Source of the DNA: Glutamicibacter arilaitensis Re117
GTDB lineage: Bacteria; Actinomycetota; Actinomycetes; Actinomycetales; Micrococcaceae
Length of the DNA: 64,000 nt
Assembly: GCF_000197735.1 (NCBI RefSeq)
Contig: NC_014550.1
Location: forward strand, 2,294,001-2,358,000
Direction: 5' to 3'
Below, piece by piece: positions 1-64,000 of this stretch (positions are counted from its first letter, which is position 1; the number at the start of each line of letters is the position of its first letter). A program made the position numbers and the translations under genes. Below the pieces are notes generated by a model. It was not told the DNA's origin, made no database searches, and was given only the letters and a program-made list of their open reading frames with translations.

Positions 1-546
1 CCGGAGGAAAGCCAAGGCGTGGATCCAGCAGAATGCAACCACTGCTGTGCCGCCGAGGATCGCTTGCCAGTTAAGCCACGCGAAAGGCCCGCCGATGCGG
101 TCTCCATTTTCATTCAGCGGCAAGCCCAAGGTGGTTAGCGCCAGCATCGCGCCCACGCCGAAGGCAGCCACCAAGGAGCCCAGTCCCAAGGCCAGATCCC
201 AGGCTTTCCGGGTTGGCGCGGTGATGGCTTTTCCGCGGTATTCGATCGCGACGGCTCGGAAAATCAGTGCCACGAGCACTATGGTCAGTGGAATGTACAG
301 GGCTGAGAACAGCGACGCGTACCAGTGTGGGAACGCGGCGAAGGTCGCTCCGCCGGCGGTGAGCAGCCAGACCTCATTGCCGTCCCAGACCGGGCCGATG
401 GTGTTCAGCAGCAGTCGCTTGCGTTTCTCGGTGGAACCGCCAAGTCCGATGAGCATGCCAACTCCAAGGTCAAAGCCTTCGAGGAACAAGTAACCGCACC
501 AGAGCACCGCAATCACGATGAACCAGAGTGTAGGAAGCCAATCCAT
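1..546 (-). CDS. cydB: Cytochrome bd ubiquinol oxidase subunit II (partial, 3' end outside window)
   Basis: This is subunit II of the cytochrome bd quinol oxidase, a membrane terminal oxidase used at low oxygen. The ATG at 546 opens a frame beginning MDWLPTLWFIVIAVLWCGYL, followed by the conserved GPVWDGNEVWLLTAGG region. The first 182 codons are present and run off the left edge; the family is usually about 330-350 residues. Several hydrophobic segments are visible. An AAGGAG Shine-Dalgarno lies about 8 bases upstream. The gene follows cydA by 25 bases on the same strand, so the two are almost certainly co-transcribed. Confidence 0.95.
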   Translation of the reverse strand, partial: MDWLPTLWFIVIAVLWCGYLFLEGFDLGVGMLIGLGGSTEKRKRLLLNTIGPVWDGNEVWLLTAGGATFAAFPHWYASLFSALYIPLTIVLVALIFRAVAIEYRGKAITAPTRKAWDLALGLGSLVAAFGVGAMLALTTLGLPLNENGDRIGGPFAWLNWQAILGGTAVVAFCWIHALAFLR

Positions 547-571
547 TGATATTTCTCCTTAGTCCGTATCG

Positions 572-2164
572 CTAGTAGGCGAAAGCCAGCACGTCGTCAT
601 CATCAGATGGGTCCTTGGGACCGTTTGCATGCTCATGCTCCGCTTCAAGCTCTGGCATGGCTGATGCAACACCACCACGGATGTAGCGGGCGAGCAGTAC
701 CAGCTCGACGACCAGCAGTACGCCGTAGATGGCGGTGAGTGTGATCAGCGAGAACAACAGTTCTCCTGCGGTGACAGTCGGTGAGACTGATGCTGCGGTA
801 TACATGAACACCTGGTCCACGCCGCCCATCTGCGGATTGGGGACAACGGTGAACGGTTGCCGGCCCATTTCGGTGAAGATCCAGCCGGTGGCATTCGCAC
901 CGAACGGCGCCGCAATGCTCAGCAGCGCAATGCGTGAGAGCCACTTGCTGTGCGGGACGGTCCCCTTGCGGGTTACCCATAGCGCGATGCCAGCGGCTAG
1001 GGCTGAGAGCCCGCCGAGGGTGATCATCATGCGGAAGCCCCAATAGGTTACTTCCATCACCGGCAGGTAATTGATTTCTTGGCCGGCGTACTGGCCAAAC
1101 GCTTCATCGTTCGGGTAGTACTTTCCGTATTTTTCTTGGTACTCCGGAATCAGGGTGTTCACGCCCTTGATCTCCGTGGTGAAATCTCCGTTGGCCAGGT
1201 AGGAGAGGATGCCGGGGATTTCAAAGACCGCTACGACGTTGTCGCAGTTGGTAGCTCCTTGTGCCGTGATGTCCCCCAAGGACAACACCGAGAACCCGGT
1301 TCCGTCGTGGCAGGCAGCTTCTGCTGCAGCCATTTTCATCGGCTGTTGCTCGAACATGAGCTTGGCCTGCTCGTGGCCACTCAGGGCGACTCCGAGGAAC
1401 GCGACCATGGCGACTGCTGCGCCGATGCGCAGGGATTTGATCCAGACTTGGTAGTCCACCTTGTCGCGGCTCTTGCCTCTGCTCAAGTCTTCGCCCACGA
1501 CAACACGTCCATTGGCGTCGACGGTGTCGATGCCTTCACTGCGGCGGCGATAGAGGTGGAACCAGGAGATGCCCAGCAGGAATCCTCCGGCTACTGCGAA
1601 AGCGCCGAAGATGGTGTGCGGAAAGGTCACCAGTGCGGTGTTGTTGGTGAATACCGCCCAAGCGTCGGTCATCACTGCGCGGCCGTCGACGATTTTTGTG
1701 CCGACTGGGTGCTGCATCCATGAGTTGGCGACCAAGATGAAGTAGGCCGAAAGGATGGTGGCCAAAGAAGCGCACCAGATGGTTGCCAGGTGGATGCGCT
1801 TAGGTAGTTTCTTCCAGCCAAAGATCCACAGTCCCAGGAAGGTGGATTCTACGAAGAACGCCAGCAGCGCTTCCATGGCCAGTGGAGCGCCGAAGACGTC
1901 TCCTACATAGCGGCTGTATTCGCTCCAGGCCATGCCGAATTGGAATTCTTGGACGATGCCCGTGGCTACGCCCATGATGAAGTTAATGAGAAAAAGCTTG
2001 CCCCAGAATTTTGTCATCCGCAGCCAATGCTCGTTGCCGGTGCGATGCCACATGGTTTGTAGCGTGGCCACTGTCAGGCCAAGTCCAATGGTCAGGGGCA
2101 CCATCAGGAAGTGGTAGACCGTCGTAATGCCGAATTGCCAACGGGCAATCTCTAAAGCATCCAT
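572..2164 (-). CDS. cydA: Cytochrome bd ubiquinol oxidase subunit I
   Basis: This is the quinol-binding, haem-carrying subunit of the bd oxidase. The 530-residue product begins MDALEIARWQFGITTVYHFL. The N-terminal histidine region (YHFLMVPLTIGLG) and the late GWIFTEMGRQPFTVVPN motif are both present, and the protein has multiple membrane segments. The frame stays open to 2203, but I chose the inner ATG at 2164 because TTGAGGA sits just upstream and homologues begin there; the upstream extension also overlaps an operator palindrome. cydB follows. Repression by the divergent BlaI-like protein is likely, because operators flank a candidate -10. Confidence 0.96.
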   Translation of the reverse strand: MDALEIARWQFGITTVYHFLMVPLTIGLGLTVATLQTMWHRTGNEHWLRMTKFWGKLFLINFIMGVATGIVQEFQFGMAWSEYSRYVGDVFGAPLAMEALLAFFVESTFLGLWIFGWKKLPKRIHLATIWCASLATILSAYFILVANSWMQHPVGTKIVDGRAVMTDAWAVFTNNTALVTFPHTIFGAFAVAGGFLLGISWFHLYRRRSEGIDTVDANGRVVVGEDLSRGKSRDKVDYQVWIKSLRIGAAVAMVAFLGVALSGHEQAKLMFEQQPMKMAAAEAACHDGTGFSVLSLGDITAQGATNCDNVVAVFEIPGILSYLANGDFTTEIKGVNTLIPEYQEKYGKYYPNDEAFGQYAGQEINYLPVMEVTYWGFRMMITLGGLSALAAGIALWVTRKGTVPHSKWLSRIALLSIAAPFGANATGWIFTEMGRQPFTVVPNPQMGGVDQVFMYTAASVSPTVTAGELLFSLITLTAIYGVLLVVELVLLARYIRGGVASAMPELEAEHEHANGPKDPSDDDDVLAFAY

Positions 2165-2201
2165 GGATTCCTCAACTGTCGTGGAATAGAAGTTCGATCG
2201 C

Positions 2202-2222
2202 ATTTCTACGTTTCGTAGAAAT
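2202..2222. promoter_or_regulatory. Operator copy 1 (BlaI-type 9-3-9 inverted repeat) before cydA
   Basis: There is a perfect inverted repeat with arms ATTTCTACG and CGTAGAAAT and a 3-base spacer, 38 bases upstream of the cydA ATG. It lies downstream of a candidate -10 (TATAGT on the minus strand, 2241-2236), placing it near the transcript start where a bound repressor would block cydA. Similar short dyads are the usual targets of BlaI/MecI/CopY regulators. The assignment to the neighbouring regulator is inferred. Confidence 0.75.
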
Positions 2223-2245
2223 TAGTTCCATTGCCACTATAGATG

Positions 2246-2266
2246 ATTTCGACAGCATGTAGAAAT
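2246..2266. promoter_or_regulatory. Operator copy 2 (BlaI-type 9-3-9 inverted repeat) before cydA
   Basis: The arms are ATTTCGACA and TGTAGAAAT with a 3-base spacer, one mismatch from perfect symmetry and the same architecture as the copy at 2202-2222. It lies just upstream of the candidate -10 of cydA, over the expected -35 region. Two operators therefore bracket the promoter. Confidence 0.7.
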
Positions 2267-2440
2267 TGAAGGTGAGCCTGGTTCGTCACTGGCAAAATTC
2301 CGATGAGGCACGCGCGAAAGAGAATCCTAAGCCTATTTACAGGGTCGTGTCTACGGTTCTTAAAAAACCCAAGTCAACTAGATTAGCTTCGCAGATCTCA
2401 AATTCAACGCCCGTTTAGATAAAGCATGTACTCACCCATC

Positions 2441-2461
2441 TGTTTTACATGCCGTAGAAAT
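2441..2461. promoter_or_regulatory. Operator copy 3 (degenerate 9-3-9 repeat) before the BlaI-like gene
   Basis: The right arm CGTAGAAAT is identical to that of operator 1. The left arm TGTTTTACA matches the consensus at 6 of 9 positions with the same 3-base spacing. It lies about 100 bases before the regulator start, so autoregulation of the repressor-peptidase operon is plausible. Apart from the three operators, I see nothing further in the cydA-blaI intergenic region. Confidence 0.55.
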
Positions 2462-2560
2462 ATTTTTGAAAGATAGCTACACTTAAGAACCCAAGCAGTA
2501 TGTTTGCACTCAGCGAGTCAAACAACAGCGTCAAAACTAATGCAAGTGAGGTACGACCTA

Positions 2561-2932
2561 GTGGCCAGCCTTGGCGATCTGGAACGCTCCGTCATGGATC
2601 TTCTGTGGGATTCCGCAGAACCACTCACCGCGAATGACCTTCGTGATGACTTGGCGGCGCTTGGCACCGATGCGAAAGAACTCGCAGTAACTACGGTGCT
2701 GACTGTGTTAGCCCGTCTCGAAAAGAAGGGCCTGGTAGAGCGCGAGCGCACTACGCGCCCTCACCGATACGCGGCTTCATCCTCCCGTGAGGATCACACC
2801 GTGGGCCTGCTCAACGATGCACTGGGTACCGCCCAGGATCGCGAAGCAGTCCTGGCACGATTCATCGGTGGCATTTCACAGGACGAAGCAGCATCTCTCC
2901 GTGCTATCTTGGACTCTGTAAAGTCCGCATAA
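2561..2932 (+). CDS. BlaI/MecI/CopY-family transcriptional repressor
   Basis: This is a 123-residue winged-helix repressor: the helix-turn-helix spans about residues 5-75 (LGDLERSVMDLLWDSAEPLT, then a TTVLTVLARLEKKGLVERE recognition/wing segment), with a short dimerisation tail. I chose the GTG at 2561 because GTGAGG precedes it at good spacing and homologues begin near MASLGDLE; the frame is open back to a TTG at 2504. An M56 peptidase follows 23 bases later, the classic BlaI-BlaR1-like pairing. Given the shared operators, cydAB and its own operon are the likely targets. Confidence 0.9.
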   Translation: MASLGDLERSVMDLLWDSAEPLTANDLRDDLAALGTDAKELAVTTVLTVLARLEKKGLVERERTTRPHRYAASSSREDHTVGLLNDALGTAQDREAVLARFIGGISQDEAASLRAILDSVKSA

Positions 2933-2955
2933 TTTAGATGAACTTCGGGGACTGA

Positions 2956-3918
2956 GTGCTTCTCACCTCATATTTCCTAGCGGCGTTGGCTATCGCATTG
3001 GCGTGGCCGACGCCGTTGGCTTTATCCAAGGCCAAATGGACCGCGCGTGCACCTGTACAAGCGGTACTCCTCTGGCAAGCCATCGCATTAGGCGGTGGCC
3101 TGTCAATGATCGGTTCGATGCTCGTCTGGGGCTTGGCTCCCCTAGGCGATGACCTCATCTCCGCACTGCATGGCGGCTGGCTCTTGTTAACCGGGGCCCC
3201 AGATGTTCCGTATCCCGGGGTGGTGCACCTGTTCGCTTTGAGCGCTGCACTGCTGTTCGGATTCCATCTGGTCTCGACCCTGATCCTTGCTGCGTGGCGT
3301 ACCTCCCGCCAACGCGCCAAACACCGGCAGCTGCTTCGCCTGTTGAGCAACCCCTCAGAAACCCGTCCGAACACTCTGGTGATCGATCACGACATGCCGG
3401 TAGCGTACTGCGTGCCTGGCATCTCGCAGTCGGTGACCGTATTATCACGCGGACTGCTCACCCAGCTTTCAGACCAAGAACAACAGGCAGTTATTGCCCA
3501 TGAGCGTTCTCATTTGGAGCAACGCCATGACCTGCTGATCTTGGCATTCACTGCGTGGAATGAAGCTCTGCCTTGGCTGCCCACCTCTCGGCTCGCCCTG
3601 GATGCGGTGCGGCAACTAATTGAAATGCTGGCCGATGACAAAGCACTGGAGAACGTCACCAGGCACACGCTGCTCAAAGCTATCGTCACTGTCGCGACCG
3701 CTGCGGCAACCGATGATTCATCATCCAAGAATCATTCCTCCAACGCGGGCCTCGTTGGCATGCCAGATGGTGAAGTCTCTTCCCGCCGGCTCCAACGCCT
3801 ACTCTCCCCGCAAGAACCCCTGGGACGCCCTCAACGGGTCGTAGTCCTGTTGAGCACCATCATGCTGCTGATCTGCCCCACGGTCTTGCTCATTGCGCCC
3901 CGGCTGCTAGCTTGGTGA
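2956..3918 (+). CDS. M56-family membrane metallopeptidase (BlaR1-like, no sensor domain)
   Basis: A 320-residue membrane protein with hydrophobic segments near residues 1-20, 35-60, 90-112 and at the C-terminus, and a zinc-peptidase HERSH motif (HExxH, H182-H186) in the cytosolic loop. It starts at a GTG. No penicillin-binding sensor domain follows the last membrane helix, so it is not a classical beta-lactam receptor. In BlaR1/MecR1 systems the peptidase leads to inactivation of the repressor; the adjacent BlaI gene suggests the same arrangement here with an unknown signal. Confidence 0.88.
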   Translation: MLLTSYFLAALAIALAWPTPLALSKAKWTARAPVQAVLLWQAIALGGGLSMIGSMLVWGLAPLGDDLISALHGGWLLLTGAPDVPYPGVVHLFALSAALLFGFHLVSTLILAAWRTSRQRAKHRQLLRLLSNPSETRPNTLVIDHDMPVAYCVPGISQSVTVLSRGLLTQLSDQEQQAVIAHERSHLEQRHDLLILAFTAWNEALPWLPTSRLALDAVRQLIEMLADDKALENVTRHTLLKAIVTVATAAATDDSSSKNHSSNAGLVGMPDGEVSSRRLQRLLSPQEPLGRPQRVVVLLSTIMLLICPTVLLIAPRLLAW

Positions 3919-3936
3919 GTCCGGCTTAACGCAAAG

Positions 3937-3982
3937 AGTGAAGTCCATGAACCTGCTCAGGTTCATGGACTTCACTGTTTAA
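3937..3982. terminator. Bidirectional terminator between the M56 gene and parE
   Basis: A near-perfect 19-bp stem (AGTGAAGTCCATGAACCTG and its complement) with a 2-base loop lies between two convergent genes. It is followed by GTTT on the plus strand. Confidence 0.8.
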
Positions 3983-3988
3983 CTACTC

Positions 3989-6097
3989 TTAGACGTCGAT
4001 GCGATCGCGTTCAAGATCGTCGGCCCCGTCGATGATGAACTTCTTACGTGGGGCAACATCCGATCCCATGAGCAGGTCGAATACTTCCTCGGCAGCTTGG
4101 GCATGCTCGATGCCAACTCGCCTGAGCATGCGATGGCGCGGATCCATCGTGGTTTCAGCCAGCTGGTCTGCGTCCATTTCACCCAGGCCCTTGTAACGCT
4201 GGATCGGCTCCTTGTAGCGTCGCCCTTCCTTCTCCAAGGTGGCCAGCAACTTGGTCATCTCCGCCTCAGAATAGGTGTAAATCACCTCGTTCTGCTTGGA
4301 GCCTGCGTTAATCACCTCAATTCGGTGCAACGGAGGAACTGCGGCGTAAACGCGACCGTGCTCAATCATTGGACGCATGTAGCGGTAGAACAACGTCAGC
4401 AGCAGAGTACGGATATGCGCACCATCCACGTCAGCATCGGTCATTAAAATGATCTTGCCATAACGCGCTTGCTCGATATCGAAACTGCGACCCGAACCTG
4501 CACCAATGACCTGGATCATCGCAGCGCACTCTGCATTCGAGAGCATGTCGGAGATCGAGGCCTTCTGCACATTCAGGATCTTGCCGCGGATCGGCAGCAG
4601 CGCCTGGTGCTCGCTTGAGCGCGCCAGACGGGCAGTTCCCAATGCACTGTCGCCCTCGACAATGAACAATTCGGACTTTCCAACCTCTTTGCTCCGGCAA
4701 TCAAGCAATTTGGTTGGCAAGGAGGAAGATTCCAAGGCGGTCTTGCGGCGCTGGGTTTCCTTATGCATGCGAGCCGAAACACGAGACTTCATCTCGTTGA
4801 CGACTTTCTCCATCAGCGTCGAGGCTTCAGCCTTTTCATTGCGCTTATTGGATCCCAGGCGCTCATTGAGCGCCTTCTCCAGTACCTTGGAGACAATTTG
4901 GCGAACCTGCGGGGTACCCAGAATTTCCTTGGTCTGGCCTTCGAATTGCGGCTCAGCCAGCCGGACCGTCAGCACAGCAGTCATGCCCGCTAATACGTCG
5001 TCCTTCTCAAGCTTGTCTTTCTGGCCGAATTTGAGCTTGCGCGCATTAGCTTCTACGTTTTTGCGGAAGGATTTGAGCATCGCTTGCTCGAAGCCAGCCG
5101 TATGCGTACCGCCCTTAGGAGTGGCGATGATATTGACGAAGCTGCGAAGCGAGGTCTCGTAGCCAATCCCCCAGCGCAAGGCGACATCGACTTCACACAC
5201 ACGCTGCACGTCTTCAATGTGGCTACGGCCGTTGCCGTCAATTACCGGAACCTTCTCATGGAAAGAACCACTGCCTTGAAAACGCCAGATATCGGTGACT
5301 GGCGAGTCGCTGCTCAGATAGTCAACGAATTCGCTGATGCCGCCATCATGCTGGAAGACTTCCTCATGCGGGCCTTCGGCACCCGGTGTATCTGGCAATC
5401 CTCGTTCATCGCGCAGGGTAATACGCAGCCCGGGAACCAAAAAAGAGGTTTGTCGGGCGCGGTCTTGCAAATCCGAATAGGAGAACTTTGCTTCCGGGGT
5501 GAAGATATGGTTATCCGCCCAGTAGCGAATACGCGTACCGGTCACTCCACGCTTGGCCTTACCGATGATTCCCGGAGGCGTCGCAGTCACGTGGGCCTTG
5601 AACGGCGCGTCAGCCTTCTTCCGTCCCTTGTCGGTGAACTTGCCTGGCTCGCCACGGCGGAACTGCAGGCCGTATGTTTTACCGCCACGGTCAACTTCGA
5701 CATCCAAACGCGCAGACAGTGCGTTGACCACCGATGCACCAACACCGTGCAGACCACCAGAAGCACTGTAGGAGCCGCCTCCGAACTTGCCGCCGGCGTG
5801 CAGCTTGGTGAAGACCACTTCCAGTCCGCTCAGCCCAGTCTTGGGTTCGAGGTCAACTGGGATGCCACGTCCGTCGTCCTGGACCTCGACTGAACCATCC
5901 GAGTGCAAGATGACGTCGATCGCCTGCCCGAAACCGCCAAGCGCCTCATCAACGGAGTTATCGATAATTTCCCAGAGGCAGTGCATCAAGCCACGGGAGT
6001 CGGTGGAACCGATGTACATGCCTGGGCGCTTGCGAACCGCTTCCAAGCCTTCCAAGACCGAAAGGTGCCGGGCGCTGTAATTGTCGGATGAAGCCAC
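3989..6097 (-). CDS. parE: DNA topoisomerase IV subunit B (GyrB/ParE family)
   Basis: This is the ATPase/Toprim subunit of a type IIA topoisomerase. It has an N-terminal GHKL ATPase domain (RKRPGMYIGSTDSRGLMH, DDGRGIP and the K-loop HAGGKFGG), a transducer domain, a Toprim domain (EGDSALGTARLAR, DADVDGAHIR) and the C-terminal GyrB tail (QRYKGLGEMD). I chose the GTG at 6097 (VASSDNYSARHLSV, 702 aa) because GGTAGGAG lies upstream; the frame stays open to an ATG at 6208. It is not next to a gyrA/parC gene, and GyrB normally sits near oriC, so ParE is preferred over GyrB. Confidence 0.9.
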   Translation of the reverse strand: MASSDNYSARHLSVLEGLEAVRKRPGMYIGSTDSRGLMHCLWEIIDNSVDEALGGFGQAIDVILHSDGSVEVQDDGRGIPVDLEPKTGLSGLEVVFTKLHAGGKFGGGSYSASGGLHGVGASVVNALSARLDVEVDRGGKTYGLQFRRGEPGKFTDKGRKKADAPFKAHVTATPPGIIGKAKRGVTGTRIRYWADNHIFTPEAKFSYSDLQDRARQTSFLVPGLRITLRDERGLPDTPGAEGPHEEVFQHDGGISEFVDYLSSDSPVTDIWRFQGSGSFHEKVPVIDGNGRSHIEDVQRVCEVDVALRWGIGYETSLRSFVNIIATPKGGTHTAGFEQAMLKSFRKNVEANARKLKFGQKDKLEKDDVLAGMTAVLTVRLAEPQFEGQTKEILGTPQVRQIVSKVLEKALNERLGSNKRNEKAEASTLMEKVVNEMKSRVSARMHKETQRRKTALESSSLPTKLLDCRSKEVGKSELFIVEGDSALGTARLARSSEHQALLPIRGKILNVQKASISDMLSNAECAAMIQVIGAGSGRSFDIEQARYGKIILMTDADVDGAHIRTLLLTLFYRYMRPMIEHGRVYAAVPPLHRIEVINAGSKQNEVIYTYSEAEMTKLLATLEKEGRRYKEPIQRYKGLGEMDADQLAETTMDPRHRMLRRVGIEHAQAAEEVFDLLMGSDVAPRKKFIIDGADDLERDRIDV

Positions 6098-6318
6098 TGA
6101 GCTGTTGTCTCCTACCTGGATGTCAATGAACGTCGTAGTTCTCATTCTAATCGTTACTGTGTTCGAATACCCGCCATTTTCCGGTGCCGCCAAGCATGTT
6201 CGGTTCATATGAGCTTATCCACATGCGCTACGCGGTCAGCGAAAGCAGGGGCAATTCGGGATAAAGTCAGAGCCCAAGCTGGTTGTATAGAGTAACCATC
6301 AACTTTAGGAGGCTGGCA

Positions 6319-6543
6319 ATGACTACTACGACCGCTAGTCGTGAACTGAACGCCCTCGACCGGTGCGACCGCTGCGGCGCACAGGCCTACGTGCGAGCCG
6401 TGCTGGCTTCGACAGGCGGTGAGCTGCTCTTCTGCGCTCACCACGCCCGCGATGTAGAACCCAAACTGCGTCCGCAGACGTCGGTATGGCAGGATGAATC
6501 CTCGCGACTCTACGAAAAGCCAAAGGTGGACGTCAACGACTAA
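6319..6543 (+). CDS. Small DUF7455-type protein
   Basis: A 74-residue protein with a CDRCGAQ...FCAHHARD pattern: two cysteines two residues apart, then a CxHH, resembling a small zinc-binding fold. The ATG at 6319 follows TAGGAGG at ideal spacing; the frame is open slightly further upstream. Such proteins are common beside parE and sigA in actinobacteria, but their function is unknown to me. It reads divergently from parE and is closed by its own terminator. Confidence 0.85.
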   Translation: MTTTTASRELNALDRCDRCGAQAYVRAVLASTGGELLFCAHHARDVEPKLRPQTSVWQDESSRLYEKPKVDVND

Positions 6544-6566
6544 GCTCGTGACCAACCACTAATACC

Positions 6567-6606
6567 AGAAGGTGACCCAATGATCCTGGGTCACCTTCTT
6601 TTGGTT
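6567..6606 (+). terminator. Rho-independent terminator of the DUF7455 gene
   Basis: A 13-bp stem (AGAAGGTGACCCA with its complement, 7-base loop) is followed by a T-rich tail 24 bases after the stop codon. Confidence 0.85.
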
Positions 6607-6614
6607 TTAACAGC

Positions 6615-6663
6615 ATAAAAAAGTGTGGCCAGCGATTCGATTCACGAACCGCTGGCCACACTC
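6615..6663 (-). terminator. Rho-independent terminator of sigA
   Basis: On the minus strand a 12-bp stem (GTGTGGCCAGCG paired with its complement) precedes a run of six T, just beyond the sigA stop. Confidence 0.85.
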
Positions 6664-6672
6664 TCAGATTCT

Positions 6673-7884
6673 TTAGTCTAGGTAATCACGAAGCACCTGG
6701 GATCGCGATGGGTGACGAAGCTTGGACATCGTCTTGGACTCGATCTGACGAATACGTTCACGAGTCACACCGTAGACCTTGCCGATTTCGTCCAAGGTCT
6801 TAGGCTGACCATCAGTCAGGCCGAAGCGCATTGCCACAACACCAGCTTCACGCTCTGAGAGCGTGTCGAGCACCGAGTGCAGCTGTTCCTGCAACAGGGT
6901 GAACGAAACGGCGTCAGCTGGGACAACTGCTTCCGAGTCTTCAATGAGATCACCGAATTCGGAATCGCCATCTTCACCCAGAGGGGTGTGCAGGGAAATA
7001 GGTTCACGACCATACTTCTGGACTTCGACAACCTTCTCCGGAGTCATGTCCAGTTCCTTGGCCAACTCTTCTGGAGTCGGTTCGCGGCCCAGATCCTGAA
7101 GCATCTGGCGCTGGACACGAGCCAACTTGTTGATGACTTCAACCATGTGCACAGGAATACGAATGGTACGTGCCTGGTCAGCCATGGCGCGGGTGATCGC
7201 CTGACGGATCCACCAGGTGGCGTAGGTCGAGAACTTGAAGCCCTTGGTGTAGTCGAACTTCTCCACTGCACGGATCAGGCCCAAGTTGCCTTCCTGGATC
7301 AAGTCCAGGAACAGCATGCCACGACCGGTGTAGCGCTTTGCCAGCGAAACTACCAGGCGGAGGTTAGCTTCCAACAGGTGGTTCTTAGCGATCTTGCCGT
7401 CGTGGATGATCTGCTCGTAGTCCCAGCGCAAGCGCTGATCCATCGAGCCGTCGTCCTTCTCCAGCTTATCGGTGGCGAACAGCCCAGCTTCAATGCGCAG
7501 GGCCAAGTCGACTTCCTGCTCAGCATTCAGCAGGGCAACCTTACCGATCTGCTTCAGGTAGTCCTTGACGGGGTCAGCGGTTGCACCTGCAACCATGACC
7601 TGCTGCTGTGGAGCGTCGTCATCACCTGATGAAAGGGTGAAACCCTTTGAATCGTCTTCGGACTTCGAGTCCTTCGAATCGGTGCTTGGTTCAGCATCGT
7701 CATCGGCGTCAGTTGACGCTACGGTTGATTCGTCTTGCGCTGCAGTTTCAGCAGCGACCTTTTTAGTCCGAGGCTTAGCCTTGGTAGCGCGCTTCTTCGC
7801 TGCAGGGGCTGCTGCCTCGGCTTCAACCACGTCGACCTCGGCCTCGGTTGTTTTACGATTAGCGTTCGTCTCAGAAGATGACAC
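6673..7884 (-). CDS. sigA: RNA polymerase primary sigma factor (sigma-70, SigA/RpoD)
   Basis: The housekeeping sigma factor, 403 residues. An acidic, lysine-rich N-terminal extension of about 95 residues leads into region 1.2 ([20 protein letters not shown]). Region 2 follows ([20 protein letters not shown], then [20 protein letters not shown]), then region 3 and a complete region 4.2 HTH ([19 protein letters not shown]). The start is GTG (VSSSETN) preceded by GAAAGG. Its 255-base upstream region should hold its promoter, but I could not assign -35/-10 boxes with confidence. Confidence 0.97.
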
Positions 7885-8139
7885 GAATAACCTTTCTAAC
7901 GATGCGTTCCGGATGCACCTGCCGGTAACACCACTATGACCCTGTCAAGTCCGATGGCGTTTAATCACTGACTAAACACCGAGGGCTGGCACATTGATAA
8001 CAACGCTTCAAGCCCGCCTATTTGTTCCCGAAATCCGCGGATTTCAAGATCAAGGCAATTCGAACCTAACCGGGTCTGTTATCTCATTATCCATGAATTA
8101 CCGCTAGGACACCACTTGAGACACTCCGACCCCTAACGC

Positions 8140-9243
8140 TCAACTGAAATTGGCGCGCCATGCCCGCAATTGGTCGGTCGCCCATTCCGGCATGATCCCA
8201 TGCGACATCAGCTTTTGCAGCAGCTTCGATAACTCATAGTTCGGGTTTTCCTCGACTGCTCTACCCAGCAGGCAAAGGGCCATCGTCCCCCTGCCCCGAG
8301 CCCATTCAATCCATGCAAGAATGCACAGCAAAGCCTGTCGAGAATTGCCTTTTGCCACGCCAAGCAAGTCCCTGGACACCAGCCACAGTCGATCAATCCG
8401 TTGCCAGTCCGGGGCATGCCATCCGCGGCCCAGCAGGTAATTGGTTAGCGGCGTGGCTGCCGCCTCGTGATCTCCGCGCATCACCCCGAACAACACATCC
8501 AAAGACGCTTCGAATCCCTCACCTGCCAGATACGGGAGCAAGTCGCGGACAATTTTTACGTCCAACGAGCCAAGCAGCAGCGCCGCGTGGTCATGATCAT
8601 TGTGGATCCACTCTTGGGCTTCTGCCTGGGAGAGGTCCATCGTCTGCAACCACACTTCGAGGCAATGGACAACGTTGTGCTGCTGATTGGAAATGATCTT
8701 CAGGATTTCGGCGGCCTGCGGCCATTCGGGAATGCCGCTTCCGTCCCATGGAACGTCTAACGGAGCCGAACCGGCAAAGACCAATGACAGGTGCGTTTCG
8801 TTCGTCTCTACGGAGCGCACCTGAGTAGGCGTTGCAAAGTCATCGCTCTCGTAATCCCAGACCAGTTGGCCCTGCCGGCACCAGCTATGGCGCAGCACCA
8901 CCTTTTGAGCATTCAACGCCTGCTCGAGTTCCGAGACAAAATTTGCGTAGGGAGTCGCAGAAGCTGCAACTGGTTGTTCTGGCGCATAGATCACCAGAAC
9001 CACCCCCTGGATATGGGCCATGCGTTTGAGCAGGTGCAACACCTGAGTGATCCATGAATCGCATTCGGAGCCGTCTTCTTCCTTGGGAAGATCAACGCGC
9101 AAGGTCGCTTCTAGTTGGTCTCCGTCGATCAGCATCAACACGGCTGAATCCTGCGGATGAAAACCCAAGGCGTGCGGCACGTAGGCCAAGATGTCTTCGC
9201 ACTTGGACAGCGAAAGGGGCTGGCGTTCTGGTGTAGTTGTCAT
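8140..9243 (-). CDS. DUF4192 domain-containing protein
   Basis: A 367-residue soluble protein matching the actinobacterial DUF4192 family; the N-terminal LSKCEDILAYVPHALGFHPQ, with its Y-x-P-x-x-L-G-F-x-P signature, is typical. No signal peptide or membrane segment is visible, and no catalytic motif is recognised. It lies alone between sigA and the MFS gene on the same strand. Function unknown. Confidence 0.88.
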   Translation of the reverse strand: MTTTPERQPLSLSKCEDILAYVPHALGFHPQDSAVLMLIDGDQLEATLRVDLPKEEDGSECDSWITQVLHLLKRMAHIQGVVLVIYAPEQPVAASATPYANFVSELEQALNAQKVVLRHSWCRQGQLVWDYESDDFATPTQVRSVETNETHLSLVFAGSAPLDVPWDGSGIPEWPQAAEILKIISNQQHNVVHCLEVWLQTMDLSQAEAQEWIHNDHDHAALLLGSLDVKIVRDLLPYLAGEGFEASLDVLFGVMRGDHEAAATPLTNYLLGRGWHAPDWQRIDRLWLVSRDLLGVAKGNSRQALLCILAWIEWARGRGTMALCLLGRAVEENPNYELSKLLQKLMSHGIMPEWATDQLRAWRANFS

Positions 9244-9329
9244 GGCTCCACGGTGTACCGTGCAGCTTTCGACAAGATGCCAGCGGCTACGAGCTGTGGA
9301 GAACCTGCTGGGCCGTGGCCTGCTTCAGC

Positions 9330-10592
9330 TTATTGCTCGGCTAGGAAACGGCGCGCCTTGCGGCGCTCGATCAACATGAAAGTGATGCCCAGAAGTGCCA
9401 TGACGAACTGGAAGGACAACGCGATTCTGAAGGCCGGAAGATTGTAGAGTTCGCCAACTGATCCGCCGGCTTTGTACAGCATGTCCATAATGAAGCCGAC
9501 GACGTAGATGGTGACGAATGCGCCCATGAAACCGCCGGTGTTCACTAGACCGGTAGCTGTGCCCAAGACGTGCGGCGGGTTGAAGGTACGGGCGAAGTCG
9601 AAGCCAATCACCGAGGCCGGCCCGCCGGCGGCAATCGTGATCATCAGCAGCACCAGCACCCAGAGTGGCGCTTGGCCTGGCCAGCACAAGACAATCGCCC
9701 ACATCACCAAGATCGTTCCCACGATACCCAGCGCATAGTTGGAACGCTGTTTGGCACGGCTGGCGGTCAATGCTCCAAGGATTGGACCCAACAGCACGGA
9801 CACGAGCACGAACACAGCCATCAGGCCTGAGGCCAGCGCGCTTTCGATCCCCTGCCCTTCGACCAGGAAGGGGTAACCCCAGGTCATCATGAAGGTGTTG
9901 ATCATGAACGCGGTGGTGAAGTGGGTCCAGAACCCCAAGCGGGTACCCGGTTGCTTCCAAGCCCGCATAATTCGGGAGCCTGATTCCTGCTCCCCTTGAC
10001 TAATTCCCTCCCACGTCTTGCCGTTACGCACAAACGCGATCGTGGTGATGAACGTGGCAAAGGCGAACCCGGACATTACCGAGAATGCCGCGGACCAGCC
10101 AACACCCAGCAGGATCATGTGGAACGGAAAGAGGCTGATGAGCTGGCCGAGCTGGCCAAAGGTACCCGTGAGCTGGGTGAGCACGGGAATACGTGAACCG
10201 GAGAACCACAATGGCAAAAGCTTGAGCACCGAAACGAAAACCATGGCATCGCCCATGCCAACCATGACGCGCCCAACCAATCCCATGGGCACGTTGACCG
10301 AGATCGCTAGGAAGGCCTGGCCAGCTGCCATAAACAAGGCGCCAGTGATAATCAGGATGCGAGGACCGAATTTATCTAGCAGCAGACCCACGGGCACTTG
10401 GGCGCCGGCGTAAACCACCAGCTGCACCACGGAAAAACTGGCTAAGATCTGCGCGCTTGCGTTGAAACGCTCGGTAGCTTCGATGCCAGCGACGCCAAAA
10501 CTAGTGCGCTGCGATATCGCCGATATGTAAGCAAGAATTGCAAAGCTGAAGACCACCCACGACTTCGACGAATTCAGATGCGCCTGGCTCAC
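9330..10592 (-). CDS. Major facilitator superfamily transporter
   Basis: A 420-residue protein with about twelve hydrophobic segments, an MFS-type loop 2-3 motif (GLLLDKFGPRILI, corresponding to G-x-x-x-D-R-x-G-x-R/K) and an RRKARR cytosolic tail. The family exchanges small molecules across the membrane with ions; nothing in the sequence or neighbours fixes the substrate. Its ATG overlaps the stop of the PAC2 gene by 4 bases (ATGA), so the two are translationally coupled. Confidence 0.88.
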   Translation of the reverse strand: MSQAHLNSSKSWVVFSFAILAYISAISQRTSFGVAGIEATERFNASAQILASFSVVQLVVYAGAQVPVGLLLDKFGPRILIITGALFMAAGQAFLAISVNVPMGLVGRVMVGMGDAMVFVSVLKLLPLWFSGSRIPVLTQLTGTFGQLGQLISLFPFHMILLGVGWSAAFSVMSGFAFATFITTIAFVRNGKTWEGISQGEQESGSRIMRAWKQPGTRLGFWTHFTTAFMINTFMMTWGYPFLVEGQGIESALASGLMAVFVLVSVLLGPILGALTASRAKQRSNYALGIVGTILVMWAIVLCWPGQAPLWVLVLLMITIAAGGPASVIGFDFARTFNPPHVLGTATGLVNTGGFMGAFVTIYVVGFIMDMLYKAGGSVGELYNLPAFRIALSFQFVMALLGITFMLIERRKARRFLAEQ

Positions 10593-11551
10593 TGTTCGTG
10601 TTCACCCGATAACGGTTTGATATGACCGTTTTTCAGCCAATCTTCAGTGTTCGCAATAGCCGCCAAAAAATGTTCGGCACTGGCGCCCAATTCTTCAGCG
10701 CCTGCAACCTGTTCATCTTCATCGAGCAACAACGAGCGCGGCTCATGTTCCTTGACGTGGGCGTCAAATCGTTCTTCAAATCCGTCGACCATCTGGCGGA
10801 CATCGATATTGGATTCAAGCTGTTCAGCGAGCTGCTGGTCGACCAGTCGGGCCGCCTCGCGCAATTTATCCGTCGGCAAGGCCAGTTTCAGGGCCGCGCC
10901 GACGTGTTCCAAGGTTGCAACAGCAACTGCAGGGTATTCGGATTCAGCAAGGTAATGCGGGGTATGCATCGAATAGCCCACCACGTCGCGGCCGGCTTCA
11001 CCGAGCCTCAGTTCAAGCAAGGACGTCAATCCTGCCGGTGATTCAACCGTAGGGCTCCAGGTCGAGATGTTCTCGATCAGATCCTTGCGGTTTCCGTGGG
11101 CCGTTACGCCAACTGGACGGGTGTGCGGCACCGGCATCGGCAAAGATGCGGTTCCCACCACGAGGGAGACATTGAAGGCGTCGATGAAAGAAAGCAGCTC
11201 TGCGATGACCCGTTCCCATTTCAGATCCGGTTCAACGCCATTGAGGAACCAGAACTTGCGGTTCAGCTCATCGGTCATCAGGTAGATCTCCATACGTGGA
11301 ACCTGATAACCGGCGAAATGATCGCCTAAGAAAGAGATTCGCGGTCGCTGGGAGGTGTAGGCAATCAGCTCATCGGCATCAAAAACAGCGAAAAGCTCTG
11401 AATCCAGGCGACCGAAAAGTTCGTTGGAAACCTGAGAGTGGTTATGCCCTGCATCGCTGATGCTCTTGAGCGAAACGAACATGCCAAGACCTTGAAGGCG
11501 TGAGTCATCCAAGTCGTCTGCGACCAGTGTCATCAACGATCCCTTGGACAT
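10589..11551 (-). CDS. PAC2 family protein (proteasome-assembly-chaperone-like)
   Basis: About 320 residues with the PAC2 fold pattern: an N-terminal core containing FLGDHFAGYQVPRMEIYLM and VSLVVGTASLPMPVPHTRPV, and a C-terminal helical part with many acidic residues. I chose the ATG at 11551 (MSKGSLMTLVADDL), which follows GAGGAG closely; the frame is open to 11596. The family resembles eukaryotic proteasome assembly chaperones, but its bacterial role is not established. It is coupled to the downstream MFS gene. Confidence 0.85.
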   Translation of the reverse strand: MSKGSLMTLVADDLDDSRLQGLGMFVSLKSISDAGHNHSQVSNELFGRLDSELFAVFDADELIAYTSQRPRISFLGDHFAGYQVPRMEIYLMTDELNRKFWFLNGVEPDLKWERVIAELLSFIDAFNVSLVVGTASLPMPVPHTRPVGVTAHGNRKDLIENISTWSPTVESPAGLTSLLELRLGEAGRDVVGYSMHTPHYLAESEYPAVAVATLEHVGAALKLALPTDKLREAARLVDQQLAEQLESNIDVRQMVDGFEERFDAHVKEHEPRSLLLDEDEQVAGAEELGASAEHFLAAIANTEDWLKNGHIKPLSGEHEQ

Positions 11552-11807
11552 TTTCTCCTCATTCAGGGGCGGGAACCGGTAAACCGGAACCAACAACCAG
11601 TAACTAATTACTGCACTTCAAGTACAGACCAGTGGTCTATCATATCGCCACTTGGCTTTCGCTCGCTGTGAAGTGACACACGATGACGCAAAACCTCAGA
11701 TAACCTAGGGGGTAGGAGGCGCGCAGCCCGCCCGGATGATCTGTTCCGGAAAACCATTGGGGCTGCCGCGACCTTAGACCCTACAAAGGCATAGAAGGAA
11801 TGATTTT

Positions 11808-13322
11808 GTGATCAACTCCAGTGATCTCACTTTGAGCGCCATTGGCACCGATATCAAGCGCAAGAGCGCGGACGCCCTCATCCTGGGCGTTCTGAAGAAC
11901 GGCGAGAGCCTGTCCATCGCGGCATCCCCTTTCACCGCCGAAACCACCACGTCCCTGGAGCAGTCGCTGTCTGCTCTCGGGGTGGCCGGCAAAGCTGACG
12001 AAGTGACCGTGCTGCCAGGAGTGGACGGCGCCAAGGCCAAGGTCCTGCACTTCATCGGCCTGGGCGTCAAGGAGCTGGCAGAGCTCAGCGAAGAGCAGCT
12101 GCGCCGCGCCGCCGGTTCGGCTGCCCGCCAGCTGAGCAACGCCAAGAGCGCCATTTTCGCCTTGCCTGCCGACACCGTAGAGCGTGTGGCAGCTATTGCT
12201 GAAGGCATCGCGCTGGGCAGCTACCGCTATGAGAATCACCGCTCGAAGAAGAGCGAGAAGCCAGTTCTGGCCGAAGCTCAGATCGTTACCGCGGTCGCAA
12301 CCTCCAAGGACCTGCCAGCAGTGCTCAAGCGCGCTGCAGTCCTGGGCCGTGCAGTTCGCGGAACCCGCGACCTGATCAATGCTCCTGCGAACGTGCTGTA
12401 CCCAGAATCCTTCGCCGCAGCTGTCAAGGACTACTCCAAGTCGCTTCCGCTGAAGGTCACCATCTTCGATGAGAAGCGTCTGGCCAAGGAAGGCTTCGGG
12501 GGCCTGATCGGTGTTGGCGGCGGTTCGGCACGCCAGCCTCGCATGGTCAAGGTCGAATATGCGCCGTCGAAGGCCGCCAAGCACATTGCCTTGATCGGCA
12601 AGGGCATCACCTTCGATACCGGCGGCACCTCGCTGAAGCCTGCCGCAGGCATGCACGCCATGAAGTCCGACATGTCTGGAGCTGCCGCGGTCTTCCAGAC
12701 CATCGCCGCTGTCTCCGAGCTTGGCCTGAACGTCAAGGTCACCGCATGGCTGTGCCTGGCCGAGAACATGCCAGGCGGTGCTTCGACCCGTCCGGGCGAT
12801 GTGCTCACCATGTTCGGCGGCAAGACCGTTGAAGTTCTGAACACCGATGCCGAGGGCCGTTTGGTCATGGCCGATGGCCTGGCCGCTGCCAGCCTGGAAA
12901 AGCCGGATGTCATGATCGACATTGCTACCCTGACTGGCGCACAGATGCTGGCCTTGGGCCTGCGCACCGCCGGTGTCATGGGTGACAAGCAGGTCACCAA
13001 TGATCTGGTTGCCGTATCGGATAAGGTCGGCGAACTGGCTTGGGCCATGCCGCTGCCTGAAGAGCTGCGTCCGTCCATCGAGTCGCAGGTTGCCGACTTG
13101 GCCAACATTGGCGAGCGCATGGGCGGCATGATGACCGCTGCCGTATTCCTTGAGGAGTTCGTCGGTGAAGTCGATGGCAAGAAGATCCCTTGGGCTCACA
13201 TTGACTTTGCCGGCCCGGCGTTCAATGAAGGCAGCGCTTGGGGCTACACCCCGAAGAATGGCACCGGCTCCCAGGTACGTACCCTGGTTGCCTACGCAGA
13301 GCATCTAGCTGCCGCCAAGTAG
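11808..13322 (+). CDS. pepA: Leucyl aminopeptidase (M17, cytosol aminopeptidase)
   Basis: A 504-residue hexameric dimetal aminopeptidase releasing N-terminal residues from peptides. The C-terminal catalytic domain carries the M17 signatures LIGKGITFDTGGTSLKP and NTDAEGRLVMADGL (metal ligands and catalytic Arg). The N-terminal third is the variable M17 domain. The start is a GTG with an AGAAGGA site upstream. A long reverse-strand frame over the whole gene is only its codon-bias shadow. Confidence 0.96.
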   Translation: MINSSDLTLSAIGTDIKRKSADALILGVLKNGESLSIAASPFTAETTTSLEQSLSALGVAGKADEVTVLPGVDGAKAKVLHFIGLGVKELAELSEEQLRRAAGSAARQLSNAKSAIFALPADTVERVAAIAEGIALGSYRYENHRSKKSEKPVLAEAQIVTAVATSKDLPAVLKRAAVLGRAVRGTRDLINAPANVLYPESFAAAVKDYSKSLPLKVTIFDEKRLAKEGFGGLIGVGGGSARQPRMVKVEYAPSKAAKHIALIGKGITFDTGGTSLKPAAGMHAMKSDMSGAAAVFQTIAAVSELGLNVKVTAWLCLAENMPGGASTRPGDVLTMFGGKTVEVLNTDAEGRLVMADGLAAASLEKPDVMIDIATLTGAQMLALGLRTAGVMGDKQVTNDLVAVSDKVGELAWAMPLPEELRPSIESQVADLANIGERMGGMMTAAVFLEEFVGEVDGKKIPWAHIDFAGPAFNEGSAWGYTPKNGTGSQVRTLVAYAEHLAAAK

Positions 13323-13332
13323 CAAAATAGTT

Positions 13333-13407
13333 GCAAAGGCGATTACCGCCTTTGTGTCGCCAAACTCATCCCGGCATCGGCTAATTCACCAGTTCGATGC
13401 CGGGATG
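13333..13407 (+). terminator. Tandem hairpins after pepA
   Basis: Two stems follow the pepA stop: CAAAGGCG with its complement around 13334-13354, and the 13-bp CATCCCGGCATCG with its complement at 13367-13379/13395-13407. Neither has a strong T tract, so termination is likely but not certain. I see nothing coding between here and lpdA. Confidence 0.5.
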
Positions 13408-13606
13408 CGGTTTAAAATAAGAGACATACCTGACTTTTACTGCCGCGAAGGTGACTGTAACCGGCAGACGGTACTAAGGTAAGTTTTGAAACATCACCGT
13501 GGATCAAAGGTGCGCGCCCGCTTGTGTCACGCTCCTCAAAGGTCCACACCCGATCCCCTGGTCGGCCTAAGCCGGCCTCACTAAGCGAATACGAGGGAGC
13601 GTTCAC

Positions 13607-14986
13607 GTGGCCGATTCGGCAGCAACGCAAGAATTTGATGTCCTCATCCTCGGCGGCGGATCCGCTGGATACTCGGCAGCCTTGCGCGCCATCCAGCTGG
13701 GCTACACCGTTGGATTGATCGAGAAGGAAAAGCTGGGCGGCACTTGCCTGCACACCGGCTGCATCCCAACCAAGGCTTACCTGCACGCAGCAGAGCTGGC
13801 CGAGAACGCTCGCGAGGGTGCCAAGTACGGCATCAACTCCTCGCTGGAGTCGATCGACCTGGCTGGCGTTCGCAAGTACAAGGAAGGCATCGTTGCTGGA
13901 AAGTACAAGGGCCTGCAGGGCTTGCTGAAGATGAAGAAGGTCAACGTTATCACCGGTAACGGCCGACTGGTTTCCCAGGACTCCATCGATGTCGATGGCA
14001 CCGTCTACAAGGGCAAGTACATCATCTTGGCTACCGGCTCCACTTCCAAGACCATGGGTCTGGAAATCGGCGGCCGCGTATTGACCAGCACCGAAGCACT
14101 GAACATGGAAGACCTGCCTAAGAGCGCTATCGTTCTTGGCGGCGGCGTGATTGGTGTCGAATTCGCTTCCGTATGGAAGTCCTTCGGCGTCGACGTCACC
14201 ATCGTTGAGGGCCTGCCTTCGCTGGTTCCAAACGAAGATCCAGCCATCATCAAGAACCTGGAGCGTGCTTTCAAGAAGCGCGGCATCAAGTTCAACACCG
14301 GTGTCTTCTTCGAAAAGGTCGAGCAGGATGCCAACGGCGCCAAGGTCTCGCTGGCTGATGGCAAGGTTCTGGAAGCAGAGATCGTCTTGGTTGCAGTAGG
14401 CCGCGGTCCGGTCACCGAGGGTCTTGGCTTCGAGGAGCAGGGCATCACCATCGATCGCGGCTTCGTTATCACCAACGAGCGTCTGCACACCGGCGTTGGC
14501 AACATCTACGCAATTGGCGACATCGTCCCAGGCGTACAGCTTGCACACCGCGGTTACCAGCACGGTCGCTTCGTAGCTGAGGAAATCCACGGTCTGAAGC
14601 CAACCATCGTTGAGGACATCAACATCCCGAAGGTGACCTTCTGCGAGCCAGAGATCGCTTCGGTGGGCTACTCCGAGCCAAAGGCCAAGGAGAAGTTCGG
14701 TGCTGACCAGATCGAAACCACCGAGTACAACTTGGCTGGTAACGGCAAGTCCTCGATCCTGGGCACCAGCGGCATCATCAAGATGGTTCGCGTCAAGAAC
14801 GGCCCAATCGTTGGCGTTCACGGCATCGGCGGCCGCATTGGTGAGCAGATCGGTGAAGCACAGCTGATCGTTAACTGGGAAGCATACCCAGAGGACGTAT
14901 CGCAGCTGATCCACGCACACCCAACCCAGAACGAATCGATCGGCGAGGCCGCGATGGCTCTGGCCGGCGCACCGTTGCACGGTTAA
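13607..14986 (+). CDS. lpdA: Dihydrolipoyl dehydrogenase (E3)
   Basis: The FAD-dependent E3 that reoxidises dihydrolipoyl groups on E2 components with NAD+. The 459 residues include an N-terminal FAD dinucleotide fold (LILGGGSAGYSAA), the redox-active disulfide in GGTCLHTGCIPTKAYL (Cys47/Cys52), an NAD fold (AIVLGGGVIGVEFASVWKSF) and the C-terminal dimer domain with HAHPTQNESIGEA (His-Glu dyad). It starts at GTG 13607. The E2 gene follows 118 bases later, so it serves the 2-oxoacid dehydrogenase complexes. Confidence 0.96.
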   Translation: MADSAATQEFDVLILGGGSAGYSAALRAIQLGYTVGLIEKEKLGGTCLHTGCIPTKAYLHAAELAENAREGAKYGINSSLESIDLAGVRKYKEGIVAGKYKGLQGLLKMKKVNVITGNGRLVSQDSIDVDGTVYKGKYIILATGSTSKTMGLEIGGRVLTSTEALNMEDLPKSAIVLGGGVIGVEFASVWKSFGVDVTIVEGLPSLVPNEDPAIIKNLERAFKKRGIKFNTGVFFEKVEQDANGAKVSLADGKVLEAEIVLVAVGRGPVTEGLGFEEQGITIDRGFVITNERLHTGVGNIYAIGDIVPGVQLAHRGYQHGRFVAEEIHGLKPTIVEDINIPKVTFCEPEIASVGYSEPKAKEKFGADQIETTEYNLAGNGKSSILGTSGIIKMVRVKNGPIVGVHGIGGRIGEQIGEAQLIVNWEAYPEDVSQLIHAHPTQNESIGEAAMALAGAPLHG

Positions 14987-14999
14987 TCATGTTTTAGTA

Positions 15000-15038
15000 C
15001 ATCCAGGCAGCGCGTTCTGACTACGCGCTGCCTGGATG
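15000..15038 (+). terminator. Hairpin after lpdA
   Basis: A perfect 15-bp stem (CATCCAGGCAGCGCG with its complement, 9-base loop) lies 13 bases after the lpdA stop. A T tract is missing, so it may attenuate or stabilise rather than fully terminate before the E2 gene. Confidence 0.55.
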
Positions 15039-15104
15039 CACTAGGCTCGGAGGCAACGCCTCCCACCATTTTTCAAGCTTTATAAAACAAGGAGATACGG
15101 GACG

Positions 15105-16745
15105 ATGTCTGAAACCGTAAACCTACCCGCACTGGGTGAAAGCGTTACCGAAGGTACGGTAACCCGCTGGCTGAAGCAGGTCGGCGACCGTGTAGAGGTA
15201 GACGAGCCGTTGGTGGAAGTATCCACTGACAAGGTAGACACTGAAGTTCCTTCGCCGGTTGCTGGCATCATTGAGGAAATCTTCGTAGCAGAAGACGAGG
15301 ACGCAGAAGTTGGCGCCCCTCTGGTTCGCATTGGCGACGGTTCCGGCTCCGGCGAGTCCGCACCAGCTGCTGAAGAAGCACCGGCTGCTGAAGAGGCACC
15401 TGCTGCTCCGGCTGCTGAGGAAGCTCCTGCTGCTCCAGCTGCTGAAGAAGCTCCTGCTGCCGCACCGGCTGACGGCGCTGCATCGGGCACCGAAGTTACC
15501 CTTCCAGCTCTGGGCGAGTCGGTTACCGAAGGTACCGTCACCCGTTGGTTGAAGGAAGTTGGCGAAGAAGTTTCCGTCGACGAGCCACTGCTTGAGGTTT
15601 CGACCGACAAGGTTGACACCGAAGTTCCTTCCCCAGTTGCTGGTACCTTGCTGGAAATCCGCGTTCCAGAAGACGAGACCGCTGAAGTTGGCGCCGTTCT
15701 TGCTGTAATCGGTTCCGCTAACGCAGCGCCAGCCAAGGAAGAAGCACCAGCTGCTGCTCCAGCTCCAGCTAAGGCAGAAGCTCCTGCCGCTCCAGCCGCT
15801 CCAGCCTCTGAAGCGAACAACGAGTCCGGCTACGTCACCCCACTGGTACGCCGCTTGGCTAACCAGAACAACATCGATATCGCTTCGGTGAAGGGTACCG
15901 GCGTTGGCGGTCGCATCCGCAAGCAGGATGTTCTGGACGCTGTAGCTGCTCAGGAAACTTCTGCGCCGACTGCTGCTCCTGCTGCTGCCAAGCCAGCTGC
16001 TCCTTCCGTTGAGGTTTCCTCGCTGCGCGGCACCGAGGAAAAGGCTCCACGTATCCGCCAGGTTATCGCTCGCCGCATGCGCGAGTCGCTGGACGTTTCG
16101 ACTCAGCTGACCCAGGTCCACGAGATCGATATGACCCGTATCGTGAAGCTGCGCGCTTCGGCCAAGGCCAACTTCAAGGCCACCAACGGTGTGAACCTGA
16201 CATACCTGCCATTCATCGCCAAGGCTGTTGCCGAAGGCCTGAAGGCACACCCTAAGTTGAACGCTGAGTACAACGAAGAGACCCAGAAGATCACTTACCA
16301 CAATGCCGAGCACCTGGCATTTGCAGTCGATACCGACAAGGGCCTGCTGGTTCCTGTTGTATCGAACGCTGGCGATCTGAACCTGGCTGGCATGGCTTCG
16401 CGCATTGCTGACGTGGCAAACCGCACCCGTACCAACAAAATTGGTCCAGACGAGCTGTCCGGTGGCACCTTCTCGATCACCAACATCGGTTCGGTTGGCG
16501 CACTGTTCGATACCCCGATCATCAACCAGCCACAGGTCGCAATTCTGGGCACCGGTGCGATCGTGAAGCGTCCAATGGTCGTTACCGATGCAGAGGGCAA
16601 TGATTCGATTGCCATCCGCCACATGATGTACCTGTGCCTGACCTACGATCACCGTCTGGTTGATGGCGCCGATGCAGGTCGCTTCCTGCAGACCGTCAAG
16701 GCTCGCCTTGAGGGTGGCGCTTTCGAAGGCGAACTGGGACTGTAA
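15105..16745 (+). CDS. sucB: Dihydrolipoamide acyltransferase E2 (DlaT/SucB type)
   Basis: The 546-residue E2 core of a 2-oxoacid dehydrogenase complex. Two lipoyl domains each carry the [11 protein letters not shown] site, with lipoyl lysines at about K43 and K169. They are joined by Ala/Pro/Glu-rich linkers, followed by a peripheral-subunit-binding domain ([16 protein letters not shown], about 245-280) and a catalytic domain ending in [16 protein letters not shown] (His516, Asp520). Annotations often say succinyltransferase, but the M. tuberculosis orthologue in this context (DlaT) is the pyruvate dehydrogenase E2, so substrate specificity is open. It clusters with lpdA, lipB and lipA. Confidence 0.94.
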
Positions 16746-16779
16746 AGAACCAGCTTTTGCTTTCGTAGCTTAGGTAGAT

Positions 16780-16820
16780 AATCGCCCCTGTCGTTGATTC
16801 GACAGGGGCGATTCTGCGTT
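16780..16820 (+). terminator. Terminator after the E2 gene
   Basis: A perfect 14-bp stem (AATCGCCCCTGTCG with its complement, 6-base loop) is followed shortly by CTGCGTTTTCT. Confidence 0.75.
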
Positions 16821-16856
16821 TTCTACGATCAGTCGAAAATAGATTAGGCTAGTTCC

Positions 16857-17207
16857 ATGACTATTCTTCTTTCAGTACTGATTTTCGTGCATATCTTGGG
16901 TGCAGCCGCTATTTTCGGTGGCTGGCTAGCTAATTTCAAGACTCCAACTGTCTCGGTATGGCAGTGGTACGGAGCTATCGTTCAGCTGGTAACGGGTCTG
17001 GCCATGGTCGGCATTATCGAAGCTGGCGACGGTTCGCCAAACCACATGAAGATCGGCATCAAGACCGTCATTGCAATCGTCATCTTGGTCGCTGCCTTCC
17101 TTGGCCGTAAGAAGTTGAAGAACGGCGAGGAAGTTCCTACCGGCATCGCCCACGCAGTAGGCGGCTTGGCGCTGATCAACATCGCGATCGCCGTACTCTG
17201 GAGCTAA
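16857..17207 (+). CDS. Small four-helix membrane protein of unknown function
   Basis: A 116-residue protein with four hydrophobic segments (about residues 2-22, 36-56, 66-84 and 98-115) separated by short loops, one holding RKKLKNGEEVP. The ATG is preceded only by a weak ribosome site. I recognise no functional motif. It lies alone between terminators, on the plus strand after the E2 gene. Confidence 0.8.
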   Translation: MTILLSVLIFVHILGAAAIFGGWLANFKTPTVSVWQWYGAIVQLVTGLAMVGIIEAGDGSPNHMKIGIKTVIAIVILVAAFLGRKKLKNGEEVPTGIAHAVGGLALINIAIAVLWS

Positions 17208-17223
17208 TTCCTAGAACTTCATC

Positions 17224-17275
17224 GGCGGGAGTGGTATTCAAAGGCTTTGAGCAAGCTTTGATTACCACTCCCGCC
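17224..17275. terminator. Bidirectional terminator before the kinase remnant
   Basis: A long stem of 13 plus 6 bp (GGCGGGAGTGGTA and TCAAAG paired with their complements across one mismatch) lies between convergent genes. Confidence 0.75.
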
Positions 17276-17284
17276 GCTTGGCAT

Positions 17285-18587
17285 TTAACGACGCAATACC
17301 TTCCCGATCTTCCATTGCTCCTGAACTAGTACCAGTTCCACTTCGATACGCTGTGGTGGCGCGGCCTGGACCGTATGGATAGTTTCCCCGTGAGCATCTA
17401 CATAGCGGTATTCGCTCTGGGTTGAGGTCGCGGAAAGGATGACCGAATCCCCTTGCCCACGCGCGGTGATTGAGACATCTTCAAGCTTCGTGCGCAAGTG
17501 ATCAATTCCGAGTCCCATCTTCTGCAACTGTGCAATGGTTTCCAGATCCCGTTGCAGCTGCTCAGCACCTTCGGCATACAGCCCTTTGAGCTTCTCCCCT
17601 GCAAGCTTGCCCATCGCGTCATCGCGTTCACCAGTGAGCGCCAAGAATGCTGAGATCACTGTGTCTTGATTCAGCGCACAGGCCGGCATTTGGGCACCAT
17701 CTTCGATTCTGCAGCTCGGTGCCGCGGGTGCCGGCGCTGGCGTGGCACTGGTTTCAGTGGCTAGTGCCGCCCGAAAATGGTTGACTCCTAGAAAGCTGCC
17801 AAGAATAACTGCAAGCCCCAGGACACCGGTCCCTGCTAATTTCACGGCCCCGGGAGTTCTTCGCAGGCGGTGTATTTGCCAAGCTTCGTGGCTCACCGCA
17901 GAACCTTTACTGGCGGCTGGATCCTTTCGGTGCTTGAGGCGATTGCGTGCAGCGTGCTGCTCGTTAGCCGGGTGAATTGTTTCCATCAGATGTGTGGCTT
18001 CGGCGGCTATATGACCTTCCCATCGAATTGGTTCTGCTGGGCAGCTGGCGAACAGGGTGCGTGCAAACTGGTCCGCGGTGGGCCTTGCTTGTGGATCCGG
18101 ATTCAATGAGTCAATCAGCAATTCGTGGATAATCGTTGGAAGTCCAGGGAACATCACGCTAGCTGGCGGACGCATCAGTTCTTCTTCAGGAACGCGCCCA
18201 GAAAGCAGAAACCACAGGCAGGCACCCAAGGAAAATACGTCCTGCTCGCCGGTTTGCCCCTCGCGTGTTCCGGCCTGCATTTCAGGGGCCATGAACCCCG
18301 GCGTGCCAGAACCACTCAGTACCTGCTGATCCGAAGCCGATTCCTGGAAATCGATAATTTTCGGCATTCCCTTGGCCGTGAGCAGGATATTGGCTGGCGA
18401 CAGATCCCCGTGGCGTTGGCCTTGCGCATGCATCACCGACAGGGTTTGGGCGATGGGCGCCAGAGCGGTCACGCACTCCCCCAGGGCAAAAGCGCTACGG
18501 TTGGCTACCAACTCGGCCAAGCTGCCTCCGGGGCAATATTCCATAATCAGCCCTTCGCCCAATTGCGTCATTAAAGTCCCGTAAAAA
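17285..18587 (-). pseudogene. Serine/threonine protein kinase, 3' part, cut off by ISL3 insertion
   Basis: This holds most of a membrane kinase gene: from the hinge (LIMEYCPGGSLAELV) through the catalytic loop HGDLSPANILL, IIDFQES in place of DFG, and GFMAPEMQAG in place of APE. A juxtamembrane basic stretch, one transmembrane helix (AGTGVLGLAVILGSFLGVNH) and an extracytoplasmic tail follow. The nucleotide-binding lobe is missing and lies beyond the IS at 20037-20253. Even before disruption the catalytic motifs were atypical (HGD for HRD, DFQ for DFG), so it may have been a weak kinase or pseudokinase. A start codon inside the IS end could give a truncated product. Confidence 0.9.
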
Positions 18588-20036
18588 GGCTCTTCAGGAA
18601 TAAGAGTGTAACCACCTGAAACCAACACCCCGATTCCCGGGCATGTCGCCGAGCACGAAAAAGTCGAGGTCTTCCAGAAGAATGGAAGTTACTACACTAG
18701 CCATTTTCGAAAGACCTCGACGTTGCTCAATCCTACCTTCACCGCACCAGACCTCACCACTTTCACCAATCTTGACGGCTTGGGACTGACCGCAATCGGG
18801 CAACACCTGAGCGCAGCGAAAGCCGAAATCCTCTGCCACGTCACCAACCCGATCCCTTGGTGCCAAACCTGCGGAGCAGCAGGCATTCCACGCGATACCG
18901 TCACCCGCCGCCTCGCCCACGAACCATTGGGCTGGCGTCCCACTGTCCTAGTCATCAAACACCGCCGCTACCGTTGCGCCAATTGCCAACGAGTCTGGCG
19001 TGAAGAGCTGTCCCAAGCAGTAGCGCCACGCCAGAAAATCAGCAGGACCGGGCTACGCTGGGCGCTGGTTGGACTGGTCTGCCACCACTTGTCAGTCTCC
19101 CGAATTGCCGAAGGCCTCGGCGTCACCTGGAATACCGCCAATGAGGCTGTGCTGGCTGAAGGTCAACGCTTACTGATTGATGATCCAACCCGCTTCGACG
19201 GGGTCAAAGTGCTGGGAGTCGATGAACATGTTTGGCGGCATACCCGAACCGGCGACAAATACGTCACCGTGATTGTGGACCTCACCGCGGTGCGTGACGG
19301 CACCGGTACCGCACGACTGATCGACATGGTCCCTGGAAGATCCAAAGCTGTATTCAAAACCTGGCTGGCTGATCAAGAAGAACAATGGAAACAGGGCATT
19401 GAAGTCGTCGCAATGGACGGTTTCACCGGCTTCAAAACAGCTGCCGTCGAGGAGCTACCCCACGCGGTGGAGGTGTTGGATCCATTCCATGTAGTCAAAC
19501 TAGGTTCCGAGGCGCTGGACCAGACCCGGCAACGGATTCAACGTGAGCAACATGGGCGTCGAGGACGCAAGGATGACCCGCTTTACAAGTGCAGGCGAAC
19601 GCTGACCACGGGACTATCCTTGGCTACGGAAAAGCAGAAGACCAAGCTTGAAGACCTGTTCAAGGAGCCGGAGTATGAGCCGGTTCAATTGGTCTGGAGC
19701 GTGTATCAGAAGATGGTGGATGCCTACCGGCAACCGAAGCCCGAGGTCGGACGGTGGGCCTTGGAGCAACTGATCAACGAAGTTGGCACGAAGGTACCGA
19801 AAGGGTTGCCGGAGCTGAAAAAGCTCGGCGGCACCCTGCGCAGGAGGAAGACGGACATTCTCGCGTACTTTGATCATATTGGTAGTTCGAATGGTCCTAC
19901 CGAGGCTTTGAATGGCAGGTTGGAGCATCTGCGAGGTATCGCGTTGGGGTTCAAGAATCTGGCGCACTATATCGCCCGGTCGTTGTTGGAGACCGGTGGG
20001 TTTAGACGGCGTTTACACCCTCAATCCTGAAGAGCC
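18588..20036 (+). mobile_element. ISL3-family insertion sequence, complete, 1449 bp
   Basis: The terminal inverted repeats begin GGCTCTTCAGGA at both ends; 24 of the first 29 positions match (18588-18616 against the complement of 20008-20036). The element is flanked by an 8-bp direct repeat CGTAAAAA at 18580-18587 and 20037-20044, the target duplication size expected of ISL3. It holds one intact transposase gene. Intact ends, duplication and open reading frame suggest a recent insertion. Confidence 0.95.
18723..20030 (+). CDS. ISL3-family transposase
   Basis: A 435-residue DDE transposase. The N-terminal zinc-finger region has paired cysteines (CQTCGAAG at the start and CANCQRVW near residue 80). 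A helix-turn-helix follows (HLSVSRIAEGLGVTWNTANE), then the catalytic core with VLGVDEHVWR, the AMDGFTGFKTAA segment carrying the second aspartate, and a late glutamate region SNGPTEALNGRLE. The likely start is a TTG at 18723. The gene is full length, so the element may be active. Confidence 0.93.
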   Translation: MLNPTFTAPDLTTFTNLDGLGLTAIGQHLSAAKAEILCHVTNPIPWCQTCGAAGIPRDTVTRRLAHEPLGWRPTVLVIKHRRYRCANCQRVWREELSQAVAPRQKISRTGLRWALVGLVCHHLSVSRIAEGLGVTWNTANEAVLAEGQRLLIDDPTRFDGVKVLGVDEHVWRHTRTGDKYVTVIVDLTAVRDGTGTARLIDMVPGRSKAVFKTWLADQEEQWKQGIEVVAMDGFTGFKTAAVEELPHAVEVLDPFHVVKLGSEALDQTRQRIQREQHGRRGRKDDPLYKCRRTLTTGLSLATEKQKTKLEDLFKEPEYEPVQLVWSVYQKMVDAYRQPKPEVGRWALEQLINEVGTKVPKGLPELKKLGGTLRRRKTDILAYFDHIGSSNGPTEALNGRLEHLRGIALGFKNLAHYIARSLLETGGFRRRLHPQS

Positions 20037-20253
20037 CGTAAAAATCGACGACATATTTCCTCGATTGCGTGATCTGTTCTTGCCGCATTGAAACAACGTT
20101 TTCGATAGTTAGGCTAAGTTTAAGGGTTAGATACGACTGGTCGCTTTCCCTCCGGATCAGCCAAACTTTGCATGGTGACTTGGCACTTAGGGGCTTGACC
20201 GTAATGTGCCCGGGGCTTGTGGGCCAGGCCAGAACATTCGTTGATTCATCCAT
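20037..20253 (-). pseudogene. Serine/threonine protein kinase, 5' part, cut off by ISL3 insertion
   Basis: This is the N-terminal lobe of the kinase whose remainder lies at 17285-18587: MDESTNVLAWPTSPGHITVK, a degenerate glycine-loop strand (PCKVWLIRRE) and the lysine strand YLTLKLSL, ending at VVDFYG. Removing the IS and one 8-bp duplication joins VVDFYG to TLMTQLGEGLIM in frame, giving 504 codons including the stop. The start at 20253 is the best ATG but has a weak ribosome site. It is divergent from lipB, with only 105 bases between. Confidence 0.85.
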
Positions 20254-20358
20254 GTGTCCGTTGTATCCGAAAATCAAGAATTGCAAGCTGGATATCCACA
20301 GGTGCGGGCATGGCAACTGAATTAGCGACCGATCGTTCAAGAGCGTAGGCTAACCGTC

Positions 20359-21006
20359 ATGGCGATCGAATTCGAACGAGTCGGACTAGGCTCAAAATTT
20401 GTGCCCTACATGGAAGCTTGGGATTACCAAGTCCAGCTGCATGATGCGGTAGCCGCGGACACACAAACCCCAAAAGTCCTGTTCCTGGAGCACGAAGCGG
20501 TATACACCGCTGGCAAGAGAACTGAACCTGAAGACCTCCCGCTGGACGGAACCCCCGTGGTCGATGTTGACCGTGGTGGAAAGCTGACGTGGCATGGACC
20601 GGGACAGCTGATTGGCTATCCCATCGTCAAACTACGCAAAATCAGCGCCATCCGCCTGTACGTGGAGACTTTGGAAGAAGCACTGATAAACGTGGTCAGC
20701 GAGTTGGGAATCCCCACCACACAGATCAAGGGCCGCTCCGGAGTCTGGGTTCCTGGCAAAGATGGCGCCCAGGACCGCAAAATTGCGGCCATCGGAATCC
20801 GCATCAACCACGGCGTGACCATGCATGGCTTCGCGCTGAACTGCTCGAATGAACTTTCTGCGTACGACCAGATCATCCCCTGCGGTATCTCCGATGCCGG
20901 TGTCACCACCATTTCTGAAGAACTTGGCCGTACAGTCCGCCCCGAAGACGTCGTGGACCGCGTGCAAGCCGAAATTGAGCGTCTGCTCACCCCACAAGTC
21001 GTTTAG
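20359..21006 (+). CDS. lipB: Lipoyl(octanoyl) transferase
   Basis: LipB moves octanoate from acyl-carrier protein to lipoyl domains such as those of the nearby E2. The 215 residues contain the substrate-pocket motif DRGGKLTWHGPGQLIGYPIV, the lysine strand RKIAAIGIRI and the acyl-accepting cysteine in FALNCSNELSAYDQIIPCGI. lipA follows 33 bases later on the same strand, giving a lipoate assembly operon. The promoter must lie in the short gap shared with the disrupted kinase. Confidence 0.96.
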   Translation: MAIEFERVGLGSKFVPYMEAWDYQVQLHDAVAADTQTPKVLFLEHEAVYTAGKRTEPEDLPLDGTPVVDVDRGGKLTWHGPGQLIGYPIVKLRKISAIRLYVETLEEALINVVSELGIPTTQIKGRSGVWVPGKDGAQDRKIAAIGIRINHGVTMHGFALNCSNELSAYDQIIPCGISDAGVTTISEELGRTVRPEDVVDRVQAEIERLLTPQVV

Positions 21007-21039
21007 ACAGTCACGCCCTCCCCATAGAAAGAGCTGTTA

Positions 21040-22038
21040 ATGAGTGTCGAACCAGAAGGCCGTCGTATGCTGCGCGTAGAAAAGCGAAACGCTGCAGTCC
21101 CGGTGGAGCGTAAGCCGGACTGGATCAAGGCCAAGTTGAACATCGGCCCTGAATACGTAGGTTTGAAGAACCTCGTGCAGTCCGAAGGCCTGCACACCGT
21201 CTGCGAAGAAGCAGGCTGCCCGAATATTTTCGAGTGCTGGGAAGACCGTGAGGCATCGTTCCTCATCGGTGGTTCCGAGTGCACCCGCCGTTGCGATTTC
21301 TGCCAGATCGCCACCGGCAAGCCAGCACCGATTGACCGCTCGGAGCCTTTCAAGGTCGCGATGAGCGTGAAGAAGATGGATCTGCGCTACGCCACCGTTA
21401 CCGGCGTGGCCCGCGACGACCTCGAAGATGAGGGCGTCTGGCTGTACGCAGAAACCGTGCGCCAGATCCACAAGATGAACCCGAGCACCGGTGTGGAACT
21501 GCTGATTCCTGACTTCACCGGGAAGCCGGAGAACCTGGATGCGATCTGCGACTCGGCCCCTGAGGTCTACGCCCACAATGTGGAGACCGTGCCGCGTATC
21601 TTCAAGCGCATCCGTCCGGCCTTCCGCTACCAGCGCTCCATGGATGTCATCACCCATGGCCGCAATCGTGGCCTGATCACCAAGTCGAACCTGATCTTGG
21701 GTATGGGCGAAACTCGCGAAGAAATTTCCGAGGCCATGCGCGATCTGCACGAAGCCGGTTGTGACCTGCTGACCCTGACCCAGTACCTGCGCCCCACCGA
21801 CTTGCACCTGCCAGTTGACCGTTGGGTCACCCCGCAGGAGTTCGTGGAACTGCAGCAGGAAGCCGAAGAAATCGGCTTCGCCGGGGTCATGTCCGGTCCT
21901 TTGGTACGTTCTTCCTACCGCGCAGGGCGCTTGTGGGCTGGAGCCATGCGCAAGAAGGGCCGCGAAATACCTGAGGCACTGGCACACATCGAATCCTCGG
22001 GCAATACCCGCCAGGAAGCTGCCTCGCTGATCAGGTAG
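21040..22038 (+). CDS. lipA: Lipoyl synthase
   Basis: A radical-SAM enzyme that inserts two sulfurs into protein-bound octanoyl groups. The 332 residues show the auxiliary cluster [13 protein letters not shown], the radical-SAM CxxxCxxC motif [13 protein letters not shown] and the C-terminal RSSYRAG that ligates the auxiliary cluster. It starts at ATG 21040 and is co-directional with lipB. Its products are needed by the E2 upstream. Confidence 0.97.
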
Positions 22039-22208
22039 TTTGATCCGAAAAACTTTCAAGCACGTCAGGCTCCGGAGCTTTTGACTAACGTCATTGGCAC
22101 GCTCCGGGGCCTTTCGCCACCGCATGAACGGACAATCGGACTGAAAAAGTCATGTTCGTCCTCGCTCGGCTTAGATCTATCAACTTCATCGCGTAGAATT
22201 AAGGCACT

Positions 22209-22958
22209 ATGGCCAAAAACTCCGACAACGACGCAGGCGCGCCTAAGCGTGGCTTGTTTTCGCGTAAACCAAAAGCTGAGAAGAAGAACAAAGAACCAGG
22301 CCGCCTGAAGCAAATCGGCCAGGTCTTCCAGATGACTCGCCGCAACGACCCTATGGTCGTGTGGTGGATGGCATTGGCCGCCTTGGCCGTTATTGCTGTC
22401 TGCTTGGTCATCGGCTTCTTGATCAATAACTGGATCACGATGTTGATCATCGCGATTCCACTGGCGTTGCTTGCCGCAATGTTCATCATGTCCCGCCGCG
22501 CCGAAAAAGCCGCGTTCTCGCAGCTTGAAGGACGTCCCGGGGCTGCTGGCGCTGCCATGAGCGTGCTGCGTCGCGGCTGGATCCTGAAGCAGGAGCCAGT
22601 TGCCTACAACCGTCACCAGGATCTGGTATTCCTGGGCATCGGACGCCCTGGCATTGTCCTGGTCACCGAAGGGCCGAAGTCGCGAGTCCGCGAACTGGCT
22701 GCTTCCGAGCGCAAGCGCATTGCCCGGGTGCTGCCGAACGTTCCCGTACACGTGATCAACGCTGGTCCCGATGAAGACCAGACCCCCTTGGCTGAGGTCG
22801 GCAAGAAGATGAAGAAGCTTCCAAAGTCAATCACGAAGTTGGAAGTCAGTGCAGTCGACAAGCGTCTGAGCACGCTGACCGCAAACCGTCTGCCTATCCC
22901 TAAGGGTGTAGATCCAAACCGCGTCCGTCCAAACCGCCGCGCAACCCGCGGACGCTAA
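22209..22958 (+). CDS. DUF4191 domain-containing membrane protein
   Basis: A 249-residue protein with a basic N-terminus (SRKPKAEKKNKEPGRLK), two adjacent transmembrane helices (about residues 50-90) and a soluble basic C-terminal domain (FLGIGRPGIVLVTEGPKSRV). It matches the actinobacterial DUF4191 family, which sits between lipA and glnA in many genomes. Function unknown. It is separated from lipA by 170 bases, enough for its own promoter, and closed by a strong terminator. Confidence 0.9.
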   Translation: MAKNSDNDAGAPKRGLFSRKPKAEKKNKEPGRLKQIGQVFQMTRRNDPMVVWWMALAALAVIAVCLVIGFLINNWITMLIIAIPLALLAAMFIMSRRAEKAAFSQLEGRPGAAGAAMSVLRRGWILKQEPVAYNRHQDLVFLGIGRPGIVLVTEGPKSRVRELAASERKRIARVLPNVPVHVINAGPDEDQTPLAEVGKKMKKLPKSITKLEVSAVDKRLSTLTANRLPIPKGVDPNRVRPNRRATRGR

Positions 22959-22965
22959 AGACGAA

Positions 22966-23011
22966 CAATAAAGAAGCCGCAACGGGAATTCCCGTGGCGG
23001 CTTCTTTATTG
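22966..23011. terminator. Bidirectional terminator between the DUF4191 and RDD genes
   Basis: A 15-bp stem (CAATAAAGAAGCCGC with its complement) extended by ACGGG/CCCGT lies between convergent genes, with A-rich and T-rich stem ends that serve both directions. Confidence 0.85.
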
Positions 23012-23027
23012 CCTTCTAGCGTTATTC

Positions 23028-23465
23028 CTAGGTGATGTTCACCAGAATGGTCTTGGGCAGGCGGTCATGCAGTCCGCGCTGGTCCTTGTCGGTGATGAAC
23101 GCTGGTATGGCCAGGCACAGCAGCAATGATCGAATCAAACCCTGCAGTGGCTTAATTGCTGTTCCGTCCAGGGCCTGGACCTGCAGTCCGAAGGTTCGAT
23201 GCCCGATGGTGTGACCGGTAAACCCGACTCCGATGATCTGTCCTGCGCAGAATAGGCTCAATGTAGCCAGATCATGGCTGTCAAACAGCCACCAGCTCAA
23301 CAGCATCGATAGGCCCCAGTCCAAGAGCAGCGCGCCAACCCGTCGAGGGAATCTGGCAATTGATCCGGGGCCCTTCTCAGGACGCCCCATATCTTGCCCA
23401 GGCCATTCTTGCGTATTGTGCTGCGGCGGCCCTTCAAGCCACGAGCTGAAGTCTTTTCTTTCCAC
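23028..23465 (-). CDS. RDD family membrane protein
   Basis: A 145-residue protein with the RDD signature: FPRRVGALLLDWGLSMLLSW (Arg and Asp in the first helix), GHTIGHRTFGLQVQALDG, and a terminal DKDQRGLHDRLPKTIL. It has about three transmembrane segments. The family is often linked to transport or stress tolerance, but no substrate can be deduced. It is divergent from glnA1, as in mycobacteria. Confidence 0.88.
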   Translation of the reverse strand: MERKDFSSWLEGPPQHNTQEWPGQDMGRPEKGPGSIARFPRRVGALLLDWGLSMLLSWWLFDSHDLATLSLFCAGQIIGVGFTGHTIGHRTFGLQVQALDGTAIKPLQGLIRSLLLCLAIPAFITDKDQRGLHDRLPKTILVNIT

Positions 23466-23597
23466 TAGGACAGTCTATCCAGCGATCCTGTGCGCCACTG
23501 TCATAACGAGATTGAACCAACAACTAACCAAGTCACATTGTTACAGGTCGCTATTAGTGCAGATCAGGGCGATTCGACACGCCCGGATTTTCCACTT

Positions 23598-23635
23598 GTA
23601 ACAGGCTGGAAACAATAGAGACACCATTCAGAAAT
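23598..23635 (+). promoter_or_regulatory. GlnR box upstream of glnA1
   Basis: Four half sites with exact 6-base spacing are visible: GTAAC, GAAAC, GACAC, GAAAT at 23598, 23609, 23620 and 23631. This fits the actinobacterial GlnR consensus gTnAC-n6-GaAAC-n6-gTnAC-n6-GaAAC. It lies about 105 bases before the glnA1 start, suggesting nitrogen-dependent activation by GlnR. No other strong signal was assigned in the 23466-23739 intergenic region. Confidence 0.75.
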
Positions 23636-23739
23636 GGATTGTAGGTAGGATTGATTCGTAAGCAAGAGAACCAGCCGGATAGTTCTGGCTACAAGTTCCG
23701 TTTACCAAACCTTATATCTCACCAGGGAGTAACCTGCAC

Positions 23740-25164
23740 ATGTTTACCAGTCCAGAAGAAGTCTTGGCATATATTGCCGAAGAGGACATCAAGTTCGTCG
23801 ATATCCGTTTCACCGACCTACCCGGTGTACAGCAGCACTTCAACGTGCCAGCCAAGTCCGTGGATGCCGACTTCTTCGTCAACGGCCAGCTTTTCGATGG
23901 TTCCTCCATCCGCGGCTTCGCCGGCATCTCTGATTCCGACATGCAGCTGATCCCAGATGTAACCACTGGTTTCATCGATCCGTTCCGTCTGGAAAAGACT
24001 CTGGCGTTCAACTTCTCGATCATCAATCCACGCACCGGTGAGCCATACCACCGCGACCCACGTGGTGTTGCAGAACGCGCAGAAGCATACTTGGAGTCCA
24101 CCGGTATCGCTGATACCGCGTTCTTCGCTCCAGAAGCAGAATTCTTCATCTTCGAAGACGTTCGCTACGAATCCAAGCCACAGGGCGCGTTCTACTCGAT
24201 CGATTCCGACGAGGCACCTTGGAACACCGGCCGCAAGGAAGAGGGCGGCAACCAGGGTTACAAGACCCCATTCAAGGGCGGCTACTTCCCAGTGGCTCCA
24301 ACTGACAAGCAGGCTGACCTGCGCGACGCCATCTGCGTTGAGTTGGACAAGGCAGGCCTCGAAGTTGAGCGCAGCCACCACGAGGTCGGCGCAGCTGGCC
24401 AGGCTGAAATCAACTACAAGTTCAACACCATGGTTCACTCGGCCGATCAACTGATGCTCTTCAAGTACATCGTGAAGAACGTCGCTGATGCATGGGGCAA
24501 GTCCGCAACCTTCATGCCGAAGCCAGTCTTCGGCGACAACGGCTCGGGCATGCACGTGCACCAGTCGCTGTGGGCCAACGGCGAACCACTGTTCTACGAC
24601 GAAAAAGGCTACGCTGGCCTGTCCGATACCGCTCGCTGGTACATCGGTGGCCTGCTGAAGCACGCTGATGCAGTGCTCGCGTTCACCAACCCAACCGTGA
24701 ACTCCTACCGCCGCCTGGTCAAGGGCTACGAAGCTCCAGTGAACATGGTTTACTCGCAGGGCAACCGCTCTGCCGGTATCCGTATCCCAATCACCGGTTC
24801 GAACCCTAAGGCCAAGCGCATCGAGTTCCGCGCTCCAGATGCCTCCTCGAACCCATACCTGGCATTCGCAGCTCAGCTGATGGCTGGCCTGGACGGCATC
24901 AAGAACCGCATCGAACCAGCAGAGCCAATCGACAAGGATCTCTACGAGCTTCCTGCCGAAGAGGCCAAGGATATCCAGCGCGCTCCTGAAAGCCTCGAAG
25001 ATGCTCTGAAGGCTCTGGAAGCCGACCACGAGTTCCTGCTCGAAGGCGGTGTCTTCACCGAAGACCTGATCCAGACTTGGATTGAGTACAAGCGTGAATA
25101 CGAAATCCGACCACTGAGCCTGCGCCCTAACCCATACGAGTTCGAGCTCTACTACGGTTGCTAG
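23740..25164 (+). CDS. glnA: Glutamine synthetase, type I beta (GlnA1)
   Basis: This enzyme makes glutamine from glutamate, ammonia and ATP as a dodecamer. The 474 residues include the N-terminal latch region ([16 protein letters not shown]), [11 protein letters not shown], metal ligands in [10 protein letters not shown] and [19 protein letters not shown], an active-site [12 protein letters not shown] loop, and the adenylylation site DLYELP with Tyr402. GlnE, encoded at 37053, is the expected modifying enzyme. The last codons, ELYYGC plus stop, overlap the integrative element: the core ends inside the Cys codon, so the final base of that codon and the TAG stop are supplied by the element. Confidence 0.97.
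25144..25160 (+). repeat. attL core (17-bp direct repeat) inside glnA1
   Basis: The sequence GAGCTCTACTACGGTTG encodes the last residues E-L-Y-Y-G and two bases of Cys. The same 17 bases recur at 35810-35826. To its right the element continues C-TAG, restoring Cys and a stop codon. Confidence 0.92.
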
Positions 25165-25178
25165 CTAGATAACGTGGG

Positions 25179-26294
25179 TCAAGCCCGTTTAGTCCGCAGA
25201 GAGTCCGCACGAGTTGCCAGAGCATTGCTCACGGCGGCGCGTGTGGACTCTTTTGCGTCTTCCATCAAGTGACCGTAAACGTCCAGAGTTGTCTTCGCTG
25301 AAGCGTGACGCATGGCCGCTTGCACCTTCTTCACATCTTCCCCGGACGCAATCAAGAATGACGCGAAGAAATGACGCAAGTCATGGATACGGAAATTTTC
25401 AGGCAAACCCTCGACGGTAGCGCGGGCAGTCCTGAACCGCGCTTCGATAGTGTACGGAGCTGCAGCCCGGCCATTCTCCAGGGTCACGAAAGTTTCGCTA
25501 CCCCACTTCGCCGGATTCTTATTCAGCTCGAACGCAAGTTCTCGAGGAATCGGGATATGATTTTTTGATTCTTCAGTTTTCAAGGGCACGCCCGGATACT
25601 GAATAACCGGGCTAATGTAGCCTCGCAGGGCGTCCACGTCCTGCACTCGCAACGCTGCAATTTCTGAGACTCGCAGACCGGCAAACGCACCTAATAGGAT
25701 GACGTTTTTCATGCCGTCCGGCATCGCATCATAGAGCGCCCACACTTGCGCCTCGGTGGCCACGTAGGGGCGTTGCTTGCCCGCAGGTGGCGCGATCTTA
25801 CGGCTAATAGGCGTCCGCACCAGTAGGCCGTCTTCCACGGCATCCGAAAGCATGTGAGCCAACCGCCGATAGAGCGCATGAATCGTGGAATCAGCTAAGC
25901 CCTCATTCTTCAACGCCGCTAGCCAATTCTTAACCGCCGTAGGCCGAATGTCTTTCAGCGGCATGTCGCCGAAGGCGGCATTGATCCGCTTTACATGCGT
26001 CTTGGCTTGCTTCACCGAGCCAGGCCGATTCACTTCGTAGCCCTTGAGCCAGTGCTCAGACCAAACACGCATGGTTGTACCGGCATCCTGGGGGCTGATA
26101 TACGCGCCGCTTCGAATCTTGGCCGCTTCACCTTCAGCCCATGCCTGGGCATCAATCTTGCGGGCGAACGTCTTAGCCTTCTCCCGCCCTTCAGGGTCGA
26201 TATATGTTCCGAGCCAGCCACCTTTAGGGAACCGTGCCGAGGGATTACGGCGGCGCGCATTCGTGGTGCCCGGCGTGCGAGTTTGCCGCGTCAC
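25179..26294 (-). CDS. int: Tyrosine-type site-specific integrase
   Basis: A 371-residue phage-type integrase. It has an N-terminal arm-binding region (GGWLGTYIDPEGREKAKTF), a SAM-like core-binding domain (about residues 75-155) and a catalytic domain with Arg208 (AGLRVSEIAAL), H304-x-x-R307 (HDLRHFFAS), His330 and the nucleophile Tyr340 (TTLDVYGH). It starts at a GTG overlapping the repressor stop by 4 bases. The gene is convergent with glnA1 with 14 bases between stops. Its 3' end can also form a hairpin, so it may double as the glnA1 terminator. Confidence 0.96.
   Translation of the reverse strand: MTRQTRTPGTTNARRRNPSARFPKGGWLGTYIDPEGREKAKTFARKIDAQAWAEGEAAKIRSGAYISPQDAGTTMRVWSEHWLKGYEVNRPGSVKQAKTHVKRINAAFGDMPLKDIRPTAVKNWLAALKNEGLADSTIHALYRRLAHMLSDAVEDGLLVRTPISRKIAPPAGKQRPYVATEAQVWALYDAMPDGMKNVILLGAFAGLRVSEIAALRVQDVDALRGYISPVIQYPGVPLKTEESKNHIPIPRELAFELNKNPAKWGSETFVTLENGRAAAPYTIEARFRTARATVEGLPENFRIHDLRHFFASFLIASGEDVKKVQAAMRHASAKTTLDVYGHLMEDAKESTRAAVSNALATRADSLRTKRA
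25191..25209 (+). repeat. Integrase arm-type site pair, left end
   Basis: Two copies of AGTCCGCA at 25191-25198 and 25202-25209 lie 11 bp apart (one helical turn), 30 bp inside the left core. The same pair occurs near the right end (35682-35700) and, with one change, beyond the right core (35857-35875). They lie within the int coding sequence. Confidence 0.7.
25200..25254 (+). terminator. Hairpin in the int 3' end, possible glnA1 terminator
   Basis: A 12-bp stem with one mismatch (AGAGTCCGCACG at 25200-25211 against 25240-25251) is followed by TTTT on the plus strand, 35 bases after the glnA1 stop. A better version of the same hairpin lies beyond attR at 35866-35918. Confidence 0.45.
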
Positions 26295-26737
26295 GACTTT
26301 TCCTCGCTCGCATCCTGCAACTTCACCGTGAGCGCCGCTAAGTGACTCATGAGCTTATTAGCCCGCTGCTGGTCTTCAGCGAGTTCGGCTTGATTGGTCG
26401 CAATGCGTTCCTGATACTTCCGGAGCTCCAAATTTGTTGCGTCCAGTTCAGCCCGCAATGCTGCAATATCAACTTTGTTCCTATTTCGCGGAAACACCAT
26501 TTCAATCAGCGCGACAGGGTGAATATTCAGGACGTTACTAAGCGCTTCAAGCTCCGCAATGGTCGTAGGCCTATTACCCAGCTCCAACTTCGTCACCGTA
26601 TTCGTTCGCATCTCCGCGCCCCAGAACGTGAGCAAGTCCGCTAGTTCGGCTTGTGTGAGCCCATGACTACGCCGCAAGTCTTTGATTACTTCGCCCAGGC
26701 GCTTCCCTACCGGCTGCCCATCATCATTATTCGTCAT
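26291..26737 (-). CDS. XRE-family (cI-like) repressor with coiled-coil tail
   Basis: 148 residues. The helix-turn-helix spans about residues 12-75 (RLGEVIKDLRRSHGLTQAEL, then TNTVTKLELGNRPTTIAELE), followed by an extended heptad-rich helix (about 90-145) suited to dimerisation. It is co-transcribed with int (GTGA overlap) and divergent from the xis-like gene, the usual position of an element's master repressor. An 8-bp inverted repeat over the rightward promoter is its likely operator. Confidence 0.88.
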   Translation of the reverse strand: MTNNDDGQPVGKRLGEVIKDLRRSHGLTQAELADLLTFWGAEMRTNTVTKLELGNRPTTIAELEALSNVLNIHPVALIEMVFPRNRNKVDIAALRAELDATNLELRKYQERIATNQAELAEDQQRANKLMSHLAALTVKLQDASEEKS

Positions 26738-26765
26738 AGGAACATTATATTTCTTCTTCAGGAGT

Positions 26766-26815
26766 TGACAACCTCAGCTACGCTCATTAATAATTATTCG
26801 TACCAAGAATAATTT
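26766..26815 (+). promoter_or_regulatory. Rightward promoter and overlapping operator of the element
   Basis: A consensus -35 TTGACA (26766-26771), 18-base spacer and -10 AATAAT (26790-26795) precede the xis-like gene. A perfect inverted repeat with arms AATTATTC (26793-26800) and GAATAATT (26808-26815) overlaps the -10 and start region. The layout fits repression by the divergent XRE protein. Confidence 0.7.
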
Positions 26816-26835
26816 TCGGATTCTTAGGAGGAATC

Positions 26836-27033
26836 ATGAGCACCTTATTCGCTTCACTTATGACGTTGGCCGAAGTTGCCAAGGCAACCGGCATCCCAGT
26901 AAACACGCTTCGCTACTACCGCCAGATCGGCGGCAAGGGGCCGAAGTCGGCGCTTATCGGTGGCCGCGTGATGTACCGGGAGCAGGACGTTATTGATTGG
27001 GTAAATGCCCAATTTGATCAGGACGCCAGCTAA
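26836..27033 (+). CDS. Excisionase-like MerR-type helix-turn-helix protein
   Basis: A 65-residue DNA-binding protein (LMTLAEVAKATGIPVNTLRYY, then ALIGGRVMYREQDVIDWVNA), typical of small excisionase/AlpA-type HTH proteins. The ATG follows TTAGGAGG. Being the first gene of the rightward operon, opposite int and the repressor, it is the best candidate for the recombination directionality factor. Its stop overlaps the next start (TAATG). Confidence 0.85.
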   Translation: MSTLFASLMTLAEVAKATGIPVNTLRYYRQIGGKGPKSALIGGRVMYREQDVIDWVNAQFDQDAS

Positions 27034-27650
27034 TGGCCGACCTCAACCCCGGCGACCGCGTGAAGCACATCTTTACCGGCGCTGAAATGACCGTGACCGG
27101 TCCCGGATACTTCGGCGATGAAATCGAAGTACGCACCGGCAACGGCGGCAAAGAATACGTTGACCCGTTCCTAGTTGAACCGATCGACGGCAAAGAAAAA
27201 GACCGTAGCGGACTCGCCAAAGTCACCGCTACGGCCAACGAAACCAACACCCAGAAAGAACGTGATTTCATGTCTAACTCTACCTTCAAGCCCGGCGACA
27301 TTGTGCGCGATACCGAAACTGGCGACTTTTACCGCGTCGCGTCTACTGAAGATGAATTCGGTTATGTCGGCTTCTACCGCATCAGCCCGCAGGTCGAACA
27401 CATTCTCCCGCGCTTCATTGAGCACGCCGACACCGACCAGGGCGACGCTCAGCCCATGGAAGAGCCCGAAGAACCTAAACACCCCGAGTCGGAGCTCCAC
27501 GCCCGCCTCATTGATTGGGGAGCATCCGAACGCACTACGGTTCACCAGCTCATTCGCTTCGCTCTCGACACTGAAATTGACGTCAAAGCATTGTTCAACG
27601 CTTACGCTTCGCTCGGCTTCATCCCGAACGGCGGGGCAAACAATGTATAA
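27033..27650 (+). CDS. Hypothetical element protein with two similar N-terminal repeats
   Basis: 205 residues, unrecognised. Two similar segments, LNPGDRVKHIFTGAEMTV (about 4-21) and FKPGDIVRDTETGDFYRV (about 85-102), resemble small KOW/SH3-like beta barrels. An acidic linker (EEPEEPKHPESE) and a helical C-terminal domain follow. The second segment begins just after an internal Met (MSNSTFKPGD), so an internal start is possible. It is tightly linked to the genes on both sides. Confidence 0.75.
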   Translation: MADLNPGDRVKHIFTGAEMTVTGPGYFGDEIEVRTGNGGKEYVDPFLVEPIDGKEKDRSGLAKVTATANETNTQKERDFMSNSTFKPGDIVRDTETGDFYRVASTEDEFGYVGFYRISPQVEHILPRFIEHADTDQGDAQPMEEPEEPKHPESELHARLIDWGASERTTVHQLIRFALDTEIDVKALFNAYASLGFIPNGGANNV

Positions 27651-27759
27651 GACAATTCAGTTCGCCGTCCGCACCGTCTTTTACTCCGGCGTTTTCCTCG
27701 CCCTGGTCAGTATTCCCCAGATCATCGCTTTGGCCGCAGGAGCACCGATTGTTTACTAA
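27643..27759 (+). CDS. 38-residue single-span membrane protein
   Basis: The start codon ATG at 27643 overlaps the end of the preceding gene by 8 bases. The product begins MYKTIQFAVRT and is otherwise one long hydrophobic helix ending APIVY. Position and overlap argue that it is translated by coupling. No function is recognisable; small membrane proteins of this kind are frequent in mobile elements. Confidence 0.55.
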   Translation: MYKTIQFAVRTVFYSGVFLALVSIPQIIALAAGAPIVY

Positions 27760-27976
27760 CCCCGCTGAGCCCGCCGAGTTGCCGACCATGGACGGTGTTT
27801 ATGCCGTCGTCGTCGAATGCCAGCCCAAGCTTCAGGGCGTCCACGTGCCACCCCGGCATCGCCGCCGCGTCTATCTATCGCTGGCACCGGCAGAGAAGGC
27901 AGTTGAGCGCGCTCGCGTAGCAGGCTTGCGGGCCACGCTCACGCTCTACCGCCTCACGCCCGCAGGACACAACTAA
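27749..27976 (+). CDS. Small hypothetical element protein
   Basis: A 75-residue basic protein that would start at a TTG at 27749 behind GCAGGAG, overlapping the previous frame by 11 bases; an ATG at 27788 is the alternative. It contains VPPRHRRRVYLSLAPAEKAV and no known motif. It is followed after 44 bases by the initiator gene. Confidence 0.6.
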   Translation: MFTNPAEPAELPTMDGVYAVVVECQPKLQGVHVPPRHRRRVYLSLAPAEKAVERARVAGLRATLTLYRLTPAGHN

Positions 27977-28020
27977 GCACCGAGGAACCATCATTACCGA
28001 CACAACAGAGAGGGGGCGAA

Positions 28021-28920
28021 GTGGCTAAGGAAATCACCATCAGCTCGGAACGCCTGAACGCTGATCATCCCCTCGGCCCGCTCGTTCCTATGGAGCGCTT
28101 CGACTGGGAGCGCATTCTAGGGCGTTGCAAGTTCAAGCCACGTTCAAGCGCTAAGGTAGTCGGCTACACGCTGGCCACGTTCGCAGATTTGAAGACCGGG
28201 GGCAACATCAAGCCGGGCAACAAGCTTATTGGGCTTCGCGCCGGGGTCGGCAAAGATGCAGTAATCAATGCAATGCAAACGTTGCACGACATTGGACTTA
28301 TCCACAAGGTGCGCAACGGCTCCAACTTTGGGCGCGGGGGTAAGACCTCAGAGTTTCGCCTCACTGCGCCCGAAGGCCTCGCCGAAACCTACTACGAAGA
28401 ACGCAATGCCCGAACGTGGGATTACTCCGACCAGTGGCCTATCGAAACTTGGCTTGAACAGGTCGGTTCAAGTGGACTTGATAATTCAGGCGAACAGGTC
28501 GGTTCAAGTGGAGGTGTTTCTAGCGAATCTGACAAGAACAGGTCGGTTCAAACGTCAGAACAGGTCGGTTCAAATGCAGAACAGGTCGGTTCAAACGTCG
28601 AAACAGGTCGGTTCAACCCGACACTAAGGAATCAAGAGGGAACCATTTTAGGGAATCAGATTAGGGAATCATCAGCGGCGTCTCCCAGCGCAACGTTAAG
28701 TAGGAGCGACGAAAATTTTGCTGCTGCCCAAGATGATGATGATTTTCAAAACTCCACCCAAGCCCAATACGCCGCCGCTCTCGACCACCTGCTAACCCTC
28801 GAAGACCACGGCGCTAAGTTGCTCGCCGCCGTCGAAGATTCAAATCCTGATCTTTCACTCACCCAGCGAGTCATTGAAGCCGCAAGCCTCGCACAACACC
28901 GCAAAGGAAAAGCAGCATGA
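28021..28920 (+). CDS. Replication initiator-like protein with internal origin repeats (lambda O-like layout)
   Basis: 299 residues from a GTG. The N-terminal half (about 25-125) is a winged-helix domain (KLIGLRAGVGKDAVINAMQT, then GLIHKVRNGSN) of the kind found in lambda O and related initiators. A low-complexity linker (about 146-200) is encoded by six iterons and then four 9-base repeats. The C-terminal part is acidic and helical. In lambda O the origin likewise lies in the middle of the gene, between a DNA-binding N-domain and a partner-binding C-domain. Function is inferred from layout, not from a confirmed family match. Confidence 0.7.
   Translation: MAKEITISSERLNADHPLGPLVPMERFDWERILGRCKFKPRSSAKVVGYTLATFADLKTGGNIKPGNKLIGLRAGVGKDAVINAMQTLHDIGLIHKVRNGSNFGRGGKTSEFRLTAPEGLAETYYEERNARTWDYSDQWPIETWLEQVGSSGLDNSGEQVGSSGGVSSESDKNRSVQTSEQVGSNAEQVGSNVETGRFNPTLRNQEGTILGNQIRESSAASPSATLSRSDENFAAAQDDDDFQNSTQAQYAAALDHLLTLEDHGAKLLAAVEDSNPDLSLTQRVIEAASLAQHRKGKAA
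28456..28616 (+). repeat. Six iterons, consensus GAACAGGTCGGTTCAA, inside the initiator gene
   Basis: Copies begin at 28456, 28492, 28536, 28558, 28579 and 28601. The last four are spaced 21-22 bp; the first gaps of 36 and 44 are larger. The 15-base core AACAGGTCGGTTCAA is invariant. The copies are read in all three frames (EQVGS, NRSVQ, TGRFN), so the conservation is of the DNA rather than the protein. Confidence 0.9.
28626..28671 (+). repeat. Four short direct repeats (AGGGAATCA type), possible unwinding region
   Basis: Copies AAGGAATCA, AGGGAACCA, AGGGAATCA, AGGGAATCA begin at 28626, 28637, 28650 and 28663, spaced 11, 13 and 13 bp. They start about 10 bases after the last iteron, in a locally AT-richer stretch. 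The position corresponds to the unwinding element of iteron origins. Confidence 0.6.
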
Positions 28921-29057
28921 CCATTGACCCATACGACCGCGAAGCGGTTATCAAGTTGCTTCGCCGGGCCGGTGACCACATCGCCCAAGGCGTTCGATCA
29001 AACGCTATCCATACAGAAATTTCTTGTCTTGCCGACCATCTAGAGCAGGAGGATTAG
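28917..29057 (+). CDS. 46-residue hypothetical protein
   Basis: The ATG at 28917 overlaps the initiator stop (ATGA). The product starts MTIDPYDREAVIKLLRRAGD and is helical with charged residues. Tight coupling supports it being real, and it would be translated with the initiator. No motif recognised. Confidence 0.6.
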   Translation: MTIDPYDREAVIKLLRRAGDHIAQGVRSNAIHTEISCLADHLEQED

Positions 29058-29062
29058 CCGCC

Positions 29063-29242
29063 ATGGCCTACGTCTACACCGATAAGACTTTGCAATCCGA
29101 GCACTGGCCGGAGCCCACGCAAGCAGCCGTCTTGTGGGAACGCGCCAAGCACTGGGAGCAGCAAGCGCGCTACTGGGCTGGGCGAGCAATCTCCGCAGAA
29201 CGGCGGATGCTCGAACACGAATGCTCTGAGGAAGGCAACTAA
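29063..29242 (+). CDS. 59-residue hypothetical protein
   Basis: The ATG at 29063 follows GGAGG at about 10 bases; the frame is open 13 codons upstream but lacks a better site. The product (MAYVYTDKTLQSEHWPEPTQ...) is rich in Trp, Arg and Glu and probably a single amphipathic helix (WERAKHWEQQARYWAGRAI). It overlaps the next start (TAATG). Function unknown. Confidence 0.65.
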   Translation: MAYVYTDKTLQSEHWPEPTQAAVLWERAKHWEQQARYWAGRAISAERRMLEHECSEEGN

Positions 29243-29559
29243 TGCAACCTGACTTTCGCCCGTACATCTCCCGCATTTATCCGGACGTATGGAACACCCG
29301 AGGCGGCGAGCGGATCAACGGAATTGTGCTCTTCGGCTTCTCCGGCATCGCTGCACATCTCACCCCCGCTGAATGCTTCTCCCTGGCCGATCAGCTTGTA
29401 GACGCAGCCGAACGACTGCCAAGCCCAGCCGAAGTAATCCGAACCGAAGCCCGAAGGCGAAAAGCTCAGCGCAAACCCAGCTTGCACAGTCCACGACTCA
29501 CAGCAGCCGATGGAACCGAAGAACCACCCCTAGAAACAACACCAGCAGAAAGCGAATAA
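29242..29559 (+). CDS. 105-residue hypothetical protein
   Basis: It begins MQPDFRPYISRIYPDVWNTR at an ATG overlapping the previous stop. A hydrophobic stretch (RINGIVLFGFSGIAAHLTP) and a helical region (AECFSLADQLVDAAERLPSP) are followed by a basic, disordered tail. It lies in the co-directional run of small element genes. No family recognised. Confidence 0.65.
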   Translation: MQPDFRPYISRIYPDVWNTRGGERINGIVLFGFSGIAAHLTPAECFSLADQLVDAAERLPSPAEVIRTEARRRKAQRKPSLHSPRLTAADGTEEPPLETTPAESE

Positions 29560-29563
29560 CCCA

Positions 29564-29749
29564 ATGAGCGAAGAAAGCTTAGAAGACTCCCAATACGAAA
29601 TTGCCGATACCTACGGCCTCGATGAAAAGGACACCGAACTGCTCGAAGGGCTAACCCCTGACCAAATGGTGTCAGTTGCCCAGCGCATGTCCCGCACGCC
29701 CAGCCCCTACTTCAGCGCCCGAGCTGAAACCAGCCGTCACACCTTTTGA
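29564..29749 (+). CDS. 61-residue acidic hypothetical protein
   Basis: It begins MSEESLEDSQYEIADTYGLD; the N-terminal two thirds are strongly acidic, with LTPDQMVSVAQRMSRTPSPY near the end. It starts 4 bases after the previous stop and ends 11 bases before the next gene, so it belongs to the same operon. Small acidic element proteins can be DNA mimics, but nothing here shows that. Confidence 0.6.
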   Translation: MSEESLEDSQYEIADTYGLDEKDTELLEGLTPDQMVSVAQRMSRTPSPYFSARAETSRHTF

Positions 29750-29760
29750 AAGGCCAACAA

Positions 29761-30692
29761 ATGACCAACCCAGATTTCAGCCGTCCAGCCACCAACAGCA
29801 CCAAGGAAACCATGACTAACCCAGACTTCACAGGCAAGAGCACTGAAACCACCGAAGCGCCGACCGTAACCCCCGCAATCGAGAAAGCACACCCAATGAA
29901 CCGCTACGCACTCACCGAAAATAGCCATACCAACCCAAGCACTGGCAGCACCTACAAGTTGCCCCAGACTCTTCGGAGCATCACGCGGATGCTGAAGAAT
30001 CACAACCTGGACGCCCCGCAAGAATTGCTCAACGGGCTCGCGTCAACGGTCATCGCAGCAAAGCAGCGCGTCAACGCACTTAACCCCGAAAGCAACGGTC
30101 AGTACCTCGACAACGCCGCCCAGGCAGTCCTCAAGGGAGAAGACCCGCAAGAGCACCTATTGCAACACGTCATCTGGAGCCAGACCACCGTAGGTCTAGA
30201 ACAACGCGTCGAGGCGCTTGCCCGCGCAAACTACCTCCAGGCACTCAACAGCAACGCCGACAACATCACCCGCCAAATCGGAAAAAAGCTCTTCTTCCCC
30301 GCCCTGGCCGATCTTGCTTCATTGCTCGACAAGCACCCAGGCAAACAGTGGAGCCTAGACGCTGCAGTGAACGCAAAGGACTTCACACACGCCGCGCTAA
30401 TCGAAGCCAACGCGCACATTGCCAACAAACTGCATGATGCTTGCCAGCTCCGCGCACTGCTCTACACCCCCGAAGCCTTCACAGACGAAGCCGCATACAT
30501 GACCTTGCCCGGCTTCAAAGGCAACTTTGCCACCGACAACCTGCAATGGTGGGTACAAATCCTGGACCAGGGCCATTCGCTATGGTTCCCAACTGCCAAC
30601 GAATGGCACAAGGCAACCAACGGCGAAGAGTTCAGCGAATACCGCAAGGCCGAAGCTGAAGCCCTAGCCGAACTCAATGCAGAGGCCGAAAC
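29761..30692 (+). pseudogene. Element gene of unknown function, 5' part, split by IS3
   Basis: This carries about 310 codons before the IS. The N-terminus repeats MTNPDF twice within 25 residues, and a disordered Thr-rich stretch precedes a helical body (about 65-300) ending at EAEALAELNAEAE. The ATG at 29761 follows TGAAAGG; the frame runs into the IS and stops at 30711. Joining the frame across the IS with one AAC target copy restores an uninterrupted frame of 381 residues with the segment at 32038-32254. I do not recognise the protein. Confidence 0.75.
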
Positions 30693-30756
30693 TGGGGTTA
30701 GCCTGAATTAGTGGACACCCGAACAAGCGGGATCAGCCGATCCCGTATTTGAGAGG

Positions 30757-31092
30757 ATGTCATTAATGAGCAATATGAAAAAGCAACGCAGGTCCTTCAC
30801 CGAGGAATACCGCCGGGAAGCAGCCGGCCTGGTCATCGACACCGGACGCAGCATCAGCGCAGTCGCCAAGGAACTGAACCTCGGCGAGCAGACACTGGGC
30901 ACCTGGGTGAAGAAGGAACGATCCCGCCGAGGCCTGGACGGCGAGCCGACCGGAGCGCTGGACGAGTCCGAACGCGAAGAACTCAAACGCTTGCGCAAGG
31001 AAGTCTTCGAGCTGCGGGAAGACAACCGCTTCCTGGGAAAAGCGGCCTCCTTCTTCGCGTCGAAGCAACATCGGTCGAACGGTTCGAACTGA
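30757..31092 (+). CDS. IS3-family transposase OrfA
   Basis: 111 residues. An N-terminal helix-turn-helix of IS3/IS911 type (RSFTEEYRREAAGLVIDTGR, then AKELNLGEQTLGTWVKKE) is followed by a leucine-zipper-like helix (EREELKRLRKEVFELREDN). The ATG at 30757 follows GAGAGGATG. Its stop overlaps the orfB start by one base, and orfB lies in the -1 frame, consistent with an OrfAB fusion made by frameshifting. Confidence 0.93.
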   Translation: MSLMSNMKKQRRSFTEEYRREAAGLVIDTGRSISAVAKELNLGEQTLGTWVKKERSRRGLDGEPTGALDESEREELKRLRKEVFELREDNRFLGKAASFFASKQHRSNGSN

Positions 31093-32000
31093 TGCACGCG
31101 TTGAAGGATGAGTTCGCCTTGACCCGCATGGCGGCCTTGCTTCACGTCTCGAAATCCGGGTACTACGCCTGGAAGCAACGCCAAACCGCTGGCCCATCCG
31201 CAAGGGCTGCCGCGCAACGGGAGCGAGATGCGAAGGTCGCGAAGGTCTTCAACGACTCCCACCAGACCTACGGAGCCCCTCGGGTGGCCGCCCAGCTGGC
31301 CCGCGAAGGATCACCAGCGGATCCCAAGACCGTGGCTGCCTCGATGCTGCGCCAAGGCATCGAAGGGATCAGCCCCAGGAGGTTCACCCCCGTGACCACG
31401 ATCCAAGGCGTTGACACCTACCACCTGCCCGATCGCGTGCACCGCCAATGGGACCAGGGCGCCTTGGACAAGGTCTGGATCAGCGACATCACCTACCTGC
31501 GTACCAATGAGGGCTGGCTGTACTTGTGCGCTGTGCGTGATGGCTGCTCCCGCCGGGTGCTGGGCTGGTCGCTGGACAGCGTGCAGAATACCGATTTGGT
31601 GGAAAGGGCCCTGCGCATGGCCAGGACCCTGCGGGGGAAGATTCCGGGTCAGGTGGTGTTCCACGCGGACCGCGGCTCGCAGTTCACTTCCGCCCAGCTG
31701 CATGAGGTGGCTGTTGAGCTGGATCTGCTGCAGTCCGTGGGGCGCACGGGCGTGTGCTGGGATAACGCCATGAGCGAGTCATTCTGGTCGACGCTGAAGA
31801 CCGAGTTCTATGACCGGTACCGGTGGGCTACCCGGGCGGACGCCAAGCAGAAGGTGGCTTGGTGGATCGAGGATTTCTATAACCGCCGCCGGTTGCATTC
31901 AAGTCTGGGGATGGTTCCTCCGGTGGAGTTTGAGCAGAAGCTTCGCGGTCAGCAGGAACGCGTTGAACAGCATAGGACCGTGCTAACGCTAGCAGCATGA
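31092..32000 (+). CDS. IS3-family transposase OrfB (DDE integrase core)
   Basis: 302 residues with the HTH_21 region (SKSGYYAWKQRQ), and the DDE triad in WISDITYLRTNEGWLYLCAV, VFHADRGSQFTS and the E of NAMSESFWSTLKTEFYDR. The full-length product suggests an intact element. The gene is expected to be expressed mostly as a frameshift fusion with OrfA. Confidence 0.94.
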   Translation: MHALKDEFALTRMAALLHVSKSGYYAWKQRQTAGPSARAAAQRERDAKVAKVFNDSHQTYGAPRVAAQLAREGSPADPKTVAASMLRQGIEGISPRRFTPVTTIQGVDTYHLPDRVHRQWDQGALDKVWISDITYLRTNEGWLYLCAVRDGCSRRVLGWSLDSVQNTDLVERALRMARTLRGKIPGQVVFHADRGSQFTSAQLHEVAVELDLLQSVGRTGVCWDNAMSESFWSTLKTEFYDRYRWATRADAKQKVAWWIEDFYNRRRLHSSLGMVPPVEFEQKLRGQQERVEQHRTVLTLAA

Positions 32001-32094
32001 GCTAGATCACGTGTCCACTAGTTGCGGGGAACCTCACAACTGAGGAAAATTCCTCAGTTGACGAGCCTCGCGTGTCTCACGGCCTCGACGGTAA

Positions 32095-32129
32095 GGGGAA
32101 CCGAGCTACAACAATTAGCTCAGTTCCCC
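32095..32129. repeat. Stem-loop in the 3' part of the split gene
   Basis: GGGGAAC and GAGCT pair with AGCTC and GTTCCCC across one bulged base on each side and a 9-base loop. It lies in coding sequence, so it is unlikely to be an ordinary terminator. Confidence 0.6.
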
Positions 32130-32133
32130 TCAG

Positions 32134-32200
32134 TGACCCGGCAAGTCGGAACCAAGCCGGGGCAACGCTTCAGACTCTAGCCGACACGCCGGACACTATG
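32134..32200 (+). repeat. Dispersed 67-bp repeat, copy A
   Basis: It aligns without gaps to 35182-35248 with about 50 of 67 identical positions, including AAGCCGGGGCAAC and GACAC..CCGGACAC blocks. Copy A is within coding sequence and copy B is intergenic. Both lie on the plus strand in the same orientation. Confidence 0.65.
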
Positions 32201-32239
32201 TCGACGCGCTCACCGCTGCAGACTTCTCGCGACAAAAAG

Positions 32240-32272
32240 AATCCCCGGCGCTAACCCATAACGCCGGGGATT
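32240..32272 (+). terminator. Hairpin across the stop of the split gene
   Basis: A perfect 11-bp stem (AATCCCCGGCG with its complement, 11-base loop) without a T tract overlaps the stop codon. Confidence 0.5.
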
Positions 32273-32354
32273 CAAACACCCGATACAGGGAGCAGAACGT
32301 AATCCCAGTTTAACAACTTTCGATCTGATTTAACAGGCTGAAAGTTTCATCCAT

Positions 32355-32384
32355 AGCCCGCGTCAACCGGCGCGGGCTCTTTTA
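32355..32384 (+). terminator. Rho-independent terminator of the rightward operon
   Basis: An 8-bp GC stem (AGCCCGCG with CGCGGGCT) is followed by CTTTT. It ends the rightward run before the peptidoglycan-binding-like gene. The sequence from 32273 to 32354 holds nothing else I can name. Confidence 0.75.
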
Positions 32385-32417
32385 CGCCCAAAAATGGGCA
32401 GAAATGGAGCCTCTGAA

Positions 32418-32834
32418 ATGGCTACTATCCTTTGGTACAACCTTTTGCTTGACGGAAATTACGGCTCGAAAACGAAGGCCGCGTTGCAGCACTTGCTCGC
32501 AGACCATGGCTGGTACACCCGCGAATGTGATGGAAGTTTTGGCTATCATTCCCAGCTTGCGCTGCAGAAGTGGCTCAAGTATGACGCGGCAGGATACTTT
32601 ACGGGTTACCCGAATACCGACAAGCACGCCTACTACACAGGCCGACTTGATGGAAACGCGGGCAGCATGACCTGGGAGGCATTCCGAGACGGCCTTCAGG
32701 ATTACCTATGGGCCGTTAACGCCACTAACAAGACGGTCGGCAAGGTCTACCCGAATCCATACCCACACGGCGGGGATGCATCTACGCAGTTCGTTGCACA
32801 GATGCAGCGGTTCTTGAACACTAATCGCCGATAA
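32418..32834 (+). CDS. Peptidoglycan-binding-like repeat protein
   Basis: A 138-residue protein beginning MATILWYNLLLDGNYGSKTK. Repeats of the pattern LDGNxGxxTxxALQxxL occur around residues 10-30, 38-55 and 75-95, resembling peptidoglycan-binding (PGRP/lysozyme-associated) modules. No catalytic domain or signal peptide is visible. Such modules are common as cell-wall-binding parts of actinophage endolysins, so this may be a stand-alone wall-binding protein. It has its own flanking terminators and is convergent with the leftward lipoprotein gene. Confidence 0.7.
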   Translation: MATILWYNLLLDGNYGSKTKAALQHLLADHGWYTRECDGSFGYHSQLALQKWLKYDAAGYFTGYPNTDKHAYYTGRLDGNAGSMTWEAFRDGLQDYLWAVNATNKTVGKVYPNPYPHGGDASTQFVAQMQRFLNTNRR

Positions 32835-32837
32835 TCT

Positions 32838-32886
32838 AAAATCGCCCCGCCGGGTTCATTGCGAATTCGGCGGGGCGATTTTTTGT
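32838..32886. terminator. Bidirectional terminator
   Basis: A 13-bp stem (AAATCGCCCCGCC and its complement, about 15-base loop) followed by TTTTTT separates the convergent wall-binding and lipoprotein genes. Confidence 0.88.
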
Positions 32887-32895
32887 TGCTCAAAT

Positions 32896-33495
32896 TTAGG
32901 GATAAATGTATGTTCCGTTTTCGACGGCAATTGACCTGTCGTAATCAGCGCGTGTGTAAGTACCTGTGAACCTTTCGTCTCGCGTGTGAGCCGTGATCTT
33001 GTCAAGCTCGGGATGATCCTCGGCTAGTTCATCCATGATTAACATGGCGAGCACTTCCGGGTTCTCATACGAGGCATTATCCATGATGATTACCAGTTCA
33101 CCGTCTGTACCATTAGCGAACGAATCGACATAGTAGTAAGGGTATGGGATTTGATCGGGGCACTTAGCGCCATGGGATTCGAGCCACTCTATCCCAATAT
33201 CATTAGCCCATTTTTGACCTTTAGAATCAGCTTCAGGCCATTCCCATGCGATGCAGTTTATATCCCAATCCGATTCTGGGCGGCCCGAATCGATTGCTTC
33301 CTGCTTTTTCTTAGCAATATCAGCAGCCGAGAGTGCCACGGAATTGACGCTCACCGAAGGCGTAGGGCTGGCTACTGCCTGGGCGCTGGAAGCTGCTGTG
33401 GGGCTTGGCGTGGCATCGGCGGACTGATTGCCCGCAGAGCAACCCGCGAGGGCGAGAGAAGCGATTACAGCAAGGGCAGCAAGTTTCGTTTTCAA
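32896..33495 (-). CDS. Predicted lipoprotein (module 1 exported protein)
   Basis: 199 residues from a TTG at 33495 preceded by GGAGGAAA. A short lipoprotein signal ends in the lipobox LALAGC, followed by an Ala/Ser/Pro/Thr-rich linker (about 20-55). The C-terminal domain (SDWDINCIAWEWPEADSKGQ, then YYYVDSFANGTDGELVIIMD) resembles secreted actinobacterial proteins of unknown function. It is downstream of the HTH and TM genes of module 1. The position of a second exported protein in module 2 is equivalent. Confidence 0.75.
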   Translation of the reverse strand: MKTKLAALAVIASLALAGCSAGNQSADATPSPTAASSAQAVASPTPSVSVNSVALSAADIAKKKQEAIDSGRPESDWDINCIAWEWPEADSKGQKWANDIGIEWLESHGAKCPDQIPYPYYYVDSFANGTDGELVIIMDNASYENPEVLAMLIMDELAEDHPELDKITAHTRDERFTGTYTRADYDRSIAVENGTYIYP

Positions 33496-33552
33496 TTGGC
33501 TTTCCTCCAAAAGGTCTAAAAATAGTCTACGGGCAATGGCGGACAACTGGCT

Positions 33553-33771
33553 TTACGAGTCAGACTTCTTTGGTCGCCCGCCGTGCCCAGGGCGTGAATC
33601 GTTCCAAGCGTCGATAGTTTCTGGAAGCCAGCCACGAATGTTGCGGGGTGGGTCGCCAATTTCCGCATCAGGTTCAGGGAGGCGGCCATCGTCGGCATAT
33701 TTCTTCGCAGTGTGTGGTGAAATGCCTAGATGCGTTGCCACACCGTTGAGTGATAGGTAACGGATAGTCAT
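33553..33771 (-). CDS. Small helix-turn-helix protein, copy 1
   Basis: A 72-residue AlpA/excisionase-like HTH protein (YLSLNGVATHLGISPHTAKK, then a basic GRPKK tail). It is closely similar to the 72-residue protein at 34789-35007: the framework MTIRYLSLN..A...GISPHTAKKYAD.GRLP is shared, as is RGWLPETID.WN..RPGHGGRP. Its ATG overlaps the stop of the membrane-protein gene upstream (ATGA). It may regulate the module or the element. Confidence 0.8.
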   Translation of the reverse strand: MTIRYLSLNGVATHLGISPHTAKKYADDGRLPEPDAEIGDPPRNIRGWLPETIDAWNDSRPGHGGRPKKSDS

Positions 33772-33914
33772 TTCTTTGTTTTCACCGCCCGAATGAGCAC
33801 CGTAGCGCCAATGATGAGAGCGCCGATTCCCAGCATGAGCTTCACTAGCGGTTCTACCGGCAAGAAGAACACGATGATTGCTATCGCGATAAGCGCGATT
33901 CCAGTTTTATCCAT
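33768..33914 (-). CDS. Small two-helix membrane protein (module 1)
   Basis: 48 residues: MDKTGIALIAIAIIVFFLPV forms the first helix, a second helix follows (LMLGIGALIIGATVLI), and the tail is RAVKTKK. It is coupled to the HTH gene by ATGA overlap. The same arrangement, with a 51-residue membrane protein of similar shape and a similar VRALKAKRA tail, recurs in module 2 at 35004-35159. Confidence 0.65.
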   Translation of the reverse strand: MDKTGIALIAIAIIVFFLPVEPLVKLMLGIGALIIGATVLIRAVKTKK

Positions 33915-33974
33915 AATGTGTCAAAGTGGATTGGAGGGTGACCCCCGGCTAGTTTGGACAGCCGGGGTTCACCT

Positions 33975-34073
33975 TTACTTTTTCTTCTTCTTGGACTTGG
34001 TTGCTGATATCAGTCTCGCAAGGCCTCCGAGGAAGATTCCTAGTCCTGCTAGGAGTGCTCCAATTTGATCCAC
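33975..34073 (-). CDS. 32-residue hydrophobic peptide with poly-lysine tail
   Basis: GTG start behind a consensus AAAGGAGGT ribosome site. The sequence is one glycine-rich hydrophobic helix (IGALLAGLGIFLGGLARL) followed by ISATKSKKKKK. An inverted repeat, TACGCTCA/TGAGCGTA at 34103-34110/34128-34135, lies upstream. It could be a small membrane toxin, a leaderless bacteriocin or a holin-like peptide; nothing decides between these. Confidence 0.5.
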   Translation of the reverse strand: MDQIGALLAGLGIFLGGLARLISATKSKKKKK

Positions 34074-34102
34074 CCTGTACCTCCTTTCTGATATTAATTC
34101 TA

Positions 34103-34135
34103 TACGCTCAATCTGCAAAGTGCAAGCTGAGCGTA
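34103..34135. promoter_or_regulatory. Inverted repeat upstream of the 32-residue peptide
   Basis: Perfect 8-bp arms TACGCTCA and TGAGCGTA are separated by 17 bases, with a TATAGAAT-like -10 nearby on the minus strand. It is a candidate operator. Confidence 0.4.
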
Positions 34136-34215
34136 CGAATTTATCAGAAAAGTATGCGGTACACCTCGGCCCCATCCTCATTGCGAGGTGGGGCGCTTTC
34201 TGCATTTAAGTTCAG

Positions 34216-34740
34216 TCACGCGCAACTAGCATGGATTGCGGACTTGTTGTTTCGATCTACGGCGCGAGTCGTAGAATCGCCAACTGAAACCTCCACCAAT
34301 TTCAGAACCGGATTATCCCAACCGGCAGTGTCGAGAACATTCGCACCGAGTAATTCAAGGTCGCAATCAGTCCAACTTTGATCCTTGACTGTGATCGCTA
34401 GAACACCCTGTGTTGGCTGGCTCCACGACTTGATGTAATGGTGGGCAAGCTCTGGGTTGAACTCATCGAACGTAGATTTTGAATTGCCGTTCAATAGCAG
34501 ATTTATCATGTCGTCTGCCCATTCTTGCGCAGGATCAACGATCTTGTTTGGCGTGGGCGACGGCTTAGGTTTGGCAATCGCCTGAACAATCGGCGTACCA
34601 GCATTGGCTTCGGCGGTCAGCTTCGCGTCATTCTTCAACAGTGACGGGCTTGTCGCTGAAACGACGAGAACGGCCACGAGCGCCACTAGGACGACTAGCA
34701 CGGAGATGTTCCCTAGGATTCGCTTAGTTGAGCGCGACAC
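34216..34740 (-). CDS. Predicted exported/membrane-anchored protein (module 2)
   Basis: 174 residues starting at a GTG behind TTGGAGGAA. A basic N-terminus (SRSTKRILGN) precedes a single hydrophobic helix (ISVLVVLVALVAVLVVSATS), a Pro/Lys linker (KPKPSPTPNK) and a mixed alpha/beta domain. There is no lipobox, unlike the module 1 protein. It is downstream of the HTH and TM genes of module 2. Function unknown. Confidence 0.72.
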   Translation of the reverse strand: MSRSTKRILGNISVLVVLVALVAVLVVSATSPSLLKNDAKLTAEANAGTPIVQAIAKPKPSPTPNKIVDPAQEWADDMINLLLNGNSKSTFDEFNPELAHHYIKSWSQPTQGVLAITVKDQSWTDCDLELLGANVLDTAGWDNPVLKLVEVSVGDSTTRAVDRNNKSAIHASCA

Positions 34741-34788
34741 AATTCCTCCAAGTGATGGTTGCTACGAGTCTAACGATAATCCGCGACA

Positions 34789-35007
34789 TTATGAACTAGT
34801 TTTCCTCGGTCGCCCGCCGTGACCTGGGCGGGTAGCGTTCCAGGTGTCGATGGTTTCGGGCAACCAGCCCCGCGTATTGCGGGGCGCGTCGCCAATTTCC
34901 GCGTCATGCACGGGCAACCGCCCTTCGTCCGCATATTTCTTAGCGGTATGCGGAGAAATGCCGAAACGCTGAGCAACGCGATTCAATGACAGATACCGAA
35001 TGGTCAT
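34789..35007 (-). CDS. Small helix-turn-helix protein, copy 2
   Basis: 72 residues, paralogue of the protein at 33553-33771 (YLSLNRVAQRFGISPHTAKK, then RGWLPETIDTWNATRPGHGG). Substitutions cluster at the first helix and in the PDAE/VHDAE segment, so the two may have different targets. The ATG overlaps the membrane-protein stop by 4 bases, as in module 1. Confidence 0.8.
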   Translation of the reverse strand: MTIRYLSLNRVAQRFGISPHTAKKYADEGRLPVHDAEIGDAPRNTRGWLPETIDTWNATRPGHGGRPRKTSS

Positions 35008-35159
35008 GCGCGCTTCGCTTTCAACGCCCGAACAAGGAGTGTAGCGCCCACGGCAAGGGCTATGACACCTAGAGGGAACGATACCCACCACGGTTTAGGG
35101 ATGAAGAACGCGACCGCGCAAGCCGCCATGAACACTAGGGCTAATACTGTTTCTTTCAT
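35004..35159 (-). CDS. Small two-helix membrane protein (module 2)
   Basis: 51 residues: a first helix (VLALVFMAACAVAFFI), a short KPWWVSF turn, a second helix (GVIALAVGATLLV) and a basic tail RALKAKRA. It is the first gene of module 2. Its upstream region holds repeat copy B and the 31-bp palindrome, so regulation may start here. Confidence 0.65.
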   Translation of the reverse strand: MKETVLALVFMAACAVAFFIPKPWWVSFPLGVIALAVGATLLVRALKAKRA

Positions 35160-35181
35160 GTAGACCTCTCAACGGTTCCGG

Positions 35182-35248
35182 TTGCCCGGCAGGAAGGAAG
35201 CAAGCCGGGGCAACTATTGTGACTGTATCGGACACACCGGACACCTCG
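35182..35248 (+). repeat. Dispersed 67-bp repeat, copy B
   Basis: This is the partner of 32134-32200, about 75% identical and in the same orientation. It lies in the intergenic region between module 2 and the zinc-ribbon gene. Confidence 0.65.
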
Positions 35249-35274
35249 CATTATCCGTTACTGATTATTCACCC

Positions 35275-35377
35275 GTAACACTTATTTGAGCATTGCACTA
35301 AGCGTTACAAGTGACTCACTTGTAACGCTTACTGATCTATGCCATTATCTGTTACATGGAAGTCACTTGTAACACTT
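35275..35377. promoter_or_regulatory. Palindrome and half-site cluster before the zinc-ribbon gene
   Basis: A perfect 31-bp palindrome at 35300-35330 has 15-base arms AAGCGTTACAAGTGA around one central C. Further copies of its GTAACRCTT half lie at 35275-35283 and 35369-35377, the last extending to TCACTTGTAACACTT (35363-35377) and overlapping the first codons of the zinc-ribbon gene. The region separates divergent genes. It could be an operator array or an origin or partition site. Confidence 0.7.
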
Positions 35378-35676
35378 GCGGCAAGACATTCGCGGCCAAG
35401 CGCTCCGATGCTCGCTATTGCTCAGGACAATGCCGGACACGGGCGCACCGCGTGCGAAACTCCCCGGATGAACCTAAGCGGCCACGCGCTCCCCTGTCCA
35501 ATTTATTCAGGAACGCCGTGACGAATTCCCAGAGCAACGTCGAGCGCCTGGAACGCCTCGTCAATGACGACCGCTTCGCACGCAGCCGAACGGCACTCGC
35601 TGAGGTGAACAAGTCTCGTATTCGGTATCAAATCGAAGTCCTGCAAAAGATTCATGACCAGCTCGAAGGCAAATAG
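35356..35676 (+). CDS. Zinc-ribbon protein with helical C-terminus
   Basis: 106 residues. The N-terminal CNTCGKTFAAKRSDARYCSG is a CxxC...C zinc ribbon continuing to CRTRAHR, typical of small actinobacterial DNA-associated proteins. A long charged helix occupies about residues 58-104. The gene is divergent from module 2 and the last gene before attR. Repeats of the adjacent palindrome reach into its start, so autoregulation is plausible. Exact role unknown. Confidence 0.75.
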   Translation: MEVTCNTCGKTFAAKRSDARYCSGQCRTRAHRVRNSPDEPKRPRAPLSNLFRNAVTNSQSNVERLERLVNDDRFARSRTALAEVNKSRIRYQIEVLQKIHDQLEGK

Positions 35677-35681
35677 TTATC

Positions 35682-35700
35682 AGTCCGCAGACAGTCCGCA
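35682..35700 (+). repeat. Integrase arm-type site pair, right end
   Basis: AGTCCGCA at 35682-35689 and 35693-35700, 11 bp apart, is the same pair as at 25191-25209. It lies 109 bp before the right core, fitting a long attP arm. The interval 35701-35809 shows no gene. Confidence 0.7.
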
Positions 35701-35809
35701 AAAAGTTAGTTTTCGGTCGTTTTTGACCATTGCCAGCCAACAACAAAAATCCCGGAATCTCGCGGAAACTGGCACACTTCAACAATCGTCATTCAGCGTC
35801 TTTTAGAAC

Positions 35810-35826
35810 GAGCTCTACTACGGTTG
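35810..35826 (+). repeat. attR core (17-bp direct repeat)
   Basis: GAGCTCTACTACGGTTG is identical to 25144-25160. The sequence to its right reads T-TAA, which would complete the Cys codon and stop of an uninterrupted glnA1. Confidence 0.9.
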
Positions 35827-35925
35827 TTAATCAGCTAGCGGGAGAAGTTTCCGCGTAGTACGCAGAAAGTCCGCACAAGCTGCCAGAACATTGTTCTTGG
35901 CAAGCTTGTGCGGACTTTTCTATTT
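35827..35925 (-). pseudogene. Decayed left end of a second, related integrative element (int 3' remnant)
   Basis: Beyond attR the sequence mirrors the left end of the element. An arm-type pair AGTACGCA/AGTCCGCA lies 30 bp from the core (35857-35875), the same distance as at the left end. On the minus strand, about 24 codons read KNNVLAACADFLRTTR, aligning with SNALATRADSLRTKR at the end of the intact integrase. The similarity fades beyond about 35925. This indicates an earlier related insertion at the same site, since deleted. Confidence 0.75.
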
Positions 35926-35928
35926 CAG
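35866..35928 (+). terminator. Strong rho-independent terminator beyond attR
   Basis: A perfect 16-bp stem (AAAGTCCGCACAAGCT with its complement at 35903-35918), extended by imperfect inner pairs, is followed by TTTTCTATTT. It would terminate glnA1 if the element excised. Confidence 0.8.
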
Positions 35929-35984
35929 CCAGCGAGGCACGGGCAACCAAGGCCGCAGTAGGCGCTCGGTCCCCTAAGCAACGG

Positions 35985-36455
35985 CTAATATTCCTGCTTG
36001 TCGTCCTTCGCTTCCCAAAGTTCGAAGGCGCGAATCGCACCGGAATCCTCAACTCGGGTAAAAGGTATTTTCCGCGCGCTCATTGGAAGCTCGAGCTCGT
36101 TGTAAATGAAATCATCATCGAAACCGATGGCGGCGGCTTCTTCACGATTATTGGCGAAGTAGACGTGCTTGAAGCGGGACCAATAGATGGCTCCCAAGCA
36201 CATGGGACACGGTTCGCAACTGGTGTACAGCTCGCACTCGGACAGGTCAAAACTGCCCAACACCTGTCCTGCGGCACGGATGGCATTGATCTCCGCATGC
36301 GCCGTGGGATCCATCGAACCGACCACCGAGTTACAGGCGGCGGAAATGACCTTGCCCTCCAGAACAACCACGGCACCGAATGGTCCGCTGTCATCAGCTT
36401 CCAAGGCCAAGAGGGATTGATCAATGGCCGCCTGCATCAGCTGCGGGTCAAACAT
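35985..36455 (-). CDS. guaD: Guanine deaminase (nucleoside deaminase fold)
   Basis: 156 residues with the CDA-fold zinc sites DPTAHAEINAIR and YTSCEPCPMCLGAIYWSRFK and a C-terminus GFDDDFIYNEL...KQEY. The last features match Bacillus subtilis GuaD closely rather than tRNA adenosine deaminase TadA. It converts guanine to xanthine for purine salvage and nitrogen recovery, which suits its position among nitrogen genes. It is convergent with the glnA1/element side. Confidence 0.85.
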   Translation of the reverse strand: MFDPQLMQAAIDQSLLALEADDSGPFGAVVVLEGKVISAACNSVVGSMDPTAHAEINAIRAAGQVLGSFDLSECELYTSCEPCPMCLGAIYWSRFKHVYFANNREEAAAIGFDDDFIYNELELPMSARKIPFTRVEDSGAIRAFELWEAKDDKQEY

Positions 36456-36561
36456 CGTAGGAACTCCCCTGCACTAGTACTACGCGTAACGGTGACACGA
36501 TCCACCATAGTCTCCCATCATGGACTCTGGCAGGGATGGGCGGAAGAATCCCGGGTGCCGA

Positions 36562-37044
36562 TCAGGGCTTGAGTGCCCGCAGGTAACGCCACCGGGTGAC
36601 CCACTGAGCCGCGATCAGCAGCCAGAAGACTCGCCGCCAGGACGGAACATCAGAGGGTTCGGTCACCGACCTGACACGCAGGAAAACCAGCTGCCCTACG
36701 CGTTCGAGAATGAAAGCTTCCACGCCCTGGACGGGGTGCCCTGGCAGTGTCCGGTAGGAAAAGCCCACCCAGTGTTCTTCTTCTGCGACTTCCATGACTT
36801 CCACCGGTTCCACCACGCGCAGCAGGCCAGCACCGATGGTGATCACGGGTTGCTGGCCGGCAACAGCGGGCACCTGCGGATCGATCTTGAATCCGCTACG
36901 GGTCTTCACTTCCCAATTGAGCAAGGCAGCGCTGGCCTCGTTCCACAGCTGTGCGCTCGCACCCAAGAGCACTCGGCGCTCCCACGGCCGGCACGAGGAA
37001 GCCAGCGGACGCCAGGAGCGCACCAGCAGCGCTTCAACGGTCAT
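36562..37044 (-). CDS. DUF1990 family protein
   Basis: 160 residues matching the DUF1990 pattern (VITIGAGLLRVVEPVEVMEV, then FSYRTLPGHPVQGVEAFILE). It lies 8 bases downstream of glnE on the same strand and is probably co-transcribed. No membrane anchor or signal peptide is evident, and its function is unknown. Confidence 0.8.
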   Translation of the reverse strand: MTVEALLVRSWRPLASSCRPWERRVLLGASAQLWNEASAALLNWEVKTRSGFKIDPQVPAVAGQQPVITIGAGLLRVVEPVEVMEVAEEEHWVGFSYRTLPGHPVQGVEAFILERVGQLVFLRVRSVTEPSDVPSWRRVFWLLIAAQWVTRWRYLRALKP

Positions 37045-37052
37045 GCTGCTGC

Positions 37053-40000
37053 CTAATCCTCAAAGCCGTAGAACAGCACTTCGAAGATGGCGCGTGCATG
37101 GCGGGTGGCGCGCAGGTAGTCTTCTTCCAATTCCGCGCCGAAGTGCGGTTCGTAGCCGCACCAACGGGCAACGGCTTCCATATCGCGCGCCGAGCTGGGC
37201 AGCACGTCGCTGGAGCGGCCGGAGGTAATGATTTCCGCGCTGCGGATCTGCGTGGCAAGCCGCCATGTATCTGCCAGCTGTTCGCTATCCTCTTGGCTGA
37301 TCAATTCCAAGGCGGCCAGCTCTTCCAAGGCCTGTAGCGTCGAGGTGGTGCGCAGGGATTCATGCTTCCAGGCGTATTGCAGCTGGAAGAACTGCACCAG
37401 CCATTCGATGTCTGAGAGCGAACCGCGCCCGAGCTTCAAATGCCGATTAGGATCAGCACCGCGCGGCAGGCGTTCGGATTCAACCCGGGCCTTGATCTTG
37501 CGGATCTCTCGGATTTCAGTCTCTTCCAAACCCTTGCCGTAGCGCACCGGCTTGATCAATTCCATGAATTCACCGGCCAGCTGGTCGTCGCCGGCAAATG
37601 GGCGTGCGCGTTGCAAGGCTTGGCGTTCCCACACTTCGACCCAGCGCTGGTAATACGTGGCGTAGGCATCAAGTGAGCGAACCAGCATTCCCTGGCGCCC
37701 TTCGGGGCGCAGGTCCGAGTCCACCTTCAGTTTCACCTCGGCTGGAATTGCCGGCTTCAACGGTTTCGCGGTCCACGACACCAGATCTGTCACGACGCGC
37801 AGCGCCTGCTCTTGGGCGGCTTGGGCGGTGGCTCCTGGCACCGGACGCTGCACGAAGAGGACATCGGCATCGGACCCGTAGCCGATCTCCCGGCCACCTT
37901 GCCGGCCCATCGCGATGACTGCAATGACCGCGTGCTCTCCATGCTTGGCCTGATCGGCAGCCAGAAGGACCTTGAGCACCCCGTCAACCATGGCCGCATC
38001 GATATTCGACAGCGCTACACCGACTTCATCCACGGTCAGCAGCCGCGCACCGTCAGCCAATGCCACGCGCAAGAACTCACGGCGGCGCACCATGCGGATC
38101 ATCCGGATTGCCGCTTCAGGCTGCTTCGCGCGATGAATGATCGAGGTGTTCTGCTGCAGTAGGTTTTCGAATGTCTGTGGCGCCAAGGAGGCGTCAGAGC
38201 CCAGCCAGGCGGCCGCAGCAGGTTCATTGGCCAGCAGATCGGTCAGGAAGCGCGTATTGGACAGCAGATGGCTCAGGCGCTCGGCCGCGGCGTTGGTATC
38301 GCGCAGCATGCCCAGGAACCAATGCGATTTGCCCAGTGCTTCGCTCAGTCGCCGGAATCCCAGCAGACCAGCATCCGGATCCACTCCACGGGCAAACCAG
38401 TCCAAGAGCACCGGTAAGAGCTGCCGTTGCAATGAGGCGCTGCGTGAGACTCCGCCAGTCAACGCCTCGATATGGCGCATCGCGGCCTTCGGGTCCAGAT
38501 AGCCCAACGCACGCAGTCGTGCTTGCGCGGATTCCGCGGTGAGCTTCACGTCGTCGGTTGAAAGGTTGGAACTGCTCACCAGCAGCGGGCGGTAGAAAAT
38601 ACGCTCGTGCAGCGAACGCACCATGCGCTTGGTTTCGTTCCAGCGGCGCATCAGCTTCTCCGGGCTGCTCGACTGAAGGTCGCCGGCTCCGCGAATGGCA
38701 CGTGCCAGCACACGCTGAGCGCTTTCCACTCGGGGCATCAGATGGGTCCGGCGCAATTGGCTCAGCTGGATACGATGTTCCAGCAGGCGCAGGAAACGAT
38801 AGGAATCATCAAAATTCGTGGCGTCATCCCGGCCGATATAGCCGATGTCGCTCATCGCTTGAATGGCCAAGGTGGTGGTGGGCACCTGGATGGCCGGATC
38901 AACGCGGCCGTGGACCAGCTGCAGCAGCTGGACGGTGAATTCGACATCGCGCAATCCGCCGGGGCCCAGTTTAATTTGCCAGGCCACATCTTGCTTATCG
39001 ATGTTGTCGCTGACCCGTCGGCGCATGGCCTGGACGGATTCGACAAACCCTTCGCGTTCCGAGCTGGACCACACCAGCGGAGCGACCATCCGCTCGTAGG
39101 AGCGTCCCAGTTCCTTATCGCCGGCGATTGCACGGGCTTTGAGCAAGGCTTGGAATTCCCACGAATGCGCCCACCGTCGGTAGTACGCCTCATGGGAGGA
39201 AAGCGTGCGGGTCAGGGCCCCGTCCTTGCCCTCGGGACGCAGGTTCGCATCGACTTCCCAGAGCATTGGTTCTGGGCCTGGCACCATCAGTGCGCGCGCG
39301 GTATTGCCGCAGATGACTGTGGCAATAGCCGCCGCCAGGTCTTCGTCAATGCTCGGGGCAGAGTCATGGACGTAAATGACGTCGACGTCGGAGATGTAGT
39401 TCAGTTCCCGAGCGCCGCACTTGCCCATGCCGATCACGGTGATCTTCACCCGGTCAACGTCTTCGGCGTCGTACTGCTCGGCTGCTTCTGCCCGGGCAAT
39501 AGCCAACGCGCCTTCCAACGCAGCGCCAGCCATGTCGGCTAATTCGGCGGCCACCTTGGGCAGTATGCGTTGCGGTTGGGTGGATCCCAAGTCCCGGTGC
39601 GCCAAGGAGAGCAGGGCTTTGCGGTACGCGGTACGCAAGCGCTGGCGAGCTTCAGCTCCGGTATAGGCCGAGACCCAATGCCCGCCGTCGCTTTGCGTGG
39701 CGTCGATGGATGCCAGCAGGTCCTGTACCAGTTGCTCGGCGGAGACTTGCACAAATTCACCGGAAGGTGCCTTGCGGACAATATCCAGCGCCTCGGGGCA
39801 GCGGATGAGGAACTCACCGAGCGCAGAAGAGCTGCCCAAGAGCCTGCCCAGGCCTTGGCAGCTGTCCGGATCCATGAAGATGTCGATGACTTTGGGATGG
39901 CGGTCAGCCAGCCTCAAGGCCAGCAGCAAGGCCTGGTCCGGGTCCGGCGCATGCGCCATCTTGCTCACGACCAGGTTGGGATCTATCTTGGACAGTTCCT

Positions 40001-40079
40001 CGGCCTGGAGGAAATTCTTGGCCCGTTCGATATCGCTGAAGCCAGCGTTGATCAGTGCTCGTGAGGGTACTTCCGGCAT
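37053..40079 (-). CDS. glnE: Glutamine synthetase adenylyltransferase / adenylyl-removing enzyme
   Basis: The bifunctional GlnE, about 1008 residues, adenylylates and deadenylylates GlnA1 (Tyr402 in DLYELP). Two nucleotidyltransferase domains are visible: IGMGKCGARELNYISDVDVI in the N-terminal half and AMGRQGGREIGYGSDADVLF in the C-terminal half. GlnD-like linker helices lie between, with MRRRVSDN and RPEGKDGALTRT regions. I chose the ATG at 40079 (MPEVPSRAL); the frame is open to 40106. It lies directly downstream of glnA2 and sits about 12 kb from glnA1 because of the inserted element. Confidence 0.95.
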   Translation of the reverse strand: MPEVPSRALINAGFSDIERAKNFLQAEELSKIDPNLVVSKMAHAPDPDQALLLALRLADRHPKVIDIFMDPDSCQGLGRLLGSSSALGEFLIRCPEALDIVRKAPSGEFVQVSAEQLVQDLLASIDATQSDGGHWVSAYTGAEARQRLRTAYRKALLSLAHRDLGSTQPQRILPKVAAELADMAGAALEGALAIARAEAAEQYDAEDVDRVKITVIGMGKCGARELNYISDVDVIYVHDSAPSIDEDLAAAIATVICGNTARALMVPGPEPMLWEVDANLRPEGKDGALTRTLSSHEAYYRRWAHSWEFQALLKARAIAGDKELGRSYERMVAPLVWSSSEREGFVESVQAMRRRVSDNIDKQDVAWQIKLGPGGLRDVEFTVQLLQLVHGRVDPAIQVPTTTLAIQAMSDIGYIGRDDATNFDDSYRFLRLLEHRIQLSQLRRTHLMPRVESAQRVLARAIRGAGDLQSSSPEKLMRRWNETKRMVRSLHERIFYRPLLVSSSNLSTDDVKLTAESAQARLRALGYLDPKAAMRHIEALTGGVSRSASLQRQLLPVLLDWFARGVDPDAGLLGFRRLSEALGKSHWFLGMLRDTNAAAERLSHLLSNTRFLTDLLANEPAAAAWLGSDASLAPQTFENLLQQNTSIIHRAKQPEAAIRMIRMVRRREFLRVALADGARLLTVDEVGVALSNIDAAMVDGVLKVLLAADQAKHGEHAVIAVIAMGRQGGREIGYGSDADVLFVQRPVPGATAQAAQEQALRVVTDLVSWTAKPLKPAIPAEVKLKVDSDLRPEGRQGMLVRSLDAYATYYQRWVEVWERQALQRARPFAGDDQLAGEFMELIKPVRYGKGLEETEIREIRKIKARVESERLPRGADPNRHLKLGRGSLSDIEWLVQFFQLQYAWKHESLRTTSTLQALEELAALELISQEDSEQLADTWRLATQIRSAEIITSGRSSDVLPSSARDMEAVARWCGYEPHFGAELEEDYLRATRHARAIFEVLFYGFED

Positions 40080-40131
40080 GGTGTTTCGTGTTCTCCCACA
40101 TGTCACCGCGCAGCTTCACGCGGTGAAGTCT

Positions 40132-41472
40132 CTAGAGGATTCCCAAATATTTGTTCAGCTCGTACGGGGTGATGACCTGGCGGTATTCTTCCCATTCGGT
40201 GCGCTTGTTCGACAGGAAGGAGTTGAAGACCTGCTCGCCGAGGATTTCGGCCATCAGCTCTGACTCTTCCATGGCACGCAAGGCATCATGCAGGCTGCCC
40301 GGCAGCGGAACGTGGCCCGACGCGCGGCGCTCCGCGGTGGACAGGCTCCAGACATCATCCTCGGTGGGCTCTTCGAGTTCGTAGCCTTCGCGGATGCCCT
40401 TGAGCCCGGCACCCAGCAGGACTGCGTAGGCCAGGTAAGGGTTGGCTGCCGAGTCGATGCCGCGGTATTCCACGCGGGCGGACTGGCCCTTGCCCGGCTT
40501 GTACAGCGGTACGCGTACCAGTGCAGAACGGTTGTTGTGCCCCCACGAGCGGTGGCTTGGCGCTTCACCGCCGCCCCACAGGCGCTTGTAGGAGTTCACG
40601 TACTGGTTGGTGATGGCAGTCATTTCCGGCGCGTGGTGCAAGATGCCGGCGATGAATGAGCGGGCCACGTCCGAGAGCTGGTATTCACGCCCGGCTTCGA
40701 AGAACGCATTCGCGTCGCCTTCGAACAAGGAGAAGTGCGTGTGCATGCCGCTGCCTGGCTGATCGCTGAAAGGCTTGGGCATGAAGGTTGCATGGATGCC
40801 CTTCTGCATCGCCATCTCCTTGATGACGGTACGGAAGGTCATGATGTTGTCGGCGGTCTGCAACGCATCTGCGTAGCGCAGATCTATTTCGTTTTGTCCC
40901 GGACCGGTTTCGTGATGGGAGAACTCCACCGAAATGCCCAAGGCTTCCAAGGTGGTCACCGAGGCCCGGCGGAAGTCCTGGCCCACGCCATCTGGCACGT
41001 GATCGAAGTAGCCGCCGTTGTCGATCGGCTGAGGGCGCCCATTGGCGTCCAGCTGATCGTTTTGCAGCAAATAGAATTCGATCTCCGGATGGGTGTAGCA
41101 GGTGAAGCCCATATTCGATGCTTCGGTCAGCTGGCGCTTGAGCACCTGGCGCGGATCGGCATTCGAAGGCTGGCCTTCGGGGGTGAGGATGTCGCAGAAC
41201 ATGCGGGAAGTCGGTTCGACTTCTCCACGCCACGGAAGGATCTGGAAGGTGGAAGGATCTGGCTGAAGCAGCATGTCAGATTCGGAGATCCGGGAAAGCC
41301 CGTCAATGGATGAGCCGTCAAAGCCCAGACCTTCTTCGAAAGCGTCCTCGACTTCAGCAGGAGCCAACGCCACTGACTTCAGCGAACCAACGACGTCAGT
41401 AAACCACATGCGCACAAACCGAACGTCGCGTTCTTCAATGGTGCGCAGTACAAATTCCTGCTGACGATCCAT
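40132..41472 (-). CDS. glnA2: Glutamine synthetase, type I alpha-like (GlnA2)
   Basis: 446 residues from the ATG at 41472 (MDRQQEFVLRT) behind AAAGGTGGTGG. It has the GS-I core (FDGSSIDGLSRISESDM, EIEFYLL, VEFSHHETGPGQNEIDLRY, GSGMHTHFSLF), but the position of the adenylylation tyrosine reads DVWSLS instead of DLYELP. The 25-residue insertion typical of the beta subtype is absent. GlnE is therefore unlikely to modify it, and its physiological role may differ from GlnA1. It is followed by glnE. Confidence 0.92.
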   Translation of the reverse strand: MDRQQEFVLRTIEERDVRFVRMWFTDVVGSLKSVALAPAEVEDAFEEGLGFDGSSIDGLSRISESDMLLQPDPSTFQILPWRGEVEPTSRMFCDILTPEGQPSNADPRQVLKRQLTEASNMGFTCYTHPEIEFYLLQNDQLDANGRPQPIDNGGYFDHVPDGVGQDFRRASVTTLEALGISVEFSHHETGPGQNEIDLRYADALQTADNIMTFRTVIKEMAMQKGIHATFMPKPFSDQPGSGMHTHFSLFEGDANAFFEAGREYQLSDVARSFIAGILHHAPEMTAITNQYVNSYKRLWGGGEAPSHRSWGHNNRSALVRVPLYKPGKGQSARVEYRGIDSAANPYLAYAVLLGAGLKGIREGYELEEPTEDDVWSLSTAERRASGHVPLPGSLHDALRAMEESELMAEILGEQVFNSFLSNKRTEWEEYRQVITPYELNKYLGIL

Positions 41473-41608
41473 TTTCCACCACCTTTGGGATTCTAATATC
41501 CGGTGCTGATCACAACCGGTAAGAAAATTGACCTGTGGCAACACTATATCGGTTTAGAACGGTCCCACCGGTCAGCATCGCCCTGTCCAAGTGCGATAAA
41601 GTCGTCTC

Positions 41609-42445
41609 ATGCCACAACCATATCCAGGGAATCCCGAAAAAGGCCCGTCCCGTATCCGACTTCATCATTTGCAGCAGGCGAAAGACAACGGCGAAAAATT
41701 CGCGATGTTAACTGCTTATGACGTAATGATGGCTGAAATTTTTGATTCCGCCGGGATCGAGATGCTGTTGGTTGGCGACTCCGCTGCCAACACCGTGCTC
41801 GGTTACGAGTCCACCTTGCCGATCACCCTCGATGAGATGATCACTTTCACCAAGGCTGTGGCCAATGGCGCCAAGCGTGCCATGGTCGTCGCGGACCTGC
41901 CTTTCGGCAGCTACGAGCAATCCCCCGCCCAGGCTGTGGCCACTGCGGTGCGCCTGATGAAGGAAGGGCATGCCCACGCGGTCAAGATGGAAGGCACCGC
42001 GCAGTACGCAGAACATGTCCAGGCAATGGTGCTTGCCGGTGTTCCAGTCATCGGGCATATCGGCTTCACCCCGCAATCCGAGCACGCCCTGGGCGGATAC
42101 CGAGTGCAAGGCCGCGGCGACGCAGTCCAGCAGATGAAGGAAGACGCCCTGGCCCTGCAGAATGCCGGCGCGTTCTGCATCCTGATGGAAATGGTTCCAA
42201 GCCCGGTCGCTGCCGAAATCGATGCCGCGTTGGCTGTTCCTACCATCGGTATCGGTGCCGGAAATTCCACCACCGGGCAGGTTCTGGTTTGGCAGGACAT
42301 GCTGGGTCTTGGCGGACGGCGCACACCGCGCTTCGTGAAAAAATACGCCGATCTGCGTGAGGTCGTAGGCAACGCGGTGCGCGAGTACCACCAAGACGTT
42401 GTTTCCGGCAGCTTCCCGTCAGCAGAGTACGAGTTCAAGGAATAA
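41609..42445 (+). CDS. panB: 3-methyl-2-oxobutanoate hydroxymethyltransferase
   Basis: PanB makes ketopantoate, the first step to pantothenate and CoA. The 278 residues include MLTAYDVMMAEIFDSAGIEM, GDSAANTVLGYESTLPITLD, the ALGGYRVQGRGD region and a late GAGNSTTGQVLVWQDMLGL. It starts at ATG 41609, divergent from glnA2. Such divergence with glnA2 is also seen in mycobacteria. Confidence 0.96.
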   Translation: MPQPYPGNPEKGPSRIRLHHLQQAKDNGEKFAMLTAYDVMMAEIFDSAGIEMLLVGDSAANTVLGYESTLPITLDEMITFTKAVANGAKRAMVVADLPFGSYEQSPAQAVATAVRLMKEGHAHAVKMEGTAQYAEHVQAMVLAGVPVIGHIGFTPQSEHALGGYRVQGRGDAVQQMKEDALALQNAGAFCILMEMVPSPVAAEIDAALAVPTIGIGAGNSTTGQVLVWQDMLGLGGRRTPRFVKKYADLREVVGNAVREYHQDVVSGSFPSAEYEFKE

Positions 42446-42465
42446 CCTCTGGTTCAACCCAGAAC

Positions 42466-42522
42466 GCACAGTGGTGCGTGACCCAGAAGCATAGCTTCTG
42501 GGTCACGCACCACTGTGCTTTT
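42466..42522. terminator. Long perfect hairpin after panB
   Basis: A perfect 25-bp stem (42466-42490 with 42494-42518) with a 3-base loop is followed by TTTT. It ends panB and, read the other way, the SPOR-like gene. Confidence 0.85.
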
Positions 42523-42554
42523 CATTGCGCTGCGCCAAGAGGCGCTGGCAATGC

Positions 42555-42749
42555 TTAGGCGTCGTCTTCTTCGGCTTCATCCCACGCCTCATTGCGCGCC
42601 TGCACCTTGGCCATGGCCGTTTCTGCTTCCGCGGCCGTGTCGTACGGACCTAGCAACTGGGACCAATCGGACTGCGGGCCTTTCTCCACGGTCTTGGTGG
42701 AGACGTTGTACCAGTACTGTCCCTCGCCCGGGGTGCCTACTGAGCTCAT
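42555..42749 (-). CDS. Small SPOR-domain-like protein
   Basis: 64 residues from the ATG at 42749 behind GAAGGAG. The core GQYWYNVSTKTVEKGPQSDW, then LLGPYDTAAEAETAMAKVQA, resembles the SPOR/sporulation-type repeat found in small actinobacterial proteins. No signal peptide is visible, so it is probably cytoplasmic. Role unknown; a glycan-binding role is only the family association. Confidence 0.72.
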   Translation of the reverse strand: MSSVGTPGEGQYWYNVSTKTVEKGPQSDWSQLLGPYDTAAEAETAMAKVQARNEAWDEAEEDDA

Positions 42750-42883
42750 GGGAAACTCCTTCTGTCGCTGATTGTGCTGTTGCTTTCCACGGTATCCCAA
42801 CCGAAGAAAAATAGGTGGAACACCACCTGCGCTCTTAGCCAGCTCTGAGCAAAGTGGCGGTAGCGTGAAGCTAGAATAAAAAT

Positions 42884-43759
42884 ATGGCTACTGCAACGAC
42901 TGCACCTATTGGAAATCTCACCGCCGGAACGGTATCCCCGGAACTTCCGGTACCGAAACATATTGAACGTCCCGAGTATGTTGGCAAGAAAGAACCGGCA
43001 ACCAACACTGCTTCGGAAATCAAAAGCCCGGAAGTCATCGAACGCATCCGCATAGCTTCGAAAATTGCCGCTCAGGCGCTGCAGGAAGTCGGCAAGGCCT
43101 GCCAACCCGGAATCACCACCAATGAGCTGGACCGCATCGGCCACGAGTTCCTGATGGACCACAACGCCTACCCGTCGACCCTGGGCTACCGCGGATTCCC
43201 CAAGTCGCTGTGCTCCTCGCTGAACGAGGTCATTTGCCACGGCATCCCCGACACCACGGTGCTGGAAGACGGGGACATCATCAACATCGACATCACCGCC
43301 TACATCGGCGGCGTCCATGGCGATAACAACGCCACCTTCTTGGTCGGCGACGTAGATGAAGAGTCCCGTCTGCTCGTGGAACGCACCGAGAATTCGCTCA
43401 AGCGCGCCATCAAGGCCGTTATGCCAGGACGCGAAATCAACGTGATTGGCCGCAGCATCGAAACCTACGCCAAGCGCTTCGGCTACGGCGTGGTTCGCGA
43501 CTTCACCGGCCACGGCGTGGGCGAAGCGTTCCACTCGGGCCTGATCATTCCGCACTACGATGCGGCTCCTGGCTACAACACCCTGATCGAGCCGGGCATG
43601 GTCTTCACCATCGAGCCAATGCTCACCCTGGGCACCATCGAGTGGGACATGTGGGACGACGACTGGACTGTGACCACCAAGGACAAGAAGCGCACCGCGC
43701 AGTTCGAGCACACCTTGCTGGTCACCGACAACGGCGCAGAAATTCTCACCCTGCCCTAG
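42884..43759 (+). CDS. map: Methionine aminopeptidase, type I
   Basis: 291 residues of the actinobacterial type Ic form, with an N-terminal extension ([17 protein letters not shown]) before the catalytic domain. The metal ligands appear in [19 protein letters not shown] (two Asp), [12 protein letters not shown] (His), TIEPML (Glu) and AQFEHTLLV (Glu). It removes initiator methionine from nascent proteins. It is convergent with nrdR and closed by a terminator. Confidence 0.95.
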
Positions 43760-43782
43760 CCGCTGCTGCAAAATCGTTAGAT

Positions 43783-43825
43783 GCAAATGCCCAAACCTCT
43801 TCAGGTTTTGGGCATTTGCTTTGGT
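43783..43825. terminator. Bidirectional terminator between map and nrdR
   Basis: A 16-bp near-perfect stem (GCAAATGCCCAAACCT with its complement) is followed by TTTGG between convergent genes. Confidence 0.8.
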
Positions 43826-43836
43826 TGCCGGGACTG

Positions 43837-44325
43837 CTAGTCGGCGGTTAGCGGACGTTGGGTTCCCTGCGGGGTTCTACCTCGGCGATCGCGCAGGCGG
43901 GCAATGGCCGTCTCAAAATCAGTCAAAGACTGGAAGTTGTGATAGACACTGGCAAAGCGCAGGTAGGCCACTTCGTCCAGTCGCGAAAGCGGTTCCAAGA
44001 TGGCCAGGCCAACCTGGTGCGCTGGAATTTCAGCTGCACCTGAGGTGCGCACGGCTTCTTCGACTTCCTGGGCCAAGATAGCCAGGTCGTGATCGGTGAC
44101 CGGGCGGCCCTGGCAGGCCTTGCGTACGCCGTTGATGACCTTATTGCGTGAGAACGGTTCCACGGCACCGGACTGCTTGAGCACGTTGAGGCTGGCAGTT
44201 TCGGTGGTCGTAAATCGGCGCGAGCAGGCGGTGCACTGGCGTCGACGGCGGATCGAGACGCCATCGTCGGCCACTCGGGAATCAACCACTCGGGAATCAG
44301 CATTGCGGCAATACGGGCAGTTCAC
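43837..44325 (-). CDS. nrdR: Transcriptional repressor NrdR
   Basis: 162 residues: an N-terminal zinc ribbon ([15 protein letters not shown], then [17 protein letters not shown]) and an ATP-cone ([20 protein letters not shown], continuing through [16 protein letters not shown]). NrdR senses ATP/dATP and represses ribonucleotide reductase genes, which are not in this window. It is convergent with map. Confidence 0.95.
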
Positions 44326-44409
44326 GGCACCTCCATCTGTAGCCTAAGAAGCATTCTCATTTCACCATCGGTGACAAGAATCAACTCATGTCACCTAACA
44401 GTTTAGCGT

Positions 44410-45762
44410 CTAATGCGCTTTTCGCACCGCGACCGCGTCACCGTGGGCTGGCAGGTCCTCGGCATTGGCAAGATTAATGACGTGAGCGGCAACCTCACCC
44501 AAGGCGGCCTTGTCGTAATTGATGACCTGGATGGCCTTCAAGAACGTATTCACATTCAAGCCCGAGGCGTGCAGTGCGGTACCGCTGGTTGGCAGCACGT
44601 GGTTGGATCCTGCACAGTAATCGCCCAAGGACACCGGCGCGTAGGAACCTACGAATATGGCTCCAGCAGCGGTGATCCGCGCCGCGGCGGCCTCTGCCTG
44701 GTCAACCATGATCTCCAGGTGCTCAGCGGCGTAGGCGTTGCACACTTCGATCCCCTGGTCCAGATCCTTGACCAAGATGATCGCCGACTGAGCACCGGAC
44801 AGGGCTTCCTTGACGCGGGCCGAGTGCTTGGTAGCCGCTACCTGCGCCACCAGTTCCGTGCGCACGCTTGCGGCAAGCTCTGCAGAATCAGTAACAAGCA
44901 CCGCTGCCGCATTGGCGTCGTGCTCGGCCTGCGAAATCATGTCGGCGGCAACAAAGCCCGGCACAGCCGAGGCATCAGCAAGGATCGCGATTTCGGTTGG
45001 ACCGGCTTCAGCGTCGATGCCCACCACGCCTTTGACCAGGCGCTTGGCGGTGGCCACGAAGATGTTGCCCGGACCGGAAATCACATCGACCGGTTCAATG
45101 CCGCCACGTTCGTCATTGGGCATATCCACGCCGTAGGCGAATGCGGCTACAGCCTGGGCGCCGCCCATGGCGTGCACCTCTTCGATGCCCAGCAGCTTGG
45201 CAGCGGCCAGGATAGTGGGGTGCGGCAGTCCGCCGAATTCCTTCTGCGGCGGGCTGGCTAGTGCTAGCGAGCTGACACCGGCTGCTTGGGCCGGGACGGT
45301 GTTCATGATCACCGAAGATGGATAGACGGCTAGGCCGCCAGGTACGTAAAGGCCGACACGGCGGACCGGAACCCAGCGCTGGGTGACCGTGGCGCCGGCG
45401 GCGTAGCTGGCTTCAGCATCTTGTGGGCGCTGGGCCTTGGCGAAGACGCGGGCGCGGTCGATGGATTCTTCCAGCGCCTGGCGAACCTTCGGATCGAGTT
45501 CTTCCAGGGCGCGGTCCAGCTCATGTTGTGGCACACGGGTATGCTCCAGCTGCACGTGGTCGAAGCGCGCGGCGAGATCCTTGAGCGTTTCCATGCCATG
45601 GGCACGGACATCATCGATGATCTGCTGCACCGTTTCGGCAGCGGTCTGGGAGTTCATCTCCGGACGCGGCAGTTTTGCTTTGAGCTGTGCGTAGCTCAGC
45701 GATTCGTTGCGCCAATCTAAGGTGGCGAGTTCTGCGAATTCAATTTCTGGAATAGTGCTCAC
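44410..45762 (-). CDS. hisD: Histidinol dehydrogenase
   Basis: 450 residues for the last two oxidations of histidine synthesis (histidinol to histidine). Recognisable parts are GLYVPGGLAVYPSSVIMNT, GPGNIFVATAKRLVKGVVGI and the zinc and active-site region GSNHVLPTSGTALHASGLNV. No other his gene is in the window. It reads in the same direction as nrdR, 84 bases upstream of it. Confidence 0.95.
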   Translation of the reverse strand: MSTIPEIEFAELATLDWRNESLSYAQLKAKLPRPEMNSQTAAETVQQIIDDVRAHGMETLKDLAARFDHVQLEHTRVPQHELDRALEELDPKVRQALEESIDRARVFAKAQRPQDAEASYAAGATVTQRWVPVRRVGLYVPGGLAVYPSSVIMNTVPAQAAGVSSLALASPPQKEFGGLPHPTILAAAKLLGIEEVHAMGGAQAVAAFAYGVDMPNDERGGIEPVDVISGPGNIFVATAKRLVKGVVGIDAEAGPTEIAILADASAVPGFVAADMISQAEHDANAAAVLVTDSAELAASVRTELVAQVAATKHSARVKEALSGAQSAIILVKDLDQGIEVCNAYAAEHLEIMVDQAEAAAARITAAGAIFVGSYAPVSLGDYCAGSNHVLPTSGTALHASGLNVNTFLKAIQVINYDKAALGEVAAHVINLANAEDLPAHGDAVAVRKAH

Positions 45763-45778
45763 CCACCTAGTTTAACGC

Positions 45779-45820
45779 CGATGACCGGAGAAGGGTTATT
45801 AGTTACCTTCTCCGGTCATC
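45779..45820 (-). terminator. Terminator between dnaE and hisD
   Basis: A 15-bp stem (GATGACCGGAGAAGG with its complement, 11-base loop) lies just after the dnaE stop. Confidence 0.7.
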
Positions 45821-45839
45821 CAGGCAAGCATCCAGTTGG

Positions 45840-48800
45840 CTACACGTCCAAGCAGTTCGGCCCCAGCAACACCTTCAAGTCGCCGAACAATGCCGGATTC
45901 GGATTGACCCGGAAGTTCATGCCCAGGCGCATCAGCGAGGTGCCGCGGCTGCCGGTGAGCTTCACGCGCACCTCGGTATTGCCGCTGTGCGTGCGCAGCA
46001 CATCACCGAGCTTCTGCACCAGGGTCTCGGTGGCCTTATGCGTTGGAATGCCGATGACCACCGGGCCCCCGTTGGCATCCTCGGAGATTTCCGGGATCAT
46101 CATTTCCTGGGCATTCAAGGTGATCGATCCGTCATCGCGGCGCTGCACCCGGCCCTTGATGACCACGATCAGGTCATCGGCCAGGATCTCGGCGATCGGC
46201 TGGTAGGCCTGGCCGAAGAACATGACTTCCATCGAGCCCGAAAGATCTTCGATTTCGCAGCGTGCATACGGATTGCCGCTCTTCTTGGCGATGCGCCGCT
46301 GCAATCCGGAAATCATGCCTGCGATGGAAATGATGTGGCCATCTTGCGGCCCGTCATCAGAGAGCACATGCGTGACCGGCATATCCGCGTACTGGTCCAG
46401 GGCCGAGCCCAGGCCCTGCAGCGGGTGGTCCGAAACGTACAGGCCGAGCATGTCGCGCTCGTAGGCCAGCTTTTCCTTCTTGTCCCAGTCCGGCAGGTCC
46501 GGGATGGCCACGTGCATCGATTCCGAAGAGTCTTCGGCTCCCAGCGCGCTGAACAGGTCGAACTGGTTGGCGGCTTCATTGCGCTTGACCTGGATGACCG
46601 AGTCGACGGCTTCTTCATGGATGGCCACCAGGGCACGGCGCGGGTGCTTCATCGAGTCGAAGGCACCGGCCTTGATCAGCGATTCAATGGTGCGTTTATT
46701 GCACACCACCGCTGGAACCTTGCCCAAAAAATCGTTGAAGTCGTTGTAGTTGCCCTTTTCGGCGCGCGCTTCAACCATGCCGGACACCGCGTTGGTGCCC
46801 ACGTTGCGGATCGCTCCCATGCCGAAGCGGATGTCCTTGCCCACTGGGGTGAAGTTCAACGCCGATTCGTTGACATCTGGAGGCAGCACGGTGATGCCGA
46901 TATGGCGGCATTCGTTCAGGTAAAGGGCCAGCTTGTCCTTGTCATCGCCCACCGAGGTCAGCAGTGCGGCCATGTATTCGGCCGGGTAGTGCGCCTTGAG
47001 GTAGGCGGTCCAGTACGAGACCACTCCATAAGCCGCGGAGTGCGCTTTATTGAACGCGTAGTCGGAGAAAGGCAGCAGGATGTCCCACAGGGTCTGCACG
47101 GCGGCATCGGAGTAGCCGTTGTCGTTCATGCCTTGCTTGAAGCCGGCGAACTGCTTATCCAGCTCGGACTTCTTCTTCTTGCCCATGGCGCGGCGCAGAA
47201 TATCTGCCTGGCCCAGCGAGTAGCCGGCCAGCTTCTGCGCAATAGCCATAACCTGCTCCTGATAAACGATCAGGCCATAGGTGCCGCCCAGGATCTCTGC
47301 CAGCGGTTCAGCCAGCTCCGGGTGGATCGGGGTAACTTCCTGCAACCCGGTCTTGCGCAGCGCGTAGTTGGTGTGCGAGTTAGCACCCATGGGACCCGGG
47401 CGGTACAGGGCGATGACTGCGGAGATGTCTTCGAAGTTATCCGGGCGCATCATCTTCAGCAGCGAGCGCATCGGTCCGCCATCGAGCTGGAACACGCCCA
47501 GGGTGTCGCCGCGGGCCAGCAGGTTGTAGGCCTCGGGGTCCTCGATGGTCAGGGTTTCGAGATCAATTTTGGTGCCGGTGTTGTATTCGATGTTCTCCAA
47601 CGCGTCGGAAATGATGGTGAGGTTGCGCAACCCCAAGAAGTCCATCTTGATCAGCCCCAGGCCTTCACAGGTCGGGTAATCGAACTGGGTGATGACCTGG
47701 CCATCCTGGATACGGCGCATGATCGGTACTACATCGATAATCGGATCCGAGCTCATGATCACACCGGCGGCGTGCACGCCCCACTGGCGCTTCAGCCCTT
47801 CCAGGCCCTTGGCTGTCTCGAAGACGCGCGCTGCTTCAGGGTCATTGGCCACCAGGTTGCGGAAGTCCCCGGCCTCGGAGTAGCGCTTGGATTCCGGGTT
47901 GTCGATGTCGTTAAGCGGGATGTCCTTGGCCATCACTGCCGGAGGCAGGGCCTTGGTGAGCGATTCGCCCATGCTGAATGGGTAGCCCAGCACGCGCGAG
48001 GAGTCCTTCAACGCCTGCTTGGTCTTGATTGAACCGTAGGTCACGATCATCGATACGCGCTCATCGCCGTACTTTTCGGTCACATACCTGATGACCTCAG
48101 AACGGCGGCGATCATCGAAGTCGACGTCGAAGTCGGGCATGGAAACACGTTCCGGGTTCAGGAAGCGCTCGAAGATCAGGCCGTGGACCAGCGGGTCCAG
48201 GTCGGTAATACGCATCGCATAGGCAACCATGGAACCTGCACCGGAACCACGTCCGGGACCGACGCGGATGCCGTGGTCCTTGGACCAGTTGATGAAGTCG
48301 GCCACGACCAAGAAGTAGCCCGGGAAGCCCATCTTGATGATGACGTCCAGCTCGTAGTCCGCCTGCTTGCGCGAAGCTTCGGGAATGCCGTTGGGGTAAC
48401 GGTAGTGCAGGCCCTTGTCGACTTCCTTGATCAGCCAGCTGGTTTCGTCCTCGCCTGGCGGGCAAGGGAACTTCGGCATGTAGTTCGCGTTGGTGTCGAA
48501 GGAAACTTCCACCCGGTCGGCGATGGCCAGCGTGTTGTCGCACGCTTCAGGGAGTTCCTTGAACAATTCGCGCATTTCGCGTGCGCTCTTGAGGTAATAG
48601 CCGGTACCGGAGAAGGCGAAACGGCTGCCACCCTGGTCATAGGTCGGCTCATCGAGCGTGGAACCGGAGTTGATGGCAAGCAGCGCTTCGTGGGCCTTCG
48701 CATCGGATTCGTGGGTGTAGTGCAAGTCGTTGGTGGCCACCAGCGGAATGTCCAGTTCCTTGGCCAGGCGCAGCAGGTCCTTGGTGATGCGGCGTTCGAT

Positions 48801-49403
48801 CTCCAGACCGTGGTCCATGATCTCGCAGAAATAGTTCTCCTTGCCGAACAAGTCCTGCAGTTCTGCCGCGGCGGCCTTGGCAGCATCGTACTGGCCCAGG
48901 CGCAGCTTGGTCTGCACTTCGCCCGAGGGGCAGCCGGTGGTGGCGATGATGCCTTCGTGATGCTCGTTGAGCAGCTCGCGGTCCCAGCGCGGGTACTTGC
49001 CGAACACCGAGTCCAGCGAGGCACGCGAGGAGCCCTTGAAGAGGTTGTCCATGCCCTTGTTGTTATAGGAGAGCAAGGTCATGTGGTTGTAGAGGCCGCC
49101 ACCGGAAACGTCATCGCCCTTTTGCGATTCGTCGGTGCGCCATTTCACACGGGTTTTGTCATCACGGGCCGTGCCCGGAGTGACGTAGGCTTCGACGCCG
49201 ATAATCGGCTTGACGCCGGCCCCGGTGGCTTGGCGCCAAAAGTCGAATGCACCGAAGAGGTAGCCATGGTCGGTAATCGCCAGGGCTTTCATGTCCTGCC
49301 GGTTGGCTTCAGCGAATAGCTCGCCGAGGCGTGCAGCACCGTCCAGCATGGAATATTCGGTGTGGGTATGAAGATGGACAAAACCGTCACGTGTAGCACT
49401 CAC
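45840..49403 (-). CDS. dnaE: DNA polymerase III alpha subunit
   Basis: The 1187-residue replicative polymerase (C-family). It has an N-terminal PHP domain (VHLHTHTEYSMLDGAARLGE and further metal-site histidines), palm and finger regions with the catalytic PDFDVDFDDRRR, the beta-clamp-binding and OB-fold C-terminal part (GHIISIAGMISGLQRRIAKK), and the DnaE1-type length. In this phylum the PHP domain of DnaE1 can supply proofreading. It starts at ATG 49403. hisD lies downstream. Confidence 0.97.
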   Translation of the reverse strand: MSATRDGFVHLHTHTEYSMLDGAARLGELFAEANRQDMKALAITDHGYLFGAFDFWRQATGAGVKPIIGVEAYVTPGTARDDKTRVKWRTDESQKGDDVSGGGLYNHMTLLSYNNKGMDNLFKGSSRASLDSVFGKYPRWDRELLNEHHEGIIATTGCPSGEVQTKLRLGQYDAAKAAAAELQDLFGKENYFCEIMDHGLEIERRITKDLLRLAKELDIPLVATNDLHYTHESDAKAHEALLAINSGSTLDEPTYDQGGSRFAFSGTGYYLKSAREMRELFKELPEACDNTLAIADRVEVSFDTNANYMPKFPCPPGEDETSWLIKEVDKGLHYRYPNGIPEASRKQADYELDVIIKMGFPGYFLVVADFINWSKDHGIRVGPGRGSGAGSMVAYAMRITDLDPLVHGLIFERFLNPERVSMPDFDVDFDDRRRSEVIRYVTEKYGDERVSMIVTYGSIKTKQALKDSSRVLGYPFSMGESLTKALPPAVMAKDIPLNDIDNPESKRYSEAGDFRNLVANDPEAARVFETAKGLEGLKRQWGVHAAGVIMSSDPIIDVVPIMRRIQDGQVITQFDYPTCEGLGLIKMDFLGLRNLTIISDALENIEYNTGTKIDLETLTIEDPEAYNLLARGDTLGVFQLDGGPMRSLLKMMRPDNFEDISAVIALYRPGPMGANSHTNYALRKTGLQEVTPIHPELAEPLAEILGGTYGLIVYQEQVMAIAQKLAGYSLGQADILRRAMGKKKKSELDKQFAGFKQGMNDNGYSDAAVQTLWDILLPFSDYAFNKAHSAAYGVVSYWTAYLKAHYPAEYMAALLTSVGDDKDKLALYLNECRHIGITVLPPDVNESALNFTPVGKDIRFGMGAIRNVGTNAVSGMVEARAEKGNYNDFNDFLGKVPAVVCNKRTIESLIKAGAFDSMKHPRRALVAIHEEAVDSVIQVKRNEAANQFDLFSALGAEDSSESMHVAIPDLPDWDKKEKLAYERDMLGLYVSDHPLQGLGSALDQYADMPVTHVLSDDGPQDGHIISIAGMISGLQRRIAKKSGNPYARCEIEDLSGSMEVMFFGQAYQPIAEILADDLIVVIKGRVQRRDDGSITLNAQEMMIPEISEDANGGPVVIGIPTHKATETLVQKLGDVLRTHSGNTEVRVKLTGSRGTSLMRLGMNFRVNPNPALFGDLKVLLGPNCLDV

Positions 49404-49469
49404 CCAACCAGTCTAGCGAGTCTTTCGCGGCCTTGTTGGCCGGGGCACGATGCTGTGTTAATAACGACA

Positions 49470-49503
49470 AAGGTGCTGCTGGATCGTGTCCAGCAGCACC
49501 TTG
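49470..49503 (-). terminator. Terminator after rluD
   Basis: A perfect 14-bp stem (AAGGTGCTGCTGGA with its complement, 5-base loop) lies 6 bases beyond the rluD stop. Confidence 0.75.
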
Positions 49504-49508
49504 AATCC

Positions 49509-50453
49509 TTAGTAGCCGCCCTCGCGCAGCAGCTCCACGGCCCCGTCCAGATCGGCAGGATATTCGCTTTCGTATTCCACCCATTGTCCGGAGACCGGGT
49601 GGCTGAATCCCAGGCGCTTGGCGTGCAGCCATTGGCGAGTCAGCCCCAGTGCGGCCCCCAGCTTGGGATCGGCGCCATAGGTCTGGTCGCCTACGCATGG
49701 ATGTCCGAAAGCTGAGAAGTGGACGCGGATCTGGTGGGTGCGGCCTGTTTCCAGGTGCACCTCGACCAGCGAAGCACGCCCGAACGCCTCGATGACCTTG
49801 TAATGGGTCACCGAATCTCGGCCACCATCCAGCACTGCGAATTTCCAGTCGTGGCCCGGGTGGCGTCCAATCGGTGCGTCGATGGTGCCCTGCAGCGGGT
49901 CAGGCAGTCCTTGGACCACTGCGTGGTAGATCTTCTTCGGGGTGCGCTCCTTGAAGGCGCGCTTGAGCTCGGTGTAGGCGCGTTCGGTTTTCGCCACAAC
50001 CATCAGGCCGCTGGTGCCCACATCCAAGCGGTGCACGATGCCTTGGCGTTCAGCAGCGCCGGAGGTGGTGATGTTGTAGCCCTCAGCCATCAGCGCTCCA
50101 ACGACCGTTGGGCCTACCCAGCCTGGGGATGGATGGGCTGCTACGCCCACGGGCTTATCGATGACTACGTAGTCATCGTCGTCCGCGATGATCTTCAGCT
50201 CTTCCACTTTCTCAACCTTAATTTCTAATGGGTCTGCCTGCGGCGGGATGGTGACTACCAGCTGGTCCCCCACCTTGATTCTCAGGGACTTCGAGATGGT
50301 TCGCCCGTTGACCTGCACCTGCGAGTCCTTGCACAGGCTGGAGGCCAAGGTGCGTGGGATTTGCAGGACCCGTGCGATGTAGGCGTCCAGGCGTGCCCCG
50401 GCATCGTCTGGGTCAACGAGGAGTTCGTGAATGGCGGTTCCGTTCGAGATCAT
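49509..50453 (-). CDS. rluD: 23S rRNA pseudouridine synthase, RluD/RluA family
   Basis: 314 residues. An N-terminal S4 RNA-binding domain (GARLDAYIARVLQIPRTLAS) precedes the catalytic domain with HRLDVGTSGLMVVAKTERAY (catalytic Asp) and ETGRTHQIRVHFSAFGHPCV. I chose the ATG at 50453 because it overlaps the lspA stop by 4 bases; the open frame continues far upstream through lspA, which is an artefact. Position after lspA is usual for this family. Confidence 0.93.
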   Translation of the reverse strand: MISNGTAIHELLVDPDDAGARLDAYIARVLQIPRTLASSLCKDSQVQVNGRTISKSLRIKVGDQLVVTIPPQADPLEIKVEKVEELKIIADDDDYVVIDKPVGVAAHPSPGWVGPTVVGALMAEGYNITTSGAAERQGIVHRLDVGTSGLMVVAKTERAYTELKRAFKERTPKKIYHAVVQGLPDPLQGTIDAPIGRHPGHDWKFAVLDGGRDSVTHYKVIEAFGRASLVEVHLETGRTHQIRVHFSAFGHPCVGDQTYGADPKLGAALGLTRQWLHAKRLGFSHPVSGQWVEYESEYPADLDGAVELLREGGY

Positions 50454-51031
50454 GCGTTCGGTTCTGTTTCGCTGTTGTCCGTCTTGTCTTTGTCGCCAGC
50501 TTCTCCGATGGTGCCATCGAGGTTGCGTCCACGGATGAGCATGTAGGCCACGGCAATCATGGAGCAGACGATGAAGGAGTCTGCGACATTGAAAATGGCG
50601 AAGTGGTTGACCGACAGCATGTCGACCACATGCCCGAACCCGAAGAAGGGTTCGCGGAACAGCCGGTCGACAACATTGCCCAGCACACCGCCGAGCAAGC
50701 AACCCAGGGCAATGACCCAGCTTCTAACCAGGATCTTGCGGGTCAAGAGGTAGATGACGTAGACCGCTACCGCTATTTGCAGGAGGGCGAACACGATGGT
50801 GAAGTCTTCGCCGATGGAGAAGGCGGCGCCGGGATTCAGGATGTAGTGGATGTTGAAGAATCCGGGGATCACTTCAATTGATTGTCCAAGCCGCATGTTC
50901 TGTTCAACGACGATCTTCACTGTTTGGTCCAGCACCAGTGCGATCAGCGCGATCACCAAGCCAAGGCCTGCGTATTTCTTCGCCTTCACGCCTGTATTCC
51001 CGGATTGAGTTTCATCCACGGTGGTACCCAT
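50450..51031 (-). CDS. lspA: Lipoprotein signal peptidase (signal peptidase II)
   Basis: 193 residues with four transmembrane helices and the two catalytic aspartates in GNVVDRLFREP and NHFAIFNVADSFI. It cleaves the signal of prolipoproteins at the lipobox, which includes the predicted lipoprotein at 32896. Coupled to rluD by ATGA overlap. Confidence 0.95.
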   Translation of the reverse strand: MGTTVDETQSGNTGVKAKKYAGLGLVIALIALVLDQTVKIVVEQNMRLGQSIEVIPGFFNIHYILNPGAAFSIGEDFTIVFALLQIAVAVYVIYLLTRKILVRSWVIALGCLLGGVLGNVVDRLFREPFFGFGHVVDMLSVNHFAIFNVADSFIVCSMIAVAYMLIRGRNLDGTIGEAGDKDKTDNSETEPNA

Positions 51032-51043
51032 TATCTTCTCTTA

Positions 51044-51090
51044 AACGTCAACGGTGGTGAGCGGAATTTATCCGTTCACCACCGTTGATC
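51044..51090 (-). terminator. Hairpin after divIVA
   Basis: An 18-bp stem with one mismatch (TCAACGGTGGTGAGCGGA against its complement) lies between divIVA and lspA. A T tract is weak, so termination may be partial. Confidence 0.6.
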
Positions 51091-51128
51091 TTACTTGATA
51101 GCTAGATCAAGTTCTGAACTGCCAGCGA

Positions 51129-51878
51129 CTAGTTAGTCTTGCCGGTTGCACCAGCATCGATCGAACCCTGGGACTCAAGGTCACGTAGCTGTCCTTCGAT
51201 GTAGGTCTTCAGGCGAGCACGGTAGTCGCGTTCGAAGCCACGCAGCTGCTCGAGCTTGCGCTCCAGAACAGACTTCTGCTGTTCCAGGGCCGACAAGGTC
51301 TTGCGGCTCTTCTCTTCTGCGGTGGTGACCAAGGTGTTAGCTTCGGTCTTCGCTTCGGAGATGATCTTGTCGCGCTGTTCAACACCGGCAGCGACGTATT
51401 CGTCGTGCAACCGCTGAGCCATGGACAGCACGTTGGCTGCCGACTCTGCGAACTCGGTGCGAGAAGCAGCAGCTGGTGCTGCGGCTGCGGCCGGAGCAGC
51501 TGGCGCGGCTGGTGCCTTCTCAGCTGCAGCAGGCTTAGCCTCTGCCTTCTTTTCCTCAGCTGGCTTAGCGGCTGGGGTTTCTGCCTTTGCCGGCTCTGCA
51601 GGCTTAGCTTCTGCCTTCTTCTCCTCGGCTGGTTTAGCAGCTGGAGTAGCAGGAGCGGCCGATACAGGTGCAGGCACAGCCTGTTCCTTCGATACCGAAC
51701 CAGCATCTTCGCCAAGTTCGGCAAGACGGCTTCGCAAAGCCTCGTTCTCACCGGTTAGGCGACGCAGCTCCACAACGATTTCGTCGAGGAAGTCATCTAC
51801 CTCGTCTTGGTCGTAGCCTTCACGGAACTTGGTCGGCTGAAACCGCTTATTGACTACGTCTTCTGGCGTCAAGGCCAT
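51129..51878 (-). CDS. divIVA: DivIVA/Wag31 cell-pole and septum protein
   Basis: 249 residues. A conserved N-terminal DivIVA lipid-binding domain (MALTPEDVVNKRFQPTKFRE, then DQDEVDDFLDEIVVELRRL), a low-complexity Ala/Lys/Pro/Glu linker of repeated PAEEKKAEAKPA units (about 70-150), and a long C-terminal coiled coil (AAGVEQRDKIISEAKTEANT onward). It marks curved membrane and organises polar growth. It is separated from yggT by 229 bases. Confidence 0.95.
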   Translation of the reverse strand: MALTPEDVVNKRFQPTKFREGYDQDEVDDFLDEIVVELRRLTGENEALRSRLAELGEDAGSVSKEQAVPAPVSAAPATPAAKPAEEKKAEAKPAEPAKAETPAAKPAEEKKAEAKPAAAEKAPAAPAAPAAAAAPAAASRTEFAESAANVLSMAQRLHDEYVAAGVEQRDKIISEAKTEANTLVTTAEEKSRKTLSALEQQKSVLERKLEQLRGFERDYRARLKTYIEGQLRDLESQGSIDAGATGKTN

Positions 51879-52107
51879 TGGGTCACCTCAATACTGGGAT
51901 CATTTCCGCACGACCATGTCTTGCCTTGCGAAACACTTACCGTTTTTGTCAGTGTCGCGACCGGTGAAGTCGGAGCACCATTTCCTAAAGGATATAACGA
52001 TTTGGACAATTATTACGAAATCGAGCTTACGCGCGAGTCTCTTATTATTTGAATCTACAGCTTTTGACCGCTTAGGACAATCCCCGTGAAGCACGGGTTA
52101 AGCCTAA

Positions 52108-52404
52108 TCAGATACCAGTCGTGTGTCCAAGGTTGGCTACCACTATCTTCAGGATGATGACAACGATAAACAACACGAGAAAAGACAGGTCAAGGCGGAT
52201 TCCGCCAAGATCCAGGGGTTTAATCTTCCGACGCAACCAGCGCAGCGGAGGATCAGTAATCGACACGATTGCACTTGCGACAATCAATGCGATGCCTTTG
52301 GGTCGCCAGTGGCGAGCAAAGCTTTCCGTTACATCCAACACAATTCTCATTAAGAGCAGAATTTGGAGGATTGCTAACGCGAGATAGATGATCCCGAACA
52401 CCAT
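52108..52404 (-). CDS. YggT family membrane protein
   Basis: 98 residues with two hydrophobic helices (FGIIYLALAILQILLLMRIV and IRLDLSFLVLFIVVIILKIV) and a WLRRKIKPLDLGGIRLD loop characteristic of YggT. It sits between sepF and divIVA as in most Gram-positive division clusters. Its role is unclear. Confidence 0.9.
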   Translation of the reverse strand: MVFGIIYLALAILQILLLMRIVLDVTESFARHWRPKGIALIVASAIVSITDPPLRWLRRKIKPLDLGGIRLDLSFLVLFIVVIILKIVVANLGHTTGI

Positions 52405-52427
52405 TTTGTGCGTTTGCTCCTGGTGTC

Positions 52428-52979
52428 TTAGCTCTGGTTAAAGAAGGTTGCCTGCGCTTCAGACTGCTTGCGGTCTTCTCCGAGGACCTCAACAGACGCT
52501 GGCGAAAGCAGGAAGACTTTGTTTGTGACTCGCTCAATGGAGCCATGCAAGGCGAAAACCAGGCCAGCCGAGAAATCGACAAGGCGCTTGGCATCGGTTT
52601 CACCCATATCGGTGACATTCATAATCACCGGGATGCCGTCACGGAAGTTCTCACCGATGATCTTGGCATCGTTGTAAGAACGAGGGTGGACGGTTGTAAT
52701 CTGACGCAATTCGGAATCCTCATCCCGTACTGAAGGGGCACGCTTAATAGGGGTGACCGGAGCACGGTATTCCGTCTCTGGTTCTCTAGCTTGGGTTTGC
52801 GGCGCAGCCTGCCTCACAACAGGCTGAGGGCGAGGGGCTTCGGCAGGTCGTTTTGGAACGTTGTCTTCAACAACCCGAACTTGGGTTTTAGGCTCAGAGT
52901 TTTGTGCCTGGGTCTCTTCCTGCTCGACGGCATCCGCCAAGCCGAGATAGACCATTGCCTTGCGCAGTCCGTCAGCCAC
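52428..52979 (-). CDS. sepF: Cell division protein SepF
   Basis: 183 residues: an N-terminal amphipathic membrane-binding region ([20 protein letters not shown]), a disordered Pro/Gln linker (about 25-85) and a C-terminal SepF fold ([20 protein letters not shown], then [20 protein letters not shown]). SepF anchors FtsZ to the membrane and substitutes for FtsA, which is absent here. The gene lies between pgeF and yggT. Confidence 0.94.
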
Positions 52980-53076
52980 GATATTTCTCCTCGTTTATCC
53001 CTTGCATGCAACCCCATTGCACGCTTCCGCTACTTCGACGCTACCGCACAAAATAATGCTGGCATCGTTCATTCGA

Positions 53077-53826
53077 TCAATTGCTGGCGGTGTGTCGCGC
53101 ACCCTGAGCCGCTGGCCAGATCAGGCCGGCTAAGCGTCCTGCATCGCTTGAACGCCGGTAAGAATAGTAGCTTTCATCTTCCAGTGTGCACACACCAGAT
53201 TGCCTGACAGCAACGCCAAGCCCGCGAAGCTCAACTTCGGCTGATGCAGGAAGATCAAGTCCCGCACTACCCCACCGCGTGGTGGTGCGAATGCCACTGC
53301 GCAGCTCTTCGGATTCCTGGGCCATCTGCTCAGGAACTTCGTAGCAACGACCGCAAATCGATGGACCTATAACGGCTTCGATTTGTTCGGCTCCATGGCT
53401 TTCCAATGCCTTGACCGTATTAGTCAAGATGCCATCAAGCAGTCCGCGCCGTCCGGCGTGCGTTGCTGCACTCAGCGTTTTCCCGGAATGTGAATTTCGT
53501 CCAACAAAGAGTACCGGAAGGCAATCGGCTACCATCACGGCCAGGACCTGGGTCCCGGTTGGGTCCAGCAGTCCATCGCAGGTGGGCGCAGCTGGTTCCA
53601 GCCACGAGGTGCGCTCTACCGGCTTCACTTCTTGAACATCGGCGGAGTGCACCTGATTCATGAAGTTTAGACAGAAGCGTCGAACCCCGATCAGGTCCTC
53701 CAATTTGGCTCGATTCTCCGCTACCAGGCGGGGATCGTCGTTCACATGCAGGGCGAAGTTGCCCTCAGCCTGCGATGTGAACGCCAGTTGGATGCTCGGA
53801 TCGAGGTTCGACGCGAAATGTAGCAC
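53077..53826 (-). CDS. pgeF: Peptidoglycan editing factor family (PgeF/YfiH, laccase-like)
   Basis: 249 residues with the family motifs NQVHSADVQEV, DCLPVLFVG, THAGRRGLLDGILTN and IGPSICGRCYEVP. The conserved His/Cys/His residues form the copper/zinc site. Homologues hydrolyse or edit muramoyl precursors and were once called polyphenol oxidases. It lies between ftsZ and sepF, a standard position. Confidence 0.92.
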   Translation of the reverse strand: MLHFASNLDPSIQLAFTSQAEGNFALHVNDDPRLVAENRAKLEDLIGVRRFCLNFMNQVHSADVQEVKPVERTSWLEPAAPTCDGLLDPTGTQVLAVMVADCLPVLFVGRNSHSGKTLSAATHAGRRGLLDGILTNTVKALESHGAEQIEAVIGPSICGRCYEVPEQMAQESEELRSGIRTTTRWGSAGLDLPASAEVELRGLGVAVRQSGVCTLEDESYYSYRRSSDAGRLAGLIWPAAQGARHTASN

Positions 53827-53846
53827 TGCTCAGCTTCTTGCTGTTT

Positions 53847-55037
53847 TTACTTCAGGAAGTCCGGGACATCCAGATCATCGTTCGAACCGTTCAGGTCCGA
53901 GTCGACAACATCTGGAAGATCCTGGAATGAGCTCTTCTGCTCTGCGGCAGCTGGCAGTTCCTGAGCTGGCTTAGCAGCTTCAGGGGCAGCTGGTGCTGGA
54001 GTTTCAGGAACGCTTGCTGGCACTGGCTCAGCCGGGCGGGAGGATACAGCTGGCTTTGCTGCAACCGGCGCCATTGGCTTGCTGGTGACATCTGGCTCGT
54101 CGAAGCCGGCAGCAATCACGGTTACGCGTGCTTCATCGCCCAGGGCGTCGTCAATGACGGCACCGAAGATGATGTTGGCTTCTGGGTGGGCAACTTCCTG
54201 CACGAGGCGTGCAGCTTCGTTGATTTCGAACAGGCCGAGGTCCGAGCCGCCCTGGATGGACAGCAGGACGCCGTGGGCGCCATCGATGGAAGCTTCGAGC
54301 AGCGGCGAGGCAATAGCCAGTTCGGCTGCCTTGACTGCGCGGTCTTCGCCCCGCGCCGAACCGATACCCATGAGTGCCGAGCCTGCGCCCTGCATCACGG
54401 ACTTCACGTCGGCGAAGTCGAGGTTGATCAGGCCCGAGGTGGTGATCAGATCGGTAATGCCCTGCACACCGGAAAGCAGCACCTGGTCTGCTTGGCGGAA
54501 TGCGTCGAGTACCGATACGTTGCGATCCGAGATCGACAGCAGTCGATCATTCGGAATCACGATGAGGGTGTCTACTTCGTCGCGCAGGGCTTCAATGCCC
54601 GACTCGGCGGAGTTCGCACGGCGGCGACCCTCGAAGGTGAATGGACGGGTGACAACACCGATGGTCAGTGCGCCGAGCGAACGGGCAATGCGTGCCACGA
54701 CTGGTGCGCCACCGGTACCGGTACCGCCGCCTTCGCCTGCGGTCACGAAGACCATATCGGCGCCGCGCAGGACGTCTTCGATTTCTTCTACATGATCTTC
54801 AGCTGCCTGGCGTCCCACATCAGGGTTGGCGCCAGCGCCCAGGCCGCGAGTAAGTTCGCGTCCTACGTCTAGTTTGACGTCGGCATCACTCATAAGCAGA
54901 GCCTGAGCATCGGTGTTAATGGCGATGAACTCTACGCCCTTGAGACCGACTTCGATCATTCGATTGACTGCGTTTACACCGCCACCGCCGATTCCGACGA
55001 CTTTAATGACCGCGAGGTAATTCTGTGGAGCTGCCAC
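53847..55037 (-). CDS. ftsZ: Cell division GTPase FtsZ
   Basis: 396 residues. The tubulin signature [20 protein letters not shown], the T7 loop ([20 protein letters not shown]), a Pro/Ala linker and a C-terminal tail ([10 protein letters not shown]) for SepF binding are present. The start is GTG 55037 behind AAGGGAAG. Its 218-base upstream region contains TTGACA on the minus strand (55124-55119), a possible -35. It builds the Z ring. Confidence 0.97.
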
Positions 55038-55255
55038 GTCCCGCTTCCCTTGTTAGATGTGCTACATGTTTACGACTCCAGCCAAGAGCCTTCGCCTTTA
55101 GCCTTAAGGTTTAGGATCTGTCAAGCTATCGCTATTAGAAACGCTATGAGCCGTATGGTCTTTCTGCAACGACCGCCTAGGCGTGTCGCTTATTCAAAAC
55201 TATCTTTCCAGAATTTCTTGGCTTATTGGTCTTCCCGCGCCCAGAGGGTCACGAC

Positions 55256-55990
55256 TTAATAGACCACAGGGTTTTCTGGGTTGGTGACGTCGATGGTTGT
55301 CTTGCCCTCGCCTTTTTTCTCAAGCTCTTTCAAGAAGATCGTCGCCACTTCGTTTTTGAGTGCCGATTTTTCAGCGTCACCCCAAATCAACGTGCGTTTC
55401 TTCGGCAAAGCCAATTCCGCAAAACCTGCCTGGGACAGCGTCGCCGTTGAAACTTCCTTGAGCACATTGGCATCAACCGTGCTCAAGATCCCGGTCAACA
55501 GCTTGAACTGCTCCGGATCGGCAGTGGCGTCACTGGCCTTAATCTTCGGGAGCTTGTCCTTATCCTTCTTTCCCACGGTGCGAAGCTTCTTCCCGGTCTC
55601 GGAGACCAGGTATTCCTTCTTACCTTCGATCAAGATGGCAACCGGCACTGCTTCGAGCACCTCCACGACCAAAGTGTTGGGCATCTGCGCCTTCACGACG
55701 ATTTCATCAATTGCCGGCTGCTCGCCGATCAGTTCCTGAACCTTGGACTCAGAAATCCGAGGCAACGGAACGCCCTTGAGCGGCTCCAATGATTCCGTCA
55801 AAGTCTTGGCATTGACCAGCTTGGTGCCGGTTACCTCGATCTTCTTGGCGGCGATTACCGGCGAGAAGCTCAAGATCAACACCGCCGCGAGGCTGAGAAT
55901 GACGATGCTGGCCGCGACGATGATCAGGATCTTACGTCGTTTTTTCTCCGGGCTTTCCGGAAGTTCGACGACTTTTGCTGCTTCGGGCAT
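55256..55990 (-). CDS. ftsQ: Cell division protein FtsQ
   Basis: 244 residues: a cytoplasmic tail, one transmembrane helix (ILIIVAASIVILSLAAVLIL), a POTRA domain (KKIEVTGTKLVNAKTLTESL) and a beta domain (VVEVLEAVPVAILIEGKKEY). FtsQ links early and late division proteins. It lies between murC and ftsZ; the gap to ftsZ is 218 bases. Confidence 0.92.
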   Translation of the reverse strand: MPEAAKVVELPESPEKKRRKILIIVAASIVILSLAAVLILSFSPVIAAKKIEVTGTKLVNAKTLTESLEPLKGVPLPRISESKVQELIGEQPAIDEIVVKAQMPNTLVVEVLEAVPVAILIEGKKEYLVSETGKKLRTVGKKDKDKLPKIKASDATADPEQFKLLTGILSTVDANVLKEVSTATLSQAGFAELALPKKRTLIWGDAEKSALKNEVATIFLKELEKKGEGKTTIDVTNPENPVVY

Positions 55991-56052
55991 GGGTCACCTT
56001 GCTTGACGGATGCGGACCACCAACGGCGGTCTGGATCGATGGACGGGAGGAG

Positions 56053-57450
56053 CTAGCTCAGCGCTTTGAGGATGTCTGGCCCCAGAGCCGTGACATCACC
56101 TGCACCAATGGTCATGATGATATCGCCAGGTTCAGCTTTCTCCACCACATGCGCAACGGCTGCCGCTGGCGCAAGCACCTGGGCAGGAACTTCAATACGC
56201 GAGGCAATCAGTTCACTGTTCACGCCTTCGATAGGCTCTTCACGTGCCGGATAGATATCCAGCACCGCAACCGAGTCGGCCAGGGACAGAGCCTGGGCGA
56301 ACTGGCGGTAGAACTCCTGGGTACGGCTGAACAGGTGTGGCTGGAAGACTACATGCAACCGGCCATTGCCCGCCACGGTGCGACCAGCGGTCAAGGCCGC
56401 CTGCACCTCGGTGGGGTGATGCGCGTAATCATCGTAGACGCGTACTGCGCCTGCTTCACCCTTGAATTCGAAGCGCCGGGCAGCACCGGAGAAGCTGGAG
56501 AGGGCATCGAGTGCTTCCTGGACCTCCAAGCCAGCGTCAATGCCTACGGCCAGGGCCGCTGCAGCGTTGAGCAGGTTGTGCTGTCCGGGGACGGCCAGAT
56601 CCAGGATGCGGCTTTCTCCGCTGCCCCATTCGATGGTGGCGGTGAAGCGGCCATCTTCCGTGGCCTGCGCCTGGGACAGGCGGCGGTCGGCGTGATCACT
56701 GAAGCCGTAGGTCTGCACGCGGATATCCGAACGTGCTGCACGCATCTTGCGTGCAAGGTTGTTTGCGCCTTCATCATCGGCACAGCAAATCAGCAGGCCG
56801 TCTTCTGGCAAGAGCTGGGCGAAATCGACGAATGCCTGATGGACCGCGTCGGCGGTTCCGTAATGATCCAGGTGGTCGGCTTCGACGTTGGTCACGATGA
56901 TGACATCCGGACGATAGTTCAAGAAGGAAGCATCAGATTCATCGGCTTCGGCAACGAAGTAGGATCCCGAACCCAGTTCGGCGTTGGTGCCCAAGCTTGG
57001 AATGTTCGCGCCGACTGCAAAGCTGGGCCGTGTACCAATGGTCTTGAGCATGTGCGCGGTCAGCGAGGTGGTGGTGGTCTTGCCGTGGGTGCCGGCAATG
57101 GCCACAATCTTCTCATGTCCGCGCATAGTCGCTTCCAAGCCTTCGGAGCGATGCAAGATGCGCAGTCCGCGGCGTACCGCTTCATCGTATTCAGGGTTTC
57201 CGGGTTTGATGATCGAGGAGATCACCACGGTGTCCGCATCGCCGAGGTTCGCCGCGTCGTAGCCGACGTGGATCCGTGCCCCGCGCTCACGCAATCCGGT
57301 GAGTACAGGGAGGTCCTTGGCATCAGTGCCGGAGACTTGCAGGCCGTAGTCGAGCATCAGCCGTGCAACTGCTGATACGCCAACCCCGCCTACACCCATC
57401 AGGTGCACCTTGCCCAGATCGGCGTTCAGTTCGTCGGCTCGCAATGCCAT
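56053..57450 (-). CDS. murC: UDP-N-acetylmuramate--L-alanine ligase
   Basis: 465 residues from the ATG at 57450, 4 bases after the murG stop and behind AGGAAGG. It has an N-terminal Rossmann domain (HLMGVGGVGVSAVARLMLDY), the ATP-binding IAGTHGKTTTTSLTAHML, VTNVEADHLDHYG and a C-terminal ligase domain (YDDYAHHPTEVQAALTAGR). It adds L-Ala, the first residue of the stem peptide. Confidence 0.96.
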   Translation of the reverse strand: MALRADELNADLGKVHLMGVGGVGVSAVARLMLDYGLQVSGTDAKDLPVLTGLRERGARIHVGYDAANLGDADTVVISSIIKPGNPEYDEAVRRGLRILHRSEGLEATMRGHEKIVAIAGTHGKTTTTSLTAHMLKTIGTRPSFAVGANIPSLGTNAELGSGSYFVAEADESDASFLNYRPDVIIVTNVEADHLDHYGTADAVHQAFVDFAQLLPEDGLLICCADDEGANNLARKMRAARSDIRVQTYGFSDHADRRLSQAQATEDGRFTATIEWGSGESRILDLAVPGQHNLLNAAAALAVGIDAGLEVQEALDALSSFSGAARRFEFKGEAGAVRVYDDYAHHPTEVQAALTAGRTVAGNGRLHVVFQPHLFSRTQEFYRQFAQALSLADSVAVLDIYPAREEPIEGVNSELIASRIEVPAQVLAPAAAVAHVVEKAEPGDIIMTIGAGDVTALGPDILKALS

Positions 57451-57454
57451 GGTT

Positions 57455-58576
57455 CTAGCCTTCCTGACCCGCACGCTGGCGAGTTGAAACTTCTTCAATA
57501 ATCCGTCGCGCCATGATTTGAGCGGCGTCGCGCTGCCCCAATGAGGCAGCGGCTTCGTTCATCTGTTCAAGTTTATGCTGATCGGTCAACAGATTGATGA
57601 CATTTTCAGTGATGTAGGAATGTGTGAATTCCGCGTCGGAGACAACTACTGCTCCCCCGGCTGCTACCAGCTCACGGGCGTTGAGCTTTTGTTCGCCATT
57701 GCCAATCGGCAACGGAACCAGCACCGATGCGGTCCCGGCGACGGCCAGTTCGCAGACAGTGCCCGCACCCGAACGGCAGATCATCAGATCTGCCACAGCG
57801 TAGGCGAAGTCCATCCGATCCACGTACTCGAGCTGGGTGTAGCCTTCATGGGCCAATAGTTCCCCGGAGTCATCGAGCATCTGCTTGCCGCGCCCGGTGA
57901 TGTGGACGGTCTGGATTCCGGCTTGGTTCAACTCCTCCAGCGACTGTGCGATGGCGTTGTTGATGCTCTGCGCTCCCGAAGAACCACCGGTCACCAGCAG
58001 CACCGGCTTGTCTGCGGTGATGCCGAAGTATTCGCGGGCTTGGTCGCGCAAGGCTGCCTTGTCCATGGTCGCGACGTTGGATCGCATCGGCATGCCCACC
58101 TGCACTTCGCCGGGCAAGCCGGTGTTTGCGAAGGTGGTGCCGACGAAGACTGCATTCTTTGCGCCGAGCTTATTGGCCATGCCGGCAACTGAGTTCGCCT
58201 CGTGGACAAAAATTGGCAGCTTGAGCTGCTTGGCTGCCAAGTAGGCCGGGGTGCACACGTAGCCGCCCACGCCGAGCACTGCTTGGGCGCCGGTGGCACG
58301 CAGAACCTTTTTGGCGTTATTCAGCGCCTTGATGAAGCGGAACGGGAACTTGAGCAGGTCAGCGTTGATGCTTCGGGGCATTGGTGCCTTGGGACTGAGC
58401 TCCAGCGGGTATCCGGCCTCCGGTACCAGCTTGGTTTCCAAGCCACCAGGAGAACCCAGCGCGGTGATCTGGGCTTCTGGATGCTCTGCCTTCACTGCAT
58501 CGGCGATCGCCAGCATTGGAGAGATATGGCCGGCAGTTCCTCCGCCAGCGATGACTAGACGAAGTGCTTCGCTCAT
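57455..58576 (-). CDS. murG: UDP-GlcNAc:lipid I transferase (lipid II synthase)
   Basis: 373 residues; I chose the ATG at 58576 (MSEALRLVIAGGGTAGHISP). The glycine-rich loop, VLGVGGYVCTPAYLAAKQLK, a LLVTGGSSGAQSINNAI donor site and ICRSGAGTVCELAVAGTASV match GT28 MurG. It converts lipid I to lipid II at the inner membrane face. It is closely spaced with murC. Confidence 0.96.
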   Translation of the reverse strand: MSEALRLVIAGGGTAGHISPMLAIADAVKAEHPEAQITALGSPGGLETKLVPEAGYPLELSPKAPMPRSINADLLKFPFRFIKALNNAKKVLRATGAQAVLGVGGYVCTPAYLAAKQLKLPIFVHEANSVAGMANKLGAKNAVFVGTTFANTGLPGEVQVGMPMRSNVATMDKAALRDQAREYFGITADKPVLLVTGGSSGAQSINNAIAQSLEELNQAGIQTVHITGRGKQMLDDSGELLAHEGYTQLEYVDRMDFAYAVADLMICRSGAGTVCELAVAGTASVLVPLPIGNGEQKLNARELVAAGGAVVVSDAEFTHSYITENVINLLTDQHKLEQMNEAAASLGQRDAAQIMARRIIEEVSTRQRAGQEG

Positions 58577-58676
58577 CTGTTGCTGTACTCCTTCGTCCTG
58601 CCTCGCAGCAGGATCAACGTCCACCAAGGATCCGGTGGTGGGTTTTTACAACTTGTCAGCCGCCGAGTGCAGGCTG

Positions 58677-59930
58677 CTACTTGGTTTTCTTGCTTTTGAC
58701 TGGTTTCTTTTCCAGCTGCCCTTCAAATTCTAGCTTTTGAGCGCGAGCTGCGGAGAGCACAAATCCCATGGCGAGCATGATGGCCAGCATGGCCGAACCA
58801 CCGGAGGAAATAAACGGCAGTGGCACACCGATCACCGGCAAGACGCCGGTGACCGTACCAAGGTTCACGAAGGTCTGGCCGATAACCCAGGACATCAGGC
58901 AGCCCATGAGCACCTTGGTGTACATGTCATTGGCGCGCGCCGCGATGCGGTACATCGCCAGGGCCAACAGGATGAACATCACCAGGACGAACAGCACGCC
59001 GATCAACCCGAATTCTTCTCCCAAGATAGAGAAGATGAAGTCATTTTGGGCTTCAGGAACATACGACCACTTCATGCGAGATTGGCCGGCGCCTACGCCA
59101 AACCAGCCGCCCGAAGCGAAGGCATGCAAGCCCATGCTGGCCTGGTAGCAGAGGTCATTGCTCGGGCCGCAATCGGTGTCCAGCCAAGCCGTGATTCGCT
59201 GGCGCCGGTTCGACGAGGCCAGGATCGCTACCGTCAGCAGCAGGACGCCCACGGCTGAACACGCGGCGAGCCATTTCATCCTCATCCCGCCCAGGAACAT
59301 TGCTGAAGCGATGATCATGAGCAGCACCAGCGCCGTACCCACGTCCTTGCCGACAACGACAAGACCGACAATCGCAACTCCGACAGGAGCGACGATAGGC
59401 ACGAGCAGGTGCTTGATGTCCTGCAGCAGATGCTGTTTCTTTTCCAGCATGAACGCGGCGAAAACCGCCAGCGCCAACTTGGCGAATTCACTGGGCTGCA
59501 GACCGAAGGAGCCAATGCGAATCCAGTTTCGGTTACCGAGCACCGTGTGACCCAGCGGCGTGAAGGCCACCATGAACAGCAAGATTACCGCGGTAATGAC
59601 CGCGGGCCAGGCGAGCCGCTTCAGCGTTTCCGGATTCACACGTTGCATGATCAGCATGCATACGATGCCCAGGGCCGCGAAAGCGCCTTGGGCCAGAGCC
59701 ACGGTGAAGCCGTCACGGCCCTTGGCGATCGCTTCAACCGAGGCCGAGGACTGGACCATGAGCACACCGAAAACCGCAAGCACGATAGATCCAACGAGCA
59801 CCAGCCAGTAGTCGGTGGACGCCATGCGGCCACTGGAATTCTCGACGGTGCCCAGGAGTCGAAGCGGTCGCATGTACCAAGGCAGTTCAGCTTTGCTACC
59901 TGCTGGCTTCTTGCTGGGTTTCGCCGCCAT
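58677..59930 (-). CDS. ftsW: Lipid II polymerase FtsW (SEDS family)
   Basis: 417 residues with about ten transmembrane helices and the SEDS motifs GAQRWI-like RNWIRIGSFGLQPSEFAKLA, GVGAGQSRMKWSYVPEAQND, and PFISSGGSAMLAIMLAMGFV. It polymerises septal glycan strands. It lies between murD and murG in the standard order. Confidence 0.94.
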   Translation of the reverse strand: MAAKPSKKPAGSKAELPWYMRPLRLLGTVENSSGRMASTDYWLVLVGSIVLAVFGVLMVQSSASVEAIAKGRDGFTVALAQGAFAALGIVCMLIMQRVNPETLKRLAWPAVITAVILLFMVAFTPLGHTVLGNRNWIRIGSFGLQPSEFAKLALAVFAAFMLEKKQHLLQDIKHLLVPIVAPVGVAIVGLVVVGKDVGTALVLLMIIASAMFLGGMRMKWLAACSAVGVLLLTVAILASSNRRQRITAWLDTDCGPSNDLCYQASMGLHAFASGGWFGVGAGQSRMKWSYVPEAQNDFIFSILGEEFGLIGVLFVLVMFILLALAMYRIAARANDMYTKVLMGCLMSWVIGQTFVNLGTVTGVLPVIGVPLPFISSGGSAMLAIMLAMGFVLSAARAQKLEFEGQLEKKPVKSKKTK

Positions 59931-59973
59931 CGCTGCCTCCTACCTCGGTGCTGTTATTTCGGTGCGTTCGGAA

Positions 59974-61503
59974 TTACTTGTCTTGCTCAGTTTTATCCAT
60001 CAGATCACTGACGGCAGAGATAAATGCGTTGCCACGCTGCGCGTAGGAGCTGAATTGGTCCATCGACGCGGCAGCCGGTGCCATCAGCACGGTATCCCCA
60101 GCTTGAGCGATTTCAGCTGCCTTGCTCACTGCACGGGTCATCACCTGTGCACCTGATGGGGCTGCGCCTTCGCTGTCTTGGGCCGAATCGGTGATGTCGA
60201 TGACTTCAACCTCTGGCGCGTGTGCCGCGAGGGCTTCGCGCAAACCTGCGGTATCGGTGCCAATGAGAAGCACCTTAGCCAGGCGCTGAGCATGCTTGGC
60301 CACGAGATCGCCGTATTCCACGCCCTTTGACAGGCCGCCGGCAATCCAGACCACGCGGGTAAACGCAGCCAAGGATGCATCGGCTGCATGCGGGTTGGTG
60401 GCTTTGGAGTCATTGACCCACAGGATGTCGTCCTTGCGCGCAACAGCCTGGATCCGGTGGTCGCCGGAATCGAAGTTCTTCAGGCCTGCGGCAACAGCTT
60501 CCGGGTGCACGCCATAGGCACGCGTCAGTGCTGCGGCCGCCGCGGCGTTGGCCGCGGTGTGGCGTGGAACGATCTCCCCGATTTCCTTCAGGGCAATCAA
60601 TTCCACTGCGCTGGTCTTGCGCTCTTCCAGGAAGGCGCGGTCCACCAGCAGGCCCTCGACAACGCCCACCATGGATACGGCAGGGGTGTCGGTGGTGAAA
60701 CCGATGGCGCGGCAGCCTTCGACTACATCAGCGTCTTCCACCATTTTGATGGTGGCCTCATCTGCCGCGTTGAAGATCGCGGCGATTTGGGTGCGTTCGT
60801 AGATCTTGGCCTTGGCGGCCTTGTAGTTCTCGAACCCGTCATGCCAGTCAACATGGTCTTCTGCCAGGTTCAAGACCACCGAAGCTACCGGTGAAATAGT
60901 GTGGGTGTAGTGCAGCTGGAAGCTGGAGAGCTCGACAGCGAATACGTCATAGTCCACTGGCTCGCGCACTGCGTCCAGGATTGGGGTGCCGACGTTGCCT
61001 ACAGCAATGGCTTTCAGGCCATCGGCACGCAGGATCGATTCGGTCATGCCCACGGTGGTGGTCTTGCCGTTGGTGCCGGTGATGACTAGCCACTGGGGAG
61101 CGGTGTGGCCTGCACGATTCTGTACGCGCCAAGCCAGCTCGATATCGCTCCAGATGGCAATGCCCTTGGATTCGGCTTCTGCGATCACCGGGTTGCGTGG
61201 GTTCCATCCTGGGGAAACCATGACCAACTGGGCTTGCTGCCCATCAACTAGCGGCAGTGCCTGCACCTTGTCGTTGCCAAGCAGCACCTCGTGGGCGCCG
61301 ACAATCTTCAAGGTTTCGGCACGCTGCTGGTTCATCTGGTCATCACGGCCGTCAATGACCGTGACGATTGCGCCTAGTTCGATCAGCGTGTCTGCAGCGG
61401 AGAATCCGGAGAGTCCCAGTCCTGCTACGACGACGCGCAGGCCCTTCCAGTTGGCATCCCAGCTATTGAGTTCGTCCAGTGATTTGCTTGCTTCTACGCT
61501 CAC
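59974..61503 (-). CDS. murD: UDP-N-acetylmuramoyl-L-alanine--D-glutamate ligase
   Basis: About 509 residues from a GTG at 61503 that overlaps the mraY stop (GTGA). The N-terminal domain has VVVAGLGLSGFSAADTLIEL, the central domain VITGTNGKTTTVGMTESILR and VLNLAEDHVDWHDGFENYKA, and the C-terminal domain WVNDSKATNPHAADASLAAF. It adds D-Glu to the stem peptide. Confidence 0.95.
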   Translation of the reverse strand: MSVEASKSLDELNSWDANWKGLRVVVAGLGLSGFSAADTLIELGAIVTVIDGRDDQMNQQRAETLKIVGAHEVLLGNDKVQALPLVDGQQAQLVMVSPGWNPRNPVIAEAESKGIAIWSDIELAWRVQNRAGHTAPQWLVITGTNGKTTTVGMTESILRADGLKAIAVGNVGTPILDAVREPVDYDVFAVELSSFQLHYTHTISPVASVVLNLAEDHVDWHDGFENYKAAKAKIYERTQIAAIFNAADEATIKMVEDADVVEGCRAIGFTTDTPAVSMVGVVEGLLVDRAFLEERKTSAVELIALKEIGEIVPRHTAANAAAAAALTRAYGVHPEAVAAGLKNFDSGDHRIQAVARKDDILWVNDSKATNPHAADASLAAFTRVVWIAGGLSKGVEYGDLVAKHAQRLAKVLLIGTDTAGLREALAAHAPEVEVIDITDSAQDSEGAAPSGAQVMTRAVSKAAEIAQAGDTVLMAPAAASMDQFSSYAQRGNAFISAVSDLMDKTEQDK

Positions 61504-62603
61504 AGTGCGACAACCCATTCAGAGTAGAACAGACCCAGTCCGGCTGCCACGAACAGGCCGGCCAGAATCCAGAAACGAATAACTACATTTTCCTCAGACC
61601 AGCCCGAGAGTTCGAAGTGGTGCTGCAGCGGAGCCATCTTGAAGACGCGCTTGCCGCCGGAGAGCTTGAAGTAGCCCACCTGGATGATGACCGACAGCGC
61701 CACGATCACGAACAGGCCCGCGATGACCAACAGCAGCAGCTGGGTGCGCGAGAGGATTGCGAAGGCAGCCACTGCGCCGCCGATTGCCAGCGAGCCGGTG
61801 TCGCCCATGAAGATCTTTGCTGGCTTGGCGTTGAACCAGAGGAAGGCGATCAGCGCGCCGGACAGGGTGGCACCGAGCAGCGCCAGGTCCTGCGGATCGC
61901 GTACCGAGTAGCAGACATCCATGGAGTTGATGTTGCTGCAGGCCTGATTCTGCTGCCAGATGCCCATCAAGGTGTAGGCGCCGAAAACCATGATTGATGC
62001 GCCAGTGGCTAGGCCGTCCAGGCCGTCGGTGAGGTTGACGGCGTTCGTGGTGCCGGTGACGATGAAGTTCGACCAGATCACAAACAGCACTAGACCGATC
62101 ATCGGTCCGGCGAAGGCCAAATCAAAGTTGGTATCGCGCAGGAAAGAGATTGCGGTGGAGCCGGGGGTCAGCCCCTTCTCGTCGGGGAACTGCAGGGCCA
62201 GCACCGCAAAGCTGATGCCGATGATGGCCTGCAGCACGATCTTCTGCCAGGCGCGCAAGCCCAGCGAACGCTTCTTGAAGATCTTGATGAAGTCATCGAG
62301 GAAGCCGACCAGTCCCATACCGCCGAAGAGCAGCAACACCAGCAGTCCGCTGGCGGTGATGCCCGAGGAGGTGCGCCCCATCAGCGAAAGGATGCCGTGA
62401 GTGGCGAAATACGCCACGAAGACTGCTAAGACGAAGACTATGCCGCCCATGGTGGGGGTGCCGGACTTGATGGCATGCGAGTTCGGTCCGTCATCGCGAA
62501 CTACCTGACCGTACTGCTTCTTGGTCAGCAGGCGGATGTACAGGGGCATCGCTACCATGGTCAAAACGAGGGCAATGCCTGCCCCCAAAAGCAATGCGAT
62601 CAT
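61500..62603 (-). CDS. mraY: Phospho-MurNAc-pentapeptide transferase
   Basis: 367 residues, about ten transmembrane helices, with NAVNLTDGLDGLATGASIMV and the FNAKPAKIFMGDTGSLAIGG region of catalytic aspartates, and the C-terminal HHFELSGWSEENVVIRFWI. It makes lipid I on undecaprenyl phosphate. Its start overlaps the murF stop and its stop overlaps the murD start, so the three are translationally coupled. Confidence 0.96.
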   Translation of the reverse strand: MIALLLGAGIALVLTMVAMPLYIRLLTKKQYGQVVRDDGPNSHAIKSGTPTMGGIVFVLAVFVAYFATHGILSLMGRTSSGITASGLLVLLLFGGMGLVGFLDDFIKIFKKRSLGLRAWQKIVLQAIIGISFAVLALQFPDEKGLTPGSTAISFLRDTNFDLAFAGPMIGLVLFVIWSNFIVTGTTNAVNLTDGLDGLATGASIMVFGAYTLMGIWQQNQACSNINSMDVCYSVRDPQDLALLGATLSGALIAFLWFNAKPAKIFMGDTGSLAIGGAVAAFAILSRTQLLLLVIAGLFVIVALSVIIQVGYFKLSGGKRVFKMAPLQHHFELSGWSEENVVIRFWILAGLFVAAGLGLFYSEWVVAL

Positions 62604-64000
62604 GCCTTGTCGCCTTCCTTCGCGAATGCTGCAATCTCGTCGCCCAAGAAGCGCAGACCGGCTCCGTTAGAGGACTTGAACAAGGCGATATCGCCAGGCT
62701 GAAGCTGTTCTTCGAGCAGCGCGCGAGCCTCTTCCACGTCTTCGACGTAGTAGGCTTCATCGCCCCAGCTGCCTTCGAGCACTGCAGAGTTGTAGGCGGG
62801 CTTCGCACCGCGGCCTACCACGACAAGTTTCTTGATGTTCATGCGAACTGCCATGCGGCCCAGCAAATCGTGCTGGTGGATGCTTTCGTCGCCCAGTTCC
62901 AGCATTTCGCCCAGGACCGCCCAGGTACGCCGGCCCGGTGCACCGTCAGCGCCCAGGCCAAGTTCGGCCAGGGTCACCAGTGCTGCGCGCATCGACTCGG
63001 GGTTGGCGTTGTAGGCATCGTTGATGATGCTCACGCCATCGGCACGCTCAAGGCGTTCCATCCGCCAGCGGCTTCCGGCAGCACGGCCTTCAAGGCCCGC
63101 GGCAATCAGTTCTGGATCGATGTCCAGTGCCAGCGCTGCATTCGCTGCGGCCAAGATGTTCGAGACGTGGTGGCGGCCCAGCAGCCCGGAGGTGATCCGC
63201 TTGCTGTAGCCGTTGGGGAATTCAAGGGTGAGTTCTGGCTGGCCCTCGGCGTTGACAACAACGTCGCTGGCCCAGACTCCCGCGTTCTCTGGCTTAACCG
63301 CTCCGGTGCCGAAGAAGCGCACCTGGGAACGAGCCCGCGATTCCATGCGTGCCACGCGTGGATCCTCGGCGTTCAAGATGGCAATGCCTTCGGTGTCCAG
63401 GGCCTCAACGAGTTCGCCCTTGGCCTTCTCGATATTCTCCACTCCGCCGAATTCGCCGGCGTGGGCAGTGCCAACGCACAGTACGACGCCCACATGCGGG
63501 TGCACCATATCGGTCAGGTAGTTCAGATGGCCGATGCCGGTGGCACCCATCTCGATGACAAAGTATTTGGTCTCTTCAGTGGCGCTGAAGACCGTGAGCG
63601 GCACGCCGACTTCACCGTTGTAGGAGCCGATAGGCGATACGGTGGGCGCTGCTTGCGACAAGATGCCGGCCAGCAGGTCCTTGGTGGTGGTCTTCCCAGC
63701 GGAGCCGGTGATGCCCACTACCTTGGCATCGTTCTTGGCCTTGAGGTGGGACACGATATGGGCGGCGATCTTGCCCATGGCATCTACCGCATCTTCAACG
63801 ATGATCGCCGGGTGTTCGCGGCGTTCTTCATCGTGGGTGATGCGTTCGGCGAGGGACAGTACGGCGCCGGCGGCGCGTGCGCCGTCGATGAAGGTGTGGC
63901 CGTCGGAAAATTCACCGGGCTTAGCGACATATAGGGCGCCTGGGAGGACTTCGCGCGAATCAGTGGCAACGGAAGTGATCACCGTGTCGGCGGCGACTGT
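62600..64000 (-). CDS. murF: UDP-MurNAc-tripeptide--D-alanyl-D-alanine ligase (partial, 5' end outside window)
   Basis: About 467 codons remain. The frame is open through the right edge (TVAADTVITSVATDSREV), so the true start is outside; an internal GTG at 63982 is not a good start. Motifs are GITGSAGKTTTKDLLAGILS, LNYLTDMVHPHVGVVLCVGT and NDAYNANPESMRAALVTLAE. It adds D-Ala-D-Ala to complete the pentapeptide. Confidence 0.95.
   Translation of the reverse strand, partial: TVAADTVITSVATDSREVLPGALYVAKPGEFSDGHTFIDGARAAGAVLSLAERITHDEERREHPAIIVEDAVDAMGKIAAHIVSHLKAKNDAKVVGITGSAGKTTTKDLLAGILSQAAPTVSPIGSYNGEVGVPLTVFSATEETKYFVIEMGATGIGHLNYLTDMVHPHVGVVLCVGTAHAGEFGGVENIEKAKGELVEALDTEGIAILNAEDPRVARMESRARSQVRFFGTGAVKPENAGVWASDVVVNAEGQPELTLEFPNGYSKRITSGLLGRHHVSNILAAANAALALDIDPELIAAGLEGRAAGSRWRMERLERADGVSIINDAYNANPESMRAALVTLAELGLGADGAPGRRTWAVLGEMLELGDESIHQHDLLGRMAVRMNIKKLVVVGRGAKPAYNSAVLEGSWGDEAYYVEDVEEARALLEEQLQPGDIALFKSSNGAGLRFLGDEIAAFAKEGDKA

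Follow-up and report, generated by a model that had tools for sequence, protein, structure and literature searches.

The glnA-integrated element

The window analysed here, a stretch of 64,000 nucleotides from Glutamicibacter arilaitensis Re117, carries two copies of an 18-bp core, the first of them at the 3′ end of glnA. In G011 (locus L069), glnA continues straight into the same right flank, which is the empty site. The repeat pair and this empty site set the borders of an element of ~10.7 kb integrated at glnA, as the initial annotation had held. The element features, outside its initiator gene:

25143..25160, + strand: attL, 18-bp core, glnA 3′ end
25179..26294, − strand: tyrosine integrase (Pfam PF00589, 4.9e-15)
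26291..26737, − strand: HTH_3 repressor-like gene (Pfam)
26744..26794, no strand: overlapping divergent promoter-like sites, 11/12 matches each, in the gap between repressor and early operon
26836..27033, + strand: HTH_17/MerR-like gene of 65 aa, possible excisionase
27033..27650, + strand: conserved early gene (tblastn to L019 and L020)
29746..30711, + strand: 321-aa gene without family match, 57–60% conserved in sister elements
30757–32000: transposase-like ORF pair inside the element, behind the 321-aa gene
35809..35826, + strand: attR, second copy of the 18-bp core

Small ORFs lie between the conserved early gene and the initiator gene, and more genes follow behind the latter. The arrangement of the divergent promoter-like sites resembles that of lambda pRM/pR; by count, the evidence for them is weak, since two are found and 1.1 are expected in shuffles. 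The 321-aa gene has five database relatives, four of which are named, all from Glutamicibacter. The transposase-like ORF pair we take to be an IS3-type insertion. A 146-aa gene at 32394–32834 shows a weak peptidoglycan-binding/endolysin-like match and is possibly a phage-derived remnant. The gene at 34789–35091 has a weak small-terminase PHROG match (0.0053), far below its DNA-binding match (5e-22). Scans of 14 element proteins with Pfam and 10 with PHROGs revealed no convincing structural, terminase or Par genes, and PADLOC returned no match for the five proteins submitted to it. The sister elements in G001 and G015 have several early genes in common with the window element; their integrases are very different (24–25% identity). 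The element is satellite-like. A scan of IMG/VR for two tandem iteron copies gave no match and thus yielded no helper phage that shares these iterons.

The putative initiator gene and its iterons

The putative initiator gene features a repeat array in its middle, followed by an AT-rich tract:

28021..28920, + strand: initiator gene of 299 aa with GTG start; N-domain winged-helix-like, linker disordered and encoded by the array, C-tail small and three-helical
28456..28471, + strand: iteron 1, exact 16-mer, frame EQVGS
28492..28507, + strand: iteron 2, exact 16-mer, frame EQVGS
28536..28551, + strand: iteron 3, exact 16-mer, frame NRSVQ; the orthologue site differs by one base and is read EQVGS
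28558..28573, + strand: iteron 4, exact 16-mer, frame EQVGS
28579..28594, + strand: iteron 5, exact 16-mer, frame EQVGS
28601..28616, + strand: iteron 6, AT-proximal, first base differs, frame TGRFN; off-frame in the orthologue too
28617..28690, + strand: AT-rich tract, by repeats and composition; presumed unwinding element

The protein has no Pfam or NCBIfam match. Its PHROG matches are to DnaD-like helicase loaders (1.3e-5), to a phage family containing a gene of Mycobacterium abscessus phage phiGD34-2 (1.4e-6) and, weakly, to O-like initiators (0.005). Relatives match such profiles better: L016 reaches 1.3e-9 for the O-like family and L012 2.6e-24 for a replication initiation family, and Pfam HTH_36 is over the cut-off in L011 and just under it in L012 and L016. 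The initial annotation had called the gene a likely initiator, to be checked by the N-domain against initiator profiles; phage initiator families are indeed what matches, weakly for the window protein and better for L016. AlphaFold, given an alignment of six rows, produced a model of low confidence (mean pLDDT 49.8). At this confidence, the N-domain comprises helices 29–35, 42–54, 68–74 and 78–90, strands 94–98 and 111–114, and helices 118–130 and 141–149; the array-encoded residues 150–240 are without structure, and the C-tail forms helices 241–259, 264–274 and 280–292. Foldseek with this model returned generic winged helices and nothing at E ≤ 0.001. A P-like loader or primase was not recognised among the neighbouring genes at 28917 and 29063 (scanned with Pfam) and at 29242 and 29746 (Pfam and PHROGs), the scan leaving out 29564–29749.

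The array spans 28456–28616 and consists of 16-base direct repeats with spacings of 36, 44, 22, 21 and 22 bp. The six copies initially described resolve into five exact ones and a near-copy with a mismatch in the first base; the 15-base core is invariant in all six, as had been stated. Use of all three reading frames is likewise borne out, with the copies split unevenly into four read as EQVGS and one each as NRSVQ and TGRFN. At up to three mismatches, the window holds six matches, 0.57 being expected, and none of 100 dinucleotide shuffles reaches six. In the whole 3.9-Mb genome, seven matches occur at up to two mismatches—the six array copies and one stray with two mismatches. Synonymous-codon shuffles that leave the protein unchanged (n = 50) give at most four clustered 11-mer copies versus the six observed, and the 20 other window genes tested, of which no more than the leading 1500 bases each were used, do not exceed two.

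Conservation of the array as DNA

The orthologue of G001 (locus L009, same genus) allows for a comparison of copies and spacers. Of the 96 positions in the copies, 90 are identical (94%), compared with 43 of 80 (54%) in the DNA between them, which here includes 15 bases before the first copy (Fisher p 4e-10). Identical positions number 310 of 420 in the N-domain and 58 of 96 in the stretch that follows the array. Copy 3 is offset by one base, with compensating one-base gaps on either side, such that its peptide is NRSVQ in the window and EQVGS in L009, while the DNA site itself shows a single base difference. In both genes, the last copy is off-frame. Copies kept, spacers diverged and a frame changed with its site nearly intact show, in this alignment, that selection acts on the DNA site and not on the peptide, in agreement with the initial annotation.

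These data bear on the reading of the repeats as a protein-level tandem linker (EQVGS) grown by slippage only. Four of the six copies do share one frame, and the arrays of L012, L014, L056, L061 and L065 are called in a single frame. In addition, the near-identical protein P0001 (192 aa) reads as if the DNA from iteron 3 to iteron 6 had been lost, with a frameshift; the array may thus be prone to slippage or recombination, unless P0001 is mis-assembled. A linker grown in this way is, however, at odds with inter-copy DNA that diverged while the copies did not, with synonymous shuffles that fail to reproduce the array, and with the 35 of 63 spacings in 18 selected arrays (see below) that are not multiples of three. 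We give slippage alone hardly any credence.

The AT-rich tract

The AT-rich tract directly adjoins the iterons, as in a lambda O-type origin, by composition. It carries TARGGAATCA at 28625, 28649 and 28662 and AGGGAACCATTTT at 28637. These TARGGAATCA-type repeats (28625–28671), the last ones 13 bp apart, recall the 13-mers of known origins. GC content is 0.47 in the 70 bp 3′ of the array and 0.56 elsewhere in the gene, and 6% of windows along the gene fall below the value after the array. Across 18 array-bearing genes, the mean GC change in these 70 bp is −0.107 relative to the rest of the gene (Wilcoxon 1.5e-5), and the stretch falls in the gene's own lowest GC fifth in 15 of the 18, with the opposite direction only in Gordonia phage TZGordon. 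No GC dip is seen in the 70 bp ahead of the array (p 0.58; 4 of 18 in the lowest fifth). The word AGGAACCA occurs in 5 of 23 tracts and shuffles reach four, which is suggestive only of a word common to the AT tracts. A T-poor strand in the tract was rejected, T being slightly higher than in the rest of the gene (p 0.03).

The position of array and AT dip also speaks to the possibility that the repeats are an operator by which a helix-turn-helix protein autoregulates its own gene, with no origin function. The N-domain resembles generic winged-helix regulators by profile and fold, all weakly, as such a reading would have it. The array, however, lies 435–595 bp downstream of the start codon and not at a promoter; the AT dip comes after the array and not before; the PHROG links point to initiators; and in-gene repeats are also found in phage genes annotated as replication initiation, such as that of TZGordon (an irregular array). 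Hence, autoregulation is considered very unlikely, and the reading as an origin is preferred.

Relatives and array geometry

A search with the full protein gave matches in at least 11 of 395 genomes of the family—G015 via the tail and the other ten, the window included, via the N-domain. With a further profile (A2), N-domain matches occur in at least 70 of 396 genomes of the order, many of them weak; the weaker loci that were scanned are mostly without arrays. The genome searches scored up to 6, 10 or 9 candidates per genome in genomes sampled from larger groups, so that these tallies are lower bounds; one genome search scored 8000 candidates. All ten N-domain genes carry at least three copies of some 11-mer, and eight of them beat the synonymous null, the exceptions being L012 (p 0.235) and L014 (p 0.059). 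As to whether homologues keep the protein and lose the repeats, a point raised by the initial annotation, the nine family relatives all retain at least three copies of some repeat, seven of them beyond the null; more distant relatives often lack an array.

One repeat scan comprised 40 loci, among which L027, L030 and L036 have too short a tail. Of its weak loci L036–L052, L039, L041, L050, L051 and L052 beat all 60 shuffles and the others did not. A uniform scan covered 50 initiator-like genes; L027 and L063 (internal stops) and L036–L052 are left out, and L053 is the same gene as L010. Arrays pass in 18 of the 50, a pass being at least four copies and p ≤ 0.04; L054 passed as well and was dropped by hand, its call being another repeat. 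More than one frame is used in 17 of the 18 arrays, and 35 of the 63 spacings of up to 50 bp are not multiples of three, both figures being inflated by selection because the synonymous null favours mixed-frame arrays. Common spacings are 21–25, 33–34, 36 and 44–46 bp. In 16 of the 18, the last two copies, beside the AT tract, are 22 or 23 bp apart; TZGordon departs from this, as does L009, whose sixth copy escaped the automatic call. Unselected arrays off this rule are the in-frame repeats of L012 and L014 at 21 bp, and those of L056 and L065 at 24 and 24 bp. For the geometry and GC tests, the last L055 call was removed by hand, and TZGordon was cut to three copies in the GC test. A dyad symmetry common to the iterons was rejected, as it is significant in only 6 of 25; the test is weak, since lambda itself scored p 0.09.

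Several phage genes feature similar arrays. Gene 53 of phiGD34-2 (L023:4983–5837) carries five 11-mers in three frames with spacings of 33, 33, 34 and 22 bp and, by this layout, is predicted to contain the phage origin. The initiator-like gene of the saliva-derived Caudovirus D_HF5_3 (L091:1444–2367) has four copies in two alternating frames, spaced 23, 22 and 23 bp. The arrays of Arthrobacter phage Salgado (64, 24 and 23 bp) and of the annotated replication initiation protein of TZGordon pass as well, the latter being irregular. As the positive control, lambda O was called with three copies, each in a different frame (p 0.02). The mycobacteriophage Miko repA was tried as a further example and shows no array in the scan, and Arthrobacter phages Bolt007, Prairie and Altadena have no significant array; Madiba, Dardanus, Birdsong, Pitbull and others are negative or weak among the 50 genes. 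No match was obtained by tblastn of the window protein against phages, by tblastn of P0021, or in two genome-contig scans; viral-contig scans with single proteins gave none, bar one distant locus that was left unused, and a plasmid search gave one weak Micromonospora match.

Exchange of the cassette

The comparison with the G015 element (L020) divides the gene into an exchanged and a shared part:

28020..28712, + strand: replication-specificity cassette; N-domain, iterons and AT tract, swapped as a block in the G015 element
28713..28917, + strand: shared C-tail; last 65 aa 71–83% identical between the window and five type-B relatives (P0007–P0011)

BLAST aligns the two elements at 84.5% identity over 27461–28019 and at 80.1% over 28713–29246. 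In 60-bp steps, identity is 0.83–0.95 over 27511–27930, falls to 0.72 and 0.57 over 27931–28050, stays at 0.25–0.45 over 28051–28710 and returns to 0.82–0.92 over 28711–28950. The right edge of the cassette is sharp; the left edge lies at the start codon, with some decay of identity ahead of it. Further dips follow downstream (0.47–0.55 at 29251–29370; 0.38–0.53 at 29791–29970), hence mosaicism is not confined to the cassette. In its place, G015 carries an N-domain of another type (B), accompanied by a palindromic-looking repeat of its own that is read in two frames. Between the two N-domain types, hhalign detects hardly any relationship (probability 31%, E 5e-4). As N-domain, array and AT tract are replaced together between conserved flanks, this pair of sequences presents one clear exchange, in which initiator and predicted site moved as one cassette. 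Five combinations of N-domain and repeat, judged from the proteins, occur on related tails: those of the window, of P0004–6, of P0007/P0010, of P0008/P0011 and of P0009.

In parS-like and pac sites, too, direct repeats typically go with a helix-turn-helix protein. The array might, then, be a packaging site or a centromere-like one that lies in the gene and is recognised by the N-domain or some other protein; direct repeats and such a protein are both present, the element is satellite-sized, and the small-terminase match at 34789–35091, weak as it is beside the DNA-binding one, would fit. Neither ParA nor ParB, however, was found among the scanned element proteins, the AT tract and the lambda-like geometry are features of origins, and array and N-domain were exchanged together. 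This function is judged highly improbable, and an origin inside the gene of the protein that recognises it is again the favoured account.

Comparison with known systems

Lambda O with ori-lambda is the closest known arrangement. In both, iterons lie mid-gene, are followed by an AT-rich tract and are read in several frames, and both proteins have 299 aa. The annotated lambda iterons start at 39034, 39054, 39078 and 39101, and the last spacing is hence 23 bp, compared with 22 bp in the window. The likeness to lambda O drawn initially thus holds in layout. The window gene differs from lambda in its unrelated iteron sequence, a protein that is only weakly O-like and a short helical tail, and its element in being small, glnA-integrated, actinobacterial and without a recognised P-like loader. 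According to the available part of PMC7466680, the lambda origin consists of iterons and an AT-rich tract in the middle of the O gene, replication in vitro required only the two AT-proximal iterons, and Stx phages carry six. The need for only these two fits the fixed AT-proximal pair found here. The reference list of PMC6022878, as far as that source was available, includes work on lambdoid O hybrids and their replication specificity, so that linked exchange is already known in principle.

The initiators of the actinobacteriophages TZGordon, Salgado and phiGD34-2 share with the window gene a helix-turn-helix-type or initiator annotation and in-gene repeats in mixed frames; unlike it, they reside within phage genomes and have other repeat sequences. 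For mycobacteriophage Miko, the available part of PMC7157519 describes repA with 171 bp as sufficient for replication, mentions no repeats in the examined region near repA, and places the mycobacteriophage origin only by guess, within or just upstream of repA. The rep gene of lactococcal phage TP901-1 is annotated as a DnaD-like helicase loader or replication protein, comparable to the DnaD-like match of the window protein, and gives only a weak three-copy call (p 0.059). The TP901-1 origin lies in rep.

PICI satellites, in the available descriptions, feature a leftward integrase and repressor, a rightward excisionase-like gene followed by the initiator, and a specific attachment site. The window element has this gene layout, its candidate excisionase being assigned by the HTH_17/MerR match. 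According to the available part of PMC6092414, PICIs have an origin 3′ of rep, in which an AT region is flanked by two sets of iterons, and their initiator is pri-rep. The window element, in contrast, has one iteron set, in-gene, with the AT tract on one side; its initiator is O/DnaD-like and not pri-rep, and a convincing terS is lacking among its proteins, the small-terminase match above being the best. By this published origin layout, as far as available, identity as a PICI was rejected.

The initial annotation knew of no described example in a glnA-integrated actinobacterial element. None appears among the matches listed in a literature search over titles and the beginnings of abstracts, subscription journals being mostly uncovered, for in-gene multi-frame iterons in actinobacterial elements; the layout itself is not unique to this element, as the in-gene arrays above illustrate.

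Model and implications

The gene most probably encodes a lambda-O-like initiator with an origin inside its own gene, carried by the 10.7-kb, glnA-integrated, satellite-like element; the sequence data support this reading well. Tandem repeats conserved as DNA within an initiator ORF, as in lambda O, would represent the binding half of this origin. The proposed cycle of induction, excision and replication would begin with transcription from the divergent promoter region through the early operon and the initiator gene. The winged-helix N-domain would then bind the six iterons, most of which are spaced by some two helical turns, and the AT-proximal pair, 22 bp apart, would drive melting of the adjacent AT-rich repeats, while the helical C-tail would recruit the host helicase. 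Because the linker peptide is disordered, the DNA encoding it could be kept at the peptide's cost; and since N-domain, iterons and AT tract would be inherited or exchanged as one cassette, recognition and site would stay together. Such origins have long been known in principle; to us, the novelty lies in the setting, in the exchange cassette and in the spacing rule.

A broader and tentative reading, to which we assign somewhat less than an even chance, is that actinobacterial mobile elements share a plug-in replicon. Its exchangeable block would consist of a DNA-binding domain, its own iterons and the melting tract, inserted into a conserved gene behind the start codon and ahead of a conserved tail that recruits the helicase, and two barely related N-domain families would have converged on an AT-proximal pair 22–23 bp apart, overriding frame. 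To our knowledge, few replication origins have been mapped in actinobacterial phages or small integrative elements. The signature described here—mixed-frame linker repeats in a helix-turn-helix initiator, a last spacing of 22–23 bp and an AT tract thereafter—predicts such origins in a number of genes, some of them in sequenced phages, which makes the question of their origins directly testable. The cassette swap is a clear natural case of an initiator and its predicted origin moving as a unit; if the plug-in replicon holds true, origin specificity and incompatibility group could be changed by a single recombination event.
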